From a virus: a stretch of 26,029 bases of DNA. The notes below the pieces were generated by a model. That model did not search any database and was not told the DNA's origin. It saw only the letters and a program-made list of their open reading frames with translations. The DNA lies in IMG/VR virus record IMGVR_UViG_3300025097_000047, positions 1-26,029 of that record, one strand, 5' to 3'. A program made the position numbers and the translations under genes. Within the stretch, counting starts at the first letter, position 1; the number at the start of each line of letters is the position of its first letter. Below, in pieces: positions 1 to 26,029 of this stretch.

Positions 1-1
1 G

Positions 2-1333
2 ATTTCAGTAGGTAATTGGACATTAGAGTGTTTTGCAAATATGAATGATGTTACTGATAGGAACAGTTTAATCGTAGTTGATGGCTATACCACTGGAATA
101 CAGTGGAATTATGATGGAACTAGTTCAGTACTTAAAGCCTATGTTGAGGGTACAGAATACACTTTCACTTTTACGCCAACAAATAATACATGGCATCATT
201 TCGCTTTAGTTAGAAATGGGAATGATTTACTGTGCTTTGCAGATGGTGTGCAAAAGGGTTCAACAGAAGATATAACAGGTCTAGACCTAACAGGGCTGTC
301 AAATGGCATTAAAATTGGCAGCATATTTTATGCAACTGATTTGTGGGATATGGATGGCAAGGAAGCTGAGGTAAGAATTTCTGACATAGCTAGATATACA
401 AGTGGATTTACTCCTGCAACTGAACGATTCACTTCTGATGCCAACACTCTCCTTCTCATACATGGAGATGAGAACGGTGGAGGTACAGCAGCATTCACCG
501 ACTCAGGAAATACAGGGCATACGGTGACACCAACAGGTGGTGCTTCCTTAGGCAATGGCGGTACTTTTACAGACTCAGGAAACACAGGTCATACTGTAAT
601 TGAGAATGGACAAGCACAGAAAGAAACAGAGCAGGAGTTTAAGTTTACTGATGATGGTGTTGGGTATTCCCTTGCAGGAGGAGCAACTGATTACTTGTCA
701 GTGCCAGACCATGATGATTGGACTTTTGGTTCAGGTAATTTTACTGCTGAATGTTGGATGAGACTCAGGGCTATACAAACTGGTTCAGTATTTCAACATG
801 AGGCGGCATCAAATGATAAATGGTATCTTCGTTTTAAATCTGATATTGGTCTCCATTTTCAAGCCTCAGACACAAGCGACATTGTTGATTTCAATCAGGC
901 AGATGTAGCTAGTTGGCAGATTAATAGATGGTATCATGTAGCGGTGATTAGAGGGTGGAATGGGAATGCTAATGATTGGGCTATAACAAGGGATGGAGTA
1001 CCAGTAGCAACAGTTACAGATGCGTCTAGTCTACAGGGTTTAACCGCTTCTTTGTTGATAGGGAGAAACACAGGTGCGGGTTCTACACTGGATGCTTATT
1101 TAGATGAAATAAGAATTTCAGATATAGCAAGATGGACAGCAGATTTCTCTGCCTCTTTACCATCTGCTCAATACTCAAGTGATGCTAACACTTTACTGCT
1201 CATACATGGTGGAGAAACAAAGAGTGGTACAACAGGGAGTGGAGCTACATTTACGGACTCAGGCAATACTGGGCATACCGTAACAGAAAACGGTAATGCA
1301 ATAGAATCAACAGGTAATTTATATAAATTTTAA
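2..1333 (+). CDS. LamG-like tail/adhesion protein, 5' end outside window
   Basis: The reading frame is open back to base 2, so the gene starts upstream and only its 3' part is here; the first in-window ATG is at 41. The protein carries two LamG/concanavalin-like lectin domains: one is already under way at the left edge (GNWTLECF) and ends near ISDIARYTSGF, the second starts at FGSGNFTAECWM and ends at ISDIARWTADF. Each is followed by SDANTLLLIHG and then copies of TFTDSGNTGHTV, which occurs three times in all. Such beta-sandwich domains in phages usually sit on tail fibres or head decorations and bind glycans; receptor binding is inferred from the family. A good SD-like string (TAGGAGGG) follows the stop but no clear gene uses it. 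Domain class is fairly sure, exact role is not. Confidence 0.8.
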   Translation: MSVGNWTLECFANMNDVTDRNSLIVVDGYTTGIQWNYDGTSSVLKAYVEGTEYTFTFTPTNNTWHHFALVRNGNDLLCFADGVQKGSTEDITGLDLTGLSNGIKIGSIFYATDLWDMDGKEAEVRISDIARYTSGFTPATERFTSDANTLLLIHGDENGGGTAAFTDSGNTGHTVTPTGGASLGNGGTFTDSGNTGHTVIENGQAQKETEQEFKFTDDGVGYSLAGGATDYLSVPDHDDWTFGSGNFTAECWMRLRAIQTGSVFQHEAASNDKWYLRFKSDIGLHFQASDTSDIVDFNQADVASWQINRWYHVAVIRGWNGNANDWAITRDGVPVATVTDASSLQGLTASLLIGRNTGAGSTLDAYLDEIRISDIARWTADFSASLPSAQYSSDANTLLLIHGGETKSGTTGSGATFTDSGNTGHTVTENGNAIESTGNLYKF

Positions 1334-1350
1334 TAGGAGGGCAAGTATTA

Positions 1351-1416
1351 GATAAAGCGTGCCTGATTACTTATCAGGGAAAGAATGGTGCGTTTATCCC
1401 TGTCTGCTTGTCCTTT
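1351..1416 (+). terminator. Structured RNA, possible terminator after the tail gene
   Basis: An outer stem pairs GATAAA(g)CGT at 1351-1360 with GCGTTTATC ending at 1398. It encloses a perfect 6-bp hairpin, CCTGAT-tactt-ATCAGG (1362-1378). A short T-run follows at 1413-1416. It lies just after the LamG gene and before the next operon, as expected for a terminator, but the U-tract is weak, so it may be another RNA structure. Confidence 0.4.
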
Positions 1417-1636
1417 TAAATGTAAAATGTCATTACAAGTATCAGGTGTAAGCATATATTGATAGAGAAACAAGTAAGGTTTATGAGTAGGAAAGCCTGA
1501 GTAAAGGCTTGCGATCATAAATAAAATAATTTAACATTTCTTCACGGTGCCCAGGAAATCCTTCTTGGACACCATATCCACAAGTTCAATCCCCCTAAAC
1601 ACTTATAAACTATTTACATTCCCCGAAATTTTTCTC
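1417..1636. other. Non-coding gap with one strong hairpin
   Basis: I see no credible gene here on either strand. The one clear structure is a 28-base hairpin at 1546-1573, in which GGTGCCCAGGAA pairs with TTCTTGGACACC (one mismatch, one G-T) around a 4-base loop. No T-tract follows it, so it is not an obvious terminator. It could be a protein-binding or processing hairpin. Confidence 0.5.
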
Positions 1637-1665
1637 TTGATATTTACCATTACTTGTTGTAGTAT
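1637..1665 (+). promoter_or_regulatory. Putative sigma-70-like promoter of the DNA-metabolism operon
   Basis: TTGATA (1637-1642) is followed by a 17-base spacer and TAGTAT (1660-1665). The predicted transcription start lies about 6-7 bases downstream, almost on the ATG at 1672, and no SD precedes that ATG. The first gene may therefore be read from a leaderless or near-leaderless mRNA. Confidence 0.5.
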
Positions 1666-1671
1666 CTCAAA

Positions 1672-1803
1672 ATGAAAATACAAAAAGTGAAATGCAGAGA
1701 TTGTGGTTTTAAGTGGTATCCGAGAGTTCAAAGACCTGTTAGGTGTCCCAACCCTGAATGCCAGAGCCGCAAGTGGGATAATAAAAAGAAAGGAGGTAGG
1801 TAG
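1672..1803 (+). CDS. 43-aa zinc-ribbon protein
   Basis: This short protein has two Cys pairs, CRDC at residues 8-11 and CPNPEC at 25-30, the layout of a small zinc ribbon, followed by a basic Lys/Arg tail. There is no SD before the ATG; the start rests on the promoter spacing just upstream and on coupling to the next gene, whose GTG shares the last base of this TAG. The 3' end also carries the AAAGGAGGT SD for that gene. It is the first gene of the plus-strand operon. A nucleic-acid-binding role is inferred from fold type only. Confidence 0.6.
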   Translation: MKIQKVKCRDCGFKWYPRVQRPVRCPNPECQSRKWDNKKKGGR

Positions 1804-1940
1804 TGGGTGGAGAATCAAAGATAAAGACGCTGATTAAGCAGACAAAGAAGAATATAGAGGATATTAAACAAGCGCTAGAGGCTGAGGAACGCATCTTAAA
1901 GAGATTGGAAGAGGCTGATGGGAAACAGAATACCAGTTAG
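1803..1940 (+). CDS. 45-aa charged helical protein
   Basis: It starts at a GTG that overlaps the previous stop by one base, with an excellent SD (AAAGGAGGT) ending about five bases upstream. The protein is nearly all Lys, Glu, Ile and Leu with heptad-like spacing (LIKQTKKNIEDIKQALEAEE), so it should form one long helix or coiled coil. It overlaps the next gene by 23 bases. Function not recognised. Confidence 0.55.
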   Translation: MGGESKIKTLIKQTKKNIEDIKQALEAEERILKRLEEADGKQNTS

Positions 1941-2097
1941 GGAATGTGGGAAACTTAAATACACGCTATCAGGGGCAGTAGATAAGCTGAAGTTTTACAA
2001 GACACGCAGAAGGCAGAACAAGGCAACGGCATATTATTTCTGTGGTGTGTGCATGGCTTATCATTTAACCAGTAAACGTCAGAGAAAGAAGAGGTGA
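1918..2097 (+). CDS. 59-aa basic Cys-containing protein
   Basis: The gene starts inside the end of the previous gene, in another frame, and stops three bases before the next ATG; its last codons (AAGAGGTGA) hold the SD for that gene. The protein is rich in Lys and Arg, with Cys10 and a CGVC pair at residues 42-45, so a partial zinc-binding fold is possible. Overlaps on both sides suggest translational coupling. Function unknown. Confidence 0.5.
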   Translation: MGNRIPVRECGKLKYTLSGAVDKLKFYKTRRRQNKATAYYFCGVCMAYHLTSKRQRKKR

Positions 2098-2100
2098 ATT

Positions 2101-3063
2101 ATGGCTAATCTATCATTAGTAAAAGATTCGATGTCTGTGGATGACGTAAGGCAACAGGTAAATCTTATACAGAATTTACTTTCACAGACCATGAAGAAGG
2201 ATACGCACTATGGCGTGATTCCTGGTTGTGGGGATAAGCCTACATTATTAAAAGCCGGTGCCGAGAAGTTGGCATTAACATTCAGGCTTGACCTTGACTC
2301 AGAGGTTGAAGTAGTTGATATGAATAATGGACACCGTGAATATAGAGTCAAGACTACGGCAAGTTCTATCAATTCAGGACTGAGAATGGGTTCTGGATCA
2401 GGAGCGTGTACTACTATGGAATCAAAATGGCGATTTAGGGCAGAGGCTACAGGAGAAGAAGTGCCTAAAGATTATTGGGAAACAAGAGATCCTAATTTAA
2501 TCGGTGGCTCTCAATTCAGCACTCGTAAGATGGGTGGTAAATGGATGATAATGCACAAGGTTGAGCATGATAATCCTGCTGACTATTACAATACTTGCCT
2601 TAAAATGGCTGAGAAGAGGTCTAAGGTTGCCTGTGTGCTTAATGTAACAGCCGCATCGGATATATTCACACAAGACATAGAGGATATGCCTGAGTTTACT
2701 GATAACAGTTCTAAGCCGAATGCAGAAGTCAAGAAGACTCAGAGTAAGAGTTCTCAGCAGCCAAGTTCCGTAGATACTGAGATTATCACTCATATATCTA
2801 AAGTTACGCAGAAGAAAGGTAAAAAGAAGAATGGTCAGGAATATACACAATATTTTATCCACAGTACAAGTGGTACAATCTATAAGACCTTTGATAAGAA
2901 GTTGGCTGAGACTGCATCTGAGGCTTCTGACACAAATCAGGAATGCCTGATACTATTTGAATACAATGAACAGTTTAAGTCAAATGAGATTCAGGCTATT
3001 CAGATAGTACCTAATGGGAGTGAAGATGATAATGCCAATCCACCTGATGATGACCAATCATAA
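2101..3063 (+). CDS. Putative recombination (annealing-type) protein with OB-like C-terminal domain
   Basis: The N-terminal two thirds (about residues 10-205) has the phage-protein signature THYGVIPGCGDKPTLLKAGAEK, followed by a beta-rich core and a conserved NTCLKMAEKRSKV helix. A low-complexity Ser/Lys/Gln linker (about 205-222) leads to a C-terminal beta-rich domain (about 224-305) with alternating strands, resembling an OB-fold single-strand DNA-binding domain. The next gene is a PD-(D/E)XK exonuclease, the usual partner of a phage single-strand annealing protein (the RecT/Red-beta/ERF/Sak type of system). I infer that it binds single-stranded DNA in recombination or replication; I cannot assign it to a named annealase family by eye. 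SD GAGGTGA lies before the ATG. Confidence 0.6.
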   Translation: MANLSLVKDSMSVDDVRQQVNLIQNLLSQTMKKDTHYGVIPGCGDKPTLLKAGAEKLALTFRLDLDSEVEVVDMNNGHREYRVKTTASSINSGLRMGSGSGACTTMESKWRFRAEATGEEVPKDYWETRDPNLIGGSQFSTRKMGGKWMIMHKVEHDNPADYYNTCLKMAEKRSKVACVLNVTAASDIFTQDIEDMPEFTDNSSKPNAEVKKTQSKSSQQPSSVDTEIITHISKVTQKKGKKKNGQEYTQYFIHSTSGTIYKTFDKKLAETASEASDTNQECLILFEYNEQFKSNEIQAIQIVPNGSEDDNANPPDDDQS

Positions 3064-3096
3064 TCTACTAAACAAATTTATTTTATAGGAAGGAAG

Positions 3097-3202
3097 TTGG
3101 ACAAAGAAGAAAAGGTCGAAAATATTTAAAGCTATTGATATTGGTATAACAAATGCTTGTGATAGGGCATATAATGAAAGGAATGATGTTTTTAATATAT
3201 AA
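3097..3202 (+). pseudogene. Small frameshifted ORF candidate
   Basis: A TTG at 3097 has a good SD (GGAAGG) but its frame stops after 10 codons. The neighbouring frame then stays open (KIFKAIDIGITNACDRAYNE) down to TAA at 3200-3202, which overlaps the next ATG in the TAATG arrangement typical of coupled phage genes. That frame has no start codon of its own. One inserted or deleted base near the A-rich stretch at 3105-3122 would join the two into a 35-aa protein. This may be a decayed gene, a sequencing slip or chance. Confidence 0.3.
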
Positions 3203-3801
3203 TGACATTTATCTACAACGAGGATACTCGTAAACACATATTAAATGGTAAGCATATTCCATCGGTGTCTCAGGCGCTTGATCCTTTATATGACTTCTCA
3301 GGTATTAATCCAGAGGTATTAGAGCGTAAGAGAGAGCTTGGCACACAATTTCACGAGGCTATCAGGCTCCATCTACTTGATGATTTGGTGTTTGATAGCC
3401 TTGATCCCGATATTATAAAACCTATGTATGCCTTTATTGATTGGTGGCGTGATAGATTTAACATTCTTGACATCTCTGACTTCCAGATTGAACAGCCTAT
3501 ATGCCATGAGAAGTTAAAATATTGTGGCAAGCCGGACCTTGTTACTCCCTTTGCTATATTTGATTGGAAATTACGTCCATTTAAGCCCCTTACAGACATT
3601 TTACAGCTTGAAGGGTATAAACATATACTACCGCTGGGAAAACGTGACAGATGGGCTGTGTGCTTCGATATACAGGGTAATATGAAGATGCACAAGTGTT
3701 TTCATTCTAAAGCGTGGGGAATATTCAGGAAAATGCTTGAAAGATGGTATCGAGAATCAGAATTTAATCAATTAATGGTAGATTGGAAGGGGGTAAATTG
3801 A
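3202..3801 (+). CDS. PD-(D/E)XK exonuclease (RecB/lambda-exo type)
   Basis: The 199-aa protein shows the RecB-like nuclease motifs in order: GTQFH (residues 47-51) with the metal-binding His, YCGKPDLV with Asp112, FDWK with Asp121 and Lys123, and QLEGY (135-139). Phage exonucleases of this fold resect DNA ends to make single strands for annealing, which matches the upstream recombination-type gene. The ATG overlaps the TAA of an upstream short frame; an in-frame stop just before it leaves no earlier start. The SD (GAAAGGA) is rather distant. It ends one base before the next ATG. Nuclease class is confident; specificity and polarity are inferred. Confidence 0.85.
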   Translation: MTFIYNEDTRKHILNGKHIPSVSQALDPLYDFSGINPEVLERKRELGTQFHEAIRLHLLDDLVFDSLDPDIIKPMYAFIDWWRDRFNILDISDFQIEQPICHEKLKYCGKPDLVTPFAIFDWKLRPFKPLTDILQLEGYKHILPLGKRDRWAVCFDIQGNMKMHKCFHSKAWGIFRKMLERWYRESEFNQLMVDWKGVN

Positions 3802-3802
3802 T

Positions 3803-4516
3803 ATGAAAACACCAACAGAGAAAATTACAGAGGAAATGGGTACTGATATTACATTGGTTACTGAAGGAGTAAGGGAATTACATATAGTCAGCCAAGAGTC
3901 CTTTGATATTACAACTGAGTTTATGGTCAGGCTCGCAAGCAGACTTAAACAGGTCAAAGAGCATTTTAAGCCGATGAAAGAGGCTGCACAAAAGGCTCAT
4001 AAGGTAATTGTTCAGCAAGAGAAGGATATGCTCAATGGTCTTACTCAGGCTGATATATATTTAAGGGGCATCAGGGCTACTTATGTTGAAGAAATGGAGA
4101 AAAAGCAACGTAAGGAACAGGATAGGTTGGACAAACTGGCATATAAGAAAGCTCAAAAGGAAAAGGAAAAACTGCAAAAGAAGATCGATAATGCAGAGAC
4201 TCAGGCTGAGGTAAATGAATTACAGGATAAGATGGACAATGTATATGCAGATCCTAATATAGCATCAGGCGGCATTGAGAAGTCAACTAAGGTTGAAGGT
4301 GGTGGCAGTACAAGCTGGATAAAGGATATTGAGGTCGTGGTTGAGCATCCTTTGGAGTTATTAGAAGAGATTGTATCCGGCAGAATACCCTTGAATGTGG
4401 TTGAAATTAAAACTGCAAAGCTGAAGGCATGGGTTAAGGCTAATGGCATTACTAATAAACAAGTTCCTGGCATCAGAGTAAAAGAGACAAGGCGTGAATC
4501 TGTGAGGAGTGGTTAA
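3803..4516 (+). CDS. Coiled-coil protein of the recombination module
   Basis: The middle of this 237-aa protein (about residues 50-150) is a long, very charged coiled coil (KKQRKEQDRLDKLAYKKAQK). After it comes a compact domain with a Gly/Ser linker and a C-terminus reading VPGIRVKETRRESVRSG. Similar coiled-coil proteins with this kind of tail often accompany phage exonuclease/annealing genes, but their function is not established to my knowledge. It begins one base after the exonuclease stop (TGA-t-ATG) and uses the GGGGG string in that gene's end as SD, so the two are probably coupled. A helper or scaffold for recombination is inference. Confidence 0.65.
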   Translation: MKTPTEKITEEMGTDITLVTEGVRELHIVSQESFDITTEFMVRLASRLKQVKEHFKPMKEAAQKAHKVIVQQEKDMLNGLTQADIYLRGIRATYVEEMEKKQRKEQDRLDKLAYKKAQKEKEKLQKKIDNAETQAEVNELQDKMDNVYADPNIASGGIEKSTKVEGGGSTSWIKDIEVVVEHPLELLEEIVSGRIPLNVVEIKTAKLKAWVKANGITNKQVPGIRVKETRRESVRSG

Positions 4517-4519
4517 TTA

Positions 4520-4535
4520 AATGCGTTTACGCATT
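4520..4535 (+). repeat. 6-bp hairpin between operon genes
   Basis: AATGCG-ttta-CGCATT is a perfect inverted repeat directly after the coiled-coil gene. No T-run follows, so it looks more like an mRNA-processing or stabilising hairpin, or an operator, than a terminator. Confidence 0.35.
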
Positions 4536-4569
4536 ATAATTAAGAATTTCTAATTGTCAAGGAGATAAC

Positions 4570-4770
4570 ATGAATTTATATAAAATACAGGATTCAGATA
4601 GGGATATGTGGGTAGTTGCTAAGAGCATGGGACACGCAGTTGAAAGTTGGAGAGAGGTTATATTTAAAGAAAATCCAGACGAATATAAAGGTGTCGAAGA
4701 CGTTGAGGAACCAAGTGGAGTTGTCTCTGTTTGTACGGAACGTGAATTGTTCGTGAATACAAGACCATGA
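4570..4770 (+). CDS. 66-aa hypothetical phage protein
   Basis: A clear SD (AAGGAGA) stands seven bases before the ATG. The protein is small and acidic, opening MNLYKIQDSDRDMWVVAKSM with a helix and beta pattern (WREVIFKENPDEY) and a late Cys. It is likely a compact alpha/beta protein of the kind that modulates host factors, but I recognise no family. Its TGA overlaps the ATG of the resolvase gene (ATGA), so the two are translated together. Confidence 0.6.
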   Translation: MNLYKIQDSDRDMWVVAKSMGHAVESWREVIFKENPDEYKGVEDVEEPSGVVSVCTERELFVNTRP

Positions 4771-5153
4771 TAGTATCGATGCCTCTGTATATAGACTTGG
4801 AGCGTAAGACAATGCCGGCAAAGAGGTATTATATCAACCTTAATAATTACCGGAACTGGCAGTATCATGTCAGTAATAAGCTCAAGATTAAATATAAAGA
4901 CATTGTAAGACCGGCTCTTTATGGGATCACCTTTAAGCATATTACTCTTGACTTTCTCCTTCACAGAGGCGATAAGAGGCGTGTTGACAGGTCTAATATC
5001 CTTTCCATACATGAGAAGTTTTTATGTGATGCCATTGTAGAATGTGGGTGTATCAAAGATGATAACGATAATTTTCTACATTCCACACACTACTATACCG
5101 GTAATATTGACAAAAAAAATCCGAGGGTTGACATTCAAATAAAGGAAATATAA
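4767..5153 (+). CDS. rusA: RusA-like Holliday-junction resolvase
   Basis: The C-terminal half carries the RusA signature: Asp74-x-x-Asn77, then Lys84 and Asp88 on a helix, and the acidic pair Asp98-Asp99 after ECGCIK, with a final beta strand (PRVDIQI). RusA enzymes are small dimeric nucleases that cut four-way junctions and branched DNA; in phages they resolve recombination and packaging intermediates. The gene starts within the previous stop (ATGA); a second possible start is the ATG at 4812 (MPAKRYY), which would remove a weak N-terminal extension. Length (128 or 113 aa) fits the family. It sits with exonuclease and annealing-type genes, as expected. Confidence 0.75.
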   Translation: MIVSMPLYIDLERKTMPAKRYYINLNNYRNWQYHVSNKLKIKYKDIVRPALYGITFKHITLDFLLHRGDKRRVDRSNILSIHEKFLCDAIVECGCIKDDNDNFLHSTHYYTGNIDKKNPRVDIQIKEI

Positions 5154-5275
5154 TGACAACCTTCCAGATAGTATTATTAATATCGCTTATTAATGTAAAC
5201 TTTCTAATATGGTCTGGTGTATTATTCTGGTGTGCTATTCAGGAGAGAAGGGAAGAAAACTTAAATGAAGATTAA
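5153..5275 (+). CDS. 40-aa single-span membrane protein
   Basis: The ATG overlaps the resolvase TAA (TAATG), and AAAGGAA lies upstream as SD. Residues 4-29 form a continuous hydrophobic stretch (FQIVLLISLINVNFLIWSGV) long enough to cross a membrane once, followed by a charged tail with ERREE. No Cys-box lipoprotein signal is present. Such micro-proteins in phages may affect the host membrane or act in lysis timing; no function can be assigned here. Confidence 0.55.
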   Translation: MTTFQIVLLISLINVNFLIWSGVLFWCAIQERREENLNED

Positions 5276-5327
5276 ACTAGAGGCTGGTGATATACTGAAT
5301 ACGTTTCCATGTTTGAAAAAAAAATGA
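5265..5327 (+). CDS. 20-codon ORF ending in a nine-A run
   Basis: The ATG follows a GGGAAG string and the frame reads MKIKLEAGDILNTFPC before ending in TGA straight after a run of nine A. Slippage by one base on that run would join it to the frame of the next gene. It may be a tiny peptide, or the true 5' part of the next gene. Confidence 0.3.
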   Translation: MKIKLEAGDILNTFPCLKKK

Positions 5328-5503
5328 ATAATGTTAAATTAAGCTGGTGTGACGCTGTATATAATTGGTTTAAGGCTCATTGGTGGATAATCCGGTATGG
5401 ATTGGACGGTGCTGAGAATAAGTGTGATAAAATAATCAAAGATATGAGGGTTGAGATAAAGAAGAAGGAAAATAATCAGTCTATAATTGATAATTGGAAA
5501 TAA
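5309..5503 (+). CDS. 64-aa Trp-rich hypothetical protein
   Basis: The protein is basic and Trp-rich (WCDAVYNWFKAHWWIIRYG) with a C-terminal Lys-rich helix. Neither ATG (5309, or 5324 reading MNNVKLSW) has a good SD, and both sit at the nine-A run that ends the overlapping ORF at 5265. Translation may therefore come by coupling or by slippage from that ORF. The end of the gene overlaps a TTG that could extend the next gene. Function unknown. Confidence 0.45.
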   Translation: MFEKKMNNVKLSWCDAVYNWFKAHWWIIRYGLDGAENKCDKIIKDMRVEIKKKENNQSIIDNWK

Positions 5504-5505
5504 TA

Positions 5506-5742
5506 ATGCCAAAAAAGAACCAAACAAGGTATCGTTGTCCGGACTGTAATGAGGTTGTTTTCCTAAATACCATGAGCCTTAACAGGAGAAATGGTGATAG
5601 GTGTATGAATTGTGGAGGCAGGTTACAGCCGGATAGTTCAGGCGCAGATGAAAGATTGCAACTTGGAGCAGACCATCAAAACGAACCAGATAGAGCCAGT
5701 ATTAGAAATGTTAAGACTCAAAGAAGCTGTTTAAGAAAATAA
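5506..5742 (+). CDS. 78-aa zinc-ribbon protein
   Basis: The N-terminal half has two Cys pairs, CPDC and CMNC, separated by about 20 residues (YRCPDCNEVVF ... DRCMNCGGRL), a classic zinc ribbon. The C-terminal half is polar and probably disordered. The ATG at 5506 is preferred over the in-frame TTG at 5494 because it starts two bases after the previous stop with GGA nearby. Zinc ribbons of this type bind nucleic acid or act as protein adaptors; the target is unknown. Confidence 0.65.
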   Translation: MPKKNQTRYRCPDCNEVVFLNTMSLNRRNGDRCMNCGGRLQPDSSGADERLQLGADHQNEPDRASIRNVKTQRSCLRK

Positions 5743-5774
5743 CGCTTGCTAAAAATTATCAATTATGATATTTG

Positions 5775-5797
5775 ATTAGTTCAGACGAAAACCAAGT
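5775..5797 (+). repeat. Small hairpin after the zinc-ribbon gene
   Basis: CAGAC-gaaaaccaa-GTCTG forms a 5-bp stem. It opens a roughly 200-base stretch with no convincing gene that leads into the larger hairpin at 5878-5942. Confidence 0.35.
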
Positions 5798-5877
5798 CTG
5801 CGTGTGGGGGTGAAAACAGGCACGTTAAATTGCTGTTCCAGATGCGAAAACCCGAAGACCTTTGGCTTAAATTTAAT

Positions 5878-5942
5878 ACTTAAAGCTGTAAAGGGGAGGG
5901 GGGTTTTGCGTACCCTCTCCCCTATGACTTTAAGTTTTAAAG
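5878..5942 (+). promoter_or_regulatory. Switch-like RNA structure before the HNH gene
   Basis: ACTTAAAG (5878-5885) can pair with CTTTAAGT (5928-5935), closing a second stem in which AGGGGAG (5892-5898) pairs with CTCCCCT (5917-5923) and continues through GGGG and CCCT. The same CTTTAA (5928-5933) can instead pair with TTAAAG (5937-5942) to make a short hairpin. The two folds exclude each other, as in attenuators or riboregulators, and lie 13 bases before the HNH start. A regulatory function is inferred. Confidence 0.45.
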
Positions 5943-5963
5943 ATGCTGTTAATTATGTCAAAA
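5931..5963 (+). repeat. Direct repeat copy 1: start-site element before HNH gene
   Basis: TAAGTTTTAAAG, nine variable bases, then ATTATGTCAAAA including the HNH start codon. The same two 12-base blocks recur at 6336-6367 with an eight-base gap. Confidence 0.75.
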
Positions 5964-6338
5964 TATTTAACCAGAAGAAGAAATGACATAAGGACTCCTA
6001 AGCAGAGGATGTCTGAAGACCTGACTAAATTTAAAAATAATTATAGATCCTTTTCAAAGGAAAGACTCCTTAAATGGCTTATAAAACTATCAAGGGAGGT
6101 CTATATTATTGTCCCAAAGGATCTATTAAGAAAAAGACGTAAAGAGTTTAATGATAAAATTAAGAAAAATACGGTGGTTCGATATAATGGTCTTGTGGTA
6201 ACTTGTAAATTATGTGAAGAAGATCCTGCTCGGCACCGGCATCATATTGTTCAGCTTCAATATGGTGGCAACAGTAAGGCTAAAAACTTATTTGCCTTAT
6301 GTAATGATTGCCATAAACTGATTCATTCCTGGCTGTAA
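5955..6338 (+). CDS. Free-standing HNH endonuclease
   Basis: The 127-aa protein has a basic helical N-terminal half (about 1-75) and a C-terminal HNH nuclease domain: zinc ligands C84, C87, C116 and C119, the catalytic HRHH at 94-97, N111 in KAKNLFAL, and CHKLIH at 119-124. It is too short for Cas9/IscB-like proteins and lacks RuvC parts, so it is a homing-type or packaging-type HNH enzyme. I prefer ATG 5955 over 5943 because the sequence around it is repeated at the next gene's start. There is no SD. Direct repeats flank it, suggesting insertion as a mobile gene. It is not near the terminases, which argues mildly for homing. Confidence 0.85.
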   Translation: MSKYLTRRRNDIRTPKQRMSEDLTKFKNNYRSFSKERLLKWLIKLSREVYIIVPKDLLRKRRKEFNDKIKKNTVVRYNGLVVTCKLCEEDPARHRHHIVQLQYGGNSKAKNLFALCNDCHKLIHSWL

Positions 6339-6367
6339 GTTTTAAAGGTACTTAAATTATGTCAAAA
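6336..6367 (+). repeat. Direct repeat copy 2: start-site element before DnaD-like gene
   Basis: TAAGTTTTAAAG, eight variable bases, then ATTATGTCAAAA. It matches the copy at 5931-5963. The first TAA is the HNH stop codon and the ATG starts the next gene, so the repeat brackets the HNH gene exactly. Confidence 0.75.
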
Positions 6368-6829
6368 AACAAATACTTTGATTTCGTCTTCCTTTCCTCA
6401 GAAGAGTATAAAAAACTCGTAGATAAATTTGGGGAAAAGGATACAAATGAGAAAATGGAGAATCTGAATAATTATATAGGTGCCAGAGGATTCCAGAAGA
6501 AATACAAATCACATTACCACGTTATCTTGACTTGGCAGAATAAGACCGAGAAAGATCGACAAAAGAAAGAATTTATATCAAATCTTCCACAAGAAAAACC
6601 AGTTCAACCAAGAGAAAAGAAGGTAGATTCTCCGGAAATCACAGCTATAAAAAATGAGTATTTTGCTGAATCACAGAGAATAAATACAGGTAAACTCTGG
6701 AAGAATCCTGAAGAAAGGGCAAAGCTGAAGAAAATTAGTATAAAATTGAATCAGGCAATAAATGATGCTAGACCGGTCATGGCAACAATATCCACTAATG
6801 TATCATGTCAGATGAAATTAGGTATATGA
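6359..6829 (+). CDS. DnaD-like / replication-associated protein, N-terminus short
   Basis: Residues about 8-65 read like the segment found in phage replisome-organiser and DnaD-type proteins: LSSEEYKKLVDKFGEKDT, NLNNYIGARG and YKSHYHVILTW. In those proteins a winged-helix domain usually precedes this segment; here only a few residues do, so the gene may be a truncated or single-domain version. The rest is a Lys-rich linker and a helical tail. A link to replication initiation or helicase loading is inferred. The start lies in a repeated element shared with the HNH gene and lacks an SD. The same frame stays open after the TGA at 6827, without a start. Confidence 0.6.
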   Translation: MSKNKYFDFVFLSSEEYKKLVDKFGEKDTNEKMENLNNYIGARGFQKKYKSHYHVILTWQNKTEKDRQKKEFISNLPQEKPVQPREKKVDSPEITAIKNEYFAESQRINTGKLWKNPEERAKLKKISIKLNQAINDARPVMATISTNVSCQMKLGI

Positions 6830-6935
6830 GGTCAGGTTAGTTGGCATCAGGACTATAAACCTGAAAGGACATTTAAGAAGTGTAACCTGCCTACTATTTA
6901 TGCTACTGGTTGTGCGACTGACCTTAGAATACCTC

Positions 6936-6986
6936 AAATTAGGCTCGTGAGCCGTGAAATTAGGCTCAAATTCGTGAGTTTTCACG
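6936..6986. repeat. Inverted and direct repeats between convergent genes
   Basis: GGCTC-gt-GAGCC (6942-6953) and CGTGA-gttt-TCACG (6973-6986) are perfect hairpins, and AAATTAGGCTC occurs twice (6936 and 6957). They lie between the plus-strand operon and the converging methyltransferase operon, where a bidirectional terminator is expected, though T-tracts are poor. Confidence 0.4.
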
Positions 6987-7012
6987 ATTATAGGGTATTT
7001 GTACCTGAAAAA

Positions 7013-7363
7013 TTACAAGGGCTTACAGAGCCTTACAGGACGCTTGGCTTCACAATCCTTTCCTTTCCTTCGCAGTATCATGTCAGCTACCTGTAAACAT
7101 TCTTCCGGAGATAGCTGCTGAGATCCACACTTAGTTAAAATATATAACTGATGTAATAAATCCTTCCTTTGCATTAAGGCAATCTTCTCCTCTGAAGGTT
7201 TTGGTATTAACTCCTGTTCAATCCAATGTAAAGCCGACATAACCTCGTCATGTTGTGCCATTACTGCCTGGTCTGATGTGTACCTTGCCTTGTAAGAGAA
7301 GTCGTACAGACCTTCCCTTACTGCAAAAATCCACGATTCCTTCTTGTCCTTGTCAAGTTCCAT
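7013..7363 (-). CDS. 116-aa hypothetical protein in methyltransferase operon
   Basis: The last gene of the minus-strand operon overlaps the end of the second methyltransferase by 11 bases, so it is probably coupled to it. The protein is mixed alpha-helical and charged (MELDKDKKESWIFAVREGLY at the start), has a few Cys residues and a basic C-terminus (RRKGKDCEAKRPVRL). No motif is recognised. Its position suggests an accessory role to DNA modification, but this is only context. Confidence 0.6.
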   Translation of the reverse strand: MELDKDKKESWIFAVREGLYDFSYKARYTSDQAVMAQHDEVMSALHWIEQELIPKPSEEKIALMQRKDLLHQLYILTKCGSQQLSPEECLQVADMILRRKGKDCEAKRPVRLCKPL

Positions 7364-7976
7364 TGTTCACTTCCTTCCTTAATATTAGGTTTAAAATTTC
7401 CTCGCACAGCTTCTCTGGAATTACCCCTCTTTGCTCAGTTGACTTCTCGCCTTGTGTTCCGGTCCTTGAGCCTCTCGGTGCTGATTCATGGCAACTGTCA
7501 CCATTGTTACAGCATTTACCATTAAAGCCAAAGTTGTTCCATATATCAGTAGGTTTCATACGCTTATCTCCGTATTGACAATAAGATACTGTAGTTCTTG
7601 GTAATGGCTTCATAAACCATGCCGACCTGAGACCTGCCCTTGGATTCTCAATAACCCAAAACTTGGGCGTTAACCATTGGATTACCTCAACACATTTATA
7701 TGCAAGGGCTAAACCGATATATGCTTTCGGTGTTGTTGGAAAACCCATAAACATACTATTTCCAGACAGAGAAAATGTCTCGCATGGTGGAGAAAACCAA
7801 ATCATATCAGGGTTTCGCCATAATACCGGAAGAAGTTTCTTGTTAAAATAAAGCATATCACAACATAAATCAGGCTTGAATTTTGGGTTGAAGTCCACAG
7901 TAAATACTTTATGTCCTTCCTTTTCTGCGACTTTACTGAACGACCTGGTACCACAATAAAACTCTAAAATTTTCAA
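7353..7976 (-). CDS. Phage cytosine-C5 DNA methyltransferase, short type
   Basis: This 207-aa enzyme has the AdoMet motif I variant LEFYCGTRSFSKVA (residues 4-17), the catalytic SPPC loop with Cys65 in IWFSPPCETFS, and the motif VI variant VIENP (108-112). The C-terminus contains ESAPRGSRTGTQG and IPEKLCEEIL, a pattern I associate with a phage-borne C5-methyltransferase family distinct from Dcm. It would transfer a methyl group to cytosine in phage DNA; the recognition sequence cannot be read off. Its ATG overlaps the stop of the larger methyltransferase (4 bases), so the two are translated together. It lacks a long target-recognition domain, so it may have low specificity or need a partner. 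Confidence 0.8.
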   Translation of the reverse strand: MKILEFYCGTRSFSKVAEKEGHKVFTVDFNPKFKPDLCCDMLYFNKKLLPVLWRNPDMIWFSPPCETFSLSGNSMFMGFPTTPKAYIGLALAYKCVEVIQWLTPKFWVIENPRAGLRSAWFMKPLPRTTVSYCQYGDKRMKPTDIWNNFGFNGKCCNNGDSCHESAPRGSRTGTQGEKSTEQRGVIPEKLCEEILNLILRKEVNNGT

Positions 7977-9313
7977 GGTATCACTCCTTTTAAAAGGTGT
8001 GCTATCACATCTACTGTGAAGCCATTTCCCAACATTTTATAGCGCTGAGTGTTCGACACATAGTTGGTGTAGTTGTCTGGAACGGTCTGAAGGCGTTCAC
8101 ACTCAACAGGTGTCAGCTTTCTGATATATCCCTCAATCAATACTCCTTTCCCTTCCTTCTCGGTTAAAGTATAAAACTTCTTGCCACTTATCAAGACCTT
8201 ACATTTGCTCTGTCCACTCGTAGACGGCAGAGTTCCATGCTTACCATCCAAGTAATAGGCTCTTTGGTCTTGAGAGCCGTGACCTTTACCTTTAACATCA
8301 TATTGGAAATAGTTCTTCTTTATTTCACCGAAGATGTATTGTCCCATCTTTGCCGCTCCACCACCTGCGTCACCAAGTAAGGTCACAGCCTTGTTATTAA
8401 GATAATACACTCGGTTGGCGTGAGAATCCTTGCGAAAATAACCGAGCTTCCCTTCCTCAACGTCTTTGTCGAGTATTTTAAGCGTGTCATCGAAGGGTAC
8501 AATATACTCTTCTAAGGCTTGGAAGAAACAATTATAAGGGACTCCTTTATGTACGTTTGCAGTCACAGAGAATGACTTTCTATCTTCATACTGCGTGTAC
8601 CGGCAGAGCCTACAGTCCCCTGCCTGTTGCCATTTCTCGTTACCTCTCAACATATATCCAACCTCTTTATCTGAAAGCACAGTTCTCTTCATAATTTCAC
8701 ACACCATCTGACCTTGATTCTTCTTAAAGTATTCTCTCTTGGTTGTTCTTCCAATGCTTGCGATTACAGCATGAGCCTTCTCCCTGTCCACCAAGCAGTT
8801 CTCATGCACAATGTCCCTGAGTAAAATACCCTTGTCTTCAGGATCGAATAAATATGGTATGTTAGTCCAATATAATCTCTTCCTATTCTGTGCCGACACT
8901 AAAGCCGAGTCAATGAATATGGGTTGGACACCGAGATACTTTGAGATAATATCTTGAAACTCCTGTTTCATCCTGACATTCTCCAGAATGAAATACTTTG
9001 GTTTCAATTCTTTCAGTAGCCTCATATATTCAAAGAACAACTTACTCCGAGAATCTTCAAAGTTCAACTGCTTACCTGCAAAAGAAAACCCCTGGCATGG
9101 TGAGCCGCCAATTAATAAACCAATCTCCGGTAGATTATCTGCGTTGATTTTAGCGACATCACCAAGTTGAATAGTATCCTTAAAATTCGCCTGTGTTACA
9201 TCTATCGCATATTTGTCAACCTCTGATGCAAAATATTTGTTCACCTTAATACCGGACCTGGCGAGTGCAATCTGACCTCCACTCATTCCGTCAAATAAAC
9301 TCAAGATGTTCAT
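7973..9313 (-). CDS. dcm: DNA cytosine-C5 methyltransferase (Dcm family)
   Basis: The 446-aa protein has the full C5 motif order: FDGMSGG (I, residues 7-13), GGSPCQGFS (IV, catalytic Cys73), ENVRM (VI, 111-115), QNRKRLYW (VIII, 142-149), LTPVECERLQ (IX) and MLGNGFTVDVI (X). Between VIII and IX lies an unusually long region of about 240 residues holding the target-recognition domain, with several Gly-rich strands (LLGDAGGGAAKMGQY). It methylates a specific cytosine in duplex DNA; in phages this usually protects against host restriction. On the minus strand the SD is AGGAGGGAG, just before ATG. First gene of a three-gene operon opposite to its neighbours, probably acquired as a block. Confidence 0.93.
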   Translation of the reverse strand: MNILSLFDGMSGGQIALARSGIKVNKYFASEVDKYAIDVTQANFKDTIQLGDVAKINADNLPEIGLLIGGSPCQGFSFAGKQLNFEDSRSKLFFEYMRLLKELKPKYFILENVRMKQEFQDIISKYLGVQPIFIDSALVSAQNRKRLYWTNIPYLFDPEDKGILLRDIVHENCLVDREKAHAVIASIGRTTKREYFKKNQGQMVCEIMKRTVLSDKEVGYMLRGNEKWQQAGDCRLCRYTQYEDRKSFSVTANVHKGVPYNCFFQALEEYIVPFDDTLKILDKDVEEGKLGYFRKDSHANRVYYLNNKAVTLLGDAGGGAAKMGQYIFGEIKKNYFQYDVKGKGHGSQDQRAYYLDGKHGTLPSTSGQSKCKVLISGKKFYTLTEKEGKGVLIEGYIRKLTPVECERLQTVPDNYTNYVSNTQRYKMLGNGFTVDVIAHLLKGVIP

Positions 9314-9340
9314 GTTTTACTCCCTCCTGAATGTTTCTGG

Positions 9341-9346
9341 ATTATA
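9341..9346 (-). promoter_or_regulatory. Candidate -10 box of the methyltransferase operon
   Basis: Read on the minus strand this is TATAAT, 28-33 bases before the methyltransferase start. I see no good -35 hexamer at the right spacing, so the promoter may depend on an activator. Confidence 0.3.
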
Positions 9347-9471
9347 AAAAACGCTTCCTTTCCTATGGTTAAAAAAAAATAAATATCTATTTTTCTGTAA
9401 AATTTTTCCCTGTTTTCATGTGATCCTGCCTGGGGTTTTTTAGCTATAGTGCAGTATTTTCTATAAATCAA

Positions 9472-9487
9472 GCAGTATCTTTACTGC
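9472..9487. promoter_or_regulatory. Palindromic operator-like site 1 (GCAGT-N6-ACTGC)
   Basis: GCAGTATCTTTACTGC is a perfect 5-bp inverted repeat with a six-base spacer. A half site GCAGTATTTT lies exactly 21 bases upstream (9451), two helical turns away. Same architecture as the site at 9540-9555. Confidence 0.5.
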
Positions 9488-9539
9488 ATATTTAAAGCCA
9501 GGCACAGCAGGGGGTTACGCCTAAGCCCTTATAAATGGT

Positions 9540-9555
9540 GCAGTTAAAAAACTGC
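9540..9555. promoter_or_regulatory. Palindromic operator-like site 2 (GCAGT-N6-ACTGC)
   Basis: GCAGTTAAAAAACTGC repeats the half-sites and six-base spacing of the palindrome at 9472-9487 with a different spacer sequence, as expected for sites bound by one dimeric repressor or activator. Confidence 0.5.
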
Positions 9556-9680
9556 GATTAAATCCATCCTCAACCCATGCCAAATAAAAATAATTTTTAT
9601 TTTACTCCCTAAATACTGCCGGAGGAATGTTTTAGACTATGCCTGTCACTATGGTTGATAGGGATAGGAACGGAAAATGC

Positions 9681-9690
9681 TATATATAAT
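9681..9690 (+). promoter_or_regulatory. Candidate -10 region for the plus-strand cassette
   Basis: TATATATAAT lies about 65 bases before the first gene of the cassette, with TTGATA at 9655-9660. The spacer is longer than the usual 17 bases (20 or 24 depending on register), so this is a weak candidate. Confidence 0.3.
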
Positions 9691-9752
9691 AAGCAACAAA
9701 CGGCACGCCAAAGCCGAGAATTTGGAATTTTTATTTTTGCAAGGAGGTCAGG

Positions 9753-10172
9753 ATGGACAAGAGGAAAGTTGGACAGATTAGGAGGAGCATGGAGAAAGCG
9801 TTGGAGAGTGTAAGAGAGGAGTGGGAGTTGGAGTTAGTGATAAAGACTATCCGTTTTAGTGGGACAGGCTTTAAAGTAACGCTTGAGGCAAGTGAGATTG
9901 ACGCTGATGGAAGTAATGCTACACAGAAAAAGGATTGGAGCGAGGCTGTGAGTCTCGGCTGTGTAAAAGAGGAGTGGCTTGGCATGGTGTTAAAGGGGGG
10001 GTACAAGGTCACAGGCTATAATTGGAACGCCAGAAAAAACTGCATCCTTTTAAATAAGGAGGGAAAGGAGTACAAAACAAGTAAGAAGAGTATAGAGAGA
10101 GAGTTGCAGTTTAGAGCAGTGACAGGACATTTAAACGACACCAAGGCAGTAAAAAAGGAGATGAGAGAATGA
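9753..10172 (+). CDS. 139-aa hypothetical protein
   Basis: First gene of the cassette, with SD AAGGAGGTC before the ATG. The N-terminal half is a Lys/Arg/Glu-rich helix followed by beta strands (ELVIKTIRFSGTGFKVTLEA); the middle holds KGGYKVTGYNWNARKNCILL, and the end is basic and helical. The strand pattern suggests a small nucleic-acid-binding or regulatory protein, but no family is recognised. Its TGA overlaps the next ATG (ATGA). Confidence 0.6.
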   Translation: MDKRKVGQIRRSMEKALESVREEWELELVIKTIRFSGTGFKVTLEASEIDADGSNATQKKDWSEAVSLGCVKEEWLGMVLKGGYKVTGYNWNARKNCILLNKEGKEYKTSKKSIERELQFRAVTGHLNDTKAVKKEMRE

Positions 10173-10339
10173 GAGTACATTTAAAAAAGACGGTAGGAAA
10201 AATTTTATCAGGAATGGCTTGTTCAAATCTTTATACAAAAGGAAAGATTGTAGAATTAGCAGAGTTTGTTGAAATACCAAAAGAAGATAGATGTATGAAA
10301 TGCGAAAAGATAGCAAGTAAATTTACTTCATATGTCTAA
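10169..10339 (+). CDS. 56-aa small Cys-containing protein
   Basis: It is coupled to the previous gene by an ATGA overlap, with AAAGGAG about 12 bases upstream. The protein is basic at the N-terminus and contains a single CMKC pair (residues 42-45), so it could bind metal only as a dimer or with Cys18. A rho-independent terminator follows immediately, making it the last gene of this two-gene unit. Function unknown. Confidence 0.55.
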   Translation: MRVHLKKTVGKILSGMACSNLYTKGKIVELAEFVEIPKEDRCMKCEKIASKFTSYV

Positions 10340-10345
10340 GAGTAT

Positions 10346-10392
10346 CCCCTCCACCATCTATATGATGGTGGGGATGGTTACTTTTTATTTTT
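10346..10392 (+). terminator. Rho-independent terminator
   Basis: CCACCATC-tatat-GATGGTGG is extended outward to a 10-bp stem by a T-G and a C-G pair, and is followed by the T-rich tail TTACTTTTTATTTTTA. It lies just after the stop at 10339. The tail may overlap a promoter for the next gene (TATAGT at about 10393). Confidence 0.75.
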
Positions 10393-10413
10393 ATAGTTTT
10401 AACAAAGGAGGAC

Positions 10414-11442
10414 ATGATGGAGAGGATAGGAAAAACAATCAGGGAAGTATTGAAGAACACTTATGCAGGAATGCAGGGGGTTAGAGGTGTTTCTGGAGAC
10501 ATCTCTCTTGAGTTACAGGACAAATTAGAAGAGGCTCAAGAGCATTTAATAAGAGTTGTTGAAAAGTGGTCGAGGTTTTATTGGGGGACTGTTGATGTTT
10601 TCGGCATAGAGAAGGGGGACAAGGTGAAGTTTCCCCCCAAGTCGTTTGCTGTGTGTTGTAATTACGAGGTGGATATATCAGGACAAAGGGGTGTGGTAGT
10701 TCGTAATGACTTTAGGTACAACGAGGACGGCACACCAGACGAGGACGCAGGATGCCACATTAAACTTGACCAATATTTTAATGACTTTGACGAGTGGGAC
10801 AACGTTGTCCAATTCGGAGAGGGTGGGACTCCTGTTGAGGTGTTGGAGGGGGTGGAGGTCTTGACGGATATTGTCACAGTTGAGGAACTCTTAGAAATGA
10901 CACCGATTGCAATGGAAGGGTTTTTTAATAGGTACTTTCCAAACCCAAACGACAAGAGCCACTACATTGACCACGCTGTGGAGATTTATGATTGTGACTC
11001 TAACTTTATAAAAGATAGCTACTGTGAGTCCTGTGGCACTAAAGAACATGACAAGCCGTTCTACATTGGCACAGATGACACCTCTGAGCCTGTGTGGTGT
11101 GAGGAACATTACGCTGAAATATACAAGTACAGCGAGTTTCACAAGCTAAAGCCAGAAGAACAAGAAGAGGAAGATATAAGAAAAGAGCTTGAGGTGTTGG
11201 GGTGGTATTACGGAGGCACAGGAGGAGGCTGTGATGCTTACTTCTACGACATAGACAAGGAAGACGAAACCCACCTCTTAATGACTGAGTTGGAGTGTGG
11301 GGTGGAAACTCCATCAAGAAGAACGCAAAAGGTGTATATCGGTATATATGGAGACAAGGACAGCCCATCATATAACGCTATTGGGTTTATATGTAAAGTT
11401 GAGGATATACTGACTGAACGCATTAGATTTGACAGGACATAG
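10414..11442 (+). CDS. 342-aa multidomain protein with treble-clef-like zinc site
   Basis: This is the largest protein of the cassette; SD AAAGGAGG precedes the ATG (a second ATG follows directly). Residues 1-55 are helical. Residues about 65-135 look like an SH3-type barrel (EKGDKVKF ... GQRGVVV ... WDNVVQF). Residues 204-232 hold CESC and WCEEH, four ligands of a small zinc knuckle. The C-terminal part has a Gly-rich turn (YYGGTGGGCDAYFYD) and beta strands. No catalytic motif or family is recognised. It is the sole gene between two terminator-like hairpins, so it is probably an independent transcript. A host-interaction role would be a guess. Confidence 0.65.
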   Translation: MMERIGKTIREVLKNTYAGMQGVRGVSGDISLELQDKLEEAQEHLIRVVEKWSRFYWGTVDVFGIEKGDKVKFPPKSFAVCCNYEVDISGQRGVVVRNDFRYNEDGTPDEDAGCHIKLDQYFNDFDEWDNVVQFGEGGTPVEVLEGVEVLTDIVTVEELLEMTPIAMEGFFNRYFPNPNDKSHYIDHAVEIYDCDSNFIKDSYCESCGTKEHDKPFYIGTDDTSEPVWCEEHYAEIYKYSEFHKLKPEEQEEEDIRKELEVLGWYYGGTGGGCDAYFYDIDKEDETHLLMTELECGVETPSRRTQKVYIGIYGDKDSPSYNAIGFICKVEDILTERIRFDRT

Positions 11443-11451
11443 AGTAAAATG

Positions 11452-11498
11452 TCCACGCCTCTCTTGTGGGGGTGTGGGCGTATTTACTTTTATAATTT
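11452..11498 (+). terminator. Terminator-like hairpin with T-rich tail
   Basis: ACGCCT (11455-11460) pairs with GGGCGT (11476-11481), with one G-T, around a 15-base loop; the tail TATTTACTTTTATAATTTTA follows. Layout resembles the terminator at 10346-10392. TATAAT at 11491-11496 could act as -10 of a promoter for the next genes. Confidence 0.5.
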
Positions 11499-11523
11499 TA
11501 CATTTGAGAGGGGGTGAGAGAGT

Positions 11524-11766
11524 TTGGTAATGAAACAAGTAGAAGAATTGACAGAGCATTTCAACTATTTGGCTGATAGGTGGGAGAACGAGAAGGAGTA
11601 CGAGGACTTCAAAGACTATGACCGATATATAAAAGAGAAGATGCCGGAGGGGTACGAGGTCAAGGAGTTCACAAGCAGTCCTTTTGTCTTGAAGGTAGAG
11701 TACAAGGACAAGAAGATTACATTAACAGCAGAAGAGGAAAAGACATTAATCGAGATAACAACTTAA
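11524..11766 (+). CDS. 80-aa acidic hypothetical protein
   Basis: The start may be TTG at 11524, nine bases after a GGGGG SD core, or ATG at 11530, better placed for GAGAGAG. The protein is highly charged (LADRWENEKEYEDFKDYDRY) with a helical first half and a short beta-rich second half (FVLKVEYKDKKITLTAEEE). This charged, compact build is common in phage proteins that bind host factors, but no function is recognised. Confidence 0.55.
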   Translation: MVMKQVEELTEHFNYLADRWENEKEYEDFKDYDRYIKEKMPEGYEVKEFTSSPFVLKVEYKDKKITLTAEEEKTLIEITT

Positions 11767-11777
11767 AGGAGGGCGTA

Positions 11778-11846
11778 ATGGACCTGGGCTTTTATAAGTG
11801 GTTGTTTATTTATTGTTTAGTTTCGTTGTTTTTCTACCTTATATAA
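11778..11846 (+). CDS. 22-aa hydrophobic micro-protein
   Basis: A perfect SD (AAAGGAGGG) lies six bases before ATG, and the frame reads MDLGFYKWLFIYCLVSLFFY before ending LI. It is essentially one membrane-spanning segment. The strong ribosome site and the way it fits between neighbours, with the next SD overlapping its stop, support real translation despite the size. Could perturb the host membrane; function unknown. Confidence 0.5.
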   Translation: MDLGFYKWLFIYCLVSLFFYLI

Positions 11847-11857
11847 AGGAGGGCAGA

Positions 11858-12031
11858 GTGCATAAGATAACGCTTACAATTTATTGCTATGATTACTATG
11901 TAAAGGACTTGGAGAGAGACATGGCTTGGTCTGATTTCGCACAAAAGCGAGGTCAGACTTACAGCCTCAAGACCGAGAAGTGTAACAAGAGGGAATCTAA
12001 ACGAGTCAACGATTATTTAAAAGGAGGGTAG
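11858..12031 (+). CDS. 57-aa basic hypothetical protein
   Basis: The frame is open further upstream, but GTG at 11858 is the best start because AAAGGAGGG lies eight bases before it and the earlier ATG would overlap the micro-protein gene. The protein starts with a beta strand (HKITLTIYCYDYYVKD) and is basic towards the end. The last codons contain the SD for the next gene, one base away. Function unknown. Confidence 0.55.
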   Translation: MHKITLTIYCYDYYVKDLERDMAWSDFAQKRGQTYSLKTEKCNKRESKRVNDYLKGG

Positions 12032-12032
12032 T

Positions 12033-12233
12033 ATGGGAGGTCTAAAGCTGTCGGAGTATGTTGGACTTATTGGAAAGAAAGCGTTTTACAGGATTCAAAC
12101 AGGACTCGTCTTTGAGGTCGAGGTGGTGGACGTTGGAAATCAGTATGGAAACATTAGGTTTCAAATCAAGCCACTTGGCGAGGGGACAGGGAGTGCATGG
12201 GTACAGGAACAATCTATTAAATTTAAAACTTAG
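12033..12233 (+). CDS. 66-aa small beta-barrel-like protein
   Basis: The ATG lies one base after the previous stop, with AAAGGAGGG upstream. Alternating strands (GKKAFYRIQ, VFEVEVVDV, GNIRFQIKPL, SAWVQEQSIKF) suggest an SH3- or Sm-like barrel similar to the second domain of the protein at 10414. No catalytic residues are evident. Possible nucleic-acid or protein binding. Confidence 0.55.
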   Translation: MGGLKLSEYVGLIGKKAFYRIQTGLVFEVEVVDVGNQYGNIRFQIKPLGEGTGSAWVQEQSIKFKT

Positions 12234-12245
12234 GAGGAAAACCGG

Positions 12246-12737
12246 ATGGAAAAAACTTTGGTTTTTAAATGGACAGTTTCAAGGGCAAGGCGTTCTGATG
12301 GTTGGAACGTCTGCTCATTGTGGGTAGATGGTGTCAAGAAAAGTTCGTGTAATGGTGGAGGGTATGACATGAAGGGAACTTCTCTAGGCGTTTATATTGC
12401 CTATGCGTTTACTGAAAAGCTAAACACATTAAAGGAGGAGTTCTACGGCTTGACATATCACAATCCCAATTATAAGACCTCTTCGGAGATTGTAGAAAAA
12501 GAGAAGAGGGGAGAGAGTTTTGGTTTGGATAGATACCAAGACTTCTACAGGCAGAGCAGTAAAACACCAACGCCACTTCACACAATACCTCAAATTGATG
12601 GAGCGTGTGGATTCTCAAGTGTTGAGAGAATCATGGAGGCTATAGGATACGATTTAAAGTTTATAGACAGTTCTGCCTCATCAAGCACATATCTTTTAAC
12701 AAAACTAAAAGGAGGTAAAAATGCCAACACTCTATGA
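12246..12737 (+). CDS. 163-aa conserved-looking hypothetical protein
   Basis: SD TTAGGAGG precedes the ATG by about eight bases. The sequence has several motif-like blocks: SSCNGGGYDMKGTSLG, FYGLTYHNPNY, LDRYQDFYRQSSKTPTP and IDGACGFSSVERIMEAIGY. These look like conserved elements of a phage/bacterial family of unknown function; I cannot give it a name. Its last 17 bases overlap the next gene, whose SD (AAAGGAGGT) sits inside its coding sequence. Confidence 0.65.
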   Translation: MEKTLVFKWTVSRARRSDGWNVCSLWVDGVKKSSCNGGGYDMKGTSLGVYIAYAFTEKLNTLKEEFYGLTYHNPNYKTSSEIVEKEKRGESFGLDRYQDFYRQSSKTPTPLHTIPQIDGACGFSSVERIMEAIGYDLKFIDSSASSSTYLLTKLKGGKNANTL

Positions 12738-12891
12738 TATTACAGAGAGAAATATAGAAAGGTGTACGATTGAACAGTTAAAGGACTCATTGACGAGGAT
12801 TGAGTCATGTGTTGAAAAATCCTTGAGAGGCATAGTTGAGAGCCAAATTAGAGATGGTATTAAAAGAAAAGAAAGGAAGGTGAATGAATAA
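12721..12891 (+). CDS. 56-aa helical protein
   Basis: A near-perfect SD (AAAAGGAGGTAAAA) stands before the ATG, inside the end of the preceding gene. The protein is mostly alpha-helical with heptad-like spacing (LKDSLTRIESCVEKSLRGI) and a basic tail. Its TAA overlaps the next ATG (TAATG). Function unknown. Confidence 0.55.
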   Translation: MPTLYDITERNIERCTIEQLKDSLTRIESCVEKSLRGIVESQIRDGIKRKERKVNE

Positions 12892-13151
12892 TGAAATATT
12901 ATTATGATGTAAAGGGTTATACAACAGAGAAAAACTTTGATGATGCAGAGTGCGAATATTTAACAGAGTGTTGTGTGTTCGGAAATATTAAAGCTGCAAG
13001 GTTGTATACCAAAGAACTCATTGAATCTTCTGCATACCTGATTATCAAGATAGAACAGCGTGTAGACCTCAAAGAAGATGAATATGATGGGCAAGATAAT
13101 TATACTGACTCTGAAATATGGAGGGCAGTAGTTAAAGCAAAGAAAGAATAA
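12891..13151 (+). CDS. 86-aa hypothetical protein
   Basis: It is coupled to the previous gene by TAATG, with GGAAGG about 13 bases upstream. It opens with MKYYYDVKGYTTEKNFDDAE and continues with a helix (GNIKAARLYTKELIE) and a hydrophobic strand (AYLIIKIEQRV), then an acidic turn. This beta-alpha-beta-like layout suggests a small globular protein. No family is recognised. Confidence 0.55.
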   Translation: MKYYYDVKGYTTEKNFDDAECEYLTECCVFGNIKAARLYTKELIESSAYLIIKIEQRVDLKEDEYDGQDNYTDSEIWRAVVKAKKE

Positions 13152-13177
13152 TTCTAATCTTATAAATAGGAGGATTT

Positions 13178-13345
13178 ATGCTGACATTTAAAAAGAATCA
13201 AATAAAAATGACTAACCGAGTTATTATTTATTGTCTGTCATGTCTCCGAGACATTACGGACTCTATTAAAGTAGAGGTACATAAGGAAACATATTGTTCT
13301 AAATGTGCCTCAAGGATATATGCTGACATTAAGGAGGATAACTAA
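13178..13345 (+). CDS. 55-aa zinc-ribbon protein
   Basis: The SD ATAGGAGGA lies before the ATG. Two Cys pairs, CLSC (residues 19-22) and CSKC (40-43), 17 residues apart and flanked by beta-strand-like segments, form a clear zinc ribbon. The TAA overlaps the next ATG (TAATG). A nucleic-acid or protein contact role is inferred. Confidence 0.6.
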   Translation: MLTFKKNQIKMTNRVIIYCLSCLRDITDSIKVEVHKETYCSKCASRIYADIKEDN

Positions 13346-13722
13346 TGGGTAGATACTACACAGGAGACATTAACGGCAAGTTCTGGTTTGCAGTTCAATC
13401 AAGTGATGATGCCAACTTCTTTGGAGTACATGGAGAGCAGAACGGAAACTTGGAGTATTGTTATGACGAGGAACACCTGAAAGAAGTACGAGTGTCAGTT
13501 CAAAAATGCAAGGACACATTAGGCGAGGATAAGGAAAAGATAGACAATTTCTTTAAGGGTAAGGATGGTTACAACGAGGAAATGATAATGTCGGCTCTGT
13601 GTTGGAGCAAGCATAGAGTAGTTAGTCAATTAGTTTGGTATGCTCGTTTAGAACTTGGCGAGAAGATACTTAAATGTTTATTAGAGAAAGGGGAGTGTTG
13701 TTTTGAGGCTGAATTAGGATAA
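13345..13722 (+). CDS. 125-aa hypothetical protein
   Basis: The ATG overlaps the previous TAA and AAGGAGG lies 11 bases upstream. The protein opens MGRYYTGDINGKFWFAVQSS, followed by a region with acidic helices and a late motif LVWYARLELGEKILKCLLEKGECCFEAEL. The strongly patterned ends (GDINGKFWF and YARLELGEKI) suggest a conserved family, but I cannot name a function. Five Cys residues are present but not in a zinc-ribbon spacing. Confidence 0.6.
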   Translation: MGRYYTGDINGKFWFAVQSSDDANFFGVHGEQNGNLEYCYDEEHLKEVRVSVQKCKDTLGEDKEKIDNFFKGKDGYNEEMIMSALCWSKHRVVSQLVWYARLELGEKILKCLLEKGECCFEAELG

Positions 13723-13741
13723 TCTTTTAAAGGAGGGTATA

Positions 13742-13969
13742 ATGTGTTTGAAATGTGGAATGTTAATAAATTGTAAATTTAAGGGAAAACCTGAGAGGAG
13801 GACACTAAAGACAGTTTTAGAAAATAAGATTGAAGAGTATCTCGGAGACTATGAGGGCGAAAGTCTCCATGTGTCTGAGGGTTTCCAATTAGATGTTGTT
13901 CCAGAATTAACTCAAGTGGTGTTTAAGTTATTAGGGATTGACGAACACCAACAGGGTGACATCATCTAA
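13742..13969 (+). CDS. 75-aa hypothetical protein, last of the cassette
   Basis: SD AAAGGAGGG lies before the ATG. The N-terminus has CLKCGMLINC, three Cys residues close together, then a helix and an acidic C-terminal half (EEYLGDYEGESL, VVFKLLGIDE). Metal binding is possible but incomplete. A strong terminator follows within 30 bases, ending the cassette. Function unknown. Confidence 0.55.
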   Translation: MCLKCGMLINCKFKGKPERRTLKTVLENKIEEYLGDYEGESLHVSEGFQLDVVPELTQVVFKLLGIDEHQQGDII

Positions 13970-13996
13970 TAAGGCTCAACCTGGAGGCAACAAATT

Positions 13997-14038
13997 AAAG
14001 GCTCGGTTTCTTCTTAATTGAGGGAATCGGGCTTTTTT
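13997..14038 (+). terminator. Rho-independent terminator closing the small-gene cassette
   Basis: AAAGGCTCGGTTTC (13997-14010) pairs with GGGAATCGGGCTTTT (14022 onward) over about 14 positions with a few G-T pairs, followed by a run of six T. It is a clear terminator before the packaging-region promoter. Confidence 0.85.
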
Positions 14039-14151
14039 AATGGATTCAGATAAAAACGGCTTCACCACAGCCTCGCCACGCCACGCAAACATATCCGAGC
14101 ATACTAAACCACCCACCTTTTACAACAATTATAAAAGAATATAAAATAAAC
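14039..14151. other. Non-coding stretch upstream of terS promoter
   Basis: No gene is apparent. It contains AACCACCCACCTTTTA (about 14106), which is nearly complementary to TAAAAGTGGGTGGG downstream of the promoter (about 14197), so the promoter lies between arms of an inverted repeat. The final 25 bases are an AT-rich, UP-element-like tract. Confidence 0.4.
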
Positions 14152-14180
14152 TTGACATCAATAAAAAATAAATGTAATTA
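14152..14180 (+). promoter_or_regulatory. Strong sigma-70-like promoter before terS
   Basis: TTGACA (14152-14157), a spacer of exactly 17 bases, and TAATTA (14175-14180), with an A/T-rich upstream tract. It should drive the small terminase gene about 220 bases downstream through a long leader. Confidence 0.75.
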
Positions 14181-14397
14181 AAGACTTAATCCCACCTAAA
14201 AGTGGGTGGGGGTGGGTTGAGGTAATCAATACTTAGAACAAATAAGAACTAAACTAAAACGGAACCGGAAGAATACAAATGCAGCCGAAAGAATAAGCAA
14301 ACGAACATAAACAGACACAATAAAAAAAGAAACAAAGAGGAATATAAAAGAGGAATATTAATAGGTAAAATTAGAAACACAATAACAACATACACAC
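14181..14397 (+). promoter_or_regulatory. Long A-rich, T-poor leader of terS
   Basis: The leader begins with a CCCAC/GTGGG hairpin (14191-14206) followed by GGGTGGGGGTGGG, then becomes A-rich and T-poor from about 14225 to the ATG. It includes a tandem repeat AGAGGAATAT (14335 and 14347). No gene and no SD close to the start were seen; the leader should be largely unstructured. Confidence 0.45.
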
Positions 14398-14844
14398 ATG
14401 AAAAAAATAAAATACACAGACGCTATAGCACAAAAAATCTTGAATCTCTTATCATCCGGAAAGACTTTAGTTGATATTCAATCCAAAGGTCTGCCGTCAA
14501 GGTGGACTATTTATCAATGGTTTGTAGACAATCCAGAGTTTGAGAAAAGGTTTAGACTTGCTCAGTCTTGCAGTACGGACATAAGGATTGAGGATGTATT
14601 AAAGAGGATAGAAACCTGCACAGACACCAAGCAAGCCAAATTGCTTGACGTTTTATTTAAGTCTACCTCATGGTATGTTAGTAAGATTAATAGGGCAGTA
14701 TATGGGGATAAGATAGACGTAAGCCACACTCACACACTAGACGTATCCAAGCCGATACAACTTGCATTACAGAGGCTCTCAGCACTCAGGCTAGAGCCAC
14801 CACAAGAGCGTGTTATCGAGGTAAATCATACTACTATAACATAA
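14398..14844 (+). CDS. terS: Terminase small subunit
   Basis: The 148-aa protein follows the TerS plan: an N-terminal helix-turn-helix (YTDAIAQKILNLLSSGKTLV, then GLPSRWTIYQWFVDNPEF) for binding the packaging site, then helices for oligomer formation, and a flexible C-terminus. TerS rings recognise phage DNA and regulate the large terminase. The start has no good SD; the ATG ends the A-rich leader. The large subunit lies about 4.8 kb downstream, an unusual separation filled by small accessory genes. A strong promoter precedes it. Confidence 0.75.
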   Translation: MKKIKYTDAIAQKILNLLSSGKTLVDIQSKGLPSRWTIYQWFVDNPEFEKRFRLAQSCSTDIRIEDVLKRIETCTDTKQAKLLDVLFKSTSWYVSKINRAVYGDKIDVSHTHTLDVSKPIQLALQRLSALRLEPPQERVIEVNHTTIT

Positions 14845-14972
14845 GCACTCTTATCAGATGCAATAGAACATAATCACTTCCAGTTCAATTCAGTTCATGC
14901 CTATCCAGTTGTAATCAATCAACAATCATTTCATATTAGAAATATCAATCCAAAATGGATCCAATTATAACC
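14845..14972. other. Non-coding stretch with CAGTT repeats, possible packaging site
   Basis: No gene is seen. CAGTT occurs at 14881, 14891 and 14906, and ATCAATC/AACAATC motifs follow. Phage pac or cos sites often lie in or next to terS, so this is a candidate by position only. Confidence 0.3.
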
Positions 14973-14973
14973 A

Positions 14974-15048
14974 GGGGGGGGTGGGGGAGAACTTTGGGAC
15001 TCCTCTCCCCCCCCACGTCCTCACTCCAACCAACTTTTTATTTTTTTT
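14974..15048 (+). terminator. G-run/C-run hairpin, probable terminator after terS
   Basis: Eight G, a T and five G (14974-14987) face eight C and AC (15007-15016), giving a stem of at least seven GC pairs plus AGA/TCT with a bulge. T-runs follow at 15035-15048, somewhat far from the stem. The G side, with a nearby GGG, could also form a G-quadruplex. Confidence 0.5.
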
Positions 15049-15058
15049 ATATATATTT

Positions 15059-15110
15059 ATGTTCGCTTTTTTACTTGCAATATATAATATTTTATGTTAC
15101 GGTGCGAATT
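15059..15110 (+). repeat. dpdA leader, repeat copy A (likely promoter)
   Basis: ATGTTCG, a T-run, then TATATAATATTTTATG and TTACGGTGCGAA lead straight into the dpdA-like ATG. The 20 bases at 15085-15104 recur exactly at 15937-15956. TATAAT at 15083-15088 could be a -10 box. No classic SD is present other than GGTG. Confidence 0.65.
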
Positions 15111-15794
15111 ATGCAGATATATACAGGTACAGCGTTTGGTAAGAAGTTTGAAAAGGTGAAGGAATATGAATTAGGTATAATGATAAGTACGTTTGATTTA
15201 AAGTCATTTCCTCCTGAGAAGTATTTTGGTAAGGTCCCCTGTGCATTGGATAATGGAGTATTTAATTGTTATAGGAAGGGTTATCCATTTCAGGCAGATT
15301 TATTTTTGAAGAATATTGCACATTGTTACAGGATGGGGATTAAATTAGATTTCATAGTATGTCCGGATATTATGTGTGGAGGCATGAAGTCGCTTGAGTA
15401 TTCTCTTATGTGGGCGAGGGGAGAGCTTATAACGGCACCTAATTTAGCTTTAGTTGTCCAAGACGGCATGAGGGTAAGGGATATAGAGAGGGATCTTGAG
15501 GATAATTTCACACATATATTTGTCGGTGGTTCGGTTGAATGGAAGTGGAAGATGGTTGAGGAGTGGGTAGAATTTGCGAGAGCCGAGGGTTTAAAGTCAC
15601 ATATAGGTCAATGTGGGAAGAAGGAATATTTGGAGAGGGCGTTTGAGTTGGGTGTTGATTCCGTTGATTCATCGAGTATAGTCCGTAATGGAACATGGGA
15701 GATTATAGAGCAATATCAGAGGTCTAAGAAGGGAGTGCAGAAAGATTTGTTTAAAGAAGGCGAAAAAGAAGATATATTGTCCTTTGTGCAGTAA
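15111..15794 (+). CDS. DpdA/TGT-like DNA-guanine transglycosylase
   Basis: The 227-aa protein has the motif order of the DpdA branch of the tRNA-guanine transglycosylase superfamily: ALDNGVF (Asp47), FIVCPDIM (Asp86), LVVQDGM (114-120), FVGGSVEWKW (137-146), SHIGQ (163-167) and GVDSVDSSS (181-189). DpdA enzymes swap guanine in DNA for a 7-deazaguanine, which shields phage DNA from restriction. No preQ0-synthesis genes are seen in this window, so the base would come from the host or from genes elsewhere. The frame is open further upstream, but that part reads through the G/C hairpin, and ATG 15111 follows the repeated leader, so I start there. Substrate and DNA versus RNA target are inferred. 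Confidence 0.72.
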   Translation: MQIYTGTAFGKKFEKVKEYELGIMISTFDLKSFPPEKYFGKVPCALDNGVFNCYRKGYPFQADLFLKNIAHCYRMGIKLDFIVCPDIMCGGMKSLEYSLMWARGELITAPNLALVVQDGMRVRDIERDLEDNFTHIFVGGSVEWKWKMVEEWVEFARAEGLKSHIGQCGKKEYLERAFELGVDSVDSSSIVRNGTWEIIEQYQRSKKGVQKDLFKEGEKEDILSFVQ

Positions 15795-15909
15795 GGAGAT
15801 TGGCAAGTGTGGTCATAATCGTTATGATATGATGATTGCAGTCCTTGATGCTTGGGATAAGGTTAAAAGCAATAAAGAGGAATATATTAAATTTAGACAG
15901 ATAAAATGA
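15745..15909 (+). CDS. 54-aa zinc-ribbon protein with non-standard start
   Basis: In the frame one base ahead of dpdA a clear small domain appears: IYCPLCSKEIGKCGHNRYDMM, then a helix (IAVLDAWDKVKSNKEEYI). The Cys/His layout CPLC...CGH is zinc-binding. No ATG, GTG or TTG precedes it after the last stop; the best candidate is ATT at 15745, nine bases after a GGGAG SD. It overlaps the last 50 bases of dpdA, so it might instead be made as a frameshifted extension. The coding look is convincing; the start is not. Confidence 0.45.
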   Translation: MCLKKAKKKIYCPLCSKEIGKCGHNRYDMMIAVLDAWDKVKSNKEEYIKFRQIK

Positions 15910-15918
15910 AATTAGGTC

Positions 15919-16015
15919 CATGTTCGTTTTTCCTTGTAATATTTTATGTTACGGTGTGAAAATATTTGGTAAGAATTTTAAAAAAGGTGAAGGGTTATGG
16001 GTTGGGTATAATAGT
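15919..16015 (+). repeat. Decayed duplication of the dpdA leader and 5' coding end
   Basis: ATGTTCG, a T-run and an exact 20-base match (15937-15956) to the dpdA leader are followed by TTTGGTAAGAATTTTAAAA and GGTGAAGGGTTATGGGTTGG, which align with dpdA codons 9-22 after small indels. The dpdA-like frame is broken after about 18 codons. Confidence 0.7.
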
Positions 16016-16358
16016 TAAACCTAAAAACTGTGTAATATGCGGAAGGATAGTGCCGCTTATTAACGGTAGCTTGAGAACGCAGCCGGCAAGGATATGTAGG
16101 GGTAAGGTAACCAAGAGTGGAAGACATATTGCCTCGGACTGCCAGAAGAAATACAGGAATGAATGGCATAAAAATAAGTATATTTGTGCTGAGTTTAGGG
16201 CAACGAGGAAGATTGATGAAAGCGCTGAATTTATTAATAAGTGTTTAAAGTGTGATAATAGGTTTGAGGCTGAATCAAAATTTAATCGAGTTTGTCCGGA
16301 GTGTACTATTGGCAACCGAAGTTGTGGGGGCAGGGAAGTGCATATATCAGCAACATAG
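15966..16358 (+). CDS. Zinc-finger protein fused to a dpdA 5' remnant
   Basis: Residues 7-17 (KVKGYGLGIIV) correspond to dpdA KVKEYELGIMI, so the start of this gene derives from the duplicated dpdA end. From residue 20 it is a different protein: CVICG, ICRGK and ASDCQKKYRNEW give one Cys cluster, and KCLKC...VCPEC a second ribbon near the C-terminus. TTG 15966 or GTG 15987 could be the start; SD support is poor, with GGTG upstream. Zinc fingers of this kind often bind DNA or act as adaptors. How it is translated, and whether it works with DpdA, is open. Confidence 0.5.
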   Translation: MVRILKKVKGYGLGIIVKPKNCVICGRIVPLINGSLRTQPARICRGKVTKSGRHIASDCQKKYRNEWHKNKYICAEFRATRKIDESAEFINKCLKCDNRFEAESKFNRVCPECTIGNRSCGGREVHISAT

Positions 16359-16397
16359 AAAATACCTTTATAATATAAGAGGTAAAAGAGATTAAGC

Positions 16398-16517
16398 ATG
16401 AAATGGATTAATCAGAAGCCTAAATGGTATGAATATCCGGTAATGTTAGCAGGGTTATTTATCATCGTGGGATGTGTTATAATAATTAGTTTGTTTGATA
16501 AAAAATGGGAAGAATAA
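16398..16517 (+). CDS. 39-aa single-span membrane protein
   Basis: A short basic N-terminus (MKWINQKPKWYEY) is followed by a membrane span PVMLAGLFIIVGCVIIISLF (residues 14-33) and a charged end. The upstream GAGGTAAAAGAG gives weak SD support. It overlaps the glutaredoxin-like gene by 13 bases. A holin-like or membrane-modifying role is possible but unsupported. Confidence 0.5.
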   Translation: MKWINQKPKWYEYPVMLAGLFIIVGCVIIISLFDKKWEE

Positions 16518-16723
16518 TATATACAAGGGATATGTGTTCGGCTTGTGTCGAGCTAAAAGAGAGGTATAACCTGCAGAATATAAGGTATGAGGAGCGTAAT
16601 GCTGACCGCCTGGAACAGCCTCAAGACGAGATTGACATACAGGCTTTTATTGAGGAAGTGGTTATGAAGAATATAGATCCTAAAAACATAACATTACCAT
16701 TGGAGTATAACTATGACGCTTGA
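16505..16723 (+). CDS. Glutaredoxin-like protein, short
   Basis: The protein begins GRIIYTRDMCSACVELKERY, a beta strand followed by a CxxC redox pair (residues 11-14) and helix, typical of glutaredoxin/thioredoxin folds. Near the end NITLPLEYN matches the position of the cis-proline strand. At 72 aa it lacks the final helix of ordinary glutaredoxins. Phage glutaredoxins often supply electrons to ribonucleotide reductase, but none is seen here, so the partner is unknown. It is nested between overlapping genes on both sides. Confidence 0.6.
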   Translation: MGRIIYTRDMCSACVELKERYNLQNIRYEERNADRLEQPQDEIDIQAFIEEVVMKNIDPKNITLPLEYNYDA

Positions 16724-16895
16724 TGAACAGGCAGACGAGTTGTTTGATATAAAGTGTAAAGATTGTGGGGAGGTGTTTGAGGCTAAGACGATGTTTGCTC
16801 GGTTCTGTGGAGCGAGGTGTCGAATGAGGGCATACAGGAAGACGGCTAAGGGTAAGGCTGCGTACACCGAATACAATAAGAGGTATAAGAGATAA
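16713..16895 (+). CDS. 60-aa zinc-finger protein
   Basis: It overlaps the glutaredoxin-like gene by 11 bases. CKDCG (residues 15-19) and FCGARCRMRAYRK (31-43) form a CxxC...CxxxC finger followed by a basic tail (KGKAAYTEYNKRYKR). This resembles small fingers that recognise nucleic acid or ribosomes. The TAA overlaps the ATG of the next gene. Target unknown. Confidence 0.6.
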   Translation: MTLDEQADELFDIKCKDCGEVFEAKTMFARFCGARCRMRAYRKTAKGKAAYTEYNKRYKR

Positions 16896-17344
16896 TGGTA
16901 GAAGCGAGAACTGGAAGACCATTTGATAAGCAGTCATATAAGGAGAATGATAAGAGGGCGAAGGAGGCTGTTTGTCAGTATTTAATTTCTAAAGGTGTTC
17001 GTGCTTGGATACCAGAGGAGAATTATGGTGCTGATATTCATTCTTATTATCCCGAAGAAAAGATATTCGCAAGGCATGAAGCCGAAATGAAGAATCAATG
17101 GGATGGCGATTGGGCTGATTGTTGGGATGATGTTCGTGTGCCAGCAAGGAAGTCGAGGTTGATTGAAGAGGGCAAGAATATAATATTTTGGGTGGTTAGG
17201 ACTGATTGCCAGGAAGCATGGAGAATTAGGGGAAGCATAATGACACCGGACATGATAAAGCCTGTTCTAATAAAGAAGGGTACTCAATGGGAGAAGTTCT
17301 TCTGTATGCCGGTTGGTATGTGTGAGAGAATAAGGTTGATATGA
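16895..17344 (+). CDS. PD-(D/E)XK-type nuclease
   Basis: The order is typical of a small PD-(D/E)XK nuclease: a helix (RAKEAVCQYLISKG), NYGADIHS with Asp47, HEAEMK with Glu64-x-Lys66, then VPARKSRLI and a strand NIIFWVV. Such phage enzymes include Holliday resolvases and host-DNA degraders; I cannot tell which. Start (TAATG) and end (ATGA) overlap both neighbours, so it is part of a coupled chain. Key catalytic residues all appear present. Membership rests on motif reading alone. Confidence 0.6.
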   Translation: MVEARTGRPFDKQSYKENDKRAKEAVCQYLISKGVRAWIPEENYGADIHSYYPEEKIFARHEAEMKNQWDGDWADCWDDVRVPARKSRLIEEGKNIIFWVVRTDCQEAWRIRGSIMTPDMIKPVLIKKGTQWEKFFCMPVGMCERIRLI

Positions 17345-17484
17345 AGTTTAAATGTAAGCATTGTGGAGTTATAGTAAAGAGGGATGCAAGGGAAAGTATA
17401 TTTAAGGAGTTTATAACTAAACGTGGGTATAAGTCTTATTGTGCAAAAGCAGGTAAAGATGTATTTTTAAAGAGGGTGCCATGA
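17341..17484 (+). CDS. 47-aa Cys-containing basic protein
   Basis: It is coupled to the nuclease by ATGA. A CKHC pair (residues 5-8) and Cys34 suggest an incomplete zinc finger, with basic helices between (KRDARESIFKEFITKRGY). SD support is weak. A tiny 8-codon frame (17481-17507) follows and may only be a spacer before the peptidase gene. Function unknown. Confidence 0.5.
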   Translation: MKFKCKHCGVIVKRDARESIFKEFITKRGYKSYCAKAGKDVFLKRVP

Positions 17485-17508
17485 AGAATATTATGTTGGG
17501 GAATTGAT

Positions 17509-18177
17509 ATGATAAAAATTTTTAAAAATGCTATTGTTGATTGTTGGAGGGGGATTAAAGGGTACATTAATCGGAACCGTAAGGTGGAGCATAGGACTAA
17601 ATATGCAGATATTAGAGAAGATTTAAATACCGGTGATATTGTGTTGTTTTCAGGTAAAGGGCTTATCAGTAATGTGATTAAACGGTTTACCGGTTCCCCC
17701 TGGAGTCATGTGGGCATGGTTATATGTTCGCCAGAATGGAATATGAAGCTCTTGTGGGAATCAACTACCCTGAGTAAACTCAAGGACATTACAAGCGGTG
17801 AGGCACGGCAGGGAGTACAATTAGTACCCCTGAGCGAGAGAATCAAGACGTATGAGGGCGAAGTAGGTATTAGAAAACTTCTACACACAGAGCCATTAAA
17901 CAATCAGGCTCTTATTGATTTAAGGGCTGAGGTTAAGGGTAGACCTTACGAAGAGAGCAAGATTGAGTTGTTTAAATCTGCCCATGATGGATTTATGGGT
18001 GGCAACGAGGAAGATTTGTCCAGCCTGTTTTGTTCTGAACTTGTTGCTGAGGCATATCAGAGGTTAGGCTTGATTACCGAGGATACGCCAAGTAATGAAT
18101 TTACACCTGCTGATTTTGGAAATTATTTTCCCTTGATTAGGGCAGGGCTTGGTAAAATTATCAAGATAGAGGCATAA
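17509..18177 (+). CDS. NlpC/YiiX-like cysteine peptidase or hydrolase
   Basis: The 222-aa protein has the permuted NlpC/P60 layout: TGDIVLFSGKGLIS, then SPWSHVGMV with the catalytic His67, WES (83-85), and FCSELVAEAY with the catalytic Cys175. Permuted NlpC proteins cleave peptide or ester/amide bonds in cell walls or lipids. In a phage it could help DNA entry, lysis or virion maturation. No signal peptide is evident; the N-terminus is amphipathic and basic. SD TTGGGGAA lies just upstream. The TAA overlaps the next ATG. Confidence 0.7.
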   Translation: MIKIFKNAIVDCWRGIKGYINRNRKVEHRTKYADIREDLNTGDIVLFSGKGLISNVIKRFTGSPWSHVGMVICSPEWNMKLLWESTTLSKLKDITSGEARQGVQLVPLSERIKTYEGEVGIRKLLHTEPLNNQALIDLRAEVKGRPYEESKIELFKSAHDGFMGGNEEDLSSLFCSELVAEAYQRLGLITEDTPSNEFTPADFGNYFPLIRAGLGKIIKIEA

Positions 18178-18422
18178 TGGCAGAAGAAGATTCTGTGTTG
18201 CTTACCGTTAAGGCTGAGGTTCTATTCGAGAGGATTGCAAATCTTCATAATACGGTAAATTATGAGAATAAAATACGCAGAAATGCTATATGCGCCTGTG
18301 GTTCAGGTAAGAAATGGAAGAAGTGTTGTTTGCCTGTACATGAAAAGAATACAAATATTTTAGAGGAAATGGTGAAAGAATACCGTGATATATGTATTAA
18401 AATTAGAAAGGAAAAAATATGA
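18177..18422 (+). CDS. SEC-C motif zinc protein
   Basis: The centre carries RNAICACGSGKKWKKCCLP (residues 35-53), the SEC-C zinc motif first known from the SecA C-terminus. The flanks are helical. SEC-C domains bind zinc and sometimes SecB or ribosomes. Start and stop overlap neighbours (TAATG and ATGA). A role in contacting the host secretion or translation machinery is conceivable but unproven. Confidence 0.7.
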   Translation: MAEEDSVLLTVKAEVLFERIANLHNTVNYENKIRRNAICACGSGKKWKKCCLPVHEKNTNILEEMVKEYRDICIKIRKEKI

Positions 18423-18559
18423 AGAAGTCATGTTGCCGTACCTGTATATGTTTTAAGGAGTCTACTGGTATGTGTAGGCGTTTTCCATCGGCAGTAGCAA
18501 AAAAACCTGCCGATTGGTGTTATGAGTATATTACTAATAGGCAGATGAAACTCAAATGA
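18419..18559 (+). CDS. 46-aa Cys-rich protein
   Basis: The Cys pattern SCCRTCICF...GMCRRFP...DWCYEY matches a kind of short Cys-rich protein with a C-x-x-C, CRR-P and W-C core often seen in phage and bacterial genomes; function unknown. It is coupled to both neighbours by ATGA overlaps. Probably binds zinc. Confidence 0.6.
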   Translation: MKKSCCRTCICFKESTGMCRRFPSAVAKKPADWCYEYITNRQMKLK

Positions 18560-18735
18560 GCAATCCAACCCTCGACTCAATTATTGATATATTAGAGTCT
18601 AATGCCAGAGGGCTTAGGGAAGATGTTGAAGACACACTACATCATATATTGATTATTGAAGATCAGATTGGTCGGCTGAAGGAATTAAATGATACTAATA
18701 CCAAACCAAAAATCAATACTTCAGAAGATAGCTGA
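18556..18735 (+). CDS. 59-aa acidic helical protein
   Basis: The ATGA overlap couples it to the preceding gene. The protein is one long acidic amphipathic helix (LDSIIDILESNARGLREDVE, then HHILIIEDQIGRLKEL) and should form a coiled coil. It overlaps the next gene by 47 bases in another frame. Function unknown. Confidence 0.5.
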   Translation: MSNPTLDSIIDILESNARGLREDVEDTLHHILIIEDQIGRLKELNDTNTKPKINTSEDS

Positions 18736-18904
18736 GTATAAGCGTGATTATGAGAAAGAACACGGCAAGAAGCCAGATGTGATATGGCTTGATCCCGATG
18801 AAAGAGAAGAAGTAAAGAATGCCTTAAAAATAATTGCATGGAAGCATCCTGTACATTTAAACGGTATGCTGATGAAAAATGAGGAAGATAAGATTGATAG
18901 CTAG
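18689..18904 (+). CDS. 71-aa hypothetical protein
   Basis: The gene starts inside the previous one. The sequence has a Lys/Glu-rich helix (ILQKIAEYKRDYEKEHGKKP), then DVIWLDPDEREEVKNALK and PVHLNGMLM, resembling a compact alpha/beta protein. SD support is AAGGAA. It overlaps the next small gene by 11 bases. Family not recognised. Confidence 0.55.
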   Translation: MILIPNQKSILQKIAEYKRDYEKEHGKKPDVIWLDPDEREEVKNALKIIAWKHPVHLNGMLMKNEEDKIDS

Positions 18905-19040
18905 GATAAAATGTTTTTTTGGGGTTCATTCATGGTGTTATGGTCGGAATGACCGCAATCGTATAAATTATGGAAGATGTTTTGTATGTGGAAAGGTAAT
19001 GTACCCAAAGCCGGAATCGTCTAATATAAGGACGCTATAG
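18894..19040 (+). CDS. 48-aa zinc-finger protein ending inside the tRNA-like element
   Basis: A TTG start lies eight bases after GAGGAA. The product reads IKCFFGVHSWCYGRNDRN, then GRCFVCGKVMYP, with Cys pairs CFF...C and CFVC and a His-Trp that fit a small zinc finger. Its last ten codons fall within the tRNA-like sequence starting at 19010, so the present C-terminus may have been created when that element arrived. Supported by coding pattern and SD only. Confidence 0.45.
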   Translation: MIARIKCFFGVHSWCYGRNDRNRINYGRCFVCGKVMYPKPESSNIRTL

Positions 19041-19082
19041 GACGCTGTGGAGGTGGGGGTTTAAATCCCTCTTCCGGCTCCA
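19010..19082 (+). tRNA. tRNA-like element with encoded CCA, degenerate anticodon arm
   Basis: GCCGGAA (19010-19016) pairs perfectly with TTCCGGC (19072-19078), followed by T and CCA. The T arm is GGGGG-TTTAAAT-CCCTC. A D-like stem GTCT/GGAC encloses AATATAA, lacking the usual GG. The anticodon stem can only be drawn as CTATA/TGTGG with two G-U pairs, giving a six-base loop GGACGC instead of seven, without U33. Size (73 bases) and order fit a tRNA. AGGACGCT is repeated inside (19029 and 19039), suggesting a damaging duplication. It may be a decayed tRNA, a tRNA mimic or an attachment-site fragment. Amino-acid identity cannot be assigned. Confidence 0.5.
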
Positions 19083-19128
19083 GATTATGAATAATAATAA
19101 AAGCAAGACCGTATGAGGGAAAGCCATA

Positions 19129-19224
19129 ATGATATTAAAAACCATAGCAGTTATCTGTGCCATAGGGTTTATATGGATATGGGCTTTAAGGTATCTGGAC
19201 ACTAAAAGCAGGGAGAATAATTAA
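19129..19224 (+). CDS. 31-aa single-span membrane protein
   Basis: After GAGGGAAAGCC as SD comes MILKTIAVICAIGFIWIWAL, one membrane span, then RYLDTKSREN as a charged end. It directly precedes the next gene, whose SD (GGGAGA) lies in its 3' end. Function unknown. Confidence 0.5.
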   Translation: MILKTIAVICAIGFIWIWALRYLDTKSRENN

Positions 19225-19225
19225 T

Positions 19226-19459
19226 ATGAAAATGCTAGAAGGATTAGACGCTTTAGATGCGTTATTGTTGTTTGGTTTCAGGATAGTGAAGGAAATGCCA
19301 AAGACCAGCACATTAATCACCGGAACCGGCTACAGGCTTTGCAGTTCAAAGGTGGATGGGCTGTATCCGGACTCTGTATCATTATTATTTAAAGAGGTTG
19401 ATGAAGCGCCTGAGTTTTACAAAAAAAGGCTGGTCCAAATGGGGAAAAGGATGAAATGA
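19226..19459 (+). CDS. 77-aa hypothetical protein
   Basis: SD CAGGGAGA lies before the ATG, one base after the previous stop. The sequence has a hydrophobic helix (LDALDALLLFGFRIVKEM), strands (TLITGTGYRLCSS) and a helical end. It overlaps the next ATG by four bases. Fold and role are unknown. Confidence 0.55.
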   Translation: MKMLEGLDALDALLLFGFRIVKEMPKTSTLITGTGYRLCSSKVDGLYPDSVSLLFKEVDEAPEFYKKRLVQMGKRMK

Positions 19460-19689
19460 GTAAATTTTTTAAAGTGGATTCCTGTAATGAGTGTCCATAC
19501 AACGAACAGTTATGGTGTGGTGAATACGCTAAACCTGAGAGGACCTACTTCTGTGCATACTCCCCTGTTCAATTTCTAATACCAAATGAGGGTAAATACG
19601 AGATACATCCGGACTGTGGATTGTTGGATATTATATATTTAGGACTTACTCCAGGCGAAATAGAAATAGCTATAAAGGGATACGCATGA
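19456..19689 (+). CDS. 77-aa Cys-rich protein
   Basis: It sits between genes with four-base overlaps on both sides. Cys residues fall as CNECPY, WCGEY, FCAYSPVQF and PDCGL, a spacing able to bind one metal. The C-terminus is helical (GLTPGEIEIAIKGYA). It directly precedes the large terminase and is likely co-translated with it, but no packaging role is known. Confidence 0.6.
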   Translation: MSKFFKVDSCNECPYNEQLWCGEYAKPERTYFCAYSPVQFLIPNEGKYEIHPDCGLLDIIYLGLTPGEIEIAIKGYA

Positions 19690-21239
19690 ATGATGCAGGA
19701 ATGAAATACAGCGCTAAAGGCGAAATGGAGCTTATTGAGCAGTTATTAACCCCTGATATGATGCTTGAGCCTCTTAAATTCGTTATGTTCGCTTATCCGT
19801 GGGGAGAAGTCGGCACTCCTCTTGCTATGCGTAAAGGTCCGAGAAAATGGCAGAGACAAGAGCTTATTAACATAGGTAAGCACAATATTGAGAATCAGTT
19901 AAGGATTAATAGGGGCGAAGAGCCTCTACCGTATAACTTGGCGGTTTCATCAGGTCGTGGTACCGGAAAAACCACACTATTCGCTTGGATAGCTCATTGG
20001 GCTGCTTCTACATGGATCGGTTGTAGTGTCATTATGACAGCTAATACAGAGCAACAGTTACGGACTAGAACATGGGCTGAGTTGGGCAAATGGCATACTA
20101 TGGCTATAAACAGCCATTGGTTTGAACGTACTGCCACTACTTTAAAACCTGCTAAATGGTTTGATGTATCCCTGCGAGAGAAGATGAAGAAGGACACGGC
20201 ATATTACTATATTCAGGCTCAGTTGTGGTCAGAAGAGAATCCAGACGCATTTGCAGGTGTTCATAATGAAAATGGCGTAGTTCTGCTCTTTGACGAAGGC
20301 AGTAATATACCTGCTTCCATCTGGACGGTATCAGAAGGTTTCTTTACAGAGCCTATATTCCTCCGGTTCTGGCTGGTAATGTCAAACCCTCGTAGACCAC
20401 AGGGAGCGTTTTTTGACTGTTTCCATAAGGATAGCGAATACTGGAATACACGGTTTATTGATTCAAGAAGTGTGGAAGGCACAGATAAGTCTATATACCA
20501 GAAGATTATAGATAAACATGGCGAGGACTCAGATGTTGCCAGGGTAGAGGTAAAAGGGCAATTTCCTCGTACCGGCTCCAACCAGCTTATCGGATTCACC
20601 ACAGTTGAAGAGGCTGCGAGTCGTACCATAAAAAAAGAGGATGTTGCCGGTTCAGCCAAGATTCTTGGAATTGACGTTGCAAGATTCGGGGATGATTTAT
20701 CTACAATCCAGAAGAGACAGGGCTTAATTGCCTTTGAACCGATAGAATTCTCTAAAGTAGATAATATGGAGCTTGCCAGTACCGTAGCCAATGTTGCTAA
20801 TCAATGGAAGGCAGATGCTATTATCATCGGTTCAGGAGGCGGTCAGGGCGTAATCGACAGATTGAGGCAGTTAGGTTTCAATGTATTAGAGGTAGACGAA
20901 GGTGGCTCTGCAGACCGTAAAGACCTCTATCTTAACAAACGTATTGAAATGTGGGACAATATGCTTGAGTGGCTCCTGGCAGGTGGAGTCATACCAAACC
21001 ACGAAAGACTCAAAGAAGACCTGTCATCACCGATGTACGCATATACACCAACCAGCAGCAAGAAAGTCCTTGAGAGCGTAGAAGCTATGAAAAAGAGAGG
21101 ATTACCTTCTCCGGACTTTGGCACTTCATTGGCACTTACCTTCTCCGTTGAAATCGCTCCCACAATGGTACAAATTCAAGGAGGCATGGGTAAAGTAGTT
21201 GATAAATTTGATCCATTCAGCATACCTGCAACTAAATAA
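19686..21239 (+). CDS. terL: Terminase large subunit
   Basis: The 517-aa protein has an N-terminal packaging ATPase with Walker A GRGTGKTT (residues 90-97), Walker B LLFDEGSN (200-207) and the coupling motif MSNPRRP (232-238). The C-terminal nuclease has GIDVARFGDD (Asp330, Asp336) and the late acidic motif SPDFGTSLAL. Together with TerS it cuts concatemers and pumps DNA through the portal. The ATG overlaps the upstream TGA; a second ATG at 19701 is possible. Motif spacing and length are normal. It is followed by a promoter and the head genes. Confidence 0.93.
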   Translation: MNDAGMKYSAKGEMELIEQLLTPDMMLEPLKFVMFAYPWGEVGTPLAMRKGPRKWQRQELINIGKHNIENQLRINRGEEPLPYNLAVSSGRGTGKTTLFAWIAHWAASTWIGCSVIMTANTEQQLRTRTWAELGKWHTMAINSHWFERTATTLKPAKWFDVSLREKMKKDTAYYYIQAQLWSEENPDAFAGVHNENGVVLLFDEGSNIPASIWTVSEGFFTEPIFLRFWLVMSNPRRPQGAFFDCFHKDSEYWNTRFIDSRSVEGTDKSIYQKIIDKHGEDSDVARVEVKGQFPRTGSNQLIGFTTVEEAASRTIKKEDVAGSAKILGIDVARFGDDLSTIQKRQGLIAFEPIEFSKVDNMELASTVANVANQWKADAIIIGSGGGQGVIDRLRQLGFNVLEVDEGGSADRKDLYLNKRIEMWDNMLEWLLAGGVIPNHERLKEDLSSPMYAYTPTSSKKVLESVEAMKKRGLPSPDFGTSLALTFSVEIAPTMVQIQGGMGKVVDKFDPFSIPATK

Positions 21240-21285
21240 TTTCGCATCATTTCACACAACCACGAAAATAATTCGCATTTTTTTC

Positions 21286-21314
21286 TTGACACTACGAATA
21301 AATATCGCTATAGG
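21286..21314 (+). promoter_or_regulatory. Strong sigma-70-like promoter of the head module
   Basis: TTGACA (21286-21291), exactly 17 bases, then TATAGG (21309-21314), preceded by a T-run. It lies 47 bases after terL and 56 bases before the first head-module gene. Confidence 0.7.
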
Positions 21315-21322
21315 GTATGGAG

Positions 21323-21343
21323 ATATTTAAGTATACTAAATAT
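21323..21343. promoter_or_regulatory. AT-rich palindrome just after the head promoter
   Basis: ATATTTA-agtatac-TAAATAT is a 7-bp inverted repeat that begins about nine bases after the -10 box, an ideal place for a repressor site. It could also be part of the 5' leader hairpin. Confidence 0.4.
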
Positions 21344-21369
21344 AGCATATATATTTAAGGAGACTCTTT

Positions 21370-21618
21370 ATGTGTATGGGGGGAGGAGCGCCATCAATAC
21401 CAGCACCACCGCCACCGCCACCGCCACCGGAGCCAGCGCCAACACCAGCCACTCGATCACAGCCTAAACTGGCAGATGCAAGCGTTAAGAAGGCTAAGTC
21501 TGATGTTGAAAATAAGGCGAGGGCATTTGCAGGTACAAGGGGTGGCACACTTGTTACAGGTCCGGAAGGGCTTGCTCAGGTCGAAGCAAATACTCAGAAG
21601 AAAACTTTATTAGGATAG
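21370..21618 (+). CDS. 82-aa Pro-rich head-module protein with KKTLLG tail
   Basis: SD AAGGAGA precedes the ATG. The protein starts MCMGGG, has a run of Pro (about residues 11-26), and ends RGGTLVTGPEGL then KKTLLG. The same ending occurs in the next protein. Small Gly/Pro-rich proteins of this kind stand before the portal in many podophages; the family role is not settled, but a virion or assembly function is likely from position. Its last codons and stop (TTAGGATAG) also supply the SD for the next gene. Confidence 0.65.
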   Translation: MCMGGGAPSIPAPPPPPPPPEPAPTPATRSQPKLADASVKKAKSDVENKARAFAGTRGGTLVTGPEGLAQVEANTQKKTLLG

Positions 21619-21622
21619 ATAT

Positions 21623-22291
21623 ATGTCGGGTGGAAGAAATCGTAGAGCAAGAGCTGGTATCTTTGCTGCAGACGCAGGAGCAAAGAATAGTTTTAATAGA
21701 AGCAGGTTTGATGTTGCTATTAGCGAAGGAGAGTTACTTGCTGATATTTCAGGGCAATTACCCTTTCATTTAGGACCAACAAGATTTGTTCAGCAGACTA
21801 ATTACCCTATTACGAGGGGAAATCCAAGGGGATTCCTCGATTTAGACTTTAGGACAGGGAAAGAACTATCACAAGGCTTAACTGGCAATCCGCAGGTTGG
21901 TGGTGGAATATTTCTTGGAAATGCAAAAATGGGTGCAGAGGCAGCATCTATTATATTTGAACAGTTGGGAAGAAGTGATCCAGACAAAGCAGCAGAATTT
22001 AAGAATGAGTTTCTTACGAATACAGGCGCTCATACTGACGGAGGGCGTGGGTTCCTTTCAGGTGATTTTAAATTTACAGGGACATCTGCAAACCGTCTTC
22101 CACCTATACAAAATTCGGTTGCTAGGGGAGCAAGGGCAAGGCTTGGAGTTGGTGATCCTACGGTGGCTGATGCCACACAGGAAGGGAAAAAAAGAAAGAA
22201 TTTAGGGGAAAGCAGGGGTGGCACCCTATTAACCGGTAATGCCGGTTTAAGTGATTCTGCCAATACAACTAAAAAAACTTTATTAGGATAA
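21623..22291 (+). CDS. 222-aa head-module protein sharing the RGGTLLTG...KKTLLG tail
   Basis: The ATG follows AGGATAG by a few bases. The body is Gly-, Arg- and Asn-rich (FNRSRFDVAISEGELLADIS, GLTGNPQVGGGIFLGNAKMG) and looks elongated or beta-structured. The C-terminus repeats the tail of the preceding protein (ESRGGTLLTGNAGL, KKTLLG). It lies immediately before the portal gene, so a virion role is likely; no named family is recognised. The conserved tail could be a docking tag. Confidence 0.6.
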   Translation: MSGGRNRRARAGIFAADAGAKNSFNRSRFDVAISEGELLADISGQLPFHLGPTRFVQQTNYPITRGNPRGFLDLDFRTGKELSQGLTGNPQVGGGIFLGNAKMGAEAASIIFEQLGRSDPDKAAEFKNEFLTNTGAHTDGGRGFLSGDFKFTGTSANRLPPIQNSVARGARARLGVGDPTVADATQEGKKRKNLGESRGGTLLTGNAGLSDSANTTKKTLLG

Positions 22292-22294
22292 GCT

Positions 22295-23962
22295 ATGCCA
22301 CGTTTAGATTTAAGAAAGAAATTTGACACAAGGCTTGCTGATATGAAAAATATCAGGATTCCACACGAAGGTCCCTTAAAAGACCTGAGAGACTATATAG
22401 CTCCTAATCGTGGTAATTTTCTTGAAGATGAAGGGAATAGGGGTAAGCGAAAGGATCTTAAAATATACAATGGAATACCCACTCTCTCTGCCCGAACATT
22501 TGGCGTTGGAATGAAGGCAGGGGTAACAAGCTCCTCTCGTCCTTGGTTCCGGTTGGCTATGTCAGATCGTGGTCTTATGGAGCGTGATGATGTAAGGGCA
22601 TATTTACGAGGAGTTGAGGAAAGGTTATATCAAATATTTAATAAGTCAAACTTTTATCCGATGGCTGCCGTATCATATTATGAATTGGGAGTGTTTGGCA
22701 CGGCTCCCATGTCTATTAAGGCTGACTTTGAGGATATTGTACGGTTTGACACATATACGGTTGGGGAATACTGGATAGCCACTAATTCAAGAGGGGTTGT
22801 TGATGTTCTCTATAGAAGGATATGGAAAACTCCTGTTCAGTTAATTGAAGAATTTGGCAAAGAAAATGTTTCACATGAAACAATTACAAAGGCTAATACG
22901 AAACCTGATGATAAAATTAAGGTAATTCATGCCGTTGAACCGAATGATGAACGTATTCCGGATATGATTGATGCAGAAAATAAGACATATAGAAGCGTTT
23001 ATTATGAGGAGGGCAGCAGGGCTGACGAAGGCTTTTTGGCTGTATCAGGCTTTGATACATTTCCTTATGTCGTTTCTCGTTGGTCCGTTAATGCTTCAGA
23101 TCCATACGGTACCGACCAGCCAGGACTAATAGCTCTTGGCGATGCTAAACAGTTACAGGCAGGAACATTCAGGAAGGCAGCAGGGCTTGACAGAAACCTT
23201 AATCCACCATTACAAGCACCGGCTGACCTCAAAAATCAACGGATTATGAATGTGCCTGGTGGCGTTACATTTGTCAGTAGCTTTAGTGGCTCTCAGGGTA
23301 TTAAACCGATGTATGATGTCCGCATCCCCCTTCAAGACATTATACAGGATAATTTACAGATAGAAGAGCGTATAAAAGACGCTTTTTTTGTTAATATGTT
23401 CCTTGCTATACAGGCGAATAATAGACCACAGGATATGAAGGCTGAGGTTGCGTTCCAGATTGACAAGGAAAGGCTTCTTATGTTGGGACCTGTGCTGGAA
23501 AGTCTCAATGAAGATTTCCTTAATCCTCTCATAGACAGGGTATTTTTCATCGCTCAAGAGGCAGGTGTTCTTCCGGAGCCACCTGAAGACCTTGCTGACC
23601 AAGACTTAAAGATAGAATATGTATCTTCCCTTGCTAAGGCTCAGAAGGTAGCAGCAATAAGCAATATGGAGCGATTAAGTGGTCTTATAGGGTTATGGGC
23701 GCAGTTTAATCCTGACGTTATTGATAAGTTTGATTTCGACCAGGCAACAGATGAAGCCAGCGAAATACTTGATGTGCCTACAAATATTATAAGATCTGAT
23801 GAAGATGTTGCTGAAATAAGGAAAATAAAGCAACAGATGAAGCAAGGTCAGATAGCTCTTGAGTCGGGTGTCGCTGCAGCAGGGGCAGCCAAAGACCTTG
23901 CAAACGCACCTGTTGGCACCGGTAATATGCTTGAACAGCTTGCAGGGGTAACGCCAGCTTAA
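22295..23962 (+). CDS. Portal (head-tail connector) protein
   Basis: The 555-aa protein matches the podophage head-tail connector family (T7 gp8-like): RDYIAPNRGNFLEDEGNRG near residue 32, SARTFGVGMKAGVTSSSRPW, SYYELGVFGTAPM, a DPYGTDQPG loop, and a long C-terminal helical region. Twelve copies form the ring through which DNA enters. It starts three bases after the previous stop with AGGATAAG as SD. Length fits the family. Confident from motifs and position between terminase and scaffold/capsid. Confidence 0.88.
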   Translation: MPRLDLRKKFDTRLADMKNIRIPHEGPLKDLRDYIAPNRGNFLEDEGNRGKRKDLKIYNGIPTLSARTFGVGMKAGVTSSSRPWFRLAMSDRGLMERDDVRAYLRGVEERLYQIFNKSNFYPMAAVSYYELGVFGTAPMSIKADFEDIVRFDTYTVGEYWIATNSRGVVDVLYRRIWKTPVQLIEEFGKENVSHETITKANTKPDDKIKVIHAVEPNDERIPDMIDAENKTYRSVYYEEGSRADEGFLAVSGFDTFPYVVSRWSVNASDPYGTDQPGLIALGDAKQLQAGTFRKAAGLDRNLNPPLQAPADLKNQRIMNVPGGVTFVSSFSGSQGIKPMYDVRIPLQDIIQDNLQIEERIKDAFFVNMFLAIQANNRPQDMKAEVAFQIDKERLLMLGPVLESLNEDFLNPLIDRVFFIAQEAGVLPEPPEDLADQDLKIEYVSSLAKAQKVAAISNMERLSGLIGLWAQFNPDVIDKFDFDQATDEASEILDVPTNIIRSDEDVAEIRKIKQQMKQGQIALESGVAAAGAAKDLANAPVGTGNMLEQLAGVTPA

Positions 23963-23963
23963 T

Positions 23964-24287
23964 ATGAAAGATAATATAGGCATAGAAGGCGAAGATAAAA
24001 ATATAAAAAAGCAGGATGTGTTGCTCAAGGCAGAAGCTCTTAAAGATAACGCATCGGTATTAGAGGTAATGGATACTAAAGGTGGGAGGCATTTTGTATG
24101 GGTTATATTATCTGAATGTGGGGTTTATAGAGATGGGTTCGACTCTGATCCATACATTCATGCCAGAAATGCCGGAAATCAGTCAGCAGGGCTGAGATTG
24201 TTACATAAAATTTTAACCGTGTGTCCGAAAAAACATGAGTTGATGTTTGCGGAACACAAATATCAGGAGGAAAACGATGAAAAGTAA
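23964..24287 (+). CDS. Bbp19-like virion-associated protein
   Basis: The middle reads GGRHFVWVILSECGVYRDGF and the second half ARNAGNQSAGLRLLHKILTVCP, the pattern of the short Bbp19-like proteins found between portal and scaffold genes in podophages. Its role is not well established; probably a minor head component. The ATG is one base after the portal stop, so it is likely coupled, and its end overlaps the scaffold start by 11 bases. Confidence 0.7.
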   Translation: MKDNIGIEGEDKNIKKQDVLLKAEALKDNASVLEVMDTKGGRHFVWVILSECGVYRDGFDSDPYIHARNAGNQSAGLRLLHKILTVCPKKHELMFAEHKYQEENDEK

Positions 24288-25059
24288 AATGGTTCGTGAA
24301 GAAGAATTTGAAACCCTTACTGATGGTGGGGAAGAAGAGGGTGCTGAGGATAAAGGTGTTGAGGAAGGTTCCGAAGATAAAACAGTAGATCCGGAAGTTG
24401 CAAAGAAAGCTCTGTATCCGAGTGAGGAAAATAAAGACGAAGCCAGGGGAGAGGACAGCGAGGCTAAAGAAGGAGAAGAAGGGGAACCTGAAAAGCCGGA
24501 AGAAGAAATTAAGGCTGAGGAAGACAAAGGGGAAGAAAAAGAAGATAAGGAAGAAAAAAAGGAAGAAGGCAAAGAAGCTGAAACAGAAATGCTTACTGTC
24601 GAAGACCTTAAATTCCCTGAAGGTGTTACTGTAGACCAAGATATTCAGAATGAATTCCTTACTATTGCCAATGATAAAGATATGACTGCCAAGGAAAGAG
24701 GACAGGCATTGGTAAATTTACAGACGAAATTATATACCAAACAGACAGAGGCATACCAGGCACAAATGTCAGCTTGGATTGATACTGTTAAAGCAGATAA
24801 AGAAATGATTGGCGATACTGGAGATAAACTTCCAGCGAATCTGGCTATTGCCAAGAAGGGCATGGAGGGGTTAAAGGTTGATGGTCTTGGTGAAATTCTC
24901 AATGAAACAGGATACGGCAATCACCCAGCAATCGTTAAGGCATTTTATAGAATAGGAAAATCAATAAGCGAAGATTCTTTCAGGGTTGGTGGAGTAGGAA
25001 AAGACACCTCAGAGAAAGACGCTAAGGATGTGCTTTATCCGAGTGTGGATAAAGTATAG
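24277..25059 (+). CDS. Scaffolding protein
   Basis: The start is ATG 24277 with SD CAGGAGGAAAA; an upstream in-frame TTG is unlikely. The N-terminal 105 residues are extremely acidic (Glu/Asp/Lys repeats), followed by a helical body. The motif ALYPS at 45-49 recurs as VLYPS (252-256) five residues before the C-terminus. Acidic helical proteins between portal and capsid are scaffolds that guide procapsid assembly and then leave. The C-terminal LYPS could bind the capsid protein. Assigned mainly on composition and position. Confidence 0.8.
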   Translation: MKSKMVREEEFETLTDGGEEEGAEDKGVEEGSEDKTVDPEVAKKALYPSEENKDEARGEDSEAKEGEEGEPEKPEEEIKAEEDKGEEKEDKEEKKEEGKEAETEMLTVEDLKFPEGVTVDQDIQNEFLTIANDKDMTAKERGQALVNLQTKLYTKQTEAYQAQMSAWIDTVKADKEMIGDTGDKLPANLAIAKKGMEGLKVDGLGEILNETGYGNHPAIVKAFYRIGKSISEDSFRVGGVGKDTSEKDAKDVLYPSVDKV

Positions 25060-25102
25060 TAGTATTTTATTTTTTTGTTTGTATGTATGGGGAGGATTTG
25101 TT

Positions 25103-26029
25103 ATGGCAACAGTCGGAACGACTTATCTGAATATTGCAGATAAAGTCAAAAGACTCGATCCAAATGGCGAAAAAATCGCTACGATAATCGAGTTGTTGGC
25201 AGAGACAAACGAAGTCATGCAGGACATGGTTGTTATTGAAGGTAACACGCAGACCGGTCATAGAACCACAATGCGTAGTGGTCTTCCATCGACAACATGG
25301 AGAAAGCTGTATGGCTACACCACACCATCTAAATCAACAACCGTACAGGTTGACGATACCGCAGGTATCTTAGAAGCATTCTCAATTCTTGATAAAGACT
25401 TGGGTGATTTAGGGGGTGACGTTGCTGGTTTGAGACTTTCTGAGGATATGGCTTTTTTCCAAGCTATGAATCACGAATTTGTCCAGACTCTATTTTATGG
25501 CAACACGGATACTGATCCGGAAGAATTCATGGGACTTGCACCTAGATTTGGTGACACATCCGCTAGTAATGGGGGGCAGATTATTGATGCCGGAGGTTCC
25601 GGTTCAGACAATGCTTCAATGTGGCTAATCAAATGGTCTGAGAACCACACACACGCATTCTTTCCAAAAGGCACTACTGCTGGTTTACAGCATGATGATA
25701 TGGGTGTCCAGACCGAAACAGACTCTAGTGGTGGTAAGCGAGTGGTTTATCAGACTCGTTACTTATGGAAAGTCGGTCTTTCGGTTAGGGATTGGAGGCA
25801 CGTTGTAAGAATCGCAAATATTGACGTAAGCGCCCTGCTTACTATTGGTAGTGGCTCAGATTCGTCTGCAGACCTTATCAACGATATGATTGACGCTATG
25901 CACGCCAAGATGCAGAACCTTAGTGGTGGAACACTTGTTTGGTACTGTGACCGTGTGGTATATACAGCATTGACGAAGAAGGCAGTTGCAAAAGCGAATG
26001 TAAACTTGACTTACGACACTTTTGGTGGT
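25103..26029 (+). CDS. Major capsid protein, 3' end outside window
   Basis: The frame opens at ATG 25103 with SD GGGGAGGA and has no stop to the window end (309 codons). The protein starts MATVGTTYLNIADKVKR and contains SGLPSTTWRKLYGYTTPSKS, a Gly/Asp-rich middle and LFYGNTDTDPEEFMGLAPRF, as in the major head proteins of podophages; an HK97-type fold is expected. It follows the scaffold gene, the standard order. A short T-rich spacer separates them. Confidence 0.85.
   Translation, partial: MATVGTTYLNIADKVKRLDPNGEKIATIIELLAETNEVMQDMVVIEGNTQTGHRTTMRSGLPSTTWRKLYGYTTPSKSTTVQVDDTAGILEAFSILDKDLGDLGGDVAGLRLSEDMAFFQAMNHEFVQTLFYGNTDTDPEEFMGLAPRFGDTSASNGGQIIDAGGSGSDNASMWLIKWSENHTHAFFPKGTTAGLQHDDMGVQTETDSSGGKRVVYQTRYLWKVGLSVRDWRHVVRIANIDVSALLTIGSGSDSSADLINDMIDAMHAKMQNLSGGTLVWYCDRVVYTALTKKAVAKANVNLTYDTFGG

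Follow-up and report, generated by a model that had tools for sequence, protein, structure and literature searches.

The leader and first codons of a dpdA-like phage gene occur twice in the DNA analysed here (positions 1 to 26,029 of IMG/VR virus record IMGVR_UViG_3300025097_000047, the whole stretch of 26,029 nucleotides being called the window), and the second copy heads a Cys-rich open reading frame. The duplication itself is a real observation, which we could confirm. Judged from the sequence, it probably marks a mosaic gene border, at which the segment of leader and dpdA would have been duplicated or recombined and the body of the second dpdA lost in favor of the Cys-rich gene. The features that bear on this reading are the following.

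15055..15066, + strand: 12-mer ATTTATGTTCGC, left edge of the dpdA leader, placed by blastn junctions and sequence
15059..15110, + strand: copy 1 of the duplicated leader, with the exact 20-mer at 15085-15104 and, 6 nt ahead of the dpdA ATG, a Shine-Dalgarno-like element (GGTG)
15111..15794, + strand: dpdA-like gene, 227 aa, phrog_15826, predicted TGT-like fold; the duplicated tract takes in codons 1 to about 25
15920..16018, + strand: copy 2, a shortened leader plus dpdA codons from about 9 to 25; one extra base breaks the original dpdA frame
15966..16358, + strand: Cys-rich (zinc-finger-like) ORF, 130 aa from TTG15966, the N-terminal 17 residues encoded by the dpdA-derived tract

The duplicated tract and its donor gene

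Direct sequence search confirmed that the 20-mer TAATATTTTATGTTACGGTG is repeated without mismatch at 15937-15956, as the original prediction had reported. The alignable tract is longer than this match: it pairs 15059-15186 with 15920-16018 (with ends at 15181 and 16012 as the shorter alternative) and covers the dpdA leader and about 25 codons. Local alignment gave 83 identities in 92 ungapped columns, the 20-mer included, with several indels, and the two largest of these make copy 2 shorter, by 7 bp within its leader and by about 20 bp around the dpdA start codon. The order of dpdA is preserved in copy 2 from the leader through about codon 25; similarity then breaks off abruptly at about 16018, and none of the remaining 200 dpdA codons was found there. 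When both regions were aligned, the tract pair scored 57. Dinucleotide shuffles (n = 1,000) gave a mean of 20.3 (sd 2.7, maximum 34), and no other 300-bp stretch of the window scored above 35. This result contradicts a chance match and bears out the claim that leader and 5' codons of dpdA were duplicated. A self-BLASTN of the whole window recovered both halves of the tract, with E values of 2e-6 and 3e-4, and only repeats in the first ORF scored higher. The latter, at 364-599 and 1102-1285, represent a domain repeated inside that ORF and are the strongest self-similarity of the window.

The name dpdA for the gene at 15111-15794 seems reasonable, because its product matches phrog_15826 (3e-23), its main motifs (ALDNG, QDGM, GG...WK, H.G) are common to phage proteins, two of which (L021 and L022) adjoin queD-like genes, the former also a folE-like gene, and tRNA-guanine transglycosylase (TGT) is its top fold match. 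The Foldseek search behind this match (probability 1.00, TM about 0.55) used an AlphaFold2 model built from four sequences (pLDDT 71), and other TIM-barrel enzymes scored nearly equally. QueD and QueC families were not found in the window or in the L006 contig, both of which are possibly incomplete. The gene that donated the tract resembles the DpdA/TGT phage family, and differs from it in being a singleton, with neither QueD nor QueC in the contigs examined; DpdA proteins encoded as singletons in phages are already known (PMC6884629).

Direction of copying and the Cys-rich reading frame

DpdA relatives from other phages, at 52% identity or below, have an N-terminal pattern of approximately M-x-I-Y-x-x-N and then, at about residue 20, a G-I/V-L/M strand. 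An N-terminal HMM was built from seven such relatives, with the window left out. It gave copy 1 a score of 38 bits; for copy 2, read in the Cys-rich frame, the score was 10.4 bits, with an E value of 3.4e-5 when taken as a single test. In a search of the whole window, copy 2 came no higher than third among 721 frames (E 0.26), and the protein signal of copy 2 taken alone is therefore weak. Since this independent profile scores copy 2, we conclude on profile evidence that the shared stretch of codons belongs originally to dpdA, from which the Cys-rich gene received its copy, and not the other way round.

The second copy has lost its frame, as predicted: its TTTTAAAAAA run is longer by one base, and the dpdA frame that opens in this copy closes at 16018. 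Downstream of the extra base, the Cys-rich frame regains the dpdA register (KKVKGYGLGIIV versus EKVKEYELGIMI), and the predicted joining of the copy to a Cys-rich protein with dpdA-like N-terminal residues holds for residues 5-17. The canonical starts that preserve the first CxxC (the CVIC knuckle) are TTG15966, GTG15987 and TTG16002, all of them inside the copied tract. GTG15956, in the original dpdA frame, was rejected as the main start, with its frame closing at 16018 and no Shine-Dalgarno visible upstream. Copy 2 may therefore be used as the leader and start of the Cys-rich gene, as we infer from these starts.

Identification of the Cys-rich protein gave faint signals. Its zinc-ribbon matches are weak (Zn_ribbon_8, E 0.035, below the cut-off of that family; phrog_23051, E 0.005, a family with no known function), no relatives were found in phage records, in the bacterial genome collection or at other dpdA loci, and the predicted structure, with a pLDDT of 38, is too low for use. 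Given the weak zinc-ribbon similarity to phage proteins, the body of this gene was probably imported or is older, rather than having arisen de novo. Of the two histories first envisaged, the birth of a new gene and the replacement of a second dpdA, this favors a second dpdA replaced or joined, and is a leaning rather than a decision.

Gene gain or loss at the leader edge

Four further IMG/VR contigs are 99.8-100% identical over this region. All four carry both tracts at the same 852-bp spacing, so the arrangement is not an error of a single assembly, and within the tracts a single substituted base, in the L005 version of copy 1, is the only difference. Two of these contigs (L001 and L003) contain, just upstream of dpdA, a block of 913 bp that carries a radical-SAM gene (phrog_9298, 2.7e-88) and is absent from the window; in L001 this gene occupies 4385-5263 on the - strand. 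The block is flanked by two copies of ATTTATGTTCGC, forming a 12-bp direct repeat, and the radical-SAM stop codon immediately precedes the repeat. The repeat starts within 4 nt of the duplicated tract's left edge, and ATGTTCG begins copy 2. We estimate that such a coincidence of edges would arise by chance in about 5% of cases if breakpoints were uniform over the intergenic region of about 265 nt. The left edge of the tract also bounds a gene that sister phages carry and the window lacks, an arrangement pointing to recombination where genes meet.

The small terminase gene just upstream is also a different one in L001 (window 14398-14844; L001 5541-5999, - strand). As the radical-SAM block is present or absent and the small terminase gene is swapped among sisters, contig comparison indicates that the leader border is a place of gene gain or loss. 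The leader of the radical-SAM gene was considered as a third, diverged copy and rejected: beyond the 12-mer its similarity was not significant, 343 of 5,000 shuffles being as good. Neither a hybrid lacking dpdA, with the leader joined directly to the Cys-rich gene, nor a full second dpdA was found in any contig. In the intergenic region after its small terminase gene, L001 has a tandemly repeated sequence of about 34 bp.

In the mosaic-border reading, which we hold to be the probable one, a segment consisting of the short leader (starting at ATGTTCG) and the dpdA 5' end would have been doubled by recombination. Homologous or short-repeat recombination is the mechanism that we infer. The dpdA body behind the second copy would then have gone missing, with the Cys-rich gene joined in its place, and this gene would thereby start inside dpdA-derived sequence. 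The leader edge would persist as a site of gain and loss, as the radical-SAM block of the sister phages suggests. A more far-reaching version, which we regard as unlikely, makes the leader edge a preferred recombination border where whole genes are added or removed singly, each bringing a copy of leader and start, and where the dpdA 5' fragment would serve as the N-terminus of a hybrid zinc-finger protein.

Three other explanations have to be considered. The duplicated leader might have been selected for expression, the capture of a promoter and start having given the Cys-rich gene a working leader and thus a new gene architecture. This would agree with the leader core being the best-preserved part of the tract (23/24 positions, versus 40/47 in the coding part) and with the retention in copy 2 of the GGTG ribosome-binding-like element. 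However, the difference in conservation is small, and the strongest predicted Shine-Dalgarno of the Cys-rich gene, before TTG16002 (-8.5 kcal/mol), derives from the dpdA coding sequence and not from the leader. The idea of a duplicated promoter also fared badly, as no sigma-70 site was found on the + strand of either leader and the whole region is no richer in such sites than shuffles. Selected capture is thus unlikely.

It is also very unlikely that a complete second dpdA decayed in place, leaving the Cys-rich ORF as its remodelled remainder. The order of dpdA kept to about codon 25 and the indels, which are typical of decay, would fit; in contrast, the abrupt end of similarity with nothing left of the 200 downstream codons, and a Cys-rich body with weak zinc-ribbon relatives of its own, argue against it. 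Chance similarity between leaders could be suspected from their AT-rich composition and from a single occurrence of the 20-mer in an unrelated viral contig (L002), but the shuffle test, the collinear coding similarity and the independent DpdA profile make this explanation hardly credible. Among viral contigs, the 20-mer was found in five only, four of them from the phage group of the window; the fifth, with one copy, is L002, where it lies at a gene junction of an unrelated phage. We took this hit as chance and rejected the 20-mer as a widespread motif. Searched as a structured pattern in viral contigs, the leader was found only in the same four contigs of the group.

Known parallels and neighboring features

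In the Island3 and Brujita mycobacteriophages, neighboring genes have a common end of about 60 bp, at which one gene was gained or lost (PMC3029335). The gene 67/68 pair of these phages is the closest parallel to our case, adjacent genes sharing an end of about 50-100 bp that reaches into the coding region. The dpdA and Cys-rich genes are likewise adjacent and share a short homologous end. Island3 and Brujita, as near-identical phages, differ by one whole gene at such a site, and this may have its counterpart here in the radical-SAM block, present or absent at the left edge. In contrast to Island3/Brujita, the shared end here is the 5' end with its leader, gain or loss of the radical-SAM gene uses the 12-bp edge repeat, and the single hybrid version was not seen. 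A border repeat with genes changing on one side also recalls the short conserved boundary sequences at phage module borders (PMC3029335); the present case differs in comprising three borders in one small phage group, with the third leader reliably sharing only the 12-mer.

In Cluster K mycobacteriophages, the SAS is a short motif that occurs in many copies ahead of unrelated genes (PMC3203893). SAS/ESAS elements resemble our leaders as repeated sequences at gene starts, and differ in that only two copies are present here, with homology extending into codons. A search for a many-copy motif of this kind found TTTATGTTAYGGTG exactly only twice, with 10 loose matches versus 5.5 expected. Our observations are a clear but fairly ordinary trace of phage gene swapping at shared gene borders. 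They offer a readable example of border reuse, in which the leader and first codons of one gene can become the start of its neighbor, and a concrete instance for a long-standing question, namely if phage mosaicism proceeds via short shared sequences or random joins. The case comprises five nearly identical contigs of uncultured phages and leaves the general view unchanged.

Two further features lie close to the tracts.

14974..15016, + strand: long G-tract/C-tract hairpin by folding, GGGGGGGGTGGGGGAG...CTCCTCTCCCCCCCC, with T-rich sequence after it
15721..15909, + strand: Cys-rich frame (CPLC...CGH), YCPLCSKEIGKCGH..., running across the 3' end of dpdA in a different frame and ending 10 nt before copy 2

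The hairpin follows the small terminase gene, ahead of the dpdA leader, and is kept in L001; no RNA family or tRNA was found in the window. In the frame at 15721-15909, no ATG, GTG or TTG start preserves CPLC. This frame either has a non-standard start, or is a +1 frameshift product of dpdA, or belongs to a gene truncated at the arrival of dpdA.

QxxLF-like peptides (QKDLF, QHPLF, QSMLF, QLDLF and QEVLF) occur toward the C-terminus of dpdA, at about 15738-15752, and in relatives (L033, L036, L040, L109). Peptides of this kind are present in 12 of 62 distinct dpdA tails, compared with 4.7 expected by shuffling. They resemble the bacterial sliding-clamp-binding motif, and a tail of this type may tether the dpdA enzyme to replication. 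Elsewhere in the window, on the strand opposite to dpdA, two adjoining C5-cytosine DNA methylase genes occupy 7353-9313 (-); given these genes, two different types of DNA modification may be encoded by the phage.
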